A DNA stretch of 64,000 nucleotides from Opitutales bacterium (GTDB lineage Bacteria; Verrucomicrobiota; Verrucomicrobiia; Opitutales; Oceanipulchritudinaceae): assembly GCA_016932335.1 (NCBI GenBank), contig JAFGCZ010000005.1:1-64000 (forward strand), read 5' to 3'. Below the pieces are notes generated by a model that did no database searches, was not told the DNA's origin, and saw only the letters and a list, made by a program, of their open reading frames with translations. The position numbers and the translations under genes are program-made. This document shows positions 1 to 64,000 of the stretch, piece after piece (within the stretch, counting starts at the first letter, position 1; each line of letters starts with the position of its first letter).

Positions 1-20
1 CTCCTCAGCAATATGAGGAG
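1..20 (-). terminator. Hairpin downstream of thiC
   Basis: A perfect 7 bp inverted repeat (CTCCTCA and TGAGGAG) with a 6 nt loop lies 68 bp past the thiC stop. Any T-run on the minus strand would lie outside the window, so termination is inferred from the stem and position only. Confidence 0.4.
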
Positions 21-87
21 CAAAACACATCACACATAGCACTAAAATACTCTCTTCGTTTGGCTTGAGTTAAACGGGGGCACTACA

Positions 88-1914
<1,827 letters not shown>

Positions 1915-1941
1915 CTAAAATAGTTTAAGACGGTCTCTCCG

Positions 1942-1972
1942 GGAGGAAAATGGCAGGGGCCGTTTTCCCTCC
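1942..1972 (-). promoter_or_regulatory. Putative expression-platform hairpin of the TPP riboswitch
   Basis: Bases 1942-1954 and 1959-1972 form a near-perfect inverted repeat with a 4 nt loop. On the minus strand the first arm is the 3' strand of the aptamer's closing helix (GGAGGGAAAAC). Pairing it with the downstream arm would break the aptamer, so the two folds look mutually exclusive, as in a switch. No T-run follows, which argues for control of translation rather than simple termination. The switching role is inference. Confidence 0.5.
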
Positions 1973-2051
1973 GGCGGTATCAACCGCATCAGGTTCCAAG
2001 GGTCACGAAGAGTTGCTTCGCATCTCAGCTGTCCAATCACAGCCCCCCTAA
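1962..2051 (-). promoter_or_regulatory. TPP riboswitch (THI element)
   Basis: The minus strand carries the hallmark THI-box blocks in the correct order: a G-rich 5' strand, CAGCTGAGATG, ACCCTTGGAACCTGAT, GCGGTTGATACCGC and GGAGGGAAA. It lies directly upstream of thiC in the same orientation, which is the classic arrangement. It should bind thiamine pyrophosphate and repress thiC. Confidence 0.95.
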
Positions 2052-2161
2052 ACGTGTCTCATAGATAAGCCCTGCCGGTACAGATTTCAATTCATTCTTC
2101 TCTTTTTATTTCTCTGCTGCTTATGGCTTGAGTCTGAACAGGAGATGAGCATCTTAAAACC

Positions 2162-3898
2162 ATGCCTTCGACGGTGAATTATACAGCAGGAAAAGAGGCG
2201 GAAATCCTCAGCAACCCCAACAGTCTTTGGGGCTTTATCTTCGTCGAACTGCTTCATCGATCAGGAGTTCGGGAGATCGTTGTATCGCCGGGTTCCCGGT
2301 CTACACCACTGATGGTGGCAATCGAAAGGCACCCGGGCTTGCGGACCACTTGTATCGTAGATGAACGAAGCGCCTCTTTTTTTGCATTGGGGCTAGCTAA
2401 AGCATCGACCAATTGTGTTGCGCTGTTGTGCACCTCGGGTTCTGCCGGTGGTCACTACCTGCCTGCCGTCATGGAGGCGTCTGAAACGAATACGCCCTTA
2501 CTCATTCTTACCGCAGACCGCCCTCCGGAGCTTCACGGATGTCATTCAGGGCAAACAACGGATCAGCAAAAACTGTTTGGCGGATACGTTCGCCTTTTTC
2601 AGGAATTACCCGTTCCGTCGGAATCTCATACCGTAATGCGCCATTTACGGGAAGTGGTTCCTTACGCGGTGGAACGGTCTCAGGCCCCACTGGCTGGCCC
2701 CGTTCACTTGAATTGTCCTATTGCAGATCCTTTAACACCGGGAACCGGGAGAGTAAACACGTCGTTTGAGGTATGTTTAGCAGAGTCTTTTTTTGCAGAC
2801 ATAAACAAGGCTTTTCCGGAAAAGTTACCCGCAAATGGTCTGATTATTGCCGGAACCATGCTGACATCATCTGGCATGGAGGACTGCACTGCACTCGCCG
2901 CGATTCAAAAGCATACCGGATGGCCGGTGCTTGCTGATGTGATGGCGCCCTGGCGCTTCCATTCAGACCTTTTTGAACAGGTGTTGATTACACAGTATGA
3001 AAACATACTGCAAAATGCCCGCTGGGCTGAAACATTGCGTCCAGACTTTGTTCTGCAAATTGGTCAATTACCCACCGGGAAGAATCTCCGTGGTTGGTTG
3101 AGCACCCTGAACGTCCCCGTGCTAACTGTCGATGAGCAGTTCATGTCTTTGGATCCCTTGGGCAGAGGCGTCCATTATTGTCGCCATGCTTTATCTGATT
3201 TTGGCAGAGAAATAACAGAATCCGCAATCGTTCAGGGCAACTCGCCGTCAGACTGGTCCCGTTTAGAACTGTTTTGCCGGAACCGGATAGCTGAAGCATT
3301 CTCTACGGCAAACCCCTTCTTTGAGGGTAGACTTTCCCGTGCCGTTTTTCAACGGTTACCCGCATCGTTGGATATCTTCATCGCCAATGGCATGATTGTG
3401 CGCGATGCCGAATCCTATTGGACTGGTGATAACAGTCACCGATCCATCTATCAGAACCGGGGGCTCAATGGTATCGACGGTATTCTTTCCACTGCAATGG
3501 GGGTTGCGCTTGCCCGGGAAGGCGCCTGTCTCTTTACTGGTGACTTGAGCTTCCTCCACGATACCAATGGCCTACTTCAGGCAAAACATTTCCCGGAACA
3601 TCTGGCGGTAGTCGTTATGGATAACGCCGGCGGCGGCATTTTTGAACACCTGCCTATTGCTGAACATGGCACTGTTTTTGAACGCTACTTTGCCTGTCCT
3701 CAAACAGTAGATCTGGCACTCTTGTGCGAGGCATACGGTGTCCACTATAAAGCGGTCGATACAGAGGATGATTTTGGCGATATTAACCCCGTCCGAAAAG
3801 GCGTGTTTGTTTATCATCTGAAAACCAATCGCAAACAGGATGCGGCATTTAGAAAACAATTGAGACAGACTGTTTCTCACGAACTGGATTTACAATGA
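2162..3898 (+). CDS. menD: SEPHCHC synthase MenD (menaquinone biosynthesis)
   Basis: MenD is a thiamine-diphosphate enzyme that joins 2-oxoglutarate to isochorismate, the committed step of menaquinone synthesis. The 578-residue product shows the family's N-terminal SPGSRSTPL motif, the [11 protein letters not shown] glutamate region, and the ThDP/metal motif [13 protein letters not shown] in the C-terminal third. The length is usual. The stop overlaps the menB start in an ATGA junction, so the two are co-translated. An isochorismate synthase would be needed and is not in this window. The ThDP requirement may relate to the neighbouring thiamine gene, but no shared regulation is visible. Confidence 0.95.
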
Positions 3899-4728
3899 AC
3901 TGGACTAAGATCAACTCCTACGAAGAAATCGTTTACGAAAAGAGCGAGGGCATTGCCCGCGTAACCATCAATCGGCCTCACCGGCGAAATGCATTTACGC
4001 CCGAGACGGTCGATGAAATGATTCATGCATTTACGGATGCCCGCGATGACACCTCCATTGGGGTCATACTGCTTCGCGGAGCAAATCCTCAGACGGATGG
4101 TAAGTATGCATTCTGTTCGGGGGGCGATCAAAAGATTCGCGGTTCACAAAAGGGTGGGTATGTGGATAAAAACGGAACCCCCAGACTCAACGTACTGGAG
4201 TTGCAGCGCCTGATCCGGACCATGCCCAAAGTTGTCATTGCTTTGGTGGCTGGTTTTGCCATTGGGGGTGGACATGTGCTGCATGTTGTCTGCGATTTGA
4301 CGATTGCTGCCGACAATGCTGTATTTGGCCAAACAGGACCCAAGGTTGGCAGTTTTGACGGCGGCTTCGGCAGCAGTTATCTGGCAAGGATTGTGGGACA
4401 GAAGAAGGCCCGTGAAATCTGGTACCTTTGCCGCCAGTACAATGCACAGGAAGCGCTGGATATGGGGCTGGTGAATAAAGTAGTACCGGTGGCCGAATTA
4501 GACGATGAGGGGATTCAATGGGCGCAGGAAATCCTTCAGCACAGCCCGTTGTCTATTCGCTGCCTGAAGAGTGCCTTCAATGCCGATGTTGACGGGCAGG
4601 CAGGCCTGCAGGAGTTGGCTGGTAACGCCACTTTGCTATACTACTTGACCTCCGAGGGTGAGGAGGGCCACCAGGCCTACGTAGAGAAGCGTAAACCCGA
4701 TTTTCGAAAATACCCCTGGCTCCCTTGA
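3895..4728 (+). CDS. menB: 1,4-dihydroxy-2-naphthoyl-CoA synthase MenB
   Basis: This 277-residue crotonase-family protein closes the second ring of naphthoate in menaquinone synthesis. The oxyanion-hole segments ([11 protein letters not shown] and [17 protein letters not shown]) and the MenB signature [15 protein letters not shown] are visible. These separate it from general enoyl-CoA hydratases. It follows menD with an ATGA overlap. Together the genes show that the organism uses the classical Men route at least in part; menE, menC, menH and menA are not here. Confidence 0.95.
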
Positions 4729-4736
4729 AGAGCCAG
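4716..4736. terminator. Hairpin between convergent menB and the HAD gene
   Basis: A 7 bp perfect stem (CTGGCTC and GAGCCAG, 7 nt loop) covers the menB stop codon. It ends 5 bp before the convergent HAD gene. It has no T-run on either strand, so it is at best a weak bidirectional stop. Confidence 0.35.
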
Positions 4737-4740
4737 CGGG

Positions 4741-5343
4741 TTAAAGCTCAATAATGGTTTCAGGAATAACTACAGAGTCCATTCCTGCCAGTTCCGCGGC
4801 TTTAAGCCCATTGGGGCTGTCTTCGAAAACAACACAATCCTCCGGGGCCACACCCATCTGTTTTGCCGCCAGCAAAAAGATTTCCGGATCTGGTTTTCCG
4901 CGGCGAACATCATTTTGTGTGACCACATAAGGAAAACGTCCGTCCATACCGATGGCTTTAAGCGTACGGTGAACCATTTCTCTATCTCCTCCACTGGCCA
5001 CACTGGTGAGACGCCCGGCGTTAATCATTGCTTCGGCAAAAGCTACAACAGCAGGAATTGGTTGGATGGAATCAACCAATTCTTCATAAATGTGATGTTT
5101 CAGTTCGCTGACCGATATCGGATCCAATTGCTCGCCAAATTTCTCATTAAAAATTTCCACTGTTTCCTCGTGCCCGATACCGGCCACGCTCTGGAAACAT
5201 TCCGGCGAAAAATCAAATTTAGCCCCGCTTTGCGCCAAGGCCCGGCGCCAAGCCACATAGTGCATGGACATAGAATCGGCCAGAGTGCCGTCACAGTCAA
5301 AAATGTAACCCTTATATTCTTTCGTGGGAAATTGGATATCCAT
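4741..5343 (-). CDS. HAD-superfamily hydrolase, beta-phosphoglucomutase-like
   Basis: A 200-residue HAD protein with nucleophile motif DCDGT (D16 and D18), a small alpha-helical cap, a motif II serine in SVASGG, motif III lysine in RRGKPDPEIF, and acidic motif IV in VVFEDSPNG. This pattern is that of subclass I phosphatases or phosphomutases such as YqaB, YcjU or phosphoglycolate phosphatase. The substrate cannot be read from sequence. It lies 11 bp downstream of the topoisomerase gene on the same strand and is probably co-transcribed with it. Confidence 0.8.
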   Translation of the reverse strand: MDIQFPTKEYKGYIFDCDGTLADSMSMHYVAWRRALAQSGAKFDFSPECFQSVAGIGHEETVEIFNEKFGEQLDPISVSELKHHIYEELVDSIQPIPAVVAFAEAMINAGRLTSVASGGDREMVHRTLKAIGMDGRFPYVVTQNDVRRGKPDPEIFLLAAKQMGVAPEDCVVFEDSPNGLKAAELAGMDSVVIPETIIEL

Positions 5344-5354
5344 AATTCAAGTCC

Positions 5355-7862
5355 TCAGGCATTCTCCGCCGGTGTTTCTTCCTTTGCTTTAGCCGGAGCC
5401 GCTTTCTTAGTGGCAGCCCTTGGAGGGAATTCAAATCCAATGCCTCCATTGCTTTTCAAGATCAAGTAAGCCGAGAAGAATTTCTTTGTGCGCTTACTGC
5501 GGAATTGCTCAATCAAATCTGTTTTCTTATGGGTCAACAGTTTAGCAATCTGGTCGGGAGTAATCGTCTTCTCCAGCAGCTTACGGCTGATGCGAAGGCC
5601 TTTGGATTTATCTCCTTTGATGTAGGACTCGCTGATGTAGGCATTGGGAGCCTCGTAAACAGGACTCTGATCCAAAGGCGAGATCCCCACCACATTGAGA
5701 GCAGACGTATCCAGTTCGGTCTCGTCACCGCCTTGGCCAGCTTCACCGCTATTCCCAAACTCAAAACGCACTTTGGATTCTTCATCCAGTTTCAGAATTG
5801 CCGAGTATGGCTTTCCTGCCTTGGAACGAAAACCGTCCAGCGGGCCAATGCGACCGTCCTGCAACAGTGTGGTGATTTCCTCCTCGGACATCTTTCGATT
5901 TCCGATGGTTTTATAAATCAAAAGTTTGCCATCCTGTGATTTGTAGGAGCGCAAGGTTTCCAGCAAAGGTTTTTGGTCGGAAGGAGAGATGATTTTGCTT
6001 TCGACTGCATCTTCTTCCTTCTCCTCGTAGCCCTTGGCCTTGCCGACAATAGCTGTGGCGTGCTCTACAATGCCGGCCATGAACTCTTTTCGGCTGTAGG
6101 CACCGGTTTCCACTTGGTTAAGGCGAAACTCCCAGTCCCCGGTCAACTTCGGGCTGACCAAACCATTGATATGTACCGCCAGCAGAAAATCGATCAGGTT
6201 TTCACCTTTGGCAGTCGGGAGCAAATCGCGTTTATCACGTTCGATGTAGTTCTCCTTAATCAAATGCTCAATGATTTGGGCTCTTGTCGCAGGAGTGCCC
6301 AAACCTTTTTCCTTCATAATTTCAATCAGTTCCTCATCTTCCAGAAGCTTGCCGGCACCTTCCATGGCAGAAAGCAGAGTCGCTTCAGTGTAACGGGCAG
6401 GCGGCTTGGTCTGTTCTTCCTTTGCTTCAATGGAATCGATGTTGGCCATGGGGGGCTTTCCATCTTCATCGCAAAGGGATGGAAGCACGTCTCCCGTTTC
6501 GGCTTTACCGTAAACAGCCATCCAAGCAGGTGTTACCAATACTTTGCCTTCGGTCTTAAAGGCATGGCCCGCTACTGTGGAAATACGGGTGGTGACATCA
6601 AATTCTGCAGCAGGATAGAAGGCGGCAATAAAGCGACGGGCAATCATGTCATAGATCTTTGCCTCTTCCTCGGTTAGCTTTTTATTGTCAGCACTGGTTT
6701 CGGTTGGAATAATGGCAAAGTGGTCACTGATCTTTGCATTATTGAAAATACGCTTATTAAGGACCACATACCCCTCTTTGAGAGCCTTCTCCGCATGAGT
6801 CGAAAGATCTCCGTGCATGAGACCCAGCACACGCTTACACACCGGAACATAGTCTTCGGGTAAGCACCTGGAGTCTGTTCTCGGATAAGTGATCAGCTTG
6901 TGCTTCTCATACAATGCCTGCGCGATCTGCAGGGTTCGGCGTGCGGAGTAACTAAAGCGATTGTTCGCTTCGCGCTGCAGGGATGTTAAGTCGTAAAGGG
7001 GCGGGGAGGCCTTACGCGCACGCTTAGTGGAATCTTCTACAGATGCCTTATCGGCTGCCTTGATTTCAGCCAGAATCCGTTCGGCTTCCTCTTTTTCGAA
7101 AATGCGGTCTACTTTCTCGTCGGAATCGCCACCTTTTTTAAAGTCAGGGCGTTGGTAGATTCCCTGATAAGTTCCATCGGTGATGCTGAACTGACCGATT
7201 AGCTTCCAATAGGTCTGAGAGACGAAATTGCGGATTTCACGCTCGCGCTCAACCACCATGGAAAGAGTAGGGGTTTGCACACGCCCAACCGTGGCCACCT
7301 GGCCTCTGCGAGAACCATACATTCGGGTGGTAATCGCCCGTGTCCCATTAATCCCTATCAGCCAATCAGCTTCAGATCTGGACCTGGCAGCGTCCTGTAA
7401 AGGCTGCATCGATGCAGAATCCTTCGGCTTTTTTAAGGCCTCAAGAATTCCTTGTTTGGTCATACTTTGCATCCACAGGCGGCTAAATGGTTTTTTGCAC
7501 TTAGCCGCCTCGTAGATGTAAGTAAAAATAAGCTCACCTTCTCGACCAGCGTCACAGGCGTTGATGATTTCATCAACATCCTTGCGGGCCATGAGTTTCT
7601 TCAAGGTAGAGAATTTTGACTTGGTCTTTTCTATAGGCTTCAGCTGGAACTGCTCCGGGATAATGGGGAGCGCTTCCAGACGCCAGTATTTCAGACGCTT
7701 ATCAATATCCTCCGGCATGAAGAGCTCAATTAGATGCCCGACGGCCGAACTGATGATGTATTCGTCGTTCTCAAACCAGTCATCCGCTTTTTTGGTGCGT
7801 CCAATTGCCGTGGCAATATCGCGGGCTACACTTGGTTTCTCTGCAATTATCAGTTTTTTCAT
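5355..7862 (-). CDS. topB: DNA topoisomerase III (type IA)
   Basis: The 835-residue protein starts with the Toprim motif of TopB (KKLIIAEKPSVARDIA) and carries the acidic CDAGREGELIF motif. The active-site tyrosine region follows as LITYPRTDSRCLPEDY. Type IA enzymes cut one strand to relax or decatenate DNA. After residue 600 two copies of a C-terminal topoisomerase repeat occur (GFRSKAGKPYSAILKL and QFRSKRTKKFFSAYLILK). A Lys/Ala/Pro-rich tail ends the protein, probably for nonspecific DNA contact. ATG 7862 was preferred over an upstream GTG at 7877 because the Toprim motif begins there. Confidence 0.92.
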   Translation of the reverse strand: MKKLIIAEKPSVARDIATAIGRTKKADDWFENDEYIISSAVGHLIELFMPEDIDKRLKYWRLEALPIIPEQFQLKPIEKTKSKFSTLKKLMARKDVDEIINACDAGREGELIFTYIYEAAKCKKPFSRLWMQSMTKQGILEALKKPKDSASMQPLQDAARSRSEADWLIGINGTRAITTRMYGSRRGQVATVGRVQTPTLSMVVEREREIRNFVSQTYWKLIGQFSITDGTYQGIYQRPDFKKGGDSDEKVDRIFEKEEAERILAEIKAADKASVEDSTKRARKASPPLYDLTSLQREANNRFSYSARRTLQIAQALYEKHKLITYPRTDSRCLPEDYVPVCKRVLGLMHGDLSTHAEKALKEGYVVLNKRIFNNAKISDHFAIIPTETSADNKKLTEEEAKIYDMIARRFIAAFYPAAEFDVTTRISTVAGHAFKTEGKVLVTPAWMAVYGKAETGDVLPSLCDEDGKPPMANIDSIEAKEEQTKPPARYTEATLLSAMEGAGKLLEDEELIEIMKEKGLGTPATRAQIIEHLIKENYIERDKRDLLPTAKGENLIDFLLAVHINGLVSPKLTGDWEFRLNQVETGAYSRKEFMAGIVEHATAIVGKAKGYEEKEEDAVESKIISPSDQKPLLETLRSYKSQDGKLLIYKTIGNRKMSEEEITTLLQDGRIGPLDGFRSKAGKPYSAILKLDEESKVRFEFGNSGEAGQGGDETELDTSALNVVGISPLDQSPVYEAPNAYISESYIKGDKSKGLRISRKLLEKTITPDQIAKLLTHKKTDLIEQFRSKRTKKFFSAYLILKSNGGIGFEFPPRAATKKAAPAKAKEETPAENA

Positions 7863-7926
7863 ACAGGGAAGCCGCACCTTCTAATTATGCGGAAAGAAAA
7901 TTCGAGAACAATCATACTTAGGGGGG

Positions 7927-9006
7927 TCAGGAGGTAAATTCTTCCAGCACAGCGTCCAGATTGCGAACGAGTTCGCCGATCGTTTCTTCTGTTTCATCCC
8001 CCATGTTGGAGATGCGGAAGGTTACACCCTTGATTTTTCCATAGCCGGTATTGATCACCATCTGGAAACGCTCTTTCAAGCGCTTATTGAAGGCATTCAT
8101 ATCAATATTCCGGTTATTTGAAACCGTTGTTAAAGTCTTGGAGGCAAATTGCTTTTCCGGGAAGAGCTCAAAGCCATTGCGGGTCATCCACTCATGTACC
8201 ATAGCATTGGTTTTTTCGTGGCGAGCATAGCGGGCTTCAAGACCTTCTTCAAAAATGTCTTCCAGCTTGGACTTCAGGGCAAAAATATGCGGCAGCACAG
8301 GAGTGCTGGGAGTCATGCTTTTATCGTGGTTCTTCTTGAATTCGACAAAATCGAAGTAGTAGCCACGGCCTTCCACTTGGGCCGCACGGGCCAACGCACG
8401 ATCGGAGGCAGTGAAGAGAGCCAGACCGGGAGGAATGGCTAGAGCCTTCTGACATCCGGTAAGGACTACGTCGATGCCCCATTCGTCAGTCAGAATAGGC
8501 ACAGCGGAGAAAGAACTGACAGTGTCTACAACAGAGATCACTTCAGGGAACTCACGAACCACGTCCATGATTTCCTTGAGGGGATTCATTACTCCGGTGG
8601 ATGTTTCATTGTGCACCATGGTGATGCAGTCATATTCACCTGTTTGCAGATACTTGCGAATGGCTTCCGGCTCGAGAGCCTTACCCCATTCTACCTGATA
8701 TCCATCGGCCTGCTTTCCGCAACGGTGAGCTACCTCGAGCCACTTGTCACTGAATGCACCGCACATGCAGCAAAGAGCTTTTTTCTGGACCAGGTTGCGG
8801 ATAGATCCTTCCATGACACCCCAGGCACTCGAAGTGCTAAGGAAGACGGGAGACGTGGTTGAGAACAAGGTTTGCAGCTTCGGTTGTATGTCATCATACA
8901 GAGCCACGAAATCTTGACTGCGATGTCCGATTATGTGTGTGGTGAGGGCCTGATAGGTCTTTTCGGAAACCTCAACAGGGCCGGGGATATACAGCTTGTA
9001 GCTCAT
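7927..9006 (-). CDS. Class V aminotransferase (serine-pyruvate/alanine-glyoxylate type)
   Basis: A 359-residue PLP enzyme. The opening YIPGPVEVS, the H132-N133-E134 segment, the D161 that contacts the PLP nitrogen, and the PLP lysine K187 in GCQKALAIPPG mark the alanine-glyoxylate/serine-pyruvate/phosphonate aminotransferase group. The exact amino donor is unclear. Its start overlaps the panD stop by 4 bp, so it is translated with panD. That link suggests a role around aspartate, alanine or beta-alanine, but a phosphoserine-like role cannot be excluded. Confidence 0.85.
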   Translation of the reverse strand: MSYKLYIPGPVEVSEKTYQALTTHIIGHRSQDFVALYDDIQPKLQTLFSTTSPVFLSTSSAWGVMEGSIRNLVQKKALCCMCGAFSDKWLEVAHRCGKQADGYQVEWGKALEPEAIRKYLQTGEYDCITMVHNETSTGVMNPLKEIMDVVREFPEVISVVDTVSSFSAVPILTDEWGIDVVLTGCQKALAIPPGLALFTASDRALARAAQVEGRGYYFDFVEFKKNHDKSMTPSTPVLPHIFALKSKLEDIFEEGLEARYARHEKTNAMVHEWMTRNGFELFPEKQFASKTLTTVSNNRNIDMNAFNKRLKERFQMVINTGYGKIKGVTFRISNMGDETEETIGELVRNLDAVLEEFTS

Positions 9007-9368
9007 ACGTTTACGGATTTTACGATTTTTGAGTTACACTCATCAAGCGTTATGGCTTTCGGTTTCCATGTTTTCGCTTCATCGGGTGTAAAATTTGCAA
9101 AAGACATAATGACTACGCGGTTTCCCACCTTGCTGAGATGCGCGACTGCTCCATTCAGGGCAATCGTTCGGGATCCTGCAGGAGCCGGAATTGCATAGGT
9201 TTCAAAACGGCTTCCGTTGGTTATGTCGCCCACGAGTATGTGCTCATATGGTAAGATGCCTACCTTATTCATGAGCTCGATGTCGATCCCCAGGCTGCCT
9301 TCGTAATCCAGTTCAGCCTGCGTCACTTCTGCTCGCAGTAATTTTGATTTTAGCAATTTAACTTGCAT
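9003..9368 (-). CDS. panD: Aspartate 1-decarboxylase PanD
   Basis: PanD makes beta-alanine from aspartate for pantothenate and coenzyme A. It is a pyruvoyl enzyme made as a proenzyme that cleaves itself. The 121-residue product contains the cleavage site Gly24-Ser25 in DYEGSLGID and the conserved active-site stretch LNGAVAHL. The length is normal. It leads a two-gene operon with the class V aminotransferase. Confidence 0.96.
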   Translation of the reverse strand: MQVKLLKSKLLRAEVTQAELDYEGSLGIDIELMNKVGILPYEHILVGDITNGSRFETYAIPAPAGSRTIALNGAVAHLSKVGNRVVIMSFANFTPDEAKTWKPKAITLDECNSKIVKSVNV

Positions 9369-9513
9369 TGTCTAGACGATGGATGAGAAATGCTTAAAAA
9401 GCGCACGAGCGCCTAAGCGTCAATACTCTTTCAATAATTCTTCCTTTAAAAGACGCTTTACTACGTAACTTTTTTTTAGGAGAGTGGTTCTTTTTCAGTG
9501 GAACGATTCAACT

Positions 9514-10713
9514 ATGGGGAAAAAGCGCATTTTCAGAATAAAAGAGCACTTGGATTCCTTTGGCCAGTTTACCGTCGATGTCATTTACGGGCATCGGGAG
9601 GGGCCATGGGTAAATGTGTTTGCGGCGTTTCTCAAATCGCTTTCCTATTTGTTTACAGGAATCGTAAAACTCCGTCTTTGGCTCTACCAGAACCGTGTCT
9701 ACCACAATCATCACCTGGGATGCATGGTCATTGTCGTAGGAAATCTTACGGTTGGGGGAACCGGAAAGACTCCTGTGGTGGAAAGGCTTGCCCGCAATCT
9801 GCAAGAGAGGGGACGTAAAGTTGCCATTCTTTCCCGAGGGTATAAAAGCCGAAAAGAGCCTTTTTACAAGAAGTACTGGCGCTATATTACCCATAAAGAA
9901 GCGGATCCCCCAAAAATTGTCAGCAACGGTAAAGAAGTCTTGCTGGATTCCAGTATGGCCGGTGACGAACCCTATATGCTGGCGATGAATCTCCCAGGGG
10001 TTTACGTTTTGGTCGATAAGGATCGCGTGAAAGCAGGGGCTTATGCCATTAAGCACTTTGGTGTAGATACCATCGTACTGGATGACGGCTTCCAGTATTT
10101 CAAACTGAAGGACCATCTCCAGTTGCTGATGGTCGATAAAAACAATCCGTTTGGTAACGGAAATCTTTTGCCCAGGGGAATCCTGCGTGAACCCATTTCC
10201 CACATGAAACGGGCTTCCTACGTTTTCATTACGAAAAGTGACGGGATTCCCGATCCGGACCTGGAAGCGACCATTCGCATACATAATCCGGACGCAGAGA
10301 TTATAGAGTGCACTCACCGACCCAAGTTTTTAAAACAGATCCACGGGGAGGATAAGAAACCTCTGGACTGGCTGAAGGATAAAAAAATTGCTGCATTCTC
10401 CGGTATTGCGGTGCCGGAAAGCTTTGAGAATTTCCTCAGCGAACTAGGAGCTGAAATCTGCTTCCGCAAACGCTTCATGGACCACCATAACTTCGATGGC
10501 GACGAGCTCATCGACATCATTGAAGCAGCAGAAACTCAACAGCTGGAAATGATTGTCACTACGGAGAAGGATGCGGCGCGTATTCGCAACCGATTGCCGT
10601 CGGCAGTGCCATTGTATTATCTGCGCGTGGAAGTTGAAATCCTCAACGGTGTTAAGGATTTCGAGGAAGCGGTCTCCCGTATCTGTTTTGAAAAACGGGG
10701 TAGAATGAGATAA
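9514..10713 (+). CDS. lpxK: Tetraacyldisaccharide 4'-kinase LpxK
   Basis: LpxK is an inner-membrane kinase that phosphorylates the 4' position of the lipid A disaccharide, which implies an LPS outer membrane. The Walker A motif [12 protein letters not shown], the RGYKSR segment, the DDGFQY motif and LPRGILREP are all present. A hydrophobic stretch precedes the P-loop, as expected. ATG 9514 (MGKKRIF) was chosen. A GTG at 9484 would add ten residues and has an AGGAG too close to it, so the start is uncertain. Other lpx genes are not adjacent. Confidence 0.93.
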
Positions 10714-10812
10714 ATGCTCTGTTACGGAAAAGTTTACCTGGCATTAGGTTTTGCTTGACCAAGACATAAAACAGACTCAATCAAGTGAAGGATACATCAT
10801 TAAAGAAGTAAA

Positions 10813-11547
10813 ATGATTGATCCCAGCAAAACAATCCTCACGCCTTCGGAAATTGAACAGGCCCAACGTATTTTTGACGCGGTATGGCCGGAATTAGCCT
10901 CTGAGAAGGGGGAAGGAAATATTCGTTTTCCGAAAAAGCTCTACTGGTTGAACGGCGCTCCCGGCGCAGGTAAAGGCACGCAGACCCGGTTCATCATGAA
11001 CCTGAAGAGCATCGAAGCAGCTCCTGTGGTCGTCAGCGACTTGTTGACCACACCGGAAATGCAGCAACTGAAGGATGCCGGTATTATGGTTGGCGACAAG
11101 GAAGTTGTAGCCCTGCTTCTGCGTAAGATTTTGGAGTTTTCCGGCAAGGAAGGTCTGATTATTGATGGGTTCCCCCGCACCGGTGTGCAGGTAGCATTCC
11201 TTGAAATGCTCCATGCTAAACTCGCTGAAATCGATTCTGCTGCACCCGAATTTCATATCATAGTGCTCTACGTTGATGAAAAAATCAGTGTGGACCGCCA
11301 AATCTTCCGCGGTAACCAAATCAAGAAAGCCAACGAAGAAGCTACCAAGAGCGGAAACCTTGACGCTGTAGAAGAGCTCCGCGTAACAGACCAGGATCCC
11401 GAGGCTGCCCGCAAGCGTTACCTCACCTACAAAGACGTAACATTCCCCGCTTTGGAAACCCTGAAAGGCAAGTTCCCATACCACTTCATCAATGCACAGG
11501 AAAGCATTGATCAGGTGCAGGCAAATATCACACGGGAAATGGCTTGA
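10813..11547 (+). CDS. adk: Adenylate kinase family protein
   Basis: The 244-residue product carries the adenylate kinase P-loop GAPGAGKGT (residues 48-56), the AMP-site motif DGFPRTGVQ, and conserved arginines in the C-terminal half. It should interconvert ATP and AMP with two ADP. It is longer than typical Adk, with about 40 extra N-terminal residues, and its LID region (residues 170-205) is acidic and lacks zinc cysteines. A related nucleoside monophosphate kinase is possible. A strong terminator follows, so it ends its transcription unit. Confidence 0.82.
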   Translation: MIDPSKTILTPSEIEQAQRIFDAVWPELASEKGEGNIRFPKKLYWLNGAPGAGKGTQTRFIMNLKSIEAAPVVVSDLLTTPEMQQLKDAGIMVGDKEVVALLLRKILEFSGKEGLIIDGFPRTGVQVAFLEMLHAKLAEIDSAAPEFHIIVLYVDEKISVDRQIFRGNQIKKANEEATKSGNLDAVEELRVTDQDPEAARKRYLTYKDVTFPALETLKGKFPYHFINAQESIDQVQANITREMA

Positions 11548-11576
11548 GTTCCATTCCTGTCAGAGATACTTTCTAT

Positions 11577-11614
11577 GATCGCAAGCCTCTCCAAGACGCT
11601 TGCGGTCTTTTTTT
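11577..11614 (+). terminator. Rho-independent terminator after adk
   Basis: The stem CGCAAGC/GCTTGCG, extended by a few pairs, has a loop of about 11 nt and is followed by a run of T starting at 11608. It lies 30 bp past the adenylate kinase stop. Confidence 0.85.
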
Positions 11615-11644
11615 ATTCGATTCAAACATTCATCAAATATTCAC

Positions 11645-12760
11645 ATGGATCCAAGATACGATCAATTGGCGGAGGTATTAACCGGTTTTTCGACAAACCT
11701 CCAAAAAGGGGAGCGCGTTCTGATCAGCGCACAGGCTATTCCAGACGAAGCTGTAGTGGCCATTATTCGAGCAGCCCGCAAACGTGGGGCAATTCCCTTT
11801 GTCCAGACAACACATGCCCGTGTTCAGCGGGAAATCTTTCGCGACTGCACAGAAGAACAAATGTCTCTGGCGGCCGAGGTTGATATGCTTCAAATGAAAC
11901 AGATGAACGCATTCATCGCCTTGAGAGGTTCAGACAATATTTTCGAAAGTTCCGACGTTCCCTCCGATCGTATGGCATTGGCCATGCGCACGATGCGTCC
12001 TGTGCAAAACTATCGTGTAAACGAAACCAAATGGGTGGTTTTGCGCTGGCCGACGTCTTCCATGGCCCAACAGGCCTTGATGAGCACTGAAGCTTTCGAA
12101 GATTTTTACTTCCGTGTCTGCACCTTGGATTACGCCAGAATGACTCCCGGCATGAACGCTCTGGTTGAAGCCATGACCAAGGCCGATCAGGTACACATCA
12201 AGGGCCAGGGAACGGATCTGAAGTTCTCTATTAAAGGCATCGGTGCGGAACCCTGTGGCGGGCTTCGCAATATCCCCGACGGTGAAGTTTATTCAGCTCC
12301 TGTCAAAGACAGTGTCGAAGGGGTGGTTACGTACAACGCTCCAACCGTATACCAAGGCGATTCCTTTGATAACGTCCGTCTTGTCTTTAAACAAGGCAAA
12401 ATAGTGGAAGCCACCTGTTCAGGCAACAATGAGAAGTTGAACGCCATTCTGGACTCAGACGAAGGTGCACGCTATGTTGGTGAATTTGCCATTGGCTTCA
12501 ATCCGTACATCCTTGAGCCGATGCGTGATATTCTTTTTGACGAGAAGATTGCCGGTTCCTTCCACTTTACACCGGGTCAGGCTTACGAAGGAGTCACCGA
12601 TAATGGTAACCGCTCACAAGTCCACTGGGATTTGGTCAACATTCAGCGCCCGGAATATGGCGGTGGAGAAATTTATTTTGACGGTGAATTGATCCGCAAG
12701 GACGGCCTCTTTATTCCGGAAGCATTGCAACTGCTCAACCCGGATAAGCTGCTGGGCTGA
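11645..12760 (+). CDS. M29-family metallo-aminopeptidase
   Basis: The 371-residue product matches the thermophilic aminopeptidase (AmpS, AmpT, PepS) family, which removes N-terminal residues from peptides using two metal ions. Family features include the N-terminal [10 protein letters not shown] strand, the metal-site segment with [12 protein letters not shown], and the late [10 protein letters not shown] and ILYxGEL-like ends. ATG 11645 gives a normal N-terminus. A longer frame from 11600 would run through the upstream terminator and was rejected. It forms a single-gene unit between two hairpins. Confidence 0.87.
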
Positions 12761-12782
12761 GCAAAAAATCAGTAACAACTTT

Positions 12783-12818
12783 AATAAGCCTTCGACAACC
12801 CTGTTGCGAAGGCTTATT
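12783..12818 (+). terminator. Long hairpin after the aminopeptidase gene
   Basis: A perfect 12 bp stem (AATAAGCCTTCG and CGAAGGCTTATT) encloses a 12 nt loop, 22 bp past the aminopeptidase stop. It lacks a real T-run but is long and ends just before the next gene's start, so it is probably a terminator or processing site. Confidence 0.55.
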
Positions 12819-12829
12819 TGTATCCGCTT

Positions 12830-13843
12830 ATGATGCATTTTGCCGTATCATCCAAAGCAGAAAACTTTATTCGCGCTCTACCTAAAACGGAAACACACCT
12901 GCACATAGAGGGGGCGCTTCCGTATTCCTTGCTGCAGCAACTGGATCCCGAACGGTACGCAAATGTCCCGGATTCCTGGCGTAAAGATTTCCGCTTCGAC
13001 AGCTTTCAGCACTTTGAATCAGAACTCTTGGGCTATGCCGCAGCATGGTTTACGGCTCCCGATCGCTACCACGAAGCCGCTAAACTCATCTTTGAAACGC
13101 TGCACAAGGAGCAAAATGTAAAATACGTGGCCTGCAGTATGGCCTCTGGTGTCATTGAATTCAGTGGAATGGATGGGCATGCAGTAGCCCGGGCCATCAA
13201 ATCCGCAGCTCCAAAAGGGCTAAAAGTGGATCTCTATCTGGGGATTCACCATAATGGCTATAACGATAAAACCAAAAATTTTATCGAGGAATCGTTAACA
13301 TGGGAAGAGCTCTCCGGTTATGACTTGCATGGGGTAGAAGAGCTGCCCCTGGAGCCTTGGACCGCTAACCTGTGGAACCGCGCTAGAGATTTCGGTAAAT
13401 ACACCAAAGCTCATGCCGGTGAATTCTGCGGACCGGACTTTATCGAAAGGGTAATTGAGGAACTGGGCGTATCCCGTATTCAGCACGGAGTTCGATCGGT
13501 GGAATCCGAAGTGCTCCTCAAGCGTCTCTCTACACAACCATTTGTTTTGGATGTTTGCCCCATCAGCAATGTAAAGTTGAGGGTTGCCGACAGATACAAC
13601 AAAGAGGAAGCCCTTCGGTTGTTAAAGTCCGATGTCTGCTGCACCATCAGTACCGATGATCCGATTTCCTTCGGAAACACGCTCTACGATGAATACGCTT
13701 TTCTTCTCTCTGAATACGGCTTTTCAGTAGCCGATTTGGCCAGATTCGCCCGTAATGGCTTTATGACATCCACTCTGAACGATGCAGAGAAAGCTGTGCA
13801 TATTGGGGAAATCGATAATCTTCTGGAAACCTATCTCGGGTAA
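12830..13843 (+). CDS. Adenosine deaminase-family hydrolase
   Basis: This 337-residue protein of the metal-dependent amidohydrolase superfamily has the zinc motif HLHIEGALP (H23 and H25), the HAGE segment (TKAHAGEFCG), and the late STDDP motif that carries the metal aspartate. It should deaminate adenosine, adenine or a related purine. Family members also act on aminodeoxyfutalosine, but the presence of menD and menB makes that unlikely. Start ATG 12830 or 12833 are both possible. Its TAA overlaps the next start (TAATG), so the pseudouridine synthase is coupled to it. Confidence 0.83.
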   Translation: MMHFAVSSKAENFIRALPKTETHLHIEGALPYSLLQQLDPERYANVPDSWRKDFRFDSFQHFESELLGYAAAWFTAPDRYHEAAKLIFETLHKEQNVKYVACSMASGVIEFSGMDGHAVARAIKSAAPKGLKVDLYLGIHHNGYNDKTKNFIEESLTWEELSGYDLHGVEELPLEPWTANLWNRARDFGKYTKAHAGEFCGPDFIERVIEELGVSRIQHGVRSVESEVLLKRLSTQPFVLDVCPISNVKLRVADRYNKEEALRLLKSDVCCTISTDDPISFGNTLYDEYAFLLSEYGFSVADLARFARNGFMTSTLNDAEKAVHIGEIDNLLETYLG

Positions 13844-14781
13844 TGGACGCGGTAACCGAAACTGAACCGTTTTCATTCGTTGTGCCGGAGGAGCATGACC
13901 GTACACGCGCCGACAAGGCGGTGCACGCCTTTAAGAATGATCTGAGCCGCAGCCAGATTCAAAAGCTATTTGCCAAAGGCCTGGTTTGGAGGGAAGACGA
14001 TGCTCTCTCCAAAAGCGATAAGGTTAGGGCAGGGGACATTCTCTGCTTTTCGATTCCACCTGTTGAAAAGCTGGATTTGACTCCCAGGGAAATCCCCCTG
14101 GATGTCATCTATGAAGACAGTGACATGCTGGCAGTCAATAAACCCTGCGGCATGGTCGTGCATCCGGGAGCAGGCACCGGAGGAGACACACTGGTCCATG
14201 CCCTCCTGCATCACTGCAAAGGGAAACTCAGTGGAATAGGTGGAGTGGAACGCCCCGGAATTGTCCATCGGCTGGATAAAGAAACGACCGGAGTTATTGT
14301 GGTTGCAAAAAGTGATAAGGCTTTTCTGGGGATCAGCAGCCAATTCGCTGAACGAAAAACGCAGAAGACTTATTACGCTATCGTTTCCGGATCTCCCGAT
14401 AAAGACAGTGGAACCATCAAGGAGCCCATTGGGAGACATTCAGTCCATCGCCAGAAGATGACCGTGCGCAGCGACGGGCGTTATGCGCACAGTGACTGGG
14501 AGGTTGTTGAGCGCTTTGCCAATGCGTCACTCTTACGCGTAACGATACACACCGGCAGAACGCATCAAATCAGGGTGCATATGGCCTTTATAGGGCATCC
14601 TTTACTGGGGGACGAAACCTACGGATGGAAGCCCAAAGGCGGCATCAATCCCGGGAGAGTTTGCCTGCATGCGGCCGAATTGGTCCTTGAGCAACCCTTG
14701 ACGCGCGAACGCCTGATTCTAAAAGCAGCGTTGCCTGAGGACCTGCAATCATTGGTCGAACAGCTTCGTCAGCATGGTTGA
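13843..14781 (+). CDS. RluA/RluD-family pseudouridine synthase
   Basis: The 312-residue protein has an N-terminal S4 RNA-binding domain (SRSQIQKLFAKGLV) and a catalytic domain with the invariant motif HRLDKETTG, whose aspartate is the nucleophile. RTHQIRVH and GHPLLGDETYG complete the signature. Length and domain order are those of RluD, which modifies 23S rRNA helix 69, although the target is inferred. Its 3' end overlaps the convergent Ppx/GppA gene by 33 bp. Confidence 0.92.
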   Translation: MDAVTETEPFSFVVPEEHDRTRADKAVHAFKNDLSRSQIQKLFAKGLVWREDDALSKSDKVRAGDILCFSIPPVEKLDLTPREIPLDVIYEDSDMLAVNKPCGMVVHPGAGTGGDTLVHALLHHCKGKLSGIGGVERPGIVHRLDKETTGVIVVAKSDKAFLGISSQFAERKTQKTYYAIVSGSPDKDSGTIKEPIGRHSVHRQKMTVRSDGRYAHSDWEVVERFANASLLRVTIHTGRTHQIRVHMAFIGHPLLGDETYGWKPKGGINPGRVCLHAAELVLEQPLTRERLILKAALPEDLQSLVEQLRQHG

Positions 14782-15681
14782 GGCAATACCGTAGCGGAGG
14801 TTATATCGCGAGTGACGTATGGAGTCCACTCCGGCAAGAGTGGCTGTAGAAATCAACGTCTGCAAGGCCACAGGCATAATGTCTGCCCGTTGCGGAGGTA
14901 GATCATATGTGCTGATGCGTTCCTCCAACGATAACTTGGACAAACTGTCTCTCAGTGTAATCAAGTCTTTGACGGCTAGTATCGGGCTACTTTCCTTAAA
15001 GGGAATACCTTCCTTGCTGGCGATCAAAAGACGTGCATGCGTTACAGCACCCCCAAGTCCGATAAGCAATGGGCTCTTAATAAAAGGAAATGCGGCATTA
15101 GATAAAGTGCTTTGCACGTGATTGCCCACTTCATTTAAGCGCTTTGTACTAATTGGTGCGGTTGCATCAGTCAATAGGCTTTCTGTTAAGCGGACCGCGC
15201 CCAACTGCAGGCTTTCTTTGTTGAGAACCGCATGATTGCGAAAAGCAATTACTTCCATGCTGCCGCCGCCAAGATCAAGCACCTGAAACTCGCCTTCCTC
15301 TATGCTCGGGTCCTGACAAACACCGGCCGCTATGTAGCCGGCTTCTTCCTGCCCCGAAAGCACCTGCACATCAAGCTCTGTAGCCTGTTTTACTAAAGCA
15401 AGAAAACGTTGTTTGTTATCGGCATCTCTGACCGCGCTCGTTGCCGTTACATATATCTCCTGAGGAGCGAAATGCTGCGCATAACGCTTTAGAGAAAGGA
15501 TACTTTGCACCGCAGCCAACATAGACTCCTGATCAAGCTGGCCACTGTCCATCCCCTTGGCGATGCGCGTTTCCTCGGTTTGCTCATCCAGACGATGAAT
15601 TGCTGTGTCCGCAGAACTCTTTTCCGCAATGAGCATCTTAATGGAATTACTTCCGACATCGATTACACAGATTCTCTGCAT
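14749..15681 (-). CDS. Ppx/GppA exopolyphosphatase family protein
   Basis: The 310-residue product starts with the ASKHA phosphate motif DVGSNSIKMLIAE and has the second glycine-rich loop VLDLGGGSMEV. This is the short form, with the two N-terminal domains only, like the catalytic core of exopolyphosphatase or pppGpp phosphohydrolase. It acts either on polyphosphate or on the alarmone pppGpp; sequence alone does not decide. Its start touches the rsmI stop by one base, so the two form an operon. Confidence 0.88.
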   Translation of the reverse strand: MQRICVIDVGSNSIKMLIAEKSSADTAIHRLDEQTEETRIAKGMDSGQLDQESMLAAVQSILSLKRYAQHFAPQEIYVTATSAVRDADNKQRFLALVKQATELDVQVLSGQEEAGYIAAGVCQDPSIEEGEFQVLDLGGGSMEVIAFRNHAVLNKESLQLGAVRLTESLLTDATAPISTKRLNEVGNHVQSTLSNAAFPFIKSPLLIGLGGAVTHARLLIASKEGIPFKESSPILAVKDLITLRDSLSKLSLEERISTYDLPPQRADIMPVALQTLISTATLAGVDSIRHSRYNLRYGIASTMLTKLFDQ

Positions 15682-16391
15682 CAGAGTTCAAATCCTTCTT
15701 TGGCAATGATAACAACAAATTCACCCTTGGTACTTCGTGTCTTCAGTTCTGACAATAAACCGCCCAATGAATCGGTGAGAAAAGTTTCGTGTAATTTTGT
15801 CATCTCCCTGGCGATACAGGCGTAGCGACCTTCCCCAAAGACTTCAATGGCATCTTCCATGAATTTCAGGATACGATGTGTAGACTCATAAAAGACAAGA
15901 GAGTAGGGGGCGTTCTTGTGCTCTTCAAAGGTTTTCAAGCGTGCAGATTTTTTGGGTGCCATAAACCCGAGAAACAGAAAAGCATCACTGGGCAAACCGC
16001 TTGCTGCCAATGCGGTCACTGCCGCGCAGGCACCGGGAATCGGCACTACAGGCAGCTTACGTTTACGACATTCTCGAACGACACGAAATCCCGGATCGCT
16101 TATCGCCGGCATTCCGGCATCACTGACAAGACATACTTGCTTACCGCTTTCAACAAAATCAGCTAATTGCGATGCTGCCTGCGTCTCGTTATGATCGTGG
16201 TAGGCAAGCAACTGAGCCTTTATCTCAAAACGTTCCAGCAGTTTTCCCGTCGTGCGTGTATCCTCGCAGGCTATACAATCAGCTTTTTTGAGGGTATCCA
16301 ACGCGCGCGCGGAAATATCTCCCAAATTTCCAATGGGAGTTGCCACAAGATAAAGAGACCCTTTTGAGGCAGCGGTTACAGCAGAAGACAC
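15681..16391 (-). CDS. rsmI: 16S rRNA (cytidine1402-2'-O)-methyltransferase RsmI
   Basis: This tetrapyrrole-methylase fold protein of 236 residues has the opening LYLVATPIGNLGDISARAL, the motif ACEDTRTTGKLL, and LVSDAGMPAISDPG, all diagnostic of RsmI. The enzyme adds a 2'-O-methyl group to C1402 of 16S rRNA at the P site. The length is slightly below the E. coli protein, which carries a C-terminal extension. It is followed at once by the Ppx/GppA gene. Confidence 0.95.
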   Translation of the reverse strand: MSSAVTAASKGSLYLVATPIGNLGDISARALDTLKKADCIACEDTRTTGKLLERFEIKAQLLAYHDHNETQAASQLADFVESGKQVCLVSDAGMPAISDPGFRVVRECRKRKLPVVPIPGACAAVTALAASGLPSDAFLFLGFMAPKKSARLKTFEEHKNAPYSLVFYESTHRILKFMEDAIEVFGEGRYACIAREMTKLHETFLTDSLGGLLSELKTRSTKGEFVVIIAKEGFEL

Positions 16392-16447
16392 AGGGATTTC
16401 CAGTCAATAATTTAAGAGGAGAGGTTAATTCTCTCCAAGCTGCCGCG

Positions 16448-16636
16448 TTAATAATCGGGAGCATCAGATGTTCCACTGCCCATACCGCTCATGCCGGGAA
16501 TCTGATTCTCCCAGGATGCCGGCTGAGACCATGACATCGGATTATCTTCCGGAACAGTATCACAGCCGGAAAAGGCAAGGGAAGACAAGGCAACCACAGT
16601 TGCAGAAATAATGCGGAAAAAGGATTTTTTATTCAT
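16448..16636 (-). CDS. Small predicted lipoprotein
   Basis: This is a 62-residue open frame starting MNKKSFF with a hydrophobic signal and a lipobox SLAFSGC. It would leave a mature peptide of about 40 residues rich in Ser, Gly, Pro and Met (ending SGTSDAPDY). I do not recognise a family. It starts inside the last codons of the coiled-coil gene (8 bp overlap), so the two are expressed together and both are probably envelope proteins. Confidence 0.65.
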   Translation of the reverse strand: MNKKSFFRIISATVVALSSLAFSGCDTVPEDNPMSWSQPASWENQIPGMSGMGSGTSDAPDY

Positions 16637-17288
16637 CGGAAACATAGATCCTAATGGTAGAGTCTTTGGCGAGTTGGGTTTGAAGGTTACTGGAAGAAGT
16701 TATAACGGCAACACAGAAATCAGGTCTTACATCTGTTATTTTTAAGTGAACGGTCTCATTTGGAAGTAAAAAGCGGATTTTTTGACCTACTACAGCACCT
16801 TTGCGTGCGCCATAATCAATCGCAAATGCTTTGCCTTCCTTAGAGTCGATCAGCTTGCATAAGAACGTATTTCCCTCTGTTTTTGTTACAGCTGTTTCCC
16901 GTGCCGGTTCCTTTGGCACCGCATTTTCCTGTTTTTTTGGCAAAACAACCGGCTGTGGTTTTTGTGTAGGTTCCTGCGGAGCCTCGTGGACAACTACAGT
17001 AACCGGGGGAGGCCCGCCTGCCTGCTGTCGGCTCTTACTCAACTCCTCTGTTACCAGCTGGAGGCTTTTCTCTGCCGCAGAAAGCTCCTTTTTGAGAGAT
17101 GCTATGTCTCTTTTCCCGTCAGCAAGCTGTTCTTTCAGGGAGCCTATTTCCCGGCGGGCATCATCATACGCAGATTGCAATACACCGGTATTTTCCAGAT
17201 TGCGGTTAAGCTCCCGTTTACTGCCAATAAAAAAGACGACCATCGAAGCCACCCAAATTATTGCAGCAACAATGGTCGTCTTCTTCAT
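16629..17288 (-). CDS. Membrane-anchored coiled-coil protein of unknown function
   Basis: The 219-residue protein begins with a signal anchor (TTIVAAIIWVASMVVFFIG). It continues as a charged heptad-rich coiled coil (about residues 25-90), a Pro-rich linker (about 93-130), and a C-terminal domain of about 80 residues with alternating strands (GQKIRFLLPNETVHLKI). The layout suggests an inner-membrane protein whose folded domain lies in the periplasm. No family is recognised. It sits between pgi and the small lipoprotein gene on the same strand. Confidence 0.75.
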   Translation of the reverse strand: MKKTTIVAAIIWVASMVVFFIGSKRELNRNLENTGVLQSAYDDARREIGSLKEQLADGKRDIASLKKELSAAEKSLQLVTEELSKSRQQAGGPPPVTVVVHEAPQEPTQKPQPVVLPKKQENAVPKEPARETAVTKTEGNTFLCKLIDSKEGKAFAIDYGARKGAVVGQKIRFLLPNETVHLKITDVRPDFCVAVITSSSNLQTQLAKDSTIRIYVSDE

Positions 17289-17303
17289 AAAAACAATATC
17301 TCC

Positions 17304-18884
17304 TTAGGCGTTAAAGGAATATTTGGCAGAGAAGAGATCTCCACTTCCTTCCACAACAACCTGCTTCTGAGCATTGGCTGCCATGTGGCGGCAAAGCTTA
17401 AAGATCATTTCCTCGCTGCCGGAGGCACCTATACCGGAGGCGATTTGTTCCAGATCGAAAGACTTGCCTGCATTTTCCTGAAGGAATGCGTGGATTTTAG
17501 TCTTGAGCGACAAGATGGATGCCGCCGCCTTTTTACCGGCTTCGACTCCGGGCTGGTGGTAGGCATTAATGCCAACCAGAGAGGCGTAGAAGCCTACGGC
17601 ACGTTCATACAAGGCGATGAGCATCCCAACAGCTTGGGGGGTCACTTCATCAATGGTAATTGTCATGGAATCTCTGCCACTGCCGGTCAGTGCTTCGCGA
17701 GTGCCCAGAAGGAAGCCCTGCAGGAAGTCTCCGGAAGTAACCCCGGTTTCAACCTCAACAGAGGTATCCTTGCGGTCTTTCAGCACTTCGATAAAAGTAA
17801 CGAAGAAATTGTGGACACCATCGCGCAACTGTTGCACGTAAGCATGCTGGTCCGTGGAGCCTTTATTGCCGTAAACAGAAAGCCCCTGATTTACCTTGTT
17901 GCCGTGCAGGTCCAGTTCCTTACCAATAGATTCCATCACCAACTGCTGGAGATATTTGCTGAACAACTGCAGGCGGTCTTTGTAGGGAAGCAGAACCATG
18001 TCTTTACTGCCTTTGCCGTCACTGGCGTAATACCACATTAAAGCCAGCAGCGCAGCAGGATTTTTCAGGGTTTCAGCACTGCGGGTAGCCATATCCATTT
18101 TTGCGGCACCTTCGATAAGGCCGGCAATATCAATCCCCTGCAACGCAGCAGGAAGCAATCCAACCGGGCCGGTTTCAGAAGTGCGGCCACCAACCCAGTC
18201 CCACATGGGGAGGCGCTCGATCCAGCCTTCTTGTTCGGCTACGGTATCCAGCTTAGAACCTTCGCCGGTAATCGCAATGGCATGAGCGCTGAAATCCAGA
18301 CCGGCGGCTTTGTAAGCATTTTGTGCCTCAAGCATTCCGTTGCGGGTTTCGGGGGTGCCTCCACTCTTGGAAATGACGACGGAAAGTGTTGTTTTTAGAT
18401 CGTCACCAATAACATCCAGCACCCCGTCCATGCCGTCCGGATCGGTATTGTCAAAGAAATGAACCTTGAGTGCGTCGCGATTTTTTTTACCAAGGGCTTC
18501 GCTGACAAACTGAGGCCCGAGTGCACTGCCACCGATGCCTATAACCAGCAAATCAGTAAATTTTCCGGCAGGAGCTTTAATGGCTCCGCTGTGTACCCTG
18601 GCGGCAACGGCCTGAATCTTATCAATCGTGGACTGAATGGATTGAGAAAGTTCTTGAGTAGGGGCTACCTGAGGATTGCGCAGCCAGTAATGGCCCACCA
18701 TGCGATTTTCATCGGGGTTGGCGATGGACCCTTTTTCCAGATCCTGCATTGCGGCAAAGGCTTCCTGCATCTTCGGCTCCATTGTGGAGAAAAATGCGTC
18801 ATCAAAGGACATGCGGGAGATATCCAGCGAAAAGCCCAGTTCAGGTAAGTTCAGGTAGTATGCTTTGAATTTTGACCAGTTCAT
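17304..18884 (-). CDS. pgi: Glucose-6-phosphate isomerase
   Basis: Pgi interconverts glucose 6-phosphate and fructose 6-phosphate in glycolysis. The 526-residue protein shows the sugar-phosphate (SIS) motifs: [28 protein letters not shown], and the active-site stretch [20 protein letters not shown]. The late [15 protein letters not shown] motif with the catalytic lysine is present. The length is normal for the bacterial type. The promoter should lie in the 142 bp gap shared with divergent scpB. Confidence 0.95.
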
Positions 18885-19026
18885 GCCTAATATTTGATTC
18901 AGCCAACTTTCATATACAACTGAGCCTTAATTGCAAAGAAATCATTCCAGATATTTTCTACGAGTGATAAATGTATTTGAAAATATCTCGGAAGACATAA
19001 CTATAAAGGCCGTCAACGGTCCCCCC

Positions 19027-19731
19027 ATGGAGTTTAATCTAAAGCAAATCCTCAAAGCACTTCTGTTTTCTACATCCGAGTCACTGGCCATTAAGGATGT
19101 GCAGGCAGTTATTACACGCTACCATCTGACTCGCGGGGATGATGAAGAAACAGATAACATAGAGGAAGAGCAGGGCGTCTTTGATGAAGTGCTTTCTCAG
19201 GTGCCTAACATGTTGACCTCAACGCAGATACGAGAAGCTTTTGCGGAGATAGAACAAGAGCTGATTGACCGTAGGGAACCATACAGGGTGCTTGAAGGCG
19301 TTAATGGATTTCGCCTGACGGTTGCCCCTGACTACGCGGATTGGATTCGCTTGCTGCGTAATGAACCCAGACCACAACGCCTCAGTTCTGCCGCAATGGA
19401 GACACTGGCTATTGTTGCTTACCGTCAACCGGTAACCAGAGCGGAAATAGAAGCCATCCGCGGTGTATCTTCGGATAGCGGTTTAAGCAAACTGCTCGAC
19501 AAAGATTTAATCGTTGTGCTGGGAAGAGCCGATTTACCCGGCAGACCGCTCCAATACGGAACTACCCCTCAATTTCTTGAATTTTGTGGACTGAAATCTC
19601 TTGAAGAATTACCCGCATCCGATGTGATCTCTCCACAACAGATCTCTGAATGGATTCGACGTGCCACCCTGCCGGAAGAGGCTGCCACCGAAACGACAGT
19701 GGGCTTGGCACCCGCCGATATCAACCCCTGA
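19027..19731 (+). CDS. scpB: Segregation and condensation protein B (ScpB)
   Basis: ScpB is a kleisin-interacting protein of the SMC-ScpAB condensin that compacts newly replicated chromosomes. The 234-residue product has two winged-helix domains. The signature ALLFSTSESLAI opens the first, and ETLAIVAYRQPVTRAEIEAIRG lies in the second. An acidic insert (DDEETDNIEEEQG) is unusual. ATG 19027 begins the family's conserved N-terminus; a TTG at 18931 would add 32 unrelated residues. ScpA is not adjacent, but pheA follows after 10 bp. Confidence 0.92.
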   Translation: MEFNLKQILKALLFSTSESLAIKDVQAVITRYHLTRGDDEETDNIEEEQGVFDEVLSQVPNMLTSTQIREAFAEIEQELIDRREPYRVLEGVNGFRLTVAPDYADWIRLLRNEPRPQRLSSAAMETLAIVAYRQPVTRAEIEAIRGVSSDSGLSKLLDKDLIVVLGRADLPGRPLQYGTTPQFLEFCGLKSLEELPASDVISPQQISEWIRRATLPEEAATETTVGLAPADINP

Positions 19732-19741
19732 AGACCCGACT

Positions 19742-20812
19742 ATGAACCTTGACGAAATTAGAAATGCCATTGACGACATCGATCGCGAGATCATTCAGCG
19801 TCTGAATAAGCGCGTCCGTCTGGCTTGCGAAATTGGCCATATTAAGCTGGCCGAAGGGAAGGAAATTTATGTCCCGAGCCGCGAGGAAGAAGTATTTGGT
19901 CATTTAACGGCAAAGAGCGAAGGCCCTCTTCCTGAAAAGGCTATTCGCAAAATCTACAGGGAAATCATCTCTGCCGCAATCTCTCTGGAAAAACCGCTTA
20001 AGATAGCTTACCTTGGCCCAGAGGCCACGTATACGCATCAGGCTGCCATGAAAAACTTTGGTTCCAGCGTTGGCTACCTGCCAATCGGTTCTGTTCCCGA
20101 TGTATTTACAGCCGTCAAGCGAGGTGATGCTGATTACGGAGTCGTGCCCATTGAAAACTCGACCCAGGGAACGGTTATCAGCTCTCTGGATATGCTGGCG
20201 GAGGCAGACCTTAAGATCGTCGCCCAGATTATGCTGGAAATTTCGCATTCGCTGATTTCCAACTCCAAACTGGAGGATATTAAGGAGGTTCACTCCAAGG
20301 ACAATGCTTTGGGACAATGCCGGCAGTGGTTGGCGAGAATGCTCCCTGGCGTTGAGTTGGTTGAGTCAGCGAGTACCGCGGCTGCTGTGCTTTATGCCAA
20401 GGAACATGAAGGTGTAGCGGCGATTGCCAGCAGTATTGCCGCTGAACTCTATGATGTCCCCATCATCAGCGAGAATGTGCATGATAAGGAGGAAAACTAT
20501 ACACGCTTCCTTGTGATTGGCAAAACACCGACACCGGCACTCGGTGGAGGCAAGGACAAGACCAGCTTGATGTTTACCGTAAAGGATAAACCCGGCGCCT
20601 TGCTCCGCGCATTGCAGTGCTTCAGTTTTAGGGGAATCAATCTTTGCAAGATCGAATCGAGACCCAGCAGACTCAGGGCATGGGACTATTACTTTTACGT
20701 GGATGTTATCGGTCACGCCAAAGACGAAAACGTAAAGGAGGCCATCGATGAGCTGGAGAACCTTTGCTCAATGGTCAAGTGGCTTGGCAGTTACCCGAAT
20801 ACAGGAGTATAA
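19742..20812 (+). CDS. pheA: Bifunctional chorismate mutase/prephenate dehydratase (P-protein)
   Basis: This enzyme makes phenylpyruvate from chorismate for phenylalanine synthesis. The 356-residue protein contains an AroQ-type chorismate mutase helix bundle (residues 1-85), a prephenate dehydratase domain with YLGPEATYTHQAA and IENSTQG, and a C-terminal ACT domain (KPGALLRAL and ESRPSR) that binds phenylalanine for feedback control. All three parts look intact. It is downstream of scpB with a 10 bp gap and ends at a strong terminator. Confidence 0.96.
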   Translation: MNLDEIRNAIDDIDREIIQRLNKRVRLACEIGHIKLAEGKEIYVPSREEEVFGHLTAKSEGPLPEKAIRKIYREIISAAISLEKPLKIAYLGPEATYTHQAAMKNFGSSVGYLPIGSVPDVFTAVKRGDADYGVVPIENSTQGTVISSLDMLAEADLKIVAQIMLEISHSLISNSKLEDIKEVHSKDNALGQCRQWLARMLPGVELVESASTAAAVLYAKEHEGVAAIASSIAAELYDVPIISENVHDKEENYTRFLVIGKTPTPALGGGKDKTSLMFTVKDKPGALLRALQCFSFRGINLCKIESRPSRLRAWDYYFYVDVIGHAKDENVKEAIDELENLCSMVKWLGSYPNTGV

Positions 20813-20836
20813 GCCATAAGGTATTTCCAAAGAAAA

Positions 20837-20862
20837 GGCGGTGTTGAAGCACCGCTTTTTTT
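20837..20862 (+). terminator. Rho-independent terminator after pheA
   Basis: The stem GCGGTG/CACCGC, extended by one pair, has a short loop and is followed by seven T. It lies 25 bp past the pheA stop. Confidence 0.9.
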
Positions 20863-20873
20863 GTGTGTATTGC

Positions 20874-20901
20874 AAAAAAAAAGACAGCCATTAGGCTGTC
20901 T
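20874..20901 (-). terminator. Rho-independent terminator after rpmA
   Basis: The 8 bp stem AGACAGCC/GGCTGTCT has a 4 nt loop. On the minus strand it is followed by nine T in a row. It closes the rplU-rpmA operon and is back to back with the pheA terminator. Confidence 0.9.
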
Positions 20902-20924
20902 TTGTGTTTATCAAATTGAATTAA

Positions 20925-21173
20925 TCAGGACTCAGCAAGAATGGAAACCTTGCGGTGCTCAGCGTCCCACTTAACTTTTCCGTCAGAAAGAGCGAAGAGG
21001 GTGTGGTCCTTGCCCATTCCTACGTTTTCACTTGCATGGAAACGTGTGCCGCGCTGGCGGATCAGAATTGTGCCGGCGAGAACTGCTTCACCGTCAAACT
21101 TCTTAACACCAAGACGCTTGGAGTGGCTGTCGCGTCCGTTTCTGCTGGTTCCTTGTCCTTTTTTATGGGCCAT
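20925..21173 (-). CDS. rpmA: 50S ribosomal protein L27
   Basis: The 82-residue protein starts [19 protein letters not shown], the typical L27 N-terminus that reaches the peptidyl transferase centre. It lacks the cleavable extension found in Firmicutes. It is downstream of rplU with a 21 bp gap and followed by a terminator. In many bacteria obg comes next, but here obg lies elsewhere in the window. Confidence 0.98.
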
Positions 21174-21194
21174 GGGTAGAGTCTCTTGTTAAAA

Positions 21195-21509
21195 TTAAGC
21201 TTTGATGGATGTGATTTTGATTACGGAGAGCTCCTGACGGTGCCCGCGTCTGCGACGGTAACCTTTGCGGCGCTTTTTCTTGAAGATGCGGACCTTTTCG
21301 CCGCGCTTGTTTTCAAGAATGGTAGCTTCAACACTGGCTCCATCAACAAGAGGTGTTCCGAAACGAACATCTTCGCCGTTACCCACCATCAGAACATCGC
21401 TGATGGTTACGGTAGAACCGGCTTCCGTCTCCGGATAGCGGTTAACGAAGAGGATATCACCTTCCTGTACTGTAAATTGTCGTCCCTGAGTTTTGATAGT
21501 CGCTTTCAT
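21195..21509 (-). CDS. rplU: 50S ribosomal protein L21
   Basis: The 104-residue protein shows the L21 pattern, with [10 protein letters not shown] near the start and the basic stretch [16 protein letters not shown] that binds 23S rRNA near the end. It leads the L21-L27 operon. The 151 bp region upstream, shared with the divergent methyltransferase gene, should hold its promoter. Confidence 0.98.
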
Positions 21510-21660
21510 CTGGAAAAACGGCCTAATAAAGAGTGCTAATCCTAAAAGGCAAGTATTTTGTGAATAAATTGTGGTAATTGGCCCAATATTGAGGGATAGG
21601 CCGAATTTTTGAAGCTAGAGCTTGCCTCAGGAAAGCGCAAGTACTATCGAAGAAAACCAT

Positions 21661-22398
21661 ATGGACGCAGATACAGTCAGAAACTACTATGCAAACACCG
21701 AGGTGGTCGACCACTACATGAAGGCAACCTCCAGTGTTGGCCTTTGGGCGTCCGAAAAGGAAATATTTACGCGCTATTTTAATAAAGAGGATAAACTGCT
21801 CGAATTGGGAACGGGAACGGGGCGCATTGCCTTTGGGCTTGAACGCTTGGGCTATAAAAACCTTACCGGAATTGAATTGAGTAAGGACATGGTTCGCGAA
21901 GCGCAGCGCATCGGAAAAATCCTTAAAACAAAAGCCATTCTGCGAAAGGGTGATGCCACCAAGCTGAAATTCCCGGATAACAGTTTCGATGGAGCGATTT
22001 TCGGGTTCAATGGCCTTATGCAAATCCCCGGACGGGAAAACAGAGTAACCGCTATTAGGGAAATCTTTCGGGTAATCATTCCGGGAGCCTACTTTATCTT
22101 TACTACGCACGATCGTAATAATCCCAAAAGAACCTCTTATTGGAAGGAACAGAAACGCTTGTGGGATGAGGGCTCACAGGATCCAAGACTTGATGATTTT
22201 GGAGATCGCTTCGAATCAACCCCTCTGGGAGATCTCTACATCCATATTCCGGTTCCCGAAGAAATTCGGGAAGACCTGAAAGCATCCGGATTTAAAATAG
22301 ATGGCGACGCTCTTCGCTCGCAAATAGCCAAGGAATCTCCGGTTGTCGAAGAATTCAGCGATGAATGCCGCTTTTGGATAGCGAGAAAGCCGCAATAA
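21661..22398 (+). CDS. SAM-dependent class I methyltransferase
   Basis: The 245-residue protein carries the SAM-binding motif LLELGTGTGRIAFGL, followed by an acidic post-I strand (GIELSKDMV) and motif IV-like GAIFGFNGLMQI. The fold is Methyltransf_11/25-like. The substrate cannot be deduced and the neighbours give no clue. ATG 21661 fits; the upstream frame from 21622 starts with a non-ATG codon. The gene lies divergently from rplU and convergently with a coiled-coil gene 5 bp away. Confidence 0.85.
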   Translation: MDADTVRNYYANTEVVDHYMKATSSVGLWASEKEIFTRYFNKEDKLLELGTGTGRIAFGLERLGYKNLTGIELSKDMVREAQRIGKILKTKAILRKGDATKLKFPDNSFDGAIFGFNGLMQIPGRENRVTAIREIFRVIIPGAYFIFTTHDRNNPKRTSYWKEQKRLWDEGSQDPRLDDFGDRFESTPLGDLYIHIPVPEEIREDLKASGFKIDGDALRSQIAKESPVVEEFSDECRFWIARKPQ

Positions 22399-22403
22399 CC
22401 GGC

Positions 22404-23090
22404 TTACTCGTCTTCTTTGATAGGGGAGTAGGTCCCAAGATTGCGCTCTTTAAGATAGATAGCATCTCTTCTGCGCACATTAGTGGAACGAATACTCGGG
22501 TTTTCCAAGACCGGGGTTCCTCCTGCCTGCACAATCGCTTCAGCTGTTTTCAGTTGGCGTTCCAATGCGGCTTCATACTCCTGGCGAATACGTTCGTTTT
22601 CTGCCTGTAGAGCTTTCATACGTTCCGATTGTGCCTCAAATTCAGCAGCAAGGGCTGCTTTCTGGGCTTTACCTTCTTCTGTCGCTGCAATCGCTGAGGC
22701 CTTATCCAGTTCATCTATTCTGGCCAATAATACTATTTGAGCTTCTTCCAGTGCCGCGCGTTCCGCTTCCAGTTTATCCAGAGCAGCTTCAGCACGTTCC
22801 CGCTGCCCCGCCTCCTGCTTAAGGCGTTCGTTCAGTTCGGCAACCAGCTGGGCGCGCGCCTGGGCTTCCTGTTGAGCTTTTTCTTCGGCCATGCGGCGGG
22901 CATCCTCAGCCATTTGCAACTTTGCCTCGGCATCACGTTGGGCGGCCTTCATCTCTTCTTGCTGGAGAACTAAAGCCTTCTCCTGTTCGGCGACAGCATC
23001 GGCGTTCACCTGCTTTTGGTATATATAGGTACCGACAGCCATAAATATGGCGATTAAAAGAGCAGCAACGAGGAGCGGAGTCTTTTTCAT
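22404..23090 (-). CDS. Membrane-anchored coiled-coil protein, TolA-like in make-up
   Basis: This is a 228-residue protein with an N-terminal transmembrane anchor (LLVAALLIAIFMAVGTYIY). A long Ala/Glu/Gln/Arg-rich coiled coil covers about residues 30-185. A short tail contains RRRDAIYLKERNLG. The composition resembles the helical middle domain of TolA or similar spacers, but the recognisable TolA C-terminal domain is absent. The function is unknown. It stands divergent to sppA and convergent with the methyltransferase gene. Confidence 0.72.
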   Translation of the reverse strand: MKKTPLLVAALLIAIFMAVGTYIYQKQVNADAVAEQEKALVLQQEEMKAAQRDAEAKLQMAEDARRMAEEKAQQEAQARAQLVAELNERLKQEAGQRERAEAALDKLEAERAALEEAQIVLLARIDELDKASAIAATEEGKAQKAALAAEFEAQSERMKALQAENERIRQEYEAALERQLKTAEAIVQAGGTPVLENPSIRSTNVRRRDAIYLKERNLGTYSPIKEDE

Positions 23091-23184
23091 GGTAACAACA
23101 TATGATGTTTATGAATGGGGTGAAATCAAGAATAACTTGGCTCTCGACCTTTCTCATTTCTTTCTTTTAGTTTAAGGAAATTAA

Positions 23185-25038
23185 TTGATTCCCATTATGA
23201 CACAAAGAGAAATAAACATGCCCCCGCCCAGACGCCATAATTGGCTCAAAATCTTTGCCATTGTTTGCGCCTGCCTAATGATTCCTCTAATGTGTCTCTC
23301 TGTCTTTTTTGCGCTGTTTATGGCTGTAATCGGAACGATAGGGGAATCAGGATTTGAAAAAGAAGGTGTGCCCGAGCAGGCGGTTCTGGTCATTAATCTG
23401 GATCGATCTATCCCAGATCGTCCTGATGACAGCGATCCTTTTACCATTTTTCAAAATGCACTTTCCGGTAATCAGGCTCAGGGAGATGTCTATCTGCGCC
23501 AGATGACATCCACCATCAGAAAAGCCAGAAATGACAACCGCATCAAAGGGATTGCCTTATTCTCTTCAAAAACGGGCGAGTTAGGCACCAGCATGGCTTC
23601 TGTGTCTGAAATACAAAGCGCCCTCGCTGATTTTCAGAAATCGGGAAAACCGGTTTATGCCTATCTGCGCAACAACGGCATTAAGTCCTACTATCTTTGT
23701 TCCAACGCAGATGAAGTTTATATGCACCCGATGGGGGATCTTGTGATTCTTGGCTTCCATGCAGAACAGCTTTATATGAAAGATGTGCTGGCAAAGCTTG
23801 GTATTGGCGTTCAGGTGGCTAGAGTCGGCGAATATAAATCTGCGGTTGAGCCTTTTATTGCCGACGAAATGAGCGACGAAAACCGCGCACAGCTGGAAGC
23901 TTTTCTCAAAAGCATTTGGAATCAGGTGATCTCGGAAACTGCAAAAAATCGCTCTGTAGATAAAAGCCTTTTCAATTATCTGGCAAACACCAAGGGGATT
24001 ATTTCTGCCGAAGACGCCATTGAACATAAGTTGGCTGATAAAATTGCCTTTGAAGATGAGTTTTTTGATGCACTTGGAACTCTGGCACCACCGCCCAGTA
24101 TGCAGGAAAGATTTTCCGGCATTAATATTGATGATTACGCTTTGTTCGTGGAAGGGCTTCAAAAACCGCGTTCATTTGAACATGCTCACAATCCTCAGGT
24201 AGCCGTGCTTTATGTTGAAGGCTCCATCGTCGATGGTGAAGGTGGCGGCGGAAGTCAGACCATAGAACAGCTGTGCAGTGACTTAAAATACGACGACTCG
24301 GTAAAGGCTGTGGTACTACGTATTAACAGCCCCGGCGGTAGCGTCTCTGCATCAGAAGACATTCTCCATGCGGTTCATGACGCGGTGGGCGAGCGCCCGC
24401 TGGTTGTCTCCATGGGGGGAATGGCCGCCAGCGGCGGTTACTGGATTACCGCGAACAGCGATAGCGTTTTTGCCGATCCGGTTACCCTGACAGGTTCCAT
24501 CGGCGTCTTTGGTCTCTTCTTTAATGGTGAAGAGACGATGAACATGGTGGGCATCACCCCCCAGTATGTGGACACGCATATCTCTGCATCCGCCATGAGC
24601 TTCTGGCGTAAAAAAACAGATCAGGAAATGCAACTGATTCAGGGGCACATCAACTCGGTCTATGAGTTGTTTATTCAGCGCGTTGCAGAAAGTCGTAATC
24701 TCGAACCAGATCAGGTAAACGAAATTGCCCGGGGACACATTTGGATTGGTTCAACCGCTAAAGACCTTAATCTGGTGGACTCAATCGGCAGTATGGACGA
24801 TGCCATTGAAGCAGCCGCCAAGATGGCCGGACTCAATGATTACAAGGTTATAGATTACCCTCATCAGGATCCTTCCGCTATCGCCTTTAAACGCTTTATG
24901 CGCTCCATCGAGAGCAGTCATCCGATGATTACCGAACAAATAATCAAAACGGCTACCAAATCAATGGATGAGCTGGCTGACTATACGGCCCCCAATGGAA
25001 TCTATGCCAGACTTCCGTTAAACGTCGAAGGGCTTTAA
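23185..25038 (+). CDS. sppA: Signal peptide peptidase SppA, 67K type
   Basis: SppA is an inner-membrane serine protease that digests cleaved signal peptides. The 617-residue frame shows one N-terminal membrane helix (residues about 20-50). A first domain contains the general-base lysine in GEYKSAVEPF. A second domain contains the nucleophile serine in GGMAASGGYWI and the VTLTGSIGVFG strand. Two tandem domains are typical of the long form. TTG 23185 has AAGGAA at good spacing; ATG 23197 and ATG 23218 are also possible starts. The recombinase gene follows after 6 bp. Confidence 0.92.
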   Translation: MIPIMTQREINMPPPRRHNWLKIFAIVCACLMIPLMCLSVFFALFMAVIGTIGESGFEKEGVPEQAVLVINLDRSIPDRPDDSDPFTIFQNALSGNQAQGDVYLRQMTSTIRKARNDNRIKGIALFSSKTGELGTSMASVSEIQSALADFQKSGKPVYAYLRNNGIKSYYLCSNADEVYMHPMGDLVILGFHAEQLYMKDVLAKLGIGVQVARVGEYKSAVEPFIADEMSDENRAQLEAFLKSIWNQVISETAKNRSVDKSLFNYLANTKGIISAEDAIEHKLADKIAFEDEFFDALGTLAPPPSMQERFSGINIDDYALFVEGLQKPRSFEHAHNPQVAVLYVEGSIVDGEGGGGSQTIEQLCSDLKYDDSVKAVVLRINSPGGSVSASEDILHAVHDAVGERPLVVSMGGMAASGGYWITANSDSVFADPVTLTGSIGVFGLFFNGEETMNMVGITPQYVDTHISASAMSFWRKKTDQEMQLIQGHINSVYELFIQRVAESRNLEPDQVNEIARGHIWIGSTAKDLNLVDSIGSMDDAIEAAAKMAGLNDYKVIDYPHQDPSAIAFKRFMRSIESSHPMITEQIIKTATKSMDELADYTAPNGIYARLPLNVEGL

Positions 25039-25044
25039 TCAGAC

Positions 25045-25977
25045 ATGTCCGAAGCAGTTCATCTGCAGAAAGCACAAATTGAACGCATCGACGCGTTTCT
25101 CAGCACATTAACTCTTGAGCGAAAGTTGTCCGCCTACACGGCGCGCAACTATCGCCAGGCATTGCTTGATTTCTTCACCTATCAGCTCCGTTACGAGCGC
25201 TGGACGGGAAATTTTGAGAAAATCGAGAAAAATGCCATTCGCGGTTACCTGATCGAGGCACAGAAGGATATTTCCAAGCGAACACTGCACCTTCGCTTCA
25301 GTGCATTGAGGAGTTTTTATAAATACCTGCGAAAAGAGGGCGTTGTTGAAAATAGCCCGTTGACAGCTGTTACGCTCCCTAAGCTGGAGAAAAAACTGCC
25401 GAAGTTTCTTACCGAAAAACAAATCAGTACACTGCTGGATGAGCCGATGCGGCGCCTCCAGCGAGAGGACTTGGACGCATTTGAGGCATGGCGGGATCAG
25501 TTGATGTTTGAACTGCTCTACGGGGCAGGACTTCGCATCAGTGAATTGTGCAGCCTCAATTACGAGAACATTGATCTGAGCTCGGGAGCCATCCGTGTAT
25601 TCGGCAAAGGAGGTAAAGAACGCATTGCACCGATGGGAGAGATTGCACTGCGATGTCTGCAGCGTTACCGTGGACTGATTCCGGCAACCACAGAAAATGA
25701 TTCGGCGGTTTTGTTGAATAATCAACTACACAGAGTCAATCCACGCTGGGTGCAGCGGAGGCTGAAGGATTACCTACTGTTGACCGGGCTCCCCGTAGAC
25801 ATTACGCCCCATAAGCTCAGACATTCGTTTGCCACACATATGATGAACGCCGGGGCCGACTTAAGGCTGGTGCAGGAGTTACTCGGGCACAGCAGCCTGG
25901 CCGCCACACAGGTTTACACCCATGTCAGCATGGCCCGTTTAAAAGCAACACACCAGAAAGCGCACCCCCGCGCTTAG
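25045..25977 (+). CDS. Tyrosine recombinase XerC/XerD
   Basis: The 310-residue protein has an N-terminal SAM-like DNA-binding domain and a catalytic domain with the full R-K-H-R-H-Y set. Visible parts are the first arginine in GAGLRISELC, HKLRHSFATHMM, LLGHSSLAATQVYTHVS and the final tyrosine in that stretch. Size and motifs match the Xer recombinases that resolve chromosome dimers at dif. XerC cannot be told from XerD by eye. It is probably transcribed with sppA and overlaps the convergent dGTPase gene by 4 bp. Confidence 0.9.
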   Translation: MSEAVHLQKAQIERIDAFLSTLTLERKLSAYTARNYRQALLDFFTYQLRYERWTGNFEKIEKNAIRGYLIEAQKDISKRTLHLRFSALRSFYKYLRKEGVVENSPLTAVTLPKLEKKLPKFLTEKQISTLLDEPMRRLQREDLDAFEAWRDQLMFELLYGAGLRISELCSLNYENIDLSSGAIRVFGKGGKERIAPMGEIALRCLQRYRGLIPATTENDSAVLLNNQLHRVNPRWVQRRLKDYLLLTGLPVDITPHKLRHSFATHMMNAGADLRLVQELLGHSSLAATQVYTHVSMARLKATHQKAHPRA

Positions 25978-27257
25978 ATCAGGTCCATAATCGACCCGTA
26001 TTCAGCGGAAAAGAGGCGTTTGTAAGCCCGCATAGCCTGCAAATCAGTCAACCCCGAAACATAGTCACAGATCGCCCGCATTTTATCTGTTTCAGTCTCC
26101 AGCGCGACAATCTGCGTATGAATGGCTTCAGGTAGAATCGAGAGCCCTTTGTTTGCACCCAAGTACTGCTCCCGGTAGCACTCAAAGAGTTTCTCCAGAA
26201 TGCAGCCGCCTTTAAGCTCGATCTGCTGTAGAGTAGGGGACTTGAAGACTAGATCCACCGCAATCTTCTTCTGCAACTCGCAGCGCGCCCGAATGGACGG
26301 ATCGACCTCCAGCACAAAATCATAGCGATGGGTTTGCCCGGTTATGCGAGTTCCGCGTGTGGAAAGGGTACAGGCGCGAATGCACTCGCCCACACTGCGG
26401 GCGGCGTCCTGCTCCAACGTTCCTTTCGTAATGGCGGCCTGCAGTGCCTGCAACGCTTGCGCTTGTGGTTGGGATAAAGTTTGCTCCAACGCCCATTTTT
26501 CGATTCTGGAAGTGCTGATAAAGCCGGCCTTTACCCCGTCAACAATATCGTGCAGTGAGTAAGCCGTGTCGTCGGCCCAATCCATAATCTGACATTCGAT
26601 GCTTTTCAGGGCATTCCACGCTCTCGGATCCCTTGAGACAGAGCAGATGTCCGCCCCCAGAGCAAAATCTCGAATGTCCTTCTGGGTATCATAAAGAAAG
26701 TGGTTCTCCGGATATTGGCCCGTTTGTTTTATCCAATCCTCCTGCAGTGCCTTGTATTTGAGCACACCGTCCAGCAAAGACCGCGTCGCGTGCATGCCGT
26801 AAGCAGCGCCCTCTTTCTCAAAGATCAGATCATTGAGAATGCGTAGCGTCTGGGCATTCCCCTCGAACCCGCCAAAGCACTCCATGATCTTGTTCAACTT
26901 GCGTTCACCGATATGCCCAAACGGGGGGTGCCCCAGATCGTGGGCAAAGCCAACCGCTTCAACCAGATCGGGATCGATGTAAAACTCATCGGAAAGCGCC
27001 GGGGATTTGATGTTTAAATAGTCGCAGATACTCCGGGCAATACGGGCAACTTCAATGGTATGCGTCAGGCGTGTCCGGTAGAAGTCATACTCGCCGCTTT
27101 GAAAAACCTGTGTTTTCGACTGCAGACGCCGAAAGGGATAACTGAACAGAATACGGTCGCGGTCTACCTGAAAGGGTGTCCGGTGATCTTTATAACTGCG
27201 CGGAGAGCCCGAATTCTCGTAATCATAGGCGCCGTAAAACAGGTTTTGCTTCATCAT
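25974..27257 (-). CDS. Deoxyguanosinetriphosphate triphosphohydrolase-like protein (HD domain)
   Basis: The 427-residue protein belongs to the dGTPase branch of the HD superfamily. The N-terminal motif RTPFQVDRDRILFSYPFRR, the first metal histidine in RLTHTIEVARIAR, and the HD pair in VGFAHDLGHPPFGHIGE are present. It should split dNTPs to the nucleoside and triphosphate and so trim the dNTP pool. Some family members have been linked to phage defence, but this copy is in a housekeeping context. The start is either of two adjacent ATG codons. Confidence 0.9.
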   Translation of the reverse strand: MMKQNLFYGAYDYENSGSPRSYKDHRTPFQVDRDRILFSYPFRRLQSKTQVFQSGEYDFYRTRLTHTIEVARIARSICDYLNIKSPALSDEFYIDPDLVEAVGFAHDLGHPPFGHIGERKLNKIMECFGGFEGNAQTLRILNDLIFEKEGAAYGMHATRSLLDGVLKYKALQEDWIKQTGQYPENHFLYDTQKDIRDFALGADICSVSRDPRAWNALKSIECQIMDWADDTAYSLHDIVDGVKAGFISTSRIEKWALEQTLSQPQAQALQALQAAITKGTLEQDAARSVGECIRACTLSTRGTRITGQTHRYDFVLEVDPSIRARCELQKKIAVDLVFKSPTLQQIELKGGCILEKLFECYREQYLGANKGLSILPEAIHTQIVALETETDKMRAICDYVSGLTDLQAMRAYKRLFSAEYGSIMDLI

Positions 27258-27373
27258 TAAGACATTAGCCGAAGCATCACCTCCGAATCAATTCCATAAA
27301 TCAGCACCATCGGAAGATGTAATGTTTTGCTGAAGATGATTACAATTCCATTGTCGGAACCCAAAATGGGACA

Positions 27374-27401
27374 AGAGGAAACATTTGACATTGTTCCCTC
27401 T
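27374..27401. repeat. Imperfect palindrome in the dgt/FAD-gene gap
   Basis: The arms AGAGGAAAC and GTTCCCTCT pair at 8 of 9 positions around a 10 nt loop. It lies in the 312 bp gap at 27258-27569 between two divergent genes, next to direct repeats, and could be a protein-binding or element-end structure. Confidence 0.45.
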
Positions 27402-27407
27402 GTTCAG

Positions 27408-27480
27408 CCCCTTATAAGAGCCGTGACCGTCCTCCCATAAGAGCCGTGTCCGTCCCCTTATAAGGATTTAGTCCGTGTCC
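27408..27480. repeat. Short direct repeats, REP-like
   Basis: The 19-mer ATAAGAGCCGTGACCGTCC at 27414-27432 recurs at 27437-27455 with one change (T for A), a period of 23. A third, diverged copy occupies about 27460-27480. CCCCTTATAAG occurs at 27408 and again at 27454. No gene overlaps it. Such GC-rich clusters often belong to dispersed extragenic repeats or the edges of IS200/RAYT-type elements; that assignment is inference. Confidence 0.6.
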
Positions 27481-27495
27481 TTACGCGGACTTTTT
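27471..27495 (+). terminator. Terminator-like hairpin inside the repeat region
   Basis: The stem GTCCG/CGGAC with a 10 nt loop is followed by five T on the plus strand. No plus-strand gene ends just upstream, since the dGTPase gene runs the other way. It may instead be part of the repeat element or a leader of the FAD oxidoreductase gene. Confidence 0.4.
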
Positions 27496-27569
27496 CTTCC
27501 GTATGATCGAATGACTTTTTTGTCTTGGTGTGTTGACGCCGCGAGTATCTTTAATAAGGGTTCTCGCTT

Positions 27570-29036
27570 ATGGCAAAGAACTGGCTAGAAGGCATCCAAT
27601 CCAATTATGATGTAATTATTATCGGCAGTGGCCTCGGAGGCCTCACCGCTGCCAATTATCTGGCAAAGCAGGGGAACAGCGTCCTGCTGCTGGAACACCA
27701 CTACCAGTTCGGAGGCCTTGCCACATGGTTTAAAAGGCCTGGTGGGCACATCTTCGACATTTCACTGCATGGATTCCCTTTTGGCATGAAAAAGAGCTGC
27801 CGCAAATACTGGAGCAAGGAGATTGCCGATTCCATTGTCCAGTTGAAAGAAATCCGTTTCCACAATCCCCAGTTCGATGTGCATACCACGTTCGACCGGG
27901 AAGACTTTACCCGCATTCTTACAGAACAGTTCGGTATCGACCGGGAAAAAGTGGTTGGCTTTTACGATCATCTGGAAGCCATGAACTTCTACGATGACAA
28001 CACTCAGACCACCCGTGAGCTTTTTGAAGCATTCTTCCCGGGTCGGGACGATGTCCACCGTCTGCTCTTGGAGCCGATTTCCTATGCCAACGGGTCGAGT
28101 CTGGATGATCCGGCGATTACTTATGGCATTGTTTTCTCCAACTTCATGAACAAGGGCGTCTTCACCTTTCAGGGAGGAACCGACGTGCTTGTTGGTAAGA
28201 TGGTTGATGAGCTCAAGCGCAATGGCGTGGATATCCGCAAATGCGCGCTCGTTGAAAAAATCCTCGTCGAAAAGGAAGGGGCTACGCCCAAGGTATGTGG
28301 TGTGCGCATTAAAAGCCAGAACTCGGGGGATGAATTCCCCGCCATCGAAGTTAAGTGCAAAGCGGTGCTTTCCAACGCCAATATTAAAAACACGATTTAC
28401 AAGCTTGTCGGCGAAGACGCATTTTCAGAGGACTATCTGGAAAAGGCATCCAAGGTGCGGGTGAACTGGAGTAGTTGCCAAGTGTATATGGGCATCCGTA
28501 AAGGGGAAACGCTTCCACATATCGGAGACCTTATTTTTACCAGTGAAGCCCCGAAACTGGCTATGGACGAATTGACCGGGCTGCGCTCAACCAGCAGAAC
28601 CTTCAGTGTCTATTATCCGGAAACCAGACCTCACCTGAAAGAGCCTCGCTATGCGGTTGTCGCATCGCTGAACGCTCAATGGAAGGACTGGGATGCCTTG
28701 AGTGAGGAAGCTTATCAGGAGGAGAAAGCGCGCCTATGCCGCGAAGCGGTAGATTGCCTGGAGAAGTATCTCCCGGGGGTAAAGGATAAGATTGATTACA
28801 TCGAGGCCGCCACCCCCCGCACCGTTCACTCCTACACGCGCCACATCGGTGGCACCAGCTTTGGCACAAAATTCGAAGGGCTTCCTGTTTCCATGGAACT
28901 GCCAGACCAGATTTCCGGACTCTACCATGCTGGCAGTGTCGGAATCATCATGAGCGGATGGCTCGGAACCATCAATTATGGAGTCATTATCGCCAATAAG
29001 CTGGAAAAGTATCTCTGCCAACTGGCGGGCAAGTAA
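27570..29036 (+). CDS. FAD-dependent oxidoreductase of the phytoene desaturase/retinol saturase superfamily
   Basis: The 488-residue protein opens with a dinucleotide-binding motif ([20 protein letters not shown]). A second flavin-contact segment ([10 protein letters not shown]) follows, and the C-terminal FAD motif lies in [20 protein letters not shown]. Relatives saturate, desaturate or isomerise polyenes and fatty chains. No carotenoid synthesis gene lies nearby. The next four genes act on acyl chains, so a fatty-acyl or polyene substrate is more likely than phytoene. It appears to be the first gene of that cluster and starts 75 bp after a terminator-like hairpin. Confidence 0.82.
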
Positions 29037-29080
29037 CTTTCAGTTTGCCAACAGCTGGACGACCTGCAATCTTTCGCGCC

Positions 29081-29521
29081 ATGTCTCAGGATTTAGTATT
29101 GCAATCCATACCCCATAGACCTCCATTTCTCTTTGTAGATGAGGTGGTTGAGATCACCGAAAAAGGCATTCGCACACAGCGGAAAATCCGCGCCGAAGAA
29201 CCTCAATTTGAGGGCCATTATCCGGGAAATCCCATCATGCCGGGAGTGTTGCTTTGCGAGTCGGTATTTCAGACTGCGGCAATCTATCTGGTGAAACAGA
29301 TGGAAGCCAAAGGTGAAAGCGCTCGGGATAAAACACCGATTCTTGCTCGCGTAGATCAGGCAAAATTCAAAGCCATGGTGCTTCCGGGGGATACCATTAC
29401 CATCGAGGCTACCTACAAAGAAAGTATGGGCAATTTCCATTTCATGTCCGGTAAAGTGATTAAAGAAGGCAAAGTAGCCTTGACCATCAGTTTTGCTTTG
29501 GCGCTGATTGAACAGGAATGA
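29081..29521 (+). CDS. FabZ-like 3-hydroxyacyl-ACP dehydratase
   Basis: The 146-residue hot-dog fold protein has the FabZ signature: HRPPFLFVDEV at the start and FEGHYPGNPIMPGVLLCES with the catalytic histidine and glutamate. It should dehydrate 3-hydroxyacyl-ACP to the trans-2-enoyl form. The match to FabZ is good but the C-terminal half is divergent, so it may be a pathway-specific copy. It lies between the FAD oxidoreductase and the FabI-like reductase, with 9 bp to the latter. Confidence 0.85.
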   Translation: MSQDLVLQSIPHRPPFLFVDEVVEITEKGIRTQRKIRAEEPQFEGHYPGNPIMPGVLLCESVFQTAAIYLVKQMEAKGESARDKTPILARVDQAKFKAMVLPGDTITIEATYKESMGNFHFMSGKVIKEGKVALTISFALALIEQE

Positions 29522-29530
29522 ACAGAGACC

Positions 29531-30331
29531 ATGAGTTTCCTGAATATTGAAAAGAAGCGTTTCCTCGTTACCGGACTCTCCAACAAAAAGAGTGTGGCTT
29601 GGGCTGTCGCCAAAACCCTTATGGAAGAGGGCGCTGAGGTAATTTTCAGTGTGCGCTCGGAAGAACGCAAAGCAGCGGTTTCCTCATTGATCGGAGATGC
29701 ACCTGTTTATGTATGCGATTTTGAAAAAGCGGAGGAAATTCAAGCCCTCGGAAAATCGGTAACGGAAGACGTTGGAACCATTTCGGGGTTGGTGCATTCT
29801 GTGGCCTTTGCCAATTACAGCGAAGGGCTCAAGGCGTTCCACGAGACCAAACGCGAAGATTTTCTGCAGGCGACACAAATCTCGGCCTTTTCTCTGGTAG
29901 AGCTGGCCAATGCGTTGAAACCAGCATTGGAACAGAACGCCTCAGTCGTTGCCATCGGCATTTCTTCTTACGTAACAGCTGCCAGCTACGGGTATATGTC
30001 TCCTATCAAAATGGCGCTGGAAGGGTGTACCCGCTTTCTTGCAAAATCTTTCAGCAAGGACACACAAGTCCGCTTCAATACGGTAAATGCAGGTCCCTTG
30101 AAGACAAAATCCAGTGCAGGAATCCCCGGTTATCTGAACAACTATCTCTTCGGCGAAAAGATGACCATGCGCAAGCAAGCGCTGAAAACACAGGAAGTAG
30201 CCGATACCGTGGTTTATCTCTTAAGTGAACGCTCCAGCGGCATCAATGCACAGGGAATCGTGGTGAACGCCGGCATGGACTGGAATTATTTTGACGAAGA
30301 ACTTGTCGCTCTGGCGATGCGACCGGAATAA
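29531..30331 (+). CDS. FabI-like enoyl-ACP reductase
   Basis: The 266-residue short-chain dehydrogenase resembles FabI. It has the Rossmann start FLVTGLSNKKSVAWAVAK, the HSVAFAN segment, and a Y-x6-K active site in YGYMSPIK, the spacing typical of enoyl-ACP reductases. It should reduce trans-2-enoyl-ACP with NAD(P)H. Whether it is the cell's main FabI or a copy dedicated to this cluster is not decidable here. It follows the FabZ-like gene closely and precedes the OleA-like gene by 4 bp. Confidence 0.88.
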   Translation: MSFLNIEKKRFLVTGLSNKKSVAWAVAKTLMEEGAEVIFSVRSEERKAAVSSLIGDAPVYVCDFEKAEEIQALGKSVTEDVGTISGLVHSVAFANYSEGLKAFHETKREDFLQATQISAFSLVELANALKPALEQNASVVAIGISSYVTAASYGYMSPIKMALEGCTRFLAKSFSKDTQVRFNTVNAGPLKTKSSAGIPGYLNNYLFGEKMTMRKQALKTQEVADTVVYLLSERSSGINAQGIVVNAGMDWNYFDEELVALAMRPE

Positions 30332-30335
30332 GCAA

Positions 30336-31367
30336 ATGCGGTTTAAACATGTGTGTATAGAAAGCATTGCTTTCATCCAACCACCGGAAATCTTTACGAC
30401 TGACGCCCTCGAAGAGCGTTTGAGTCCGCTCTACGAACGCCTCAAGCTGCCCAAGGGCCGCTTGGAGTTGATGACGGGGATTCAGAGCCGCTGTTTCTGG
30501 CCGCAGGACATCAAACCATCTGAAGCGTCTGCTCAGGCTGGAGAAAAAGTGCTTTCACAGTCAAAACTGAAGCGCAATGAGATTGATCTGCTCATTCATT
30601 CTTCCGTTTGCCGCGATTGTATGGAGCCGGCCACTGCATCCTTTGTACATGGACTGCTCAACCTGAGCCCGCATGCACAGGCGCTGGATGTCTCCAATGC
30701 CTGCCTCGGATTTGCTAATGCCATGGTTTTGGCCGCCGGCTTGATCGAAAGCGGGCAAATCCGCAGCGCTCTTATTGTCAGCGGAGAAAACGGGAAACCT
30801 TTGCTGAAGAACACGATCGAGAAGCTCTTAGGCGGAAATCATTCCCGTAAAACAATTAAGCCGTTTTTTGCCAATTTAACGATTGGGGCAGGGGCCGCAG
30901 CGGCAGTGCTCTGCAGAGATGACCAGCAGCCCGGAGCCCGTTTACTGGGTGCTTCAGTTTTGGCCGATTCGCAAGCCAACCGATTGTGCATGGGAGATAC
31001 CGCGCAATCCGGAAGTGGGCTGGAAATGGCAACCGATGCTGAAGCGCTGCTCAAGGCCGGTATCCAGTTGGCCAAAAACGTTTGGAAAGATTTTTCAGCA
31101 GAGCTGCAATGGACGGACAAAGACATCGCCCATTACATTTGCCACCAGGTAGGAAAGACACATCAGACACAGTTGTTTGATGCGTTGAAGCTCGATCAAA
31201 AGAAAGATTTCGTTACTTATCCGTTCCTCGGAAATGTCGGCTCTGTATCCCTGCCGGCAACCTTGGCACATGCTGCAGACCAGGGAATCCTTATAAAGGG
31301 AGAAAACCTTGCCCTCCTGGGAATCGGCAGTGGCTTAAACTGTATGATGCTGGGGGTACAATGGTGA
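30336..31367 (+). CDS. oleA: OleA-like thiolase (3-oxoacyl-ACP synthase III family)
   Basis: The 343-residue condensing enzyme has catalytic C123 in DVSNACLGFANA, H270 in ICHQVGKTHQ and N300 in FLGNVGSVSLP, plus E97 in CMEPAT. The Glu-to-Cys spacing of 26 and His-to-Asn spacing of 30 equal what I recall for Xanthomonas OleA (E117, C143, H285, N315). OleA joins two acyl-CoA chains head to head to a beta-keto acid. ATG 30336 was chosen over an upstream TTG. It overlaps the OleB-like gene by 7 bp. Confidence 0.82.
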   Translation: MRFKHVCIESIAFIQPPEIFTTDALEERLSPLYERLKLPKGRLELMTGIQSRCFWPQDIKPSEASAQAGEKVLSQSKLKRNEIDLLIHSSVCRDCMEPATASFVHGLLNLSPHAQALDVSNACLGFANAMVLAAGLIESGQIRSALIVSGENGKPLLKNTIEKLLGGNHSRKTIKPFFANLTIGAGAAAAVLCRDDQQPGARLLGASVLADSQANRLCMGDTAQSGSGLEMATDAEALLKAGIQLAKNVWKDFSAELQWTDKDIAHYICHQVGKTHQTQLFDALKLDQKKDFVTYPFLGNVGSVSLPATLAHAADQGILIKGENLALLGIGSGLNCMMLGVQW

Positions 31368-32248
31368 ATTCAATTACTGGAAATATCCCCGAAGAACTTC
31401 GCAAAGAGTATCCTTTTGCGGATCACTACCTCGATTTGGACGGCGTTCGCATGCACTATGTGGATGAAGGGGAGGGCATCCCCATCCTCATGCTCCACGG
31501 AAATCCAACCTGGTCTTTCTTCTATCGAAACCTGATCAAAACGATGTCAGCAAATCGTCGCTGCATCGCTCCGGATCATATCGGATGCGGGCTTTCCGAC
31601 AAGCCGCAGCAATACCAATACACACTGGATCAGCATATTCGAAACGTGATTAGACTCGTTGATTCACTGGGACTCAAGTCGCTGGATCTGGTGGTGCACG
31701 ACTGGGGTGGAGCTATCGGTTCAGGTTTGGCAACCCGCAGGCCGGATCTGGTTCGCCGCATCGTAGTCATGAATACGGCCGGTTTTCTATCCAAACGAAT
31801 TCCTGCAAGAATCAATATCTGCAAACTTCCCGGATTCGGGGCATTGGCCATACGCGGATTTAACGCCTTTGCCGGAGCAGCAGTTCATATGGCCGTGGAA
31901 AAACCTTTGAGTCCAGAGATTAAAAAAGGATTTCTTCTGCCATACAATAATTGGAAAAACCGCATAGCAACACTTCGTTTCGTGCAGGATATTCCAATGA
32001 GCAACAGGCATCCAAGCCATCAGACACTTCAACAGATCGATGACTCACTGAGTGTGTTGAAAGCAAAGCCCATGCTGATTTGCTGGGGCGGTAAAGACTG
32101 GTGCTTTAACGATTTGTTCTATCAGGAATGGACGAATCGCTTCCCTAAAGCAGAAACATACTATCGGGCCGAAGCGAATCATTACCTGATGGAAGACGAT
32201 GGGGAACACATCATTCCCAAAATACGCGAATTCTTGTTGCGGGCTTAA
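31361..32248 (+). CDS. oleB: OleB-like alpha/beta hydrolase (haloalkane dehalogenase family)
   Basis: This 295-residue protein has the motif LHGNPTWSFFYR, the nucleophile D114 in VVHDWGGAIG, and a late histidine in EANHYLMEDDGE. These features are shared by haloalkane dehalogenases and OleB. OleB removes CO2 from a beta-lactone to give an olefin. Its overlap with an OleA-like gene favours the OleB reading. OleC (AMP ligase) and OleD (reductase), which belong to the same pathway, are not in the window, so the product is uncertain. Confidence 0.78.
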   Translation: MVNSITGNIPEELRKEYPFADHYLDLDGVRMHYVDEGEGIPILMLHGNPTWSFFYRNLIKTMSANRRCIAPDHIGCGLSDKPQQYQYTLDQHIRNVIRLVDSLGLKSLDLVVHDWGGAIGSGLATRRPDLVRRIVVMNTAGFLSKRIPARINICKLPGFGALAIRGFNAFAGAAVHMAVEKPLSPEIKKGFLLPYNNWKNRIATLRFVQDIPMSNRHPSHQTLQQIDDSLSVLKAKPMLICWGGKDWCFNDLFYQEWTNRFPKAETYYRAEANHYLMEDDGEHIIPKIREFLLRA

Positions 32249-32289
32249 TTCGTTAAGCAAATTTGAGAGAAGGACTACATCAGTCTTTT

Positions 32290-32336
32290 ATATTACATAA
32301 TATAAATTGTGCGACATTTTGAAGTGTATGTAATAT
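32290..32336. terminator. AT-rich inverted repeat between oleB and lepB
   Basis: The 10 bp arms ATATTACATA and TATGTAATAT are perfect complements separated by 27 nt, in the 129 bp gap between convergent genes. It may be a bidirectional terminator, but there is no T-run and the loop is long. Confidence 0.3.
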
Positions 32337-32377
32337 TCCTCTGAAATTCAACTTTCCCAAGGATTTTGCACCTCTGT

Positions 32378-33652
32378 TTACTTTGCGTTACCCCAGCGAT
32401 GTGTAAACGGATAATAGATCAGGATGGCTCGTCCAACGACTTCAGTTTTGGGTACTGGTCCCCAAAAACGACTGTCGAGGCTTTGATCTGAATTATCTCC
32501 CAAGGCAAAGTAACAATCTTCAGGCACTTTGTAAGGAGTGCCTTCGTAGAGATATTTCATGCGGGAATCCTCATCCGTATATCCCTCGTATTCACCTTCC
32601 TGATTTGCATTGCAGATAAAGGCATCGTTCTCCTCCGCCGGTTGATCGTTTCGATACAATACCGGCTCTTTAATCTGCAGAACATCGCCGCCTTCACCAG
32701 CCAGGCGTTTCACATAATATTTCCCGCGTTGATCTGCTTCCATTCCCGGAATATTATCGGTACTGAAGACAAAGGGATCTCCGACTCTGGGAGCCCGAAA
32801 ATGATAGGTAATACGGTCTACAAACAGCTGATCTCCGGTAAGGATATCGAACGACAAAACTTTCTCGCCCTTCTTTACCACACGCCCGGTTCTCAAGACC
32901 GCGCCCACTCCTTTAAGGTAAGCGATTCGCTGATGTGCGGTATCTCCGAAGACATCCTTAACCAGAGACTGGAAATTGAATTGATCAGGAACTTGTATGG
33001 TAACCGGTGATTCATCTACATAGAGCGTGTACTGAGCGAATTTTGCTGGAAGAATCCCCCACTTTCGGCCTTTAACCAGACGCCCTCCTGCCACGTTGTA
33101 GCGGTGTCCATCTGTTGCAATGGGAATCAAAACTTCTCCGTCAACAGGCGCTTCCGTGCTGTAGTGCTTGGTAAACAAGGTTACTTTTCGGAAAATTCGT
33201 TCCGGTGTTGATGGTTCATCTGCCGCAGTCTCAAAGAACTCGTATGTCATCCCATTGTAAGTCGGATACATAGAATTCGTCGGTATTTTGAACGGCTGAA
33301 AGAAAAAGGTTCGAATCCCAATAATGACAATAATGGCGACGAGAAACATCTCCATATTGTCGGTCCAGTTTCGGGTATGGTAATAGTTCCCTCCGTGCTG
33401 ACGCAGCTGTTCAATAACACTATTCTGTGCTTTGGTAATTTCATCCGGGGAAACTGTTCTGCGCTCAGGATTTTCCAGGACTTCATCCAACTGCTCAATG
33501 GCCGACGAAAACCCATTAATAGATTCAGGAGTGAGCAAATCCTTCCTGTAATTGAGTGCTTTCTCTGCCAGAGAAAGCCATGTCTTGGCTTCTTTAAGAA
33601 TTTTACCGGGGATTTTTTTCTTTTTGCTCACCTGATGGAGTCCTTCAATCAA
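32378..33652 (-). CDS. lepB: Signal peptidase I, enlarged form
   Basis: LepB cuts signal peptides from exported proteins at the outer face of the inner membrane. The catalytic serine lies in PTNSMYPT after a membrane helix (MFLVAIIVIIGIRTFFF), the lysine general base in YYVKRLAGEGGD, and the box GDNSDQSLDSRFWG follows. At 424 residues it is long. About 100 soluble residues precede the membrane helix, and an insert of roughly 100 residues separates the serine and lysine motifs. The start overlaps the lepA stop in an ATGA junction. Confidence 0.93.
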   Translation of the reverse strand: MIEGLHQVSKKKKIPGKILKEAKTWLSLAEKALNYRKDLLTPESINGFSSAIEQLDEVLENPERRTVSPDEITKAQNSVIEQLRQHGGNYYHTRNWTDNMEMFLVAIIVIIGIRTFFFQPFKIPTNSMYPTYNGMTYEFFETAADEPSTPERIFRKVTLFTKHYSTEAPVDGEVLIPIATDGHRYNVAGGRLVKGRKWGILPAKFAQYTLYVDESPVTIQVPDQFNFQSLVKDVFGDTAHQRIAYLKGVGAVLRTGRVVKKGEKVLSFDILTGDQLFVDRITYHFRAPRVGDPFVFSTDNIPGMEADQRGKYYVKRLAGEGGDVLQIKEPVLYRNDQPAEENDAFICNANQEGEYEGYTDEDSRMKYLYEGTPYKVPEDCYFALGDNSDQSLDSRFWGPVPKTEVVGRAILIYYPFTHRWGNAK

Positions 33653-35451
33653 TTCGAAGATTTAAGAATATCGACAAATGCCTCCTGAGGGATGGAAACT
33701 TTACCGATCTGTTTCATGCGCTTCTTACCTTCCTTCTGTTTGTCCAGCAATTTACGCTTACGGGAAATATCACCCCCATAACATTTGGCGGTAACATCCT
33801 TTCTCATGGCACTGATGGTTTCGCGGGCAATAATCTTACCTCCAATAGCTCCCTGAAGTGCGACTTTGTAGAGCTGACGAGGAAGGATTTCTTTCAGCTT
33901 GGCACAAAGCGCCCTACCCTTGAACGGTGCTTTCTCACGGTGACAGATTGACGAGAAGGCATCGATTGTTTCTCCGTTAACCATGATATCGAGCTTCACC
34001 AAATCGTTCTCCTGATAGTCAGAAAGCTCATAATCCATTGATCCATACCCCTTGGTAATGCTCTTCAAACGGTCATTAAAATCAACAAGGATTTCGTTGA
34101 GTGGAAGCATCACATGAAGCATGACTCTGTCTTCATCCAGTGTCTCTGTGTTTTCACAAACACCACGCTTTTCCATAATCAACGCCAGAATATCACCAAT
34201 CGATCCATTGGGAATGTGCAGTGTGGCCTTAATCGTTGGTTCGGAAATGGTTTCAATCTCTGCCGGATCAGGAAGATTTGTCGGATTATCCACCTCTATC
34301 TCTTCACCGTCTGTTTTAGAAACGCGATAAACTACAGAAGGATAGGTTGTTATGATGTCCAGTCCGTATTCTCTGCGTATGCGCTCGGTAATAATCTCCA
34401 TATGCAGGAGTCCAAGAAAACCGCAACGGAAACCAAAACCCAAGGCTACGGAACTCTCTGCCGTATAGGTGAATGCCGCATCGTTAAGACGAAGTTTCCC
34501 CATACTGACTTTTAGCTTTTCATAGTCAGACGTATCGATCGGATATATGCCTGAAAATACCATAGGACGCACTTCCTGATACCCAGGCAACATGTCTTTT
34601 GCCGGATTGGTATAGTGTGTAATGGTATCGCCTATTTTGATATCAGCCACTTCCTTTATGTTCGTCACCAGATAACCAACATTGCCGGCGTCCAGAAAAG
34701 CGGTAGTTTGCATCTTGGGTTTAAAGACACCTACTTCTTTGATTTCTGCACGGGTACCATCGCTCATCATCATCACCTGATCACCTCGTTTGAGCGAACC
34801 GGAGAAAACACGCACATAGCAGATTACCCCTTTGTAGGAATCATAGACACAGTCAAAAATAAGAACACGGGTGCCTCCCTCGTATTCCGCCCATCGAGGG
34901 CTGGGAAGCTTTGCCGTGATTCCGTTGAGGATATCTTGAATACCGATGCCGCTCTTGCCACTGGCTAGCACCGCATCTTCCGCCGGAATCGCCAAAACAT
35001 CCTCCAATTGTTGCAACACATGGTCCACATTTGCACTGGGCAGATCCACTTTGTTGATCACAGGAATAATCGTCAGATTCTGTGACATCGCCAGATTCGC
35101 GTTGGCCACCGTCTGCGCTTCCACCCCCTGAGATGCGTCAATCAGCAACAAAGCACCTTCACAGGCCGCAAGGCTGCGAGAAACTTCGTAGGCAAAATCC
35201 ACGTGACCCGGGGTGTCGATCAGGTTCAACGTGTACCGCTCACCATCCGGTGCCGTATAATTCAGCATCACGGGATGGCTTTTAATGGTTATACCACGCT
35301 CCCGCTCCAGATCCATTGAGTCAAGGAGCTGCTCTTTCATCTCCCGCTGCTCAATGGTATTGGTCATTTCCAACAAGCGATCGGAAAGAGTCGTCTTTCC
35401 ATGGTCAATGTGGGCGATAATACAGAAATTCCTGGTGTTCTGAAGGGACAT
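33649..35451 (-). CDS. lepA: Elongation factor 4 (LepA)
   Basis: The 600-residue translational GTPase has the P-loop AHIDHGKTTLSDRLL, the switch motif DTPGHVDFAYEVSRS and NKVDLPSA. The LepA-specific C-terminal domain includes CYGGDISRKRKLLDKQKEGKK. LepA acts on stalled ribosomes or in 30S assembly. Length and domain order are standard. It is translationally coupled to lepB, the same gene order as in E. coli (lepA-lepB). Confidence 0.97.
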   Translation of the reverse strand: MSLQNTRNFCIIAHIDHGKTTLSDRLLEMTNTIEQREMKEQLLDSMDLERERGITIKSHPVMLNYTAPDGERYTLNLIDTPGHVDFAYEVSRSLAACEGALLLIDASQGVEAQTVANANLAMSQNLTIIPVINKVDLPSANVDHVLQQLEDVLAIPAEDAVLASGKSGIGIQDILNGITAKLPSPRWAEYEGGTRVLIFDCVYDSYKGVICYVRVFSGSLKRGDQVMMMSDGTRAEIKEVGVFKPKMQTTAFLDAGNVGYLVTNIKEVADIKIGDTITHYTNPAKDMLPGYQEVRPMVFSGIYPIDTSDYEKLKVSMGKLRLNDAAFTYTAESSVALGFGFRCGFLGLLHMEIITERIRREYGLDIITTYPSVVYRVSKTDGEEIEVDNPTNLPDPAEIETISEPTIKATLHIPNGSIGDILALIMEKRGVCENTETLDEDRVMLHVMLPLNEILVDFNDRLKSITKGYGSMDYELSDYQENDLVKLDIMVNGETIDAFSSICHREKAPFKGRALCAKLKEILPRQLYKVALQGAIGGKIIARETISAMRKDVTAKCYGGDISRKRKLLDKQKEGKKRMKQIGKVSIPQEAFVDILKSSN

Positions 35452-35505
35452 CAGAGTGCTTTGATAAAGGTTGTTTCCCGTCAGGGAACGATAGAATAGA
35501 ATCAG

Positions 35506-36411
35506 TTAAAGAGGGAGATCGGAAAACTCGCTTAAGCTGCGAACAGTCCAGGCTTTGTTGGTACGCTTAGCCATACCGGCAAGCACGCCTCCCGGGCCGC
35601 ATTCATAGAATTCGCTCAACCCAAGAGCCGCAGCGCTGTGCATGCAATCTTCCCAGAGTACGGAGGAGACCACCTGTTTTACCAGAGCGGAACGGATTTC
35701 ATCGGGCTGAGATACCTGTTTCCCGGTCGTGTTTGTGAATACAGGAACTGATGGGGTCTTAATATCCACACCGGCCAGATAGGTTTCGAATGCGGCACGT
35801 GCCGGCTCCATTAAACGACTGTGGTAGGCACCGGCTACTTTCAAAGGAACAACCATACGGAAAAGTTTGGACTCCTTGGCAAACTCTACAGCTGCGGCCA
35901 CTTTCGCGCTGTCTCCGGAGATTACGATTTGTCCCGGGCAGTTTAAATTGGCCATATCAATGTCAAACTGACTGCAAAGCGGTTCAACCTGTTCGCGGGT
36001 TCCTCCGATAATAGAAGCCATAGCTCCATCGGTTTCGTCGCAAGCCAATTGCATCAGGCGGCCACGCTCGGCAACCACTTTCAAACCTGTTTCAAAATCA
36101 AAGGCATCGGCTACCGTCAAAGCTGTCAACTCGCCCAGGCTCAAGCCCAGTGCTGCACCCATATCCAGTTTACCGGCATCCTTGAGAATGGCATAAATGG
36201 AGTAGCCCACCATGAACAAAGCCGGTTGACATACTCGAGTCTCTGTCAATGTCTCGTCCGGACCATTGAAACAGATATCCTTCAGGCTCCAGCCCAAAGC
36301 AGAATCTGCACGATCATACAGATCGCGTGCAATCGGGGAGTTCTCGTAAAGAGACTTTCCCATACCAACGGTTTGGGCACCTTGCCCTGAAAAGATCATT
36401 CCAATAGCCAT
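35506..36411 (-). CDS. fabD: Malonyl-CoA:ACP transacylase FabD
   Basis: FabD loads malonyl groups onto acyl carrier protein for fatty acid synthesis. The 301-residue product has the GQGAQTVGMGKSLY start, the nucleophile serine in GLSLGELTAL, the arginine-bearing segment around residue 115, and the late histidine in AGAYHSRLMEPA. The length is normal. It is not near the FabZ and FabI-like cluster at 29-30 kb. It follows pilT on the same strand after 61 bp. Confidence 0.95.
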   Translation of the reverse strand: MAIGMIFSGQGAQTVGMGKSLYENSPIARDLYDRADSALGWSLKDICFNGPDETLTETRVCQPALFMVGYSIYAILKDAGKLDMGAALGLSLGELTALTVADAFDFETGLKVVAERGRLMQLACDETDGAMASIIGGTREQVEPLCSQFDIDMANLNCPGQIVISGDSAKVAAAVEFAKESKLFRMVVPLKVAGAYHSRLMEPARAAFETYLAGVDIKTPSVPVFTNTTGKQVSQPDEIRSALVKQVVSSVLWEDCMHSAAALGLSEFYECGPGGVLAGMAKRTNKAWTVRSLSEFSDLPL

Positions 36412-36472
36412 ATCGTCGGTATTAGATAGGCTATTGGAAAAAGATCAATCCAGATTTGTCAGGCTACCCAAA

Positions 36473-37573
36473 TCAGGTAACAATACCGCCGCTGCTCAGG
36501 AAGATCCCCTTCAGGTTCATTTCCAATGCCTTCGGATTCGGAGAGAACTTCAATGCATCCGACTTGGAAATCATCCCATCCTTGAACAGGCGGAAAAGGT
36601 CGAAATTAAAGGATGTCGATCCGTTTTCACGACCGGCCTCGAGAATTGCCGGAATCTTGGAGAACGAAGCTTCTTCGATGGCCTTGCGTCCAAGTGTATC
36701 TATGATAAAGGCTTCGATCGCGGGAACTCGGCCACCATCCATTGATGGCACCAATCGCTGGGTCACCGTTGCCCGCAACGTACTGGCAATCTGGCGACGC
36801 ATCCCATCCTGTTCATCAGCGGGGAAAAATTCAAACAAACGCTGCACCGCCTGCTGGGCATTGGATGCGTGCAGTGTGCCGAAAACAAGGTGGCCTGTTT
36901 CCGCTGCCGTGATTGCCGTTTTAAAGGTAGTAACATCGCGCATTTCCCCAATTAGAATAATATCGGGGTCCTGACGGAGGACGGCCTTCATTCCATGGGC
37001 AAAAGTCGGTGCATCAATCCCGATTTCGCGCTGATTAAATACGCTTTTGTCATCGGTATAATTAAATTCAATCGGGTCTTCCAGTGTGACAATATGCTTG
37101 TCCATGGTGTGATTGATTTCATCCAACATGGCTGCCAGCGTACTGCTCTTACCAGAACCGGTGGGCCCGCACAAAAGCACAATCCCGTCTTTATGCTGAA
37201 TCAGGCTCTGGAAGACTTCAGGCTGTAGATTCAACTCAGCAAAAGTCGGTGGAAAGTCGTTTACATGACGAAAGACTACACTGGGGACGCCACGTTGATA
37301 AAATGCGTTCACACGAAAACGTCCCAGCCCTTCCGGCTTGTAGCTGTAGTCAATCTGAAAGTCGGCAATCCAACGTTCATGAAAGATTTCCGGACAGCTA
37401 TCCAGGACGAATTGCTTGATCAAATCCTGATCCACCGGATCCATGTCAACCACTTCGAGGTTACCGTGAATACGGAGGTGTGCCGGATGGTCAGTTTTTA
37501 CATGAATGTCGCTGGCTTTATTATCTACAGCCAATTGCAATAAGTTATTAAAGAAATCGAGGAAATCACTCAT
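36473..37573 (-). CDS. pilT: PilT-family twitching motility ATPase
   Basis: PilT is the hexameric ATPase that disassembles type IV pili during retraction. The 366-residue protein has the Walker A motif [11 protein letters not shown], the Asp box VTLEDPIEF, the Walker B-like region [14 protein letters not shown], and the His box FGTLHASNAQQAVQR. All are intact. The LAGE-like C-terminal motif for retraction is not obvious in the tail. Other pilus genes are not adjacent, but a PilB-type ATPase lies at 54.4-56.2 kb. Confidence 0.93.
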   Translation of the reverse strand: MSDFLDFFNNLLQLAVDNKASDIHVKTDHPAHLRIHGNLEVVDMDPVDQDLIKQFVLDSCPEIFHERWIADFQIDYSYKPEGLGRFRVNAFYQRGVPSVVFRHVNDFPPTFAELNLQPEVFQSLIQHKDGIVLLCGPTGSGKSSTLAAMLDEINHTMDKHIVTLEDPIEFNYTDDKSVFNQREIGIDAPTFAHGMKAVLRQDPDIILIGEMRDVTTFKTAITAAETGHLVFGTLHASNAQQAVQRLFEFFPADEQDGMRRQIASTLRATVTQRLVPSMDGGRVPAIEAFIIDTLGRKAIEEASFSKIPAILEAGRENGSTSFNFDLFRLFKDGMISKSDALKFSPNPKALEMNLKGIFLSSGGIVT

Positions 37574-37665
37574 ATGGGTTCAATAATATTCAAGGGTTAT
37601 AAAAAAACGCTTTCATATTGAGTTAAATTAAGGCACCATGCAATATTTTAAACCTCACAGAATCC

Positions 37666-38559
37666 ATGATGCGAGTATCGGAAATCAAAGGAACTTACAC
37701 TGCATTAATCACCCCTATGTCCGGCGGGAAAGTCGACTATGAGGATTTGAAGAACCTTGTTAATGCACAGATCAAAGGCGGCGTTGCCGGCTTGATTCCC
37801 GTTGGGACGACAGGAGAATCCCCTACCCTCAAGGCCGAAGAACACCTTCAGGTAATTCGAGCGGTTGTTGAATATACCAACAAACGAGTTCCCGTCATTG
37901 CCGGAACGGGTGCAAACTCAACCGAGGAGGCGATTGAGCTTGTAAGTGAAGCCGATAAAGCCGGAGTAGATGGACATTTACAGGTATGTCCTTACTACAA
38001 CAAGCCGACACAACAGGGACTGTTATCCCATTTTTCCGCAATTGCCGAGGCAACAAAGAATTCTATAATGCTCTACTCGATCCCTGGCCGCTGCGTCATC
38101 GAAATTGCCGTCAGCACCATTGCTGCACTGCATAAAAAATACCCGCACATCAACTGCATTAAAGAAGCAGGCGGACGCTCCGATCGTATTTCCCAAATTC
38201 GCAGCGCATTGCCGGCTGAAAGTTTTGCCATTCTCAGCGGCGATGACAGCCTGACCATTCCATTCATGAGTCTGGGGGCATCCGGCGTGGTCTCCGTGGC
38301 TAGCAATCTTTTTCCAGAAAAAATCGTTGAGATGACTCAACTTGCCCTAAATGGAGATTTTAGCGGAGCAAGAGCCATACATTATAATTTGTATGAACTC
38401 TTGGTTAATCTCTTCATTGAAGCAAATCCAGTTCCAGCGAAATATGCACTGTACAAAATGGGGAGAATCAAATCCCCGGAAGTCAAGAAGCCTCTGGTTG
38501 AGCTCTCGGCTGAATCCGCCGCCATTCTCGATAAAACCCTCAAGCTATTTGCCATCTAA
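37666..38559 (+). CDS. dapA: 4-hydroxy-tetrahydrodipicolinate synthase DapA
   Basis: DapA condenses pyruvate with aspartate semialdehyde at the start of the lysine/diaminopimelate branch. The 297-residue TIM barrel shows VGTTGESPTL, the proton-relay tyrosine in LYSIPGRC, and the Schiff-base lysine in CIKEAGG. The length is typical. The frame has two adjacent ATGs at the start. It is followed after 2 bp by dapB, so consecutive steps are encoded side by side. Confidence 0.96.
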   Translation: MMRVSEIKGTYTALITPMSGGKVDYEDLKNLVNAQIKGGVAGLIPVGTTGESPTLKAEEHLQVIRAVVEYTNKRVPVIAGTGANSTEEAIELVSEADKAGVDGHLQVCPYYNKPTQQGLLSHFSAIAEATKNSIMLYSIPGRCVIEIAVSTIAALHKKYPHINCIKEAGGRSDRISQIRSALPAESFAILSGDDSLTIPFMSLGASGVVSVASNLFPEKIVEMTQLALNGDFSGARAIHYNLYELLVNLFIEANPVPAKYALYKMGRIKSPEVKKPLVELSAESAAILDKTLKLFAI

Positions 38560-38561
38560 TC

Positions 38562-39299
38562 ATGTCACTTAAAATATTTCTGAACGGCGCCAAGGGGCGC
38601 ATGGGGCAAGCCATTCAATTCGCCGCCAAAGACATGGGGATTAGATTCTGCGGGCTTTGCGATGTGGGAGATGAGCATATCACCCAGCAATTAAAAGAAG
38701 CCGATGTAGTGCTTGATTTCAGCTTCCATTCAGCAACCTTGCCCCTGGCAAAACAAGCGGCTGAATACAACAAACCTTTAGTCATTGGAACCACAGGACA
38801 CACTGAGGAAGAAAAACGGGAAATCCTTAAAGTCATCCAAGGCCTTCCCGTGGTCTGGGCCGGTAACTATTCTGTTGGTGTCAATGTACTAAACTGGTTG
38901 ACCGCACAGGCGGCCCGAATTCTGGACAGCGACTTTCAGGCAGAAGTGCTGGAGTTGCACCATGCATTAAAAAAAGATGCCCCCAGTGGAACAGCCGAGC
39001 GTCTGGTTGAGATCATTCGCGAAAAACGCAATACACCGGAGGAAAAGGTAGTTCGCAGCAGAGAAGGGCTTGTAGGCGAGCGCGCCGAAGGAGAAATAGG
39101 CGTTCAGGCAATTCGCGGAGGCGGCATTGTCGGTGAACATACTGTTTACTTTATCAGCAAAAATGAACGACTCGAACTGACTCACCGGGCGGCCGATCGC
39201 AGTATCCTGGCGGAAGGCTCCCTCAAGGCATGCCAATGGATCTGCGGTAAGACGGCAGGATTGTATAATATGGAAGACATTCTTGGATTGCGCGGATGA
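38562..39299 (+). CDS. dapB: 4-hydroxy-tetrahydrodipicolinate reductase DapB
   Basis: DapB performs the NAD(P)H-dependent reduction that follows DapA. The 245-residue protein has the nucleotide-binding start NGAKGRMGQAIQ, the ELHHALKKDAPSGTA motif with the catalytic histidine and lysine, and a C-terminal dimer domain. The length is normal. Its stop overlaps the ruvA start in an ATGA junction. Confidence 0.96.
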   Translation: MSLKIFLNGAKGRMGQAIQFAAKDMGIRFCGLCDVGDEHITQQLKEADVVLDFSFHSATLPLAKQAAEYNKPLVIGTTGHTEEEKREILKVIQGLPVVWAGNYSVGVNVLNWLTAQAARILDSDFQAEVLELHHALKKDAPSGTAERLVEIIREKRNTPEEKVVRSREGLVGERAEGEIGVQAIRGGGIVGEHTVYFISKNERLELTHRAADRSILAEGSLKACQWICGKTAGLYNMEDILGLRG

Positions 39300-39919
39300 T
39301 TGCCACCATTCAGGGAACACTTACAGATGCCGGTCCACTCTTTGCTATTATTGAAGCCGGCGGGCTTGGTTATGAATTAAGCATTCCGGTAACCACAGCT
39401 GAAAAACTGCCACCGGTAGGCCAAAACACCATGCTATACGTGCATGACGTCTACAGAGAAGATGCTGCGTTGCTCTATGGGTTCGCCGATAGGGCCTCTA
39501 GAGATTTTTTTAAGCTGGTTATTGAAAAAGTTTCAGGAATAGGCCCACGCACCGCTATTTCCCTAATGAGTCGCTTCCCCCTCACCTATTTACTGGAGGC
39601 AATTGCCGGCTCTGATTCCGTCGCATTGGCCAAATGCCCCGGGATAGGCCCCAAGACAGCTGAGCGGATCATCATAGAACTGAAAGATAAAATCAGAGAG
39701 TGGAGCCTGCACAGCTGCATATCCGCAGTCTCAGGCAAATCCGTTACCCCGATCAACAACTCTGGCAATATTTCGGAAGACGAGAAGGATGCGCTGGATG
39801 CTCTACTGGCATTGGGCTACAAGGCTTCGGAAGCAGAAAAGGCACTGTCCAAGGCCCGTAAGCAATTGGGAGAAAATGCAGATACACAAAGCCTTATTCG
39901 CAGAGCCCTAGGCAATTAA
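39296..39919 (+). CDS. ruvA: Holliday junction DNA helicase subunit RuvA
   Basis: The 207-residue protein has the N-terminal OB-fold (MIATIQGTLTDAGPLF), the two helix-hairpin-helix motifs (EKVSGIGPRTA and KCPGIGPKTAERII), and a small C-terminal domain (DALLALGYKASEAEKAL) that contacts RuvB. RuvA tetramers bind four-way junctions. ruvB and ruvC are not nearby. It is the last gene of the dapA-dapB-ruvA unit, convergent with the anti-sigma gene 7 bp away. Confidence 0.96.
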   Translation: MIATIQGTLTDAGPLFAIIEAGGLGYELSIPVTTAEKLPPVGQNTMLYVHDVYREDAALLYGFADRASRDFFKLVIEKVSGIGPRTAISLMSRFPLTYLLEAIAGSDSVALAKCPGIGPKTAERIIIELKDKIREWSLHSCISAVSGKSVTPINNSGNISEDEKDALDALLALGYKASEAEKALSKARKQLGENADTQSLIRRALGN

Positions 39920-39926
39920 CCGAAAC

Positions 39927-40487
39927 TCAATTGCGGCTGGAGCTATTCGCCTGGGCTGAGGCAAAAGAATACCTGACCGGGCCGCGCACAATAATCTCTC
40001 CATATCCTGATGCTAAAAACTCAGGATTAGCCTCAAGCCTCCGCTTTAAATCCTGAAAGGAAAGAATATTCAACTTTTCCTGAAGGTCGGCATGGTTCAG
40101 TGCATCGCGAATGCGAAAATTGCTCGAACCACTCTGCTGTATTTCGGCCAGCAGTAGCGGAGGAGCATCATTCTCACCTGACACGGATAGAACTTTTTTT
40201 TCATCAAACAGCGAAAAGGAGAGTAAAAACAGCGAAAATACAGCTACTCCTCCGGTAATCAATTTCATATAAAATAAAGCTCGGAACCGTTGTAAGTGCT
40301 GCGAAAAAGTCAAACAGACGGAGCTTTCGCATCGAGCAAAAGCTCTCGAAAGAAATACGCAGTGTTTGAAATATCGCCTACACTCTTCAGACCCTTCAAG
40401 GGCCTGGTTGAGTTCGTGTAACTGGTTCGGCGTTATTTCATCGTCGAGATATAGATTGATTAAGTGATTTAACCTGCGTCTTTTCAT
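39927..40487 (-). CDS. Putative anti-sigma factor, membrane bound
   Basis: The 186-residue product starts MKRRRLNHLINLYLDDEIT. Its N-terminal 50 residues look like the sigma-binding region of many anti-sigma factors (short helices, ECRRYFKHCVF). A single membrane helix follows (MKLITGGVAVFSLFLLSFS), then an exported or periplasmic domain of about 80 residues. Its start lies inside the sigma factor gene (50 bp overlap), the usual coupling of an ECF pair. No ZAS-type zinc motif is clear. The function is inferred from position and layout. Confidence 0.72.
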   Translation of the reverse strand: MKRRRLNHLINLYLDDEITPNQLHELNQALEGSEECRRYFKHCVFLSRAFARCESSVCLTFSQHLQRFRALFYMKLITGGVAVFSLFLLSFSLFDEKKVLSVSGENDAPPLLLAEIQQSGSSNFRIRDALNHADLQEKLNILSFQDLKRRLEANPEFLASGYGEIIVRGPVRYSFASAQANSSSRN

Positions 40488-41088
40488 CGAAATCGGCTTC
40501 CAGCTTTTCACGCAAACTCTCACGTGCCCGCGCTATTCTACTCTTAACCGTTCCGACACTAATTCCAAGCTTTTGTGCAATTTTTTCATAGGAAAAGTGC
40601 TTCTTAATCCTCAACTCCAAAATCTCCCGGTGCTTTCGATTCAACTCGGGCAGGCACACATCGATTCTCGTCTGTAACTCCTGTATAACTGTAATGGCCG
40701 CGGGATCATCTACATCTGCTGCCAGTGTGTCCGCCAACGTCATATCCCCATCATCTGTAATGTTCTGCTCCAGAGAGATGGAAAGATCACGCTTGCGCCG
40801 AATCCAATACCAGTAGCGATTTGTTGCCAAATTATTGGCAATCTGAAACAGCCACGTTGAGAACGAGGCATCTCCCCGGAAGTTTTCCAATCCTCGATGA
40901 GCTTTGATAAAGGCATCCTGAGTAATCTCTTCCGCGTCTTCTCTGGTTTTTAACATACCAAAAACGCGGTTATAAATTTTATCCCAATAAATATCAACAA
41001 TCTGCTGATATGCTTTATGGTCTCCGTCTTTTACTTGCTGCAAAATACGTTGTATATCTGCAGCCTCCACGGTGGTTGCTTGAGTCAT
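40438..41088 (-). CDS. ECF-type RNA polymerase sigma factor
   Basis: The 216-residue protein has sigma region 2 (IYNRVFGMLKTREDAEEITQ and FSTWLFQIANNLATNRY) and region 4 with a helix-turn-helix (YEKIAQKLGISVGTVKSRIA). Region 2 and 4 are joined by an acidic linker. This is the RpoE-like extracytoplasmic stress class. The partner gene just downstream encodes its probable anti-sigma factor. A 12-residue tail rich in Ser and Arg ends the protein. Confidence 0.93.
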   Translation of the reverse strand: MTQATTVEAADIQRILQQVKDGDHKAYQQIVDIYWDKIYNRVFGMLKTREDAEEITQDAFIKAHRGLENFRGDASFSTWLFQIANNLATNRYWYWIRRKRDLSISLEQNITDDGDMTLADTLAADVDDPAAITVIQELQTRIDVCLPELNRKHREILELRIKKHFSYEKIAQKLGISVGTVKSRIARARESLREKLEADFDEKTQVKSLNQSISRR

Positions 41089-41298
41089 GAGTAATTGAGT
41101 TTAGGTTAGGCAATGTTGTTAAACATCTGCGTAAAGTATGACGTAATCATTGAGAGATTCGTTCAAACTTTAGAGTAGTTTTTTTTGATGCCATCTATGC
41201 CTTTGATAATAAGAATAATACAAACCATCCCTAAAAAAAGCTTATTTTTTTCTTGTAACTTTTGAAGATACGACCATGTTACGTGCTTTCGATGCAAT

Positions 41299-41370
41299 GG
41301 GCGGATAGCTCAATGGTAGAGCAGTGGCCTTTTAAGCCATTGGTTCTGGGTTCGAGTCCCAGTCCGCCTA
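41299..41370 (+). tRNA. tRNA-Lys (anticodon TTT)
   Basis: A full cloverleaf is visible. The acceptor stem GGGCGGA pairs with TCCGCCT, with one G-T pair. The D arm is AGCTCAATGGTAGAGC. The anticodon stem GTGGC/GCCAT encloses loop CTTTTAA with anticodon TTT, and the T arm is CTGGGTTCGAGTCCCAG. The discriminator base is A and CCA is not encoded. Eight T follow 1 nt later and may help end transcription. Confidence 0.96.
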
Positions 41371-41593
41371 CTTTTTTTTGGTCAGGATGGTACCTCCTTT
41401 TTGCTTAAGCTAAAAGCTTGCAACAGATAGATCCCATTGCCATCGTCTGTTACTGTTTACTACCAAATGAAATACCTTGAGAAGTAGGATATTATGGAAA
41501 AAAGTAACGTTTTCAAAATGTTATTCTTGAAAGTTTCTCAGGGGCAGTTCATTCAGTATTGATTCATTCATCCCTTATCAAACTGTGGCTACT

Positions 41594-42256
41594 ATGAAAA
41601 AAGTTGTAATTATTGAGGACCAAACCGCTGTGCGTGAAATGATTGCTCAAATTGTCCGCACAGAACCAGGATTTGAAGTTGTAGCCGAGTGCGGCGATGG
41701 ACAATCTGCCATTCAGGTTTGCTTGGATAATAAGCCTGATTTCGTTATCTTGGATGTTATGCTCCCGGGACTGCATGGAGCAGAAGTTCTTCGCCGTTTC
41801 AGCAAACAGTTGAAACAGACACGTGTTTTGATTTTCTCTGGTTATGAAGATGCCGCTTTGCTCCGTGAGCTTCTTGAAGCTGGCGCGCATGGTTTTGTGG
41901 GAAAATCTGCCCCTCTATCCGAACTCAGAAAAGGCATCCAGATCGTTGCCAGCGGCGGAAGCTATTTCGGCCCGGAAGTTGCCCTCATCCTGAGAGAAGC
42001 AATGGCCCACCCGACCAATTTCGCAAAACCCTCGCTTAGCCTCCTTACTGCACGCGAAAGAGAAATCCTCCAACTGATCGCAGAAAGCTACAGCACCAAG
42101 GAAATCGCAGCTAAACTGAAGATCAGCGTTAAGACTGCAGAAAATCACCGCACCAACCTGATGAAGAAGCTCGATCTACACGATGTGGCTAGCCTGACTC
42201 GCTATGCCATTGAGTATGGGATCATCGAATCCCCCACTCGCCCGGGGGGCCTTTGA
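41594..42256 (+). CDS. NarL/FixJ-family response regulator
   Basis: The 220-residue protein joins a receiver domain with phospho-acceptor D54 ([10 protein letters not shown]), S82 and K104, to a C-terminal LuxR-type helix-turn-helix ([20 protein letters not shown] and [18 protein letters not shown]). It should bind DNA after phosphorylation. No kinase gene is adjacent, so it is an orphan here. ATG 41594 starts the receiver fold; a GTG at 41585 would add three residues. Confidence 0.94.
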
Positions 42257-42377
42257 TCATTCAGAAGAATAAAAAGATTGAAAATCTAGGGTTGCCTAAT
42301 TTTTAACGATTTTATTAGATACCATCATCGCACAAGCTATTTCTGTGCTGTCATCGTGATTCCGACCCATTTCTGTT

Positions 42378-42932
42378 ATGACAAAGAGTTTAAGACTATC
42401 TCCTTTGCTGCTATTGGCAGCTCTCTTCCTCGCAGGCTGTAATACTAAGCCTCCCGCTCCGACTCCAGACATGACTGTTACCCGCGGTGATGGTGAAAAT
42501 TCCTCCGATTGGATTAACGCTGCCGAAGTCTACGGCGCCGGTGCAGCCGGGCTGGAAGTACGCGATGGAGCCTTTGGAGAAGATGGAGAACGCATCACCG
42601 GCGTCTTACCCTCTGTTTATTTCGATTTTGACACATCCTACATTAAGCAGAGCGAACGCACAAAGCTTGCTCAGGCTGTAGAACACCTCAAGAACAACCC
42701 CAATGACCGTCTCCTTATTGAAGGAAACTGCGACTGGAGAGGAACCAAAGAATACAACCTGGCACTGGGCGATCGTCGTGCAGAAAGTGTTCTGGCCTAC
42801 CTTAGCGGGATCGGTGTTGACACCAGCAGAGTCCAGACGGTATCCCTGGGTGACTTGAATGCAGCAGAAAACAGTGCAGAGTCGCAAATGAGTCAGGATC
42901 GTCGCGCCGATCTGGTAATCATCCGCAAGTAA
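42378..42932 (+). CDS. OmpA/Pal-like outer-membrane lipoprotein
   Basis: The 184-residue protein has a lipoprotein signal (LLLLAALFLAGC, lipidated Cys at about residue 21), a low-complexity Pro-rich start of the mature part, and a C-terminal OmpA domain with the peptidoglycan-binding pattern NCDWRGTKEYNLALGDRRAE. It should tie the outer membrane to the cell wall. Tol genes are not nearby, so a strict Pal assignment is uncertain. A strong bidirectional terminator follows. Confidence 0.9.
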   Translation: MTKSLRLSPLLLLAALFLAGCNTKPPAPTPDMTVTRGDGENSSDWINAAEVYGAGAAGLEVRDGAFGEDGERITGVLPSVYFDFDTSYIKQSERTKLAQAVEHLKNNPNDRLLIEGNCDWRGTKEYNLALGDRRAESVLAYLSGIGVDTSRVQTVSLGDLNAAENSAESQMSQDRRADLVIIRK

Positions 42933-42964
42933 CCGATAGTCGATTTACTTTTTAGCATAAAAAA

Positions 42965-42992
42965 GAGCGGTTTTTCAACCGCTCTTTTTTTT
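42965..42992. terminator. Bidirectional rho-independent terminator
   Basis: The 8 bp stem GAGCGGTT/AACCGCTC has a 4 nt loop. On the plus strand it is followed by eight T; on the minus strand by a run of T (plus-strand A-run before 42965). It serves both the Pal-like gene and the convergent tpiA. Confidence 0.93.
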
Positions 42993-43013
42993 GTATCAAA
43001 TCTGAATGGTAAA

Positions 43014-43787
43014 TCAGGACTTGCTCTGAGCAATGGTAACCAGCTCCGCAAAAGACTTAGCCTTAAGAGCAGCACCACCAATGAGACCGCCGTCGATATC
43101 AGACTGGTCGAGCAATTCGGAAGCATTCTCCGGCTTCATGGAACCACCGTAAAGAATGCGTACCTTGGTACCGGTTTCACCAAACTGTTCAACAAGAAGC
43201 TTGCGAATAAAAGCATGCACTTCCTGAGCCATTTCCGGAGTTGCTGTTTTGCCGGTTCCGATAGCCCAAACAGGCTCGTAGGCAATAACAATATTTTCTC
43301 CATTGTCTTCACCGACACCCTTAAGACCACCCTTCATTTGGGTTTCGATAACGGAAAGCATTTCTCCGCTTTCGCGCTGAGAGAGGGTTTCTCCCACGCA
43401 AAGAATAGGCTTGAGGTTGCTTTCCAGAGCAGCAATCACCTTTTCATTGATGAAAGCGTCTGATTCGCCGAAATATTCACGACGTTCACTGTGACCAAGG
43501 ATCACAAAGCTGCAGTAGAGCTCGCGAAGCATAACAGCGGAGATTTCGCCGGTATAAGCACCTTCAGCCTTGGGATACATGTTTTGTGCACCCAACTGAA
43601 TATTAGTGTCCTTCAACAGCTCGGCAGCTGATTCCAAGGCAGTAAACGGAGGGCATACGGCAACTGCTACGTCTGTCTTCTGGCCTACGACAGCATTGAT
43701 CTCCTTGATGAGCTCTCTTGCTTCCGCGGCAGTTTTGTTCATCTTCCAGTTACCTGCGATGAGGTATTTCCGATTATTTTTCTGCAT
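43014..43787 (-). CDS. tpiA: Triosephosphate isomerase
   Basis: TpiA interconverts dihydroxyacetone phosphate and glyceraldehyde 3-phosphate. The 257-residue barrel shows LIAGNWKMNKT with the active-site Asn and Lys, the histidine in VILGHSERREYFG, the glutamate in IAYEPVWAIGTGKTA, and the phosphate loop GGSMKPENA. The length is standard. It lies 50 bp downstream of pgk and gap on the same strand, part of a lower-glycolysis cluster. Confidence 0.97.
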   Translation of the reverse strand: MQKNNRKYLIAGNWKMNKTAAEARELIKEINAVVGQKTDVAVAVCPPFTALESAAELLKDTNIQLGAQNMYPKAEGAYTGEISAVMLRELYCSFVILGHSERREYFGESDAFINEKVIAALESNLKPILCVGETLSQRESGEMLSVIETQMKGGLKGVGEDNGENIVIAYEPVWAIGTGKTATPEMAQEVHAFIRKLLVEQFGETGTKVRILYGGSMKPENASELLDQSDIDGGLIGGAALKAKSFAELVTIAQSKS

Positions 43788-43837
43788 AATAGTTTTTAAA
43801 GATATAAGATTTTCGATAAAAAGAAAACCTAAAAAGT

Positions 43838-45031
43838 TCAGGCCTTATCGAGCGCATCCACGCCGGGGAGAACCTTGCCTTCAAGGAATTCAAGAGAGGC
43901 GCCACCACCGGTGCTCATAAAGGTTACCCTGTCGGAGTAGCCACTCTTCTTAATTGCCTTAACGGAGTCACCACCACCGATAATGGAAGTGCTGCTGGAG
44001 TTGGCAATCGTTTCGGCAACAGCAAAAGTACCTTTATTGCAGTCCTTGATTTCAAAAATACCCATCGGGCCATTCCACAGAACAGTCTTGGCCTTGGCCA
44101 CTTCTTCCTGGAACAAAGCCAAGGTCTTGGGGCCAATATCAACGCCCTGCCAGCCTTCAGGAATATTGCCTTCAACCACCTTGGTTTCGGTAACTGTCAA
44201 TGCTCCGAAATCAACAGACTGAGTGATCACATGGTCGATCGGGAGAAGGAATTTTACGCCACGTTCTTTGGCTTTATTCAATGCAGCCTGAGCAGTTTCA
44301 ATCTTATCAGGCTCATTTAAAGAACTGCCTACAGATCCGCCCATAGCCAACATGAATGTGTAAGCCATTGCGCCACCAATCATAATAGAGTCAGCCTTTT
44401 CCAGAAGAGCATCAATAACTGTGATCTTATCGCTTACCTTGGCACCACCCAGAATAACCGTAAAAGGACGTTCAGGGTTGCTGGTCTTATCGCCGAGGAA
44501 CTGCAACTCGCGCTCAATCAGGAAGCCACATACAGAATCGTCAACATACTTGGCAATACCTGCAGTGGAAGCCTCAAAGCGGTGGGCCGTACCAAAAGCA
44601 TCATTCACAAAAACGTCGGCAAACTTACCATAATTGGCAGCCCAATTTTCAGCGTCTTTCTTTTCCTCAGAATAGAAACGAACATTTTCCAGAAGCACAA
44701 CCTGGCCGGCTTCCATTGAGGAAACAGCTGCTTCAACTTCTGCTCCAACACTGTCGGGCAACAAAACAACCGGTTGACGCAGTTCGGCAGACAATTGTTT
44801 GGCAATCGGAGCCAGAGTCAACTTGGGATCTTTGCCTTTCGGGCGACCCAGATGGCTGGCAAGAATAACCTTGGCGTTATTTTCAATCAGGTGGCGAATA
44901 GTAGGCAATGCAGCCTTAATGCGGGTATCATCTGTGATGTTTCCCTTGTCATCCAAAGGCACATTAAAGTCACAACGAACAAAGCAACGTTTTCCAGAGA
45001 CGGCAATGTCTCTAATTGTTTTTGTAGCCAT
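43838..45031 (-). CDS. pgk: Phosphoglycerate kinase
   Basis: Pgk makes ATP from 1,3-bisphosphoglycerate. The 397-residue protein has the substrate-binding start FVRCDFNVPLD, the hinge ASHLGRPKG, the ATP-site loop ILGGAKVSDKI, the segment WNGPMGIFE, and the C-terminal GGGDSVKAIKKSG. The length is normal. It is transcribed between gap and tpiA, but a strong terminator separates it from gap, so its expression may be set separately. Confidence 0.97.
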   Translation of the reverse strand: MATKTIRDIAVSGKRCFVRCDFNVPLDDKGNITDDTRIKAALPTIRHLIENNAKVILASHLGRPKGKDPKLTLAPIAKQLSAELRQPVVLLPDSVGAEVEAAVSSMEAGQVVLLENVRFYSEEKKDAENWAANYGKFADVFVNDAFGTAHRFEASTAGIAKYVDDSVCGFLIERELQFLGDKTSNPERPFTVILGGAKVSDKITVIDALLEKADSIMIGGAMAYTFMLAMGGSVGSSLNEPDKIETAQAALNKAKERGVKFLLPIDHVITQSVDFGALTVTETKVVEGNIPEGWQGVDIGPKTLALFQEEVAKAKTVLWNGPMGIFEIKDCNKGTFAVAETIANSSSTSIIGGGDSVKAIKKSGYSDRVTFMSTGGGASLEFLEGKVLPGVDALDKA

Positions 45032-45103
45032 AAATCGTAGAGGGATAGCTGTTAAAAGTATTATTCTGCCTCATTGTTGAGCAGAGATAGATGGAAAAGG
45101 CGG

Positions 45104-45152
45104 AAAAAAAACGAGCCGCCTGCGGGCGTTGAAACCCCGCCCGGCGGCTCGG
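45104..45152 (-). terminator. Strong terminator after gap
   Basis: A GC-rich long stem (CGAGCCGCC pairing with GGCGGCTCG, extended inward by GGGCG/CGCCC) is followed on the minus strand by a run of eight T. It stands 29 bp past gap and 73 bp before the pgk start, so most gap transcripts should end here. Confidence 0.92.
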
Positions 45153-45180
45153 AAATAGTTTAACTAATGCTGCTCAGCAA

Positions 45181-46227
<1,047 letters not shown>

Positions 46228-46386
46228 TTTTCTTATATTGGTTGACGTTTTAGAAAAATCAAAAAACGAGTGGGAGAGCGGTAACTCAAACAAGCTACAG
46301 GGATATGGCAAGAGTTTTTCATCAAAGAAGCCAAATAAATTACTTAACACTTGTCTCTTTCCGCTGATTTCTGGCGGTTCAACCTC

Positions 46387-48819
46387 TCATGATAAAATCC
46401 AAAGTGCACAGCTGTAAGGCGGCAATTCCAGCATGTCTCCATGCCGTTCCATCGTTGCCGTGGATAAGCCTCCGGGAGCCAAACGCTCATGATCGGCAAT
46501 CTGCACCATCTGTCGACATTGCACGGCATCGATTTTCAGGTGACTTGTGAATGAATGCGGATTGATACAGTAGAGCAGCTTTAAGCCGCCACGCGTTTCA
46601 TCCGCATTGTAGACTAATCCAATCGAGCTGTTTTCACTGTTACTGATGCGCGTAAAATATCCGGCATTGGGTTTATCTCCCAAACGCAACAACGCCCCCA
46701 ACTCGGACTGACGGAAAGCAATCCACGCACGAAAATAGTCGTGCGTTGCCGGATAACGCTGTTGCCTTTTGTAATTTAGCGCATTCAGGTCTCCCCGCAG
46801 GTAAGTATTACTGTTCCCCTGTTTACTCCGCAGCATATCCTGCCCTTCCGCAATCATGGGGATACCGATGGACATCATCAGCGTTGCCATCATCAGATGG
46901 GTTCTTCTACGATCCAAGAAAGTTGGGTTGCGCCCGTCCTTTTCAGGATTTTCGGTGATACTATCCATCCAGCAGCTGTCATCGTGCGATTCCACGTAGT
47001 TGACACTTTGAGCAGGCCAGGCAGAGAGGTGGTCCAATGACCCTGTAAGGAAATAGAGAATTCCTTCGGCATTTCCCTCTCCTTTTACATATTTACGGAT
47101 GAATTCACGATAGCCGTCATTCCAGGAGGCAAAACCGGTACTGCGCAAATTATAGGCTATATGCCCACGGAAACTCCAAGGCTCTGCGATCAAAATCACC
47201 GCAGGGTTTACTGCTTTAAGTTCTTTTTCGATAAAGGAAAGCGTATCCTTACCAATCAGCTCTGCCAAGTCGAAGCGAAATCCATCAACACCATAGGTTT
47301 TCATCAACCAAAGCAAACTGTCGGCAATCAGACGCTGAGCCATGGGGGCGCTGGAATACAAGGTATTCCCACATCCACTCCAGTTCATATAGTGGCCATC
47401 CGGGCTAAGCTCAAAATAGTAGCGTTTATCGATAAACTGCAAGTAGTTTGGTTCTCCGTAATGGTTGTAGACGACGTCCAGTATAACCGCCATACCGCGC
47501 TCGTGAAAGGCTTTAACAACATCCTGAAACTCGGCAATTTGCGACGCTTGTTCCGGCTCCTCGGCATAATGGCTGCTGGGTGAAAACCAGTTTACCGGCA
47601 TATAACCCCAGCCATAGACATCCTTGGTCGGCGTATCAAACTGCTGAATGGGTTGCAGCTCCACGGCATTGACTCCCATTTTCGAAGGGTAAAACTCCGG
47701 GTGGCGTATCCACTTGGAAAGGCCGGAAAAACCCATACGCTCTTTTTCCGTGAGCTTTAAGGGAGCATGCTGCAACAGATCCCTGACATGTGTCTCCATA
47801 ACGATGAGATCATGCCAGCAGGGAGGCTGAAACAAATCCGGAGTGGGGATCTTTGTTTCATCAATCACAATCCCCGGTCCCATCGCAGAGACCATTGCAT
47901 AGGCGTAAGGGTCAACAATACGAATATTGGGGTCAAACGCACTCTGAGGATCCAGCGCCGCACCATGCACATGGTAGAAATAAAAGGCATTCGCCCAATC
48001 GCCCTTAAGTGCAACCTCCCACATCGCCGCATCAGCACGTTCCAAATCAACGATTTTAGTGTCACTTTCGTCGATTTCACGAAAAATCCTTAGCTTAACA
48101 GCAGATGCTCTGGGCGCAAATAAACGAAAAGTGTAACCATCCGAAGAACGATGAACCCCCGGTTCCAAATGGCTGTAAATAGAATGAATGTACTCCCCCG
48201 GAAGCATTAATGCCTCTTCATCGGATAGACCATCTACCCAACGGATAATCCCCTGCCCTCCATTGTCGATCGGTTGCGGAGTCGTAAAAGTGAAAATGTG
48301 CTGCCCAGTTACATACTTATTGTATGTATAATTTCGATTACCATTGCTGTCGGTAACACAATTAGGTGCACCGGCACTCACTTCCAGCCAATCACCATTT
48401 CCGGTGATGAATTTGAACGCTACCTTACTTCTGCGGGAAAGTCTGTTCTTTTCAATGCGCAGAGTCAGGTAATTCTGCCCGGCAATCACCGTTTTGCGCA
48501 TTCTCCAAAGCGCATTGCCAATCCGCGGATTCCAGTTATTAAAGGTTCCCGCAATATAAAGCTCCTTACTGGAAAGATCTATATTTGAATAGCGGTCCTC
48601 ACGCATACAAAAAACAATCATTCCTTCTTCCGAATAATAACCGCTTAAATCTGCGTAAACCAAGGGAGAAGCCAGCTTGAGCTTCGAAAGAGAGGTTGAG
48701 CCATCCCCCCAATAAAGAGGCGGCAGCTTCTTGGAGAGCCAATCTTTGCTCAGGCTGACAATACCTGTTTGAGGAGAAGTCCAACTGGCCGAGATAATGT
48801 GCCGGGCTTTTTGACTCAT
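46387..48819 (-). CDS. GH13 pullulanase/glycogen debranching-type enzyme
   Basis: The 810-residue protein has N-terminal beta-sandwich regions (about residues 1-330, including a CBM48-like FRLFAPRASAVKLRIF) and a GH13 barrel. The nucleophile is D517 in DGFRFDLAEL, the acid E546 in LIAEPWS, and D613 in VESHDD. Pullulanase-like YNWGY-type context appears as VYGWGYMPVNWF. It should cut alpha-1,6 branches in glycogen or pullulan. No signal peptide is seen, so it works inside the cell. It lies upstream of gap on the same strand. Confidence 0.87.
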   Translation of the reverse strand: MSQKARHIISASWTSPQTGIVSLSKDWLSKKLPPLYWGDGSTSLSKLKLASPLVYADLSGYYSEEGMIVFCMREDRYSNIDLSSKELYIAGTFNNWNPRIGNALWRMRKTVIAGQNYLTLRIEKNRLSRRSKVAFKFITGNGDWLEVSAGAPNCVTDSNGNRNYTYNKYVTGQHIFTFTTPQPIDNGGQGIIRWVDGLSDEEALMLPGEYIHSIYSHLEPGVHRSSDGYTFRLFAPRASAVKLRIFREIDESDTKIVDLERADAAMWEVALKGDWANAFYFYHVHGAALDPQSAFDPNIRIVDPYAYAMVSAMGPGIVIDETKIPTPDLFQPPCWHDLIVMETHVRDLLQHAPLKLTEKERMGFSGLSKWIRHPEFYPSKMGVNAVELQPIQQFDTPTKDVYGWGYMPVNWFSPSSHYAEEPEQASQIAEFQDVVKAFHERGMAVILDVVYNHYGEPNYLQFIDKRYYFELSPDGHYMNWSGCGNTLYSSAPMAQRLIADSLLWLMKTYGVDGFRFDLAELIGKDTLSFIEKELKAVNPAVILIAEPWSFRGHIAYNLRSTGFASWNDGYREFIRKYVKGEGNAEGILYFLTGSLDHLSAWPAQSVNYVESHDDSCWMDSITENPEKDGRNPTFLDRRRTHLMMATLMMSIGIPMIAEGQDMLRSKQGNSNTYLRGDLNALNYKRQQRYPATHDYFRAWIAFRQSELGALLRLGDKPNAGYFTRISNSENSSIGLVYNADETRGGLKLLYCINPHSFTSHLKIDAVQCRQMVQIADHERLAPGGLSTATMERHGDMLELPPYSCALWILS

Positions 48820-48936
48820 GATATACGGGATTCTATCGATTATAACACGATTCGCAATAGATTACTCTATGCGATCGTATAAAGAAAAAGATTTTTGCAT
48901 TTACACCAGCTAATAAAGATAAATTTACTGTTAGGA

Positions 48937-50007
48937 ATGGCAAAGATTTTAGTAGCATTGTCCGGTGGTGTCGATAGCGCAGTAGCTGCCCATCTGTTAA
49001 AAGAGCAGGGGCACGAGGTTTCTGCTGCCTATATGAAAAACTGGATCAACGAGGAAAATGTTTTTGGTAATTGCCCCTGGGAAGAGGACATCAGAGATGC
49101 GGAAGCTGTTTGTAAGCATCTGGAAATTCCTTTTGAAGTGGGAAACTTCATAAAAGACTACCGCGAACGCGTCGTACAATACCTTGTTGAAGGTTACAAA
49201 AAAGGAATTACGCCTAATCCCGATGTTATGTGCAACCGGGAAATGAAATTCGGTGTCTTTCTGGATTATGCCCTTAAAAATGGTTTTGAGGCAGTGGCTA
49301 CAGGCCACTACTGCCAAAGTGTAATTGATGCATCAGGGATCAATCAGGTTTATGAAGGCATCGATAAAAACAAGGATCAGTCGTATTTCCTCGCTCTAGT
49401 TAAAGGAAATCAGATGGACCACGCCCGTTTCCCTATAGGACACCTGCAAAAAACAGAAGTGCGCAAGTTGGCAAAACAGGCAGGCTTACCGAATGCCGCC
49501 AAAAAGGATTCACAGGGGATCTGTTTTATCGGCCAAGTTAAAATCACCGATTTTCTCGAAAAATTCATACCAGATAATCCAGGCGAAATAGTCAATCTGA
49601 ATGGCACCGTATTGGGAGAGCACAAAGGCCTGCACCGCTTTACCTTAGGCCAGCGCAAAGGCATCGGGGTTCCTTCCAACACAGACAACCAATTCTATGT
49701 GGTTGTCGGCAAGGACTATGACACTAACCGCCTGATCATTGCTTTTGAGAGCAATGAGGAGAACGGACTTTATTGCACGGAAAAGCGAGTGCATTCGCTC
49801 AGCTGGATTCGAGACAGTATAACAGATAAATGTAAGTTGCTCGCCCGTCCCAGATACAGAGACCCATCGGTAGTTAGTGACTTCAGACCTCTGGAAGACG
49901 GAAGCATCCACTTGACATTCCACGAGCCCCAACGGGCAATCGCTGCCGGGCAGATCTGTGCGTTTTACGATAATGAAAGACTTCTGGGCGGAGGTGTTTT
50001 CTTATAA
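48937..50007 (+). CDS. mnmA: tRNA 2-thiouridylase MnmA
   Basis: MnmA puts sulfur on U34 of Lys, Glu and Gln tRNAs. The 356-residue protein has the PP-loop ALSGGVDSAVAA, the NCPWEEDIRDAEAVC segment, and the two active cysteines, one in DVMCNREMKFG and one in DSQGICFIGQ. ATG 48937 starts the family's N-terminus; the frame from 48895 adds unrelated residues. Its last 6 bp overlap the convergent HEAT-repeat gene. A tRNA-Lys(TTT), a target of the enzyme, is also in the window. Confidence 0.96.
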   Translation: MAKILVALSGGVDSAVAAHLLKEQGHEVSAAYMKNWINEENVFGNCPWEEDIRDAEAVCKHLEIPFEVGNFIKDYRERVVQYLVEGYKKGITPNPDVMCNREMKFGVFLDYALKNGFEAVATGHYCQSVIDASGINQVYEGIDKNKDQSYFLALVKGNQMDHARFPIGHLQKTEVRKLAKQAGLPNAAKKDSQGICFIGQVKITDFLEKFIPDNPGEIVNLNGTVLGEHKGLHRFTLGQRKGIGVPSNTDNQFYVVVGKDYDTNRLIIAFESNEENGLYCTEKRVHSLSWIRDSITDKCKLLARPRYRDPSVVSDFRPLEDGSIHLTFHEPQRAIAAGQICAFYDNERLLGGGVFL

Positions 50008-51723
50008 GCCAATTGCTTTCAATGCGGCTTTGGCCGCTCTCCCGACTTCTGCATCCGTATCCTGTATGCGACTGCTCAGGAACTCTGCAGCGGCCTGTGC
50101 AGATAGCCCACATTTACCCAGTGCGTCGATTACGGAGAGGCGAAACTCTCTGTTCTGATGGCGGATAAGCTCCCTGACAACGGGTAAACATTCGGTATTA
50201 AAACCGACTGATGCAAAGGCTGTAGCAGCGGCATCTCTTGTAATACGGTCGCTGTCTCCCAGACGTCCGCAAATCAATACAATCCCCGGTCTGGCGTCAT
50301 GCTCCATTTGTTCAAACAAATTGAGCAATAGAAGCTTACGGTCTTGCTTTGAATTCCGCAAGATGCGCTCGGCAATCCCCCACGCTCGATCATTGACCCC
50401 CGTCTGCAACAGTGTTTCCGCCGCCAAGCGGGCGATTTCAAAAGAAGTCTCTTCAATTCTGGCCATCACCAAATGGCTTAGAGGATAAGCCTTGTGTCCT
50501 AAGGCTCCAAACATTTCAAGCACTCGCTTTCTGCAGGACAAATCTTTATCTGTCAGCAAAGCTTTAACAAAAGGCTCTGCTTTTTCAGATAGCTCCAAAC
50601 GAACAAAGAGTAAGCGTGCAATCTTGCGCACTTCCGGCTCTGGATCAGCCACTGCCGTGGATACAATCGCGAGAGCCTCATCCAATACCTCTGGATGCTT
50701 TCCAATCACCTCCAGAGCTTTCTTCCGGTAGGTCCATTTAGGGTGGCGGGAAAGCTTTAGCAGCGCTTTAATGCAATCCGGCGTAACACCAATACAATCA
50801 ATCGCGTACTCTGCGGCGGAGGTTATGTGTTCATCTGTATGAGCAAGTAAATCGACTAAGACAGGGCTTAAATCCCGGGCTGAACTGTCACACTGGGAAA
50901 GCAGTTTAATCATGATCAGGCAACGCTCAACAGAGCTATGATCTAGCTGACGTTTGATTTCCTTAATCGCCGAATAATGATAACCCAGTTTGCTGAATGC
51001 GTCTGCCGCAGCGTTCCTGATCTCCTCAACAGGATCATTCAAACGCGGAACAATCAAATGAAGTAAAGGAAGTGCTTTGGAATCACATTCCGAAAAAACA
51101 GAAATAGCGCTCAATCGAACCGTTGCATCGCTGTCGCGGATTAGTAGAGAGGCAACGTGAATGGCATCCTGTGCAACCCCTATCCGACGCAGGCAATTTG
51201 TGATTTCAGGTAAACACACAGGACAGCTTTTGATCAACGGGATTACATACTTGGAAGCATCACGGGCCTCATCTTCCAAACGCCCCAACGCACTCAGCGT
51301 TGCTTGAATGACTTCAGGCCTTTTCGGGTCCAACAGTGGATAAAAACAACTGAGATCCTTTTTCCTCGGTGGCATGAAATTGAGTGCACTGAGCGCCTCA
51401 CTGCGGACTGTTTCGCTTGAATCGGCTAATGCCGCAATCGCATGAACCGCTAGGCGGCGATAATCCAAATCGCACTCTTTCAACAATTTTAATCCAGACG
51501 TACGAACAACAGGGTCTGAACTCTGCAATGCTTTCAGCAAACGCTTTTCCATACGGGAAATCTTTACCTTAAGCGCCAGCGTTCCACCATCGCCTTGTTC
51601 CTCAATACCCACTTCGACAGGAGCTGGTGCTTCTTTAGAATCCACATCCTGCGACAGGACACCATGGCGAGAGGTATAGATCAGCTCACCGGTTTCGGGG
51701 TTGAAGATAAGACGTTCAGCCAT
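50002..51723 (-). CDS. HEAT-repeat protein with N-terminal PETGEL motif
   Basis: The 573-residue product is mostly HEAT repeats, alpha-helical pairs of about 30-37 residues from about residue 50 to the end (for example DPVVRTSGLKLL, DPEPEVRKIARLL and DTDAEVGRAAKAAL). Such solenoids are protein-binding scaffolds. The first 20 residues carry RLIFNPETGELI, also found in the 62-residue protein two genes upstream. A linker with Gly and Pro follows. ATG 51723 is in the junction TGATATG after the E1 stop. ATG 51750 is possible. Its role is not known; it could be an adaptor or target for the E1/E2 system. Confidence 0.85.
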   Translation of the reverse strand: MAERLIFNPETGELIYTSRHGVLSQDVDSKEAPAPVEVGIEEQGDGGTLALKVKISRMEKRLLKALQSSDPVVRTSGLKLLKECDLDYRRLAVHAIAALADSSETVRSEALSALNFMPPRKKDLSCFYPLLDPKRPEVIQATLSALGRLEDEARDASKYVIPLIKSCPVCLPEITNCLRRIGVAQDAIHVASLLIRDSDATVRLSAISVFSECDSKALPLLHLIVPRLNDPVEEIRNAAADAFSKLGYHYSAIKEIKRQLDHSSVERCLIMIKLLSQCDSSARDLSPVLVDLLAHTDEHITSAAEYAIDCIGVTPDCIKALLKLSRHPKWTYRKKALEVIGKHPEVLDEALAIVSTAVADPEPEVRKIARLLFVRLELSEKAEPFVKALLTDKDLSCRKRVLEMFGALGHKAYPLSHLVMARIEETSFEIARLAAETLLQTGVNDRAWGIAERILRNSKQDRKLLLLNLFEQMEHDARPGIVLICGRLGDSDRITRDAAATAFASVGFNTECLPVVRELIRHQNREFRLSVIDALGKCGLSAQAAAEFLSSRIQDTDAEVGRAAKAALKAIGL

Positions 51724-51724
51724 A

Positions 51725-52951
51725 TCAGACAGCACAGCAAAGACACTCATTGTCTTTGCAAACATCCACACCATACCACCTCATAATACTATTGCGATTA
51801 TAAAATGCCTTCATGGGTAACCACTTCTCATAGATCAACTCTCTTCGGTTGGCCCAAATATAAAAAGGCATTGATAAATCCTCCTCCAAAGAAGACATAG
51901 GCAGCTCAGTAGTTCTACTCAGCTCAACCAGAGCCAGTTTTACCGACATCTGCACGATGGGGAGAATGTCTACACTTAGACCAGCCTGTATACGGGCGCC
52001 GATATCAGTATTACTCATGTATGCTGGAGCATCCCTTCGCGACTGGACTTCTGTGGAGATCTCATCAGCATTTCCGTAAAGCCCCTGACCAAATAAACAG
52101 GCCAGACACGGACCTCCCGGACGATAGCAAAAAACATCCCCTCCGGCGGCACGCGTAATCGCCCTGGAAAAAATAGCCGGTGTAGATTGTCGAACAACCA
52201 ACTGGTTTGTATTGAGCCGTGAACGTTTCTCATCGGTCACACATACAACCAAATCAGACTGCTCAATCTGCGCTTCCAACTCGCCAAGATGCTCATTTAC
52301 ATCAAAAGGAAAGGCATTCACTATAATGGAAGGATTTTTCCGAAGTACAAGCTCTCTTACGGCATCTACCTTTAAACGTCCAAGGTCATTAATTCCACAG
52401 GGATGACGGTTGATATTTTCGGGCTCAATTCTGTCAGGGTCAAACAAAGCCAGATGCCCTACCCCGCTTTTTGTCAATTCCAAGGCAATGGGCGCACCAA
52501 AGCTGCCTAATCCAATAATGCAGACGCTTTTACGTGCAAGCGAATCCACCTCAATCAAGCCTCGACTTCTGGAATGGAAATCACCTTTTTTTTTGACTGA
52601 AACAACTTCCGCCCGAACAAAGCAATCAGCGCGGTCCCGGTAATAGCAAACAGCAGAAGAATCATCAGCCCCCAGCACCAAGAGAACAAATTCCACATCA
52701 TTGCCCAACGGCATTTTTTGGCAGAACTGTCGAAAATTTTCACCCTCGTCCATTACCATGGAATCCGGTGATACAAGCAACAATCCCTTAGCCTGTTCTG
52801 CATAAGGTGAAACCGGAGTCGGGTTCAAATAAAAATGAGCAACCGATTCTGCTCTAAACACATACACAACAGCACAGGCTTGAAGTAATTCTTTTTTCCC
52901 TGACTCCCGCAAAAAAGAGCGGAGCTGCTCTTCATAAAAATAAACACGCAT
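51725..52951 (-). CDS. E1-like (ThiF/MoeB family) ubiquitin-like activating enzyme
   Basis: The 408-residue protein has a ThiF adenylation domain from about 140. It has the nucleotide loop GLGSFG (147-152), D171, an arginine in ENINRHP (R182), K194, and D240 in CVTD. Two CxxC pairs (C282/C285 and C403/C406) can hold zinc. C275 is a candidate catalytic cysteine. The N-terminal 135 residues form an unrecognised alpha/beta domain. E1 enzymes adenylate the C-terminus of a modifier. Next to an E2 and a JAB gene, a conjugation role is favoured over thiamine or molybdopterin synthesis. Confidence 0.88.
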   Translation of the reverse strand: MRVYFYEEQLRSFLRESGKKELLQACAVVYVFRAESVAHFYLNPTPVSPYAEQAKGLLLVSPDSMVMDEGENFRQFCQKMPLGNDVEFVLLVLGADDSSAVCYYRDRADCFVRAEVVSVKKKGDFHSRSRGLIEVDSLARKSVCIIGLGSFGAPIALELTKSGVGHLALFDPDRIEPENINRHPCGINDLGRLKVDAVRELVLRKNPSIIVNAFPFDVNEHLGELEAQIEQSDLVVCVTDEKRSRLNTNQLVVRQSTPAIFSRAITRAAGGDVFCYRPGGPCLACLFGQGLYGNADEISTEVQSRRDAPAYMSNTDIGARIQAGLSVDILPIVQMSVKLALVELSRTTELPMSSLEEDLSMPFYIWANRRELIYEKWLPMKAFYNRNSIMRWYGVDVCKDNECLCCAV

Positions 52952-52959
52952 AGAAGACC

Positions 52960-53148
52960 TTAGAGTGCGGCAAAACCATCTGTGGCAATTTGATCCACCG
53001 TTGTGGCATCCGGATTCATGGGAAGATCGTTGCGACGGACGACCAATTCTCCGGTTTCCGGATCGAATTCGAGGCGATTCATAGTAACTTCGCCTTTATT
53101 CCTAACAACTAATTCCTTTCCGATTTTATTTGTATCGTTCTCCGACAT
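52960..53148 (-). CDS. Small PETGEL-motif protein, candidate modifier
   Basis: This 62-residue product is not recognised. It contains ELVVRN near residue 12 and ELVVRR near residue 34, an imperfect repeat, around MNRLEFDPETGEL. The C-terminus is ATDGFAAL, not Gly-Gly. ATG 53148 has GGAG six bases upstream; an inner ATG at 53082 would start the protein exactly at the motif. It lies between the E2 and E1 genes, where ubiquitin-like proteins often sit. It may be a small beta-rich modifier, a substrate, or a tag donor. A strict beta-grasp fold cannot be shown by eye. Confidence 0.72.
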   Translation of the reverse strand: MSENDTNKIGKELVVRNKGEVTMNRLEFDPETGELVVRRNDLPMNPDATTVDQIATDGFAAL

Positions 53149-53149
53149 A

Positions 53150-53578
53150 TCATACTCCAAGGTATTCAGTTAAGGGACGCCCCGTGGTGAGGTGATTTTC
53201 ATACGCTTCCAACCAAATCAGGCATTTTAAAGCCACTTTGTAGAGCGTTACATTGGGATGCCAGTTTTCCAGTTTATAATGGCAAAGTTGCAGGACTCCA
53301 GCCTGTGGCGCCAGAGTATGCATCGCATGGGACGGTGAGATATCGGCCAGAAGCTCCCCTCGATAGGTTCTCAATGTGTCAGGATAGTTCAGCAACACTA
53401 TAGGCACTGATGCCGGATAATCCCGGGGAATTCTGATTTCGATACGGTAAACCTTACCAGCACTGGTTTTCATCCCCATATCCAACGATAGCTCCTGGCC
53501 CTTTTTTTTAAATAAAAAACGCCCCGGGAAGTTTCGTTGCAAAATAGCGTACTCGATATTGTAGCGTTGCTTATCCAT
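53150..53578 (-). CDS. E2-like (UBC fold) conjugating protein
   Basis: The 142-residue protein has the UBC layout: an N-terminal helix, strands, the DYPASVPIVLL segment that matches the YPxxPP region of E2 enzymes, H87, and C99 in LQLCHYKLENWHPNVTL. The C-then-W-x-P pattern and the following helix IWLEAYENHLTTG are typical of prokaryotic E2 families. C99 should take a modifier from E1 as a thioester. Its ATG overlaps the JAB stop (8 bp) and its TGA is followed by the next ATG after one base. Confidence 0.87.
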   Translation of the reverse strand: MDKQRYNIEYAILQRNFPGRFLFKKKGQELSLDMGMKTSAGKVYRIEIRIPRDYPASVPIVLLNYPDTLRTYRGELLADISPSHAMHTLAPQAGVLQLCHYKLENWHPNVTLYKVALKCLIWLEAYENHLTTGRPLTEYLGV

Positions 53579-54377
53579 GAGGAGGGATTTTTATATCGCA
53601 GAAATGAGCGTTTGGATCAACCCAGTAATAGGGTTCATCCGGAAAATGAGATGGTATCACCAAATTGCTCCTTTTATCATCTTTGCTGCAAACAAAAACA
53701 ATTTGCTTAAATTGGTTCTGTTGCATTACCACGGTATCGCACTGCAAAGACAAAGAATCATATACTTGCTGCAACCACGTTCGACCATCAGAGCCGGATA
53801 ATAGATCAGAAACTGAGGCCAGTTCTTCCGGTGTTCTTTTATGTTCAGGAGGACAACAAAGAGGTAACTTAGCCCTCTCTTCTGTCCGGCATGAAAATGG
53901 AGAATTTCCCGCTAGAACAGTCCAATGCAGACCATTTCGTAAATCAGGCTCTCTATAAAGGAATGAATGCAAAGCCGGAACAAACAATTCATCCAAAGTA
54001 GCAATCAGTAAACAAAAACGAGAAAGACCATACTTACTCATTGCAGAATAAATAGTTCTATCATCGTGATTACTTGGCAAAGAAAGCCCCAGACAATGGT
54101 GAGAATGCCATTGTCCGATATGTTGGAGTCCATGTGCTTGCTGGAGACGCAGGCCTTCTTCCGAAAGAAAGGCGACATCCTGATAAAAACTGGTGCGATC
54201 GGCCCGAGCATTTTCACCGGGACCAATCACACGTTGAACTACAGGACATCCCTGATGCGTCCATAACCCAAAGCAATCGCCGCCAGTTTCTTTGTCCGGA
54301 AACTGGACAACCTGCTGCGAGATAGCACACAGCTCGCTCTCGTAAATGTATATTCTGTCAGGAATATAGGTGGGCAT
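53571..54377 (-). CDS. JAB/JAMM-type metalloprotease (deubiquitinase-like)
   Basis: The 268-residue protein has the JAMM metal site: E30 in the strand before GGDCFG, H91 and H93 in QWHSHHCLGL, and S102 with D105 in LPSNHDDRT. The spacing fits active MPN+ proteases, which mature or remove ubiquitin-like proteins at an isopeptide bond. About 110 extra residues follow the JAB domain and are not recognised (Cys-rich, ending with CDIKIPPHG). It starts 15 bp after the PilB-type gene and overlaps the E2 gene. Confidence 0.88.
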   Translation of the reverse strand: MPTYIPDRIYIYESELCAISQQVVQFPDKETGGDCFGLWTHQGCPVVQRVIGPGENARADRTSFYQDVAFLSEEGLRLQQAHGLQHIGQWHSHHCLGLSLPSNHDDRTIYSAMSKYGLSRFCLLIATLDELFVPALHSFLYREPDLRNGLHWTVLAGNSPFSCRTEERAKLPLCCPPEHKRTPEELASVSDLLSGSDGRTWLQQVYDSLSLQCDTVVMQQNQFKQIVFVCSKDDKRSNLVIPSHFPDEPYYWVDPNAHFCDIKIPPHG

Positions 54378-54392
54378 ATGCCGCCCGTTCTA

Positions 54393-56177
54393 TTAGTGTC
54401 CGTGGTTATCGGAAAGAACTTCTTCCAGCGTTGCCGCATTGCGGATAAAGTCCAGATCCTCAAGGTCTGGTGGTACGGTGGCCAGCGCTTCAACCATAGT
54501 CGAAAGCCCCTCACGCACCTTCAACATAGAGTCCTGGTGTAAAGTCCTCATTCCATTCCGGATAGCAATACGCTTTAGCTTGGCAGCTTCCATACCGCTG
54601 TTGATTCCCTTGATGAGGTCCTCACTGATGGCCATCAACTCATGGATACCAACACGCCCTTTGTAGCCTGTTCCATTACATACCGGACATCCATCGTCAC
54701 ATGCACGGTAAACTTCGCCCGTCCATCCGATGGCGCGCTGCATCAACTCCGCCTCTCTGCCTTCGATTACATATTTTTGTTTACAGCTCTTACATACACG
54801 GCGCATCAGACGCTGAGCACAGATACAAACCAAAGAAGCAGAAATCATAAACGGCTCAATTTCCATTTCCGTAAGTCGGGAAATAGTGGATGGAGCATCA
54901 TTTGTGTGCAACGTACTGAAGAGCATGTGACCTGTAAGCGCCGCTTCAACCGCAATTTGAGCCGTTTCAGTATCTCGAATTTCCCCCACCAGAATAATAT
55001 CAGGGTCCTGACGAAGAAAAGCACGCAGTGCCGAGGCAAAGGTAAGACCGATTTTTCGATGCATTTGCATCTGACAAAGGCCCGGAAGCGTATATTCAAT
55101 AGGATCTTCAGCAGTTCTGATAACAGTATCCGGATCATTGATTTCGTTCAATGCGGAATAAAGAGTCATGGACTTACCGGAACCGGTAGGACCACAGTGC
55201 AGTACCATCCCATAAGGACGCGTAATCAGAGAACGATAAAGCGATAGATTTTCTTCGGAAAAACCAAGAGCAGTCAACGGCAGCGTCGATTTCTGTTTAT
55301 CTAGGATACGCATAACAACGCCTTCCCCATGGTTCAGTGGGGCGGTTGAGACACGAAGGTCAAGATCCAGACCTTTTCGATTGAACTGCTTATAGACAAT
55401 ACGTCCGTCCTGAGGTAACCGTTTTTCCGCAATATCCAAATTTGACATAACCTTCAGGCGGGCAATCAGCGTTGCACAAATTTTGGGTGTGATGTGCAGC
55501 TTTTCACGACAAACGCCGTCAATACGCACGCGTACGCGGGCAGCATTTTCAAATGGCTCAATGTGGATATCACTCCCTCCTGAAAAATAGGCATCTTCAA
55601 TTATTCTGTTAGCCAACTGTACGATGGGAGCAGAGTCTTCTTCAATATCTGTCTCATCAATATCAGTCTTATTAGAATCATCTCCAGAGTCTTCCCCAAA
55701 GGCGGCAACTACATCTGAAAAGTCCTCCGAATGCATCTGCTGCTTATCTTCCTTAAGAAGATCATCAAGAACTGATTTATCAGCCAAAAGAGGTTTAATT
55801 TTCAACCCAGTCAGCTCATGCACTCTGGAGGTTATGCTGAGATTGAACGGGTCGGCCAATGCCAGCACGATATGGTCTCCCAGTTTGCAAATAGGGAGCA
55901 CTTTATGCTCACGGCAAAAATCGACATCCAAATACTCGTGAGTGCGTTCAGTTCGCAAAAAACTTTTTGCATTGAAAGGAACAAAATCGAATGCGCGGCA
56001 CTTCGCCATCAGGATATCAAATGGGCGAATTTTGTATTCGCGCATGAGCAGATTTTCCAGCTCATCCCCCGACATTTCATCAGGACTGCTGATCAATACC
56101 TGAACCTGATCAGTGGAGAGCTTGCTGCGATCCTGAAGCGCTTGAATAATGGTTTTTTGAAGTCTTGCCAGAGCCAT
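54393..56177 (-). CDS. PilB/GspE-type secretion or pilus assembly ATPase
   Basis: The 594-residue protein has an N-terminal MshEN-like domain and an ATPase core with the Walker A motif [11 protein letters not shown], Asp box [25 protein letters not shown], and His box [12 protein letters not shown] zinc-type CKSC plus [12 protein letters not shown] motif pair is present. Such ATPases drive type IV pilus or type II secretion assembly. ATG 56177 has AAGGAGG about nine bases upstream; the 56186 frame uses GTG. pilC, pilM and pilin genes are absent from the window. The JAB gene follows after 15 bp. Confidence 0.93.
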
Positions 56178-56178
56178 A

Positions 56179-56682
56179 TCAGGCACCCTCCTTTACACTG
56201 GATTCAAGTTGTTCAAAAAGCAGCTCCAAATCACTGAGCGGGCTGAGATTCCAAACAATATCGGAACCGACCCTCTCTTCCCAATATTCACGAACAAAAG
56301 GGCTCAGGTAGTAGGCGGTTGAAAGAAAAGGCACACCACAAACACTCTCGGCCGGGACGGTCCAAGTGGCCAACATTTCCTGAACAGAAAACTCACTCAT
56401 ATAGGCCGGATCAATCTTGTAAGCTGGAAGATTCAGCGCGCCGATATCGAATGAGTCCAACTGATAGCTCAGCAATGCATCCTCACTTAAGCTCTGCTCT
56501 TCAAAACAAAGAATTTTTAACAGCGATAACCGGGCCTGGGTTTTATCTCTACGTCGCTCGAGATATCTTGCATTGGCTGATTCCAGTTGTTGCAGTGTGA
56601 TCAAACCGCGGTCAACCAGCTGCATTCCCAGAAAGCGGTTCGCCTTAAGGCTCACACTCCCCATGTTACGTTCTATGCTCAT
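56179..56682 (-). CDS. Small MshEN-like protein
   Basis: A 167-residue protein with [20 protein letters not shown], which resembles the MshEN or GspE N-terminal pattern LGELLVExGLITxEQL seen in PilB-type ATPases. The rest is acidic and Leu-rich and is not recognised. Its TGA is followed one base later by the ATPase ATG (TGATATG). It could be a separate regulatory subunit that duplicates the ATPase N-terminal domain. ATG 56682 fits; ATG 56664 would also work. Confidence 0.68.
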
Positions 56683-56720
56683 TTTGAAAGGATCCTTTGG
56701 TATAAATGACGGTATGTAGG

Positions 56721-57941
56721 CTACTCGGTAGCCAATAGCTCCGGGTAGAGGAAATCTTGTTGCTGAAGTGAAGTATCAGGAGAAAGAAGGTTTCGATCAA
56801 TATCTAAACGCTCTAAAACATCATCCAATTCAGTCGTTCCCACACGCTGCAAAATATTTTTCTGCTCGGAATGCAGTAAAGAAGTCATGCTTACAGAACC
56901 ATGCCCCAACTCCATTCGATCCGTTAAGAACCGCGTGAAACCACTTATACGCTGAGCGGCATCGCGCCGAGACAAGCGCATCAACACCAATTTTAACTCC
57001 CTAAAGTTATCCTTCCATGGATAAGCCAAAAGCTGCTGCAGCAACTCAGGATCATTAATATGGGCCTCACCACGCAAAAGCTCCGAATCAATCAGGGCTG
57101 CAATATCCCCCGCCCTGCTGCGCAGCAAAGGAAACTGCAGAATGGAAATGGACGCATCGTCAATCTGAGCTTTTTTCTGGAAGCGAAAAATAAGTTTTAC
57201 GTTACGGGTCTGCCATTTGGAGACAAACTCCTCTGTTAACAATGCCGGCAGAGCTCCTATGGACGCATCCAACATTTCAATCAGGATCAGGCGGTCCTTG
57301 GTTTGATCAATAATCAACCGAATGTTTTTCAACCAGGAAAAGAAACCAAGACGTATACAAGGGACATCAAATGAAGCCCATCTCGCAACTTGTTTACAAA
57401 CAAGATCCATCTCATGACCGTCCTCTGCAAAAACCAGTCCTATGCCCGAGTTATCCAGTTGCCCCCACAGAGCCTGCAGAAAACGAACCATTGCCGGGCT
57501 TTTTCCCAAAAAAACATCTATTTCTCCGGGGAGAGAGACCAGTTTGCTTTTTTTCAGAGAAACAGAAGCTTCAGGCTGTTTAGGGGAAATAAAATGGGCC
57601 ACATGCTTGAGCAGTTGCTCTCGCTGAAAGGGCTTCTCCAAGGCAAGCGTAACCCCGATATTGGCCACACGCATTAAATCAGGTGTATTCATCAACCCCG
57701 AAACGATAATAACAGGCAGAGCAACATTGATTTCTCTTACTTTTTGGAGAAATACATCTCCATCCATCTCAGGCATTTTGAAATCGGCAATTACCAACGA
57801 ATAGTGCTTGCTACGGATTTGCTCCAATGCCTGATGAGGATTTGTCGATACCTCAGCATCATATCCTTCTGCAAGCAGAAGCCCCTGTATCATTTCGGCA
57901 AAATTTGCTTCGTCATCAAGAACCAGAATGGTGTTGCTCAT
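56721..57941 (-). CDS. Response regulator with degenerate AAA+ (NtrC-like) domain
   Basis: The 406-residue protein has a full receiver (D53 in VIADFKMPEMDG, K103 in LEKPF). It is followed by an NtrC-type region that kept the outline (LGKSPAM at 145, FPLLRSRAGDIAAL at 270, YPWKDNFRELKLVL at 307) but lost Walker A (FAEDGHEMD), Walker B (LILIEML) and the GAFTGA loop. No C-terminal DNA-binding helix is seen. It probably cannot hydrolyse ATP or activate sigma-54, and may act as a protein-binding phospho-switch. Its start overlaps the upstream gene by 4 bp. Confidence 0.87.
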   Translation of the reverse strand: MSNTILVLDDEANFAEMIQGLLLAEGYDAEVSTNPHQALEQIRSKHYSLVIADFKMPEMDGDVFLQKVREINVALPVIIVSGLMNTPDLMRVANIGVTLALEKPFQREQLLKHVAHFISPKQPEASVSLKKSKLVSLPGEIDVFLGKSPAMVRFLQALWGQLDNSGIGLVFAEDGHEMDLVCKQVARWASFDVPCIRLGFFSWLKNIRLIIDQTKDRLILIEMLDASIGALPALLTEEFVSKWQTRNVKLIFRFQKKAQIDDASISILQFPLLRSRAGDIAALIDSELLRGEAHINDPELLQQLLAYPWKDNFRELKLVLMRLSRRDAAQRISGFTRFLTDRMELGHGSVSMTSLLHSEQKNILQRVGTTELDDVLERLDIDRNLLSPDTSLQQQDFLYPELLATE

Positions 57942-59233
57942 TGCTCATCCTCCAGAAAACCATTCCATAGCCCAGAGGAGCAGGCCAAAGCCTCTGCTCC
58001 AGTGTCAGGATTTCCACTGAGGACCAGAACGGCCTTAAGAATTTCATCCCGCTTTTCCCTGAGCATATCTTTTAGGGTCCCGGAATTCCCGACCATTTGC
58101 ACCATAGTTAAGCGACCATCATAGGCTGCCTTGAATGTCTCCGAATCAATCTCTCCCGGAGAAATCATCTTGCCAATATTGCCTGCCAAATTTTTCAAAG
58201 GCAACATTTCCAGTGAATATATACCCGAAACCATCTCCTGTTCCAGCGAATCAGAGAGTGTGTAGATTTTGTCACCATCCAGAGATGAGTTAAGATACTG
58301 CAGGAGAAGAAAAGGGCTCTCTTCTACTATTTCAGTAAGCGCAGGCACTTTGATCTCGGTGGTTCCAAGGAAGATATACGTATCTTCATCAATAACCTCA
58401 TCATCCAGCAAGTTGTCCACGCCGCGATCCAACGCAATGACACAGCGCAAATCGCAATCAGGAAGCATCTTCTCAACAACAACCTGCTTAACCAAATTCA
58501 GCAAATGCATGCTGCTCACATCCACGGCGGAAACTAAAATAGTCATTTCCGATTTCCCCTGAGCGGTCACTGTCAAATCTTTAAGAAGTCCGTCAGCATC
58601 TTTGTATTCATCAGAAACGACAAAAAGGGAATCTGAGTCCTTCTCTTCCATCGCCAACAGATCACGACACACCAGCTCATAATCACAATCAGATGAACCG
58701 ATTAACAACAGGTTTGTCGTAAAATTCTTCTTGGAGAAAAGTGCCTTGGCAAATTCAATAGAAGCTGCAGTTACACAGGCAAAGGTGGTAAAACGAAACC
58801 CGAGAGAATGACTGCTCCCGGCCACGCCGCTTTTTTTCTTTATGGAAACAAAAAGCCCCTGCTGTTTTTTTTCGATGAGTTGCTGTGTCTTCTTCAGCAA
58901 CTGAAATACATTGAGAGGTTTGGCAAACACTCCGCCGACCCCCGTCTCAATCAGCTCTCTTACCGTGTCACTTTCCAAATGACCTGAAACCATAATAATA
59001 GGAAGACCCGGAAGACGCTGAAGCACTTCTTTGGCAAATTCCGACCCAGAGGCTCCCGGTAAGCGTTGGTCGGTGACCAACACATCGATAGACTCATCTT
59101 TGTTTTGGAATTCCTGAAAGCCCTCCTCCGCAGAAAAGCAAGAGATCACTTCATACCCGGCCTGACGGTAAACATCCGTCAGGAGCGTATTGAAATCGGA
59201 ATCATCATCAACAATAAGAACGCGGTTAGACAT
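57938..59233 (-). CDS. Response regulator with highly degenerate NtrC-like C-terminus
   Basis: The 431-residue protein opens with a receiver (VLIVDDDSDFN, D55 in VLVTDQRLPG, S83, K105). The remaining 300 residues are poorly conserved. They resemble a decayed NtrC AAA+ module in layout: a YLNSSLDGD-like region and LPLKNLAGNIGKM where family members have PGNVREL. No P-loop or DNA-binding helix is visible. The pair with the next gene looks like an old duplication. It leads the nine-gene cluster, 84 bp after obg. Confidence 0.82.
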   Translation of the reverse strand: MSNRVLIVDDDSDFNTLLTDVYRQAGYEVISCFSAEEGFQEFQNKDESIDVLVTDQRLPGASGSEFAKEVLQRLPGLPIIMVSGHLESDTVRELIETGVGGVFAKPLNVFQLLKKTQQLIEKKQQGLFVSIKKKSGVAGSSHSLGFRFTTFACVTAASIEFAKALFSKKNFTTNLLLIGSSDCDYELVCRDLLAMEEKDSDSLFVVSDEYKDADGLLKDLTVTAQGKSEMTILVSAVDVSSMHLLNLVKQVVVEKMLPDCDLRCVIALDRGVDNLLDDEVIDEDTYIFLGTTEIKVPALTEIVEESPFLLLQYLNSSLDGDKIYTLSDSLEQEMVSGIYSLEMLPLKNLAGNIGKMISPGEIDSETFKAAYDGRLTMVQMVGNSGTLKDMLREKRDEILKAVLVLSGNPDTGAEALACSSGLWNGFLEDEQ

Positions 59234-59317
59234 ATCAAAAGGATATATCGGTGGGATAGTCGGAAAATTGTATGAAAAGAATACCTCATCATGCGGAAAA
59301 AAACTCTAAAGACAAAC

Positions 59318-60316
59318 TTAATCCACCTTTTTCACCGCATTATAAAGGGTCTTTTTCAACTCGCTGACACCGTCTTCAGACAAACAGGAAATCGGGTAAA
59401 CAGAAACACCGGGAAACTCCTTAATAAATTCACTAAACTTTTCTGGCGCATCAGGTTCATCCATTTTATTGGCTGCTACATAAATATCTTTTTTCAATAA
59501 ATCAGGAGAATAGGCATCCAACTCAAATAACAAATCCTTGTAATCATCCAACGGATTGCGTCCGTCAGTGCCCTGCATATCAATGATCAATAACAATGCC
59601 TTACAGCGTTCAATATGCCGCAAAAAGCGATGTCCCAGACCTTTATTCTCGTGGGCTCCCTTAATCAGACCTGGAATATCTGCAAGCGTAATACGATCAT
59701 AGAGTTCCGGATAAAGAACAACTCCAACATTTGGTTGAAGCGTAGTAAATGGGTATGCAGCCGTTTTGGGCCGAGCAGACGTAATCAGATTCGTCAACGT
59801 AGATTTGCCAGCATTGGGAAATCCAACCAAACCAATATCTGCAATAGTTTTCAGGACAAAAGCAAACTCTCCGCGCTCTCCTGGAAGACCTTCCTTAAAT
59901 TGAGTCGGAGCCTGATTAATACTGGATTTAAAATGAGTATTACCCCAACCGCCGCTGCCTCCTTTAAGGAGAACAAACTCCTCTTCATGTCCGGTAATTT
60001 CTGCAATCACCTCACCGGTTTCAAGATTGGTTACAACTGTTCCCAATGGTATTTTCAAAACACAATCTGATCCAGATCGTCCAGTTTTAACACGCCCCTT
60101 ACCTTTTTCACCACTTTCAGCTTCGGCGTGAGGCTTAAAATAGTATTGACGAAGATCTCCCACGTTTTCATCTCCACGCAAAATCACATTTCCTCCGTTG
60201 CCACCATCTCCTCCATCAGGACCTCCATGCGGAAGATATTTTTCTCTGCGGAATCCGGCGCATCCGTTGCCGCCGTCTCCGGCCTTCAATTTCACTTTTA
60301 CTTCGTCAACAAACAT
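59318..60316 (-). CDS. obg: GTPase Obg/CgtA
   Basis: Obg is an essential GTPase in 50S ribosome assembly and stress control. The 332-residue protein has the glycine-rich Obg domain (GGPDGGDGGNGGN), the G1 motif GFPNAGKSTLTN, and the DIPGLIKGA switch. The NKMD-type motif follows (AANKMDEPD). The C-terminal OCT domain is absent, as in many bacteria. It is separated from rplU-rpmA, with which it is often grouped, and lies upstream of the regulator cluster. Confidence 0.96.
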   Translation of the reverse strand: MFVDEVKVKLKAGDGGNGCAGFRREKYLPHGGPDGGDGGNGGNVILRGDENVGDLRQYYFKPHAEAESGEKGKGRVKTGRSGSDCVLKIPLGTVVTNLETGEVIAEITGHEEEFVLLKGGSGGWGNTHFKSSINQAPTQFKEGLPGERGEFAFVLKTIADIGLVGFPNAGKSTLTNLITSARPKTAAYPFTTLQPNVGVVLYPELYDRITLADIPGLIKGAHENKGLGHRFLRHIERCKALLLIIDMQGTDGRNPLDDYKDLLFELDAYSPDLLKKDIYVAANKMDEPDAPEKFSEFIKEFPGVSVYPISCLSEDGVSELKKTLYNAVKKVD

Positions 60317-60399
60317 ACATTATCCTTCTTATGCGGCCACTATGTGGGTGTGAACAGGAAAACCAAGCAAAATACACGAATTTGTTTTCAATGTAAATC

Positions 60400-60440
60400 A
60401 AGCAATAGTAAAAGCTTTACCTATATTTTACATATTGCTT
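60400..60440. promoter_or_regulatory. Inverted repeat in the obg/histidine kinase divergent region
   Basis: The arms AAGCAATA (60400-60407) and TATTGCTT (60433-60440) are perfect 8 bp complements with 25 nt between, in the 271 bp gap that should hold the promoters of both obg and the kinase gene. It could be an operator. No promoter hexamers stand out. Confidence 0.3.
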
Positions 60441-60587
60441 AACTGGTAAATTAATATAGATCAGGACTCTGGGCTTGCCTATCGCATGCAAAATAAGTAT
60501 AGCGAAGACTCCATTCCTAAAAATCTCGATCGGAATCTCACATTTTTTTTACACCGTATTTGAGGTAATCACGTCTGCTGCACGCAA

Positions 60588-62846
60588 ATGTCCTATAAAG
60601 CCCGTATTCTAACGCTCACTTTTTTCTGCTGTTCACTTGCCCTACTGATCACCGGTTCTGTTCTCATTGGATTCAGTATCATTCAAATGCGGCATAAAGC
60701 AGAGGAAATGCTCCGCTATCAAGTAGAGACTACGTTTCCAGATATCCAAAAAGCTTTTCTCGAGCATAACACTGAATCAGCCGTCTTTACTCTAGAAGCA
60801 CTCTCTCGAGATGAAACGATTGCAGATGTTATAGTAACACTCCCCAATGGGGATTTATTTGCTGTAGCTCCCAGATTCTCTCATGTAAAGCGTAGAACAC
60901 CCATTTTTCGTAAGGAAGAAACAATAGATAAACGCTGGAATTCGCTCGCCATATCCTTTCCAATTTCCTCCAACGAAGAAAACCTCGCAAACCTCTATGT
61001 TGCTCGTTCACTCAACGACATTAACAAACAGGCATTGATACTCGCCGCTATCTTTGCAGGAACCGGGCTCTTCTCCACCTTACTCTGTTTACTGATTGCC
61101 CGAGGATCTTTCAAAAAATTGCTCAACCAGGTCTACGAATTACTCAACGTAACCAAACGAGTTATAAAAGACAGAGACACGACAATTCGTGCTCGGCGCT
61201 TTTCCAATGATGAAATGGGCGCATTGACGAATGCGTTCAATCTGATGCTCTCAGAGCTCAACCTACAGACAAAAGAGCTGAAAATCAGCGAAAGCCGCTG
61301 TCGTCAGTTTTTTGATTTAGGCATCGTCGGGATGGCCATTCTGGATGCAGGCTGGCGATGGGAACGCCTGAACGATCGCTTCTGCGAACTCCTTGAATAC
61401 GCTCAGGATGAATTGCTTGATATGACATGGATCGAGTTGATCCATCCCGATGAAGTTCATATTACCGGCAATAAAATAGCCAGTATCCAGAGAAATGAGT
61501 CCAACGGCTACCAAATGGACCAACGCCTACGCCGCAAAGACGGAAGTTTCATCACCATCGAAACATCTCTCTGCTGTCTCAGAGACGAAACCGGGCGCAT
61601 TTCCAACTACTACATCCTCATTCAGGACATTTCCAGCCGTAAAGAAGCAGAGGAAAAGCAAAAAGCCGCCATTCTTAAGGCAGAAACAGCCAATAAAGCA
61701 AAAGATGAATTCCTGGCAGTAATGAGCCATGAACTGAGAACTCCCATGAATTCAATCGTGGGCTTCTCTCAGCTGTTGGAGGGAGAATTGGATGCAACGG
61801 TTATCAAAGAGTACACTTCGTTAATTCAAAAAAACAGTGCCGACCTACTTGCTCTAATTGAAAAGATTTTAGATTATACGCGCTTCTCTGCCTCTGCTTA
61901 CGTTTGTGAAATGGGGCCATTTGAACCATACACAGAGGCCGCTTGCATTCTTGATGCGCACTCCAATCACGGGAAGCCCATCCAAATGAAACTTGAGGTG
62001 GATTCAATCATTCCCCAATGCATTGAGTCCGACCCAGTCTTCCTGAGACAAATCTTAAATAATCTGCTGCAAAATGCAGTCAAATTTACAGATTCGGGAA
62101 ATATAAGTCTTCACATCAGTGCATCCCCAATTGCCGGGAAAGAAGACGCCTATACGATGACGTTCAAGGTTGCTGACACTGGAATAGGTATTCCCGATGA
62201 TAAATTGGCGATTGTCTTTGAACCCTTTCGCCAGGCGGACTCTTCCTTTACTAGAAAATATGGTGGAACGGGGCTTGGGCTTGCCATCGGTCAAATGCTG
62301 GCAAACCAGCTCGGGGGAGAGATCTTTGCCAAGAGCAAAACGGGAGAAGGTTCCGTATTCACCCTCACCTTCCCCTGTAAGGCAATCTACAATATTGACC
62401 CAATTACGGCAGAGACAGACCTTTTTATCAACCATCAGGGCAACCCCAACAACAAAAGTGTAATCTGTGCGGAAGACGAACCTTCAAATCAATTGTTGAT
62501 TCGGGCATTGCTCAAAAAAGCTAAAATCAATCACTGCGTCGTTTCCGATGGTGTTCAGTTGGTGGATAAACTGTCTAAAAACCACTACGACGTAGTTCTT
62601 ATGGATGTTCATATGCCCAATATGAACGGCTGGGAAGCTACCCGTAAAATCCGTGAAGGAGTTGCCGGAGTCGAGAATGCCAACATTCACATCATAGGGG
62701 TAACAGCCGTTGCCCAATCCGGAGATAGAGAACGTTGCCTGGCAATAGGAATGAATGATTACCTGAGTAAGCCTCTTGAGCTGGATCATTTACTCAAGGC
62801 TATTGATAAAGCTCCTAAACACAAAACCGCGTCTAAGGTAAAATGA
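60588..62846 (+). CDS. Hybrid sensor histidine kinase
   Basis: The 752-residue protein has an N-terminal membrane helix, an extracytoplasmic region (about residues 35-145), a second helix (about 148-170), HAMP-like segment, and a PAS domain (about 235-360). A HisKA domain has H381 in MSHELRTPMN. The HATPase follows with its N and G boxes (NNLLQNAVKF, DTGIGIPDDK and KYGGTGLGLA). A C-terminal receiver has D673 in VVLMDVHMP. It should autophosphorylate and pass the phosphate internally. A cognate output protein is not adjacent on the same strand; the two regulators at 56.7-59.2 kb are possible partners. Confidence 0.93.
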   Translation: MSYKARILTLTFFCCSLALLITGSVLIGFSIIQMRHKAEEMLRYQVETTFPDIQKAFLEHNTESAVFTLEALSRDETIADVIVTLPNGDLFAVAPRFSHVKRRTPIFRKEETIDKRWNSLAISFPISSNEENLANLYVARSLNDINKQALILAAIFAGTGLFSTLLCLLIARGSFKKLLNQVYELLNVTKRVIKDRDTTIRARRFSNDEMGALTNAFNLMLSELNLQTKELKISESRCRQFFDLGIVGMAILDAGWRWERLNDRFCELLEYAQDELLDMTWIELIHPDEVHITGNKIASIQRNESNGYQMDQRLRRKDGSFITIETSLCCLRDETGRISNYYILIQDISSRKEAEEKQKAAILKAETANKAKDEFLAVMSHELRTPMNSIVGFSQLLEGELDATVIKEYTSLIQKNSADLLALIEKILDYTRFSASAYVCEMGPFEPYTEAACILDAHSNHGKPIQMKLEVDSIIPQCIESDPVFLRQILNNLLQNAVKFTDSGNISLHISASPIAGKEDAYTMTFKVADTGIGIPDDKLAIVFEPFRQADSSFTRKYGGTGLGLAIGQMLANQLGGEIFAKSKTGEGSVFTLTFPCKAIYNIDPITAETDLFINHQGNPNNKSVICAEDEPSNQLLIRALLKKAKINHCVVSDGVQLVDKLSKNHYDVVLMDVHMPNMNGWEATRKIREGVAGVENANIHIIGVTAVAQSGDRERCLAIGMNDYLSKPLELDHLLKAIDKAPKHKTASKVK

Positions 62847-62901
62847 GATAACACCGGCTTCATCATTTCGAGTCTTGCATGGTATGCCGCATTTCATGTA
62901 G

Positions 62902-64000
<1,099 letters not shown>

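Follow-up and report, generated by a model that had tools for sequence, protein, structure and literature searches.

The window, a stretch of 64,000 nucleotides from an Opitutales genome, carries on its minus strand an operon with the gene order JAB, E2, 62-aa protein, E1 and HEAT protein. Its features are:

53571..54377, minus strand: JAB/JAMM isopeptidase-like protein, 268 aa (Prok-JAB E=0.00038; E30, H91, H93, S102, D105)
53150..53578, minus strand: E2-like protein, 142 aa (weak UQ_con/RWD matches; Cys99-His100, upstream His87)
52960..53148, minus strand: 62-aa protein (predicted N-terminal helix, LEFDPETGEL hairpin, C-terminal DGFA plus AL tail)
52969..52980, minus strand: D-G-F-A motif, residues 57-60 of the 62-aa protein (from per-position conservation, tail statistics and relatives)
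52963-52968, minus strand: variable tail A-L of the 62-aa protein, followed by the stop at 52960-52962
51725..52951, minus strand: E1-like ThiF-family enzyme, 408 aa, with an N-terminal domain of ~120 aa (ThiF E=5.8e-29)
50002..51774, minus strand: HEAT-repeat protein, 590 aa as longest ORF (HEAT_2 E=3.4e-29; hairpin motif)
51667..51714, minus strand: hairpin motif at the N-terminus of the HEAT protein (small-protein profile match, E about 0.1)

The ORF at 52960-53148 (minus strand, ATG at 53148, TAA at 52962-52960) translates to MSENDTNKIGKELVVRNKGEVTMNRLEFDPETGELVVRRNDLPMNPDATTVDQIATDGFAAL, 62 aa. A Pfam scan of the operon confirmed ThiF and HEAT and, weakly, JAB and E2; together with the ORF it bore out the preliminary description, which had placed a 62-residue protein between E2 and E1 and had seen no modifier gene of beta-grasp or ubiquitin-like type at 50-54.4 kb. 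A ubiquitin-like gene elsewhere would have spoken against a role for this protein as modifier; none was found beside the small protein, and ThiS (PF02597), the sole ubiquitin-like family scanned genome-wide, gave 0 matches in the host genome (2.1 Mb, 80% complete), with a match in 11 of 14 control genomes. The window operon also contains no CD-NTase gene. Directly upstream and co-directional, 54393-59233 (minus strand) encodes a GspE/PilB-type ATPase, a 167-aa protein and two response regulators.

A search of the phylum gave three other E1 relatives, and the four-sequence E1 alignment retrieved 64 loci from the GTDB collection; the genome contig scan using the window E1 alone gave no match. 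Because conserved E1 peptides served to choose the loci, further lineages may have escaped the search; the genes are mechanical ORF calls. The JAB-E2-E1 order is kept in nearly all 64 loci; by profile search 38 of them have a standalone homolog of the small protein placed between E2 and E1, and in 8 further loci (L016, L029, L034, L040, L042, L047, L050, L054) the small protein forms the N-terminus of E1. Standalone copies were found in Bacteroidota, Verrucomicrobiota, Kiritimatiellota, Fibrobacterota, Cyanobacteriota, Spirochaetota and Caldisericota, and one fused copy belongs to Planctomycetota. The 38 include L059 (Planctomycetota) and L066 (Verrucomicrobiota), which sit in the other E1 branch and match the profile weakly (E=0.02). 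Within the window's own family the small protein is present in L085, L086 and L087 (L085 and L024 are, judged by length and content, one contig). The dN/dS of the small protein was 0.03-0.22 for pairs with a finite ratio, indicating strong purifying selection, and its stop lies -10 to +30 nt from the E1 start in 33/36 cases, so that the two genes are probably translationally coupled. Therefore, with 38 homologs at the equivalent place, purifying selection and a stop near the E1 start, the 62-aa ORF is a real gene. Searches of Pfam (including 34 members scanned), NCBIfam and PADLOC gave no match for the small protein, which represents a conserved, undescribed bacterial family; a literature search, largely without subscription journals, found no paper describing the operon type.

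AlphaFold models the window protein as a helix (residues 4-18), two strands (24-29 and 34-39) and a further helix (51-60), a weak model since the mean pLDDT is 59. Across the family, the predicted order is an N-terminal helix, a beta-hairpin whose motif reads L-x-[FY]-[ND]-P-x-T-G-E-[FL], then a short helix and finally a loose tail carrying the C-terminal motif. The structure prediction proposed earlier as a check returned no ubiquitin fold, Foldseek with this model gave no match below E 2.3, and neither these two nor Pfam on 34 members indicated a beta-grasp; as modelled, the 62-aa protein is not a ubiquitin-fold protein. No Gly-Gly C-terminus was found either, GF[AF] or Y[YF] being what lies near the end of the small proteins. 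The ELVVR repeat of the preliminary description does occur in two copies, one at residues 12-16, within the predicted N-terminal helix, the other at 34-38, within the predicted second hairpin strand; because the copies differ in structure, helix against strand, and are lost outside the nearest relatives, it is not a structural repeat, and we rejected an internal duplication. Designed Kelch proteins, significant PDB matches of the small-protein profile, were likewise set aside as hairpin look-alikes, for the best stretch is the hairpin alone and no single stretch is significant by itself.

Conservation of a Gly or Ala before a variable tail had been proposed as the sign of a processed C-terminus, and the alignment has exactly this form. 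The C-terminal consensus is [DEK]-G-F-[A/F], with Y-[Y/F] in one clade, and a variable tail follows; GF[AF] or Y[YF] is present in 36/38 standalone members, at most 5 residues from the stop in 35 of these 36, and 8 standalone members stop exactly at the motif. F59 is the position of highest information in the alignment (4.1 bits), G58 and A60 are high too, and positions 61-62 are the least conserved (0.5-0.6 bits). The window protein ends ...ATDGFAAL, i.e. GFA plus AL, and three same-family relatives end ...DQIASDGFA with no tail beyond GFA. Where these proteins have Ala, other clades have Phe or Tyr. The motif type tracks the E1 tree: GFA is commonest, GFF occupies the part of the tree shared by Cyanobacteria, a small number of Bacteroidota and the Caldisericota member, and Y[YF] marks the Barnesiella/Treponema clade. 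One small protein (L030:7468-7779) continues after GFA with a 47-aa extension containing a second hairpin, and at their N-terminus those of Fibrobacter (L028:7447-7674, L071:7702-7950) carry an additional segment, 'GFAG', similar to the C-terminal motif.

The enzymes of the operon are conserved at the residues expected for catalysis, except in one respect. JAB E30, H91, H93, S102 and D105 are invariant (56 rows), and conservation in E2 (61 rows) is 0.98 for C99, 0.97 for H100, 0.98 for H87 and 1.00 for W106. The ATP-site residues and two Zn CxxC pairs are conserved in E1 (63 rows), but the same 63 rows hold no conserved catalytic Cys, only the Zn-type Cys 282, 285, 403 and 406, and Cys at 185 and 237 in only 54 and 62% of rows. 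Since E1 lacks a conserved catalytic Cys, direct transfer from the E1 adenylate to the E2 Cys is likely and would be the likeliest chemistry. For a model of a fused E1 relative the nearest solved structures were ThiF, BubCD, Cap2 and MccB.

Among the closest known systems is type II CBASS (Cap2 E1-E2, Cap3 JAB and a CD-NTase donor), which has E1, E2 and JAB in common with the window; the window set holds an E1, the E2 active-site Cys and the JAB JAMM motif. In type II CBASS the cyclase, without a ubiquitin fold, is conjugated via a C-terminal Gly or Ala, the residue that ends the cyclases of Cap2/Cap3 operons; replacing the Gly by Val, Arg or Trp abolished conjugation, and Cap3 cut a linear fusion of two cyclases precisely behind the first of them (PMC10097602). 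The B. cereus cyclase ends KPGGFA, its terminal Ala is joined to PspA lysines, and Cap3 frees the conjugated cyclase with no scar left (PMC11153139). The known donor has no beta-grasp, as predicted for the window protein too; its last residue is Gly or Ala (GGFA in B. cereus), where the window protein has GFA plus AL. Unlike type II CBASS, the E1 branch of the window (branch B) has E1 and E2 as separate genes and an E1 without a conserved catalytic Cys, no cyclase was noticed among the downstream genes listed or clustered, with a 60-aa protein found instead, and downstream genes encode ClpB-like ATPase, HEAT or membrane proteins. Bil/Bub and type 6d/PRTRC ubiquitin-like operons also hold E1, E2 and JAB in a single operon, but they have a beta-grasp modifier, whereas here none is seen and the small protein is predicted not to be one.

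The sister branch of the window operons, mainly from Pseudomonadota and Acidobacteriota and also Planctomycetota, has CBASS cyclase and Cap4/SAVED effector genes. A CD-NTase follows E1 (SMODS E=7e-26 in the one scanned), and these CD-NTases end FG-[A/Q/V] in 9/10. Judged from the CD-NTase and Cap4/SAVED genes after E1, the sister-branch operons are CBASS. CBASS operons with separate JAB, E2 and E1 genes were seen at L010, L055, L056, L058, L061-L063, L065, L067-L070, L072 and L073, from Bradyrhizobium and others. E1 of this branch carries a hyperconserved N-terminal module, IREAMQAIAxRKPGRSKLVYDKTKRTIVAV...NITADDADMF.

From these comparisons we presume, with a probability only just on the favourable side of even, that the 62-aa protein is a dedicated donor without a ubiquitin fold, activated by E1, carried by E2 and trimmed or released by JAB. 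The conserved gene, the C-terminal motif with its variable tail, the intact E2 and JAB active-site residues and the E1 ATP site are observed, and the non-ubiquitin fold is predicted. By analogy with the conjugated CBASS cyclase, the GFA end would point to conjugation. The operon's JAB would cut the flexible tail back to ...DGFA, removing AL, E1 would adenylate the DGFA end, and the small protein would pass to E2 Cys99 and from there onto a lysine in its target or targets; JAB could also free the conjugated small protein, and the helix and TGEL hairpin may serve recognition. We infer the trimming of AL by analogy, and both this and release from E1 fusions have a precedent in Cap3, which cuts exactly at the donor C-terminus (PMC10097602). 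Three findings stand against the donor reading. In eight branch B loci the module is fused to E1, and there the tail would need cutting free; a probable homolog is fixed and highly conserved in the CBASS-branch E1; and the GFF and YY variants would leave bulky C-terminal residues, when Val, Arg or Trp in place of the cyclase Gly stopped CBASS conjugation (PMC10097602). The earlier suggestion of an unusual modifier is accordingly upheld as regards the conserved end, which equals that of the conjugated CBASS cyclase, and weakened by the fused and E1-fixed modules. If the donor reading is true, a free-standing modifier outside the beta-grasp fold can serve ubiquitin-type E1/E2/JAB machinery.

The same fusions speak for the main rival explanation, to which we give a lower though still considerable probability: the 62-aa protein would be an N-terminal module that has become detached from E1 and acts as its stoichiometric subunit for folding, dimerisation or binding of E2 or substrate, whose conserved C-terminus packs on E1 and is never conjugated, the donor being some other protein. 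Well-supported branches of the E1 tree force at least 5-6 changes of the fused/standalone label, hence several independent fusions or fissions of the small protein with E1, and the probable translational coupling agrees with such a subunit. In addition, the CBASS-branch E1 holds a helix-hairpin-like module at the same place with 79% mean pairwise identity, as conserved as the core (76%) and more than the domain after it (43%); the donor in that branch would be the CD-NTase. The homology of this module to the small protein is probable but suggestive only (hhalign prob 17%, P=0.0014), with L059 and L066, at E=0.02 to the small-protein profile, as intermediates, and, if it holds, the module had an E1-bound role that it may have kept; donor and E1-bound roles could coexist. 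A subunit has, however, no need to end like a protein proven to be conjugated, nor to lose conservation so sharply after Ala60. The GF-containing stretch is among the lowest-confidence parts of the fused E1 model (pLDDT <50 at residues 54-57), although in the alignment for this model the standalone rows were cut before F-A and the tail there rests on fused rows only. Further, no other donor was noticed in branch B, and the other branch B operon proteins looked at have no common C-terminus. Even as a subunit, the small protein would define a new family of obligatory E1 partners that none of the three databases named above contains.

The second feature of the small protein lies in its hairpin. 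The window HEAT protein shares this hairpin motif in its N-terminal region, MAERLIFNPETGELIY (LIFNPETGELIY), where the genome gives its only further match to the small-protein profile (E about 0.1). The same-family relative L087 keeps the order E1 then HEAT, with LIFDPATGELI in the HEAT protein. The motif occurs in the first 60 aa of 19/189 downstream proteins, from 15/45 branch B loci, against 0/359 upstream proteins and 0/102 downstream proteins of the other branch; the Fisher P values of 9e-10 (versus upstream) and 2e-4 (versus other-branch downstream) are optimistic, as the regular expression had been drawn up with examples already in view and loci that are related do not count as independent. 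From its sequence distribution the hairpin looks like a system-wide address or docking motif, which suggests that hairpin-bearing neighbours are partners or targets meeting a common docking surface; it is this TGEF hairpin, recurring on neighbouring proteins, that forms the true second feature of the small protein. For the donor reading, the HEAT protein here and membrane proteins in relatives would be such partners or targets. The hairpin on the 19 downstream proteins and on the window HEAT protein would also fit a 62-aa protein that acts as adaptor or target, its hairpin a docking tag in common with HEAT, membrane and other proteins, with its own lysines modified or clients recruited, but this leaves the best-conserved C-terminal tripeptide unexplained, and we regard it as improbable.

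In 17 branch B loci (L019, L021-L023, L025-L027, L029-L031, L034, L035, L040, L041, L049, L057 and L071) E1 is followed downstream by a ClpB/ClpA-like AAA+ ATPase, usually within about 130 bases of E1 and in a few cases with a gene between. Its domains are AAA, AAA_2 and ClpB_D2-small, with Clp_N in one of two scanned, and this neighbour suggests a link to protein unfolding. Pup, of about 64 residues, is mostly disordered, has a conserved C-terminus and feeds an AAA+ ATPase; the small protein is alike in size and build, and branch B often has the adjoining ClpB-like ATPase. The Pup ligase is PafA, a glutamine-synthetase relative and not an E1/E2, so that Pup ligation differs from the E1/E2 of the window, and no PafA/Dop was seen in the window operon. 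We offer only as an unlikely, speculative extension a multi-phylum tag-and-unfold system, in which a loose peptide with a Pup-like build and a CBASS-cyclase-like end would be attached by E1/E2, removed by JAB and read by the ClpB-like unfoldase or by TGEF-hairpin partners. If true, CBASS-type conjugation is linked to an AAA+ unfoldase in other lineages.

Maturation of the MccA/MccB type, where a ThiF-type E1 activates the C-terminus of a peptide that is likewise not a beta-grasp and the product here would be a modified peptide rather than a protein conjugate, is very improbable: no catalytic Cys is conserved in the E1, MccB is among the E1s that it resembles, and radical SAM look-alikes lie near some YY-type loci, but MccA/MccB, which acts on a 7-residue peptide antibiotic precursor, is not known to involve E2 or JAB, the conserved E2 Cys and intact JAMM protease fit a conjugation-deconjugation cycle, and beside the window operon E2 and JAB are found instead of export or immunity genes, of which none was noticed. 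The radical SAM look-alikes themselves lie downstream of E1 in L033, L036, L037 and L039, several in tandem in L036 and L039, near operons with YY-type small proteins.

The viral contig scan with E2 gave no match. The phage collection gave 8 E1 matches, one of them at E 2e-27: the phage record MT836827.1, unannotated and from human faecal samples, contains an E1 relative with 34% identity.
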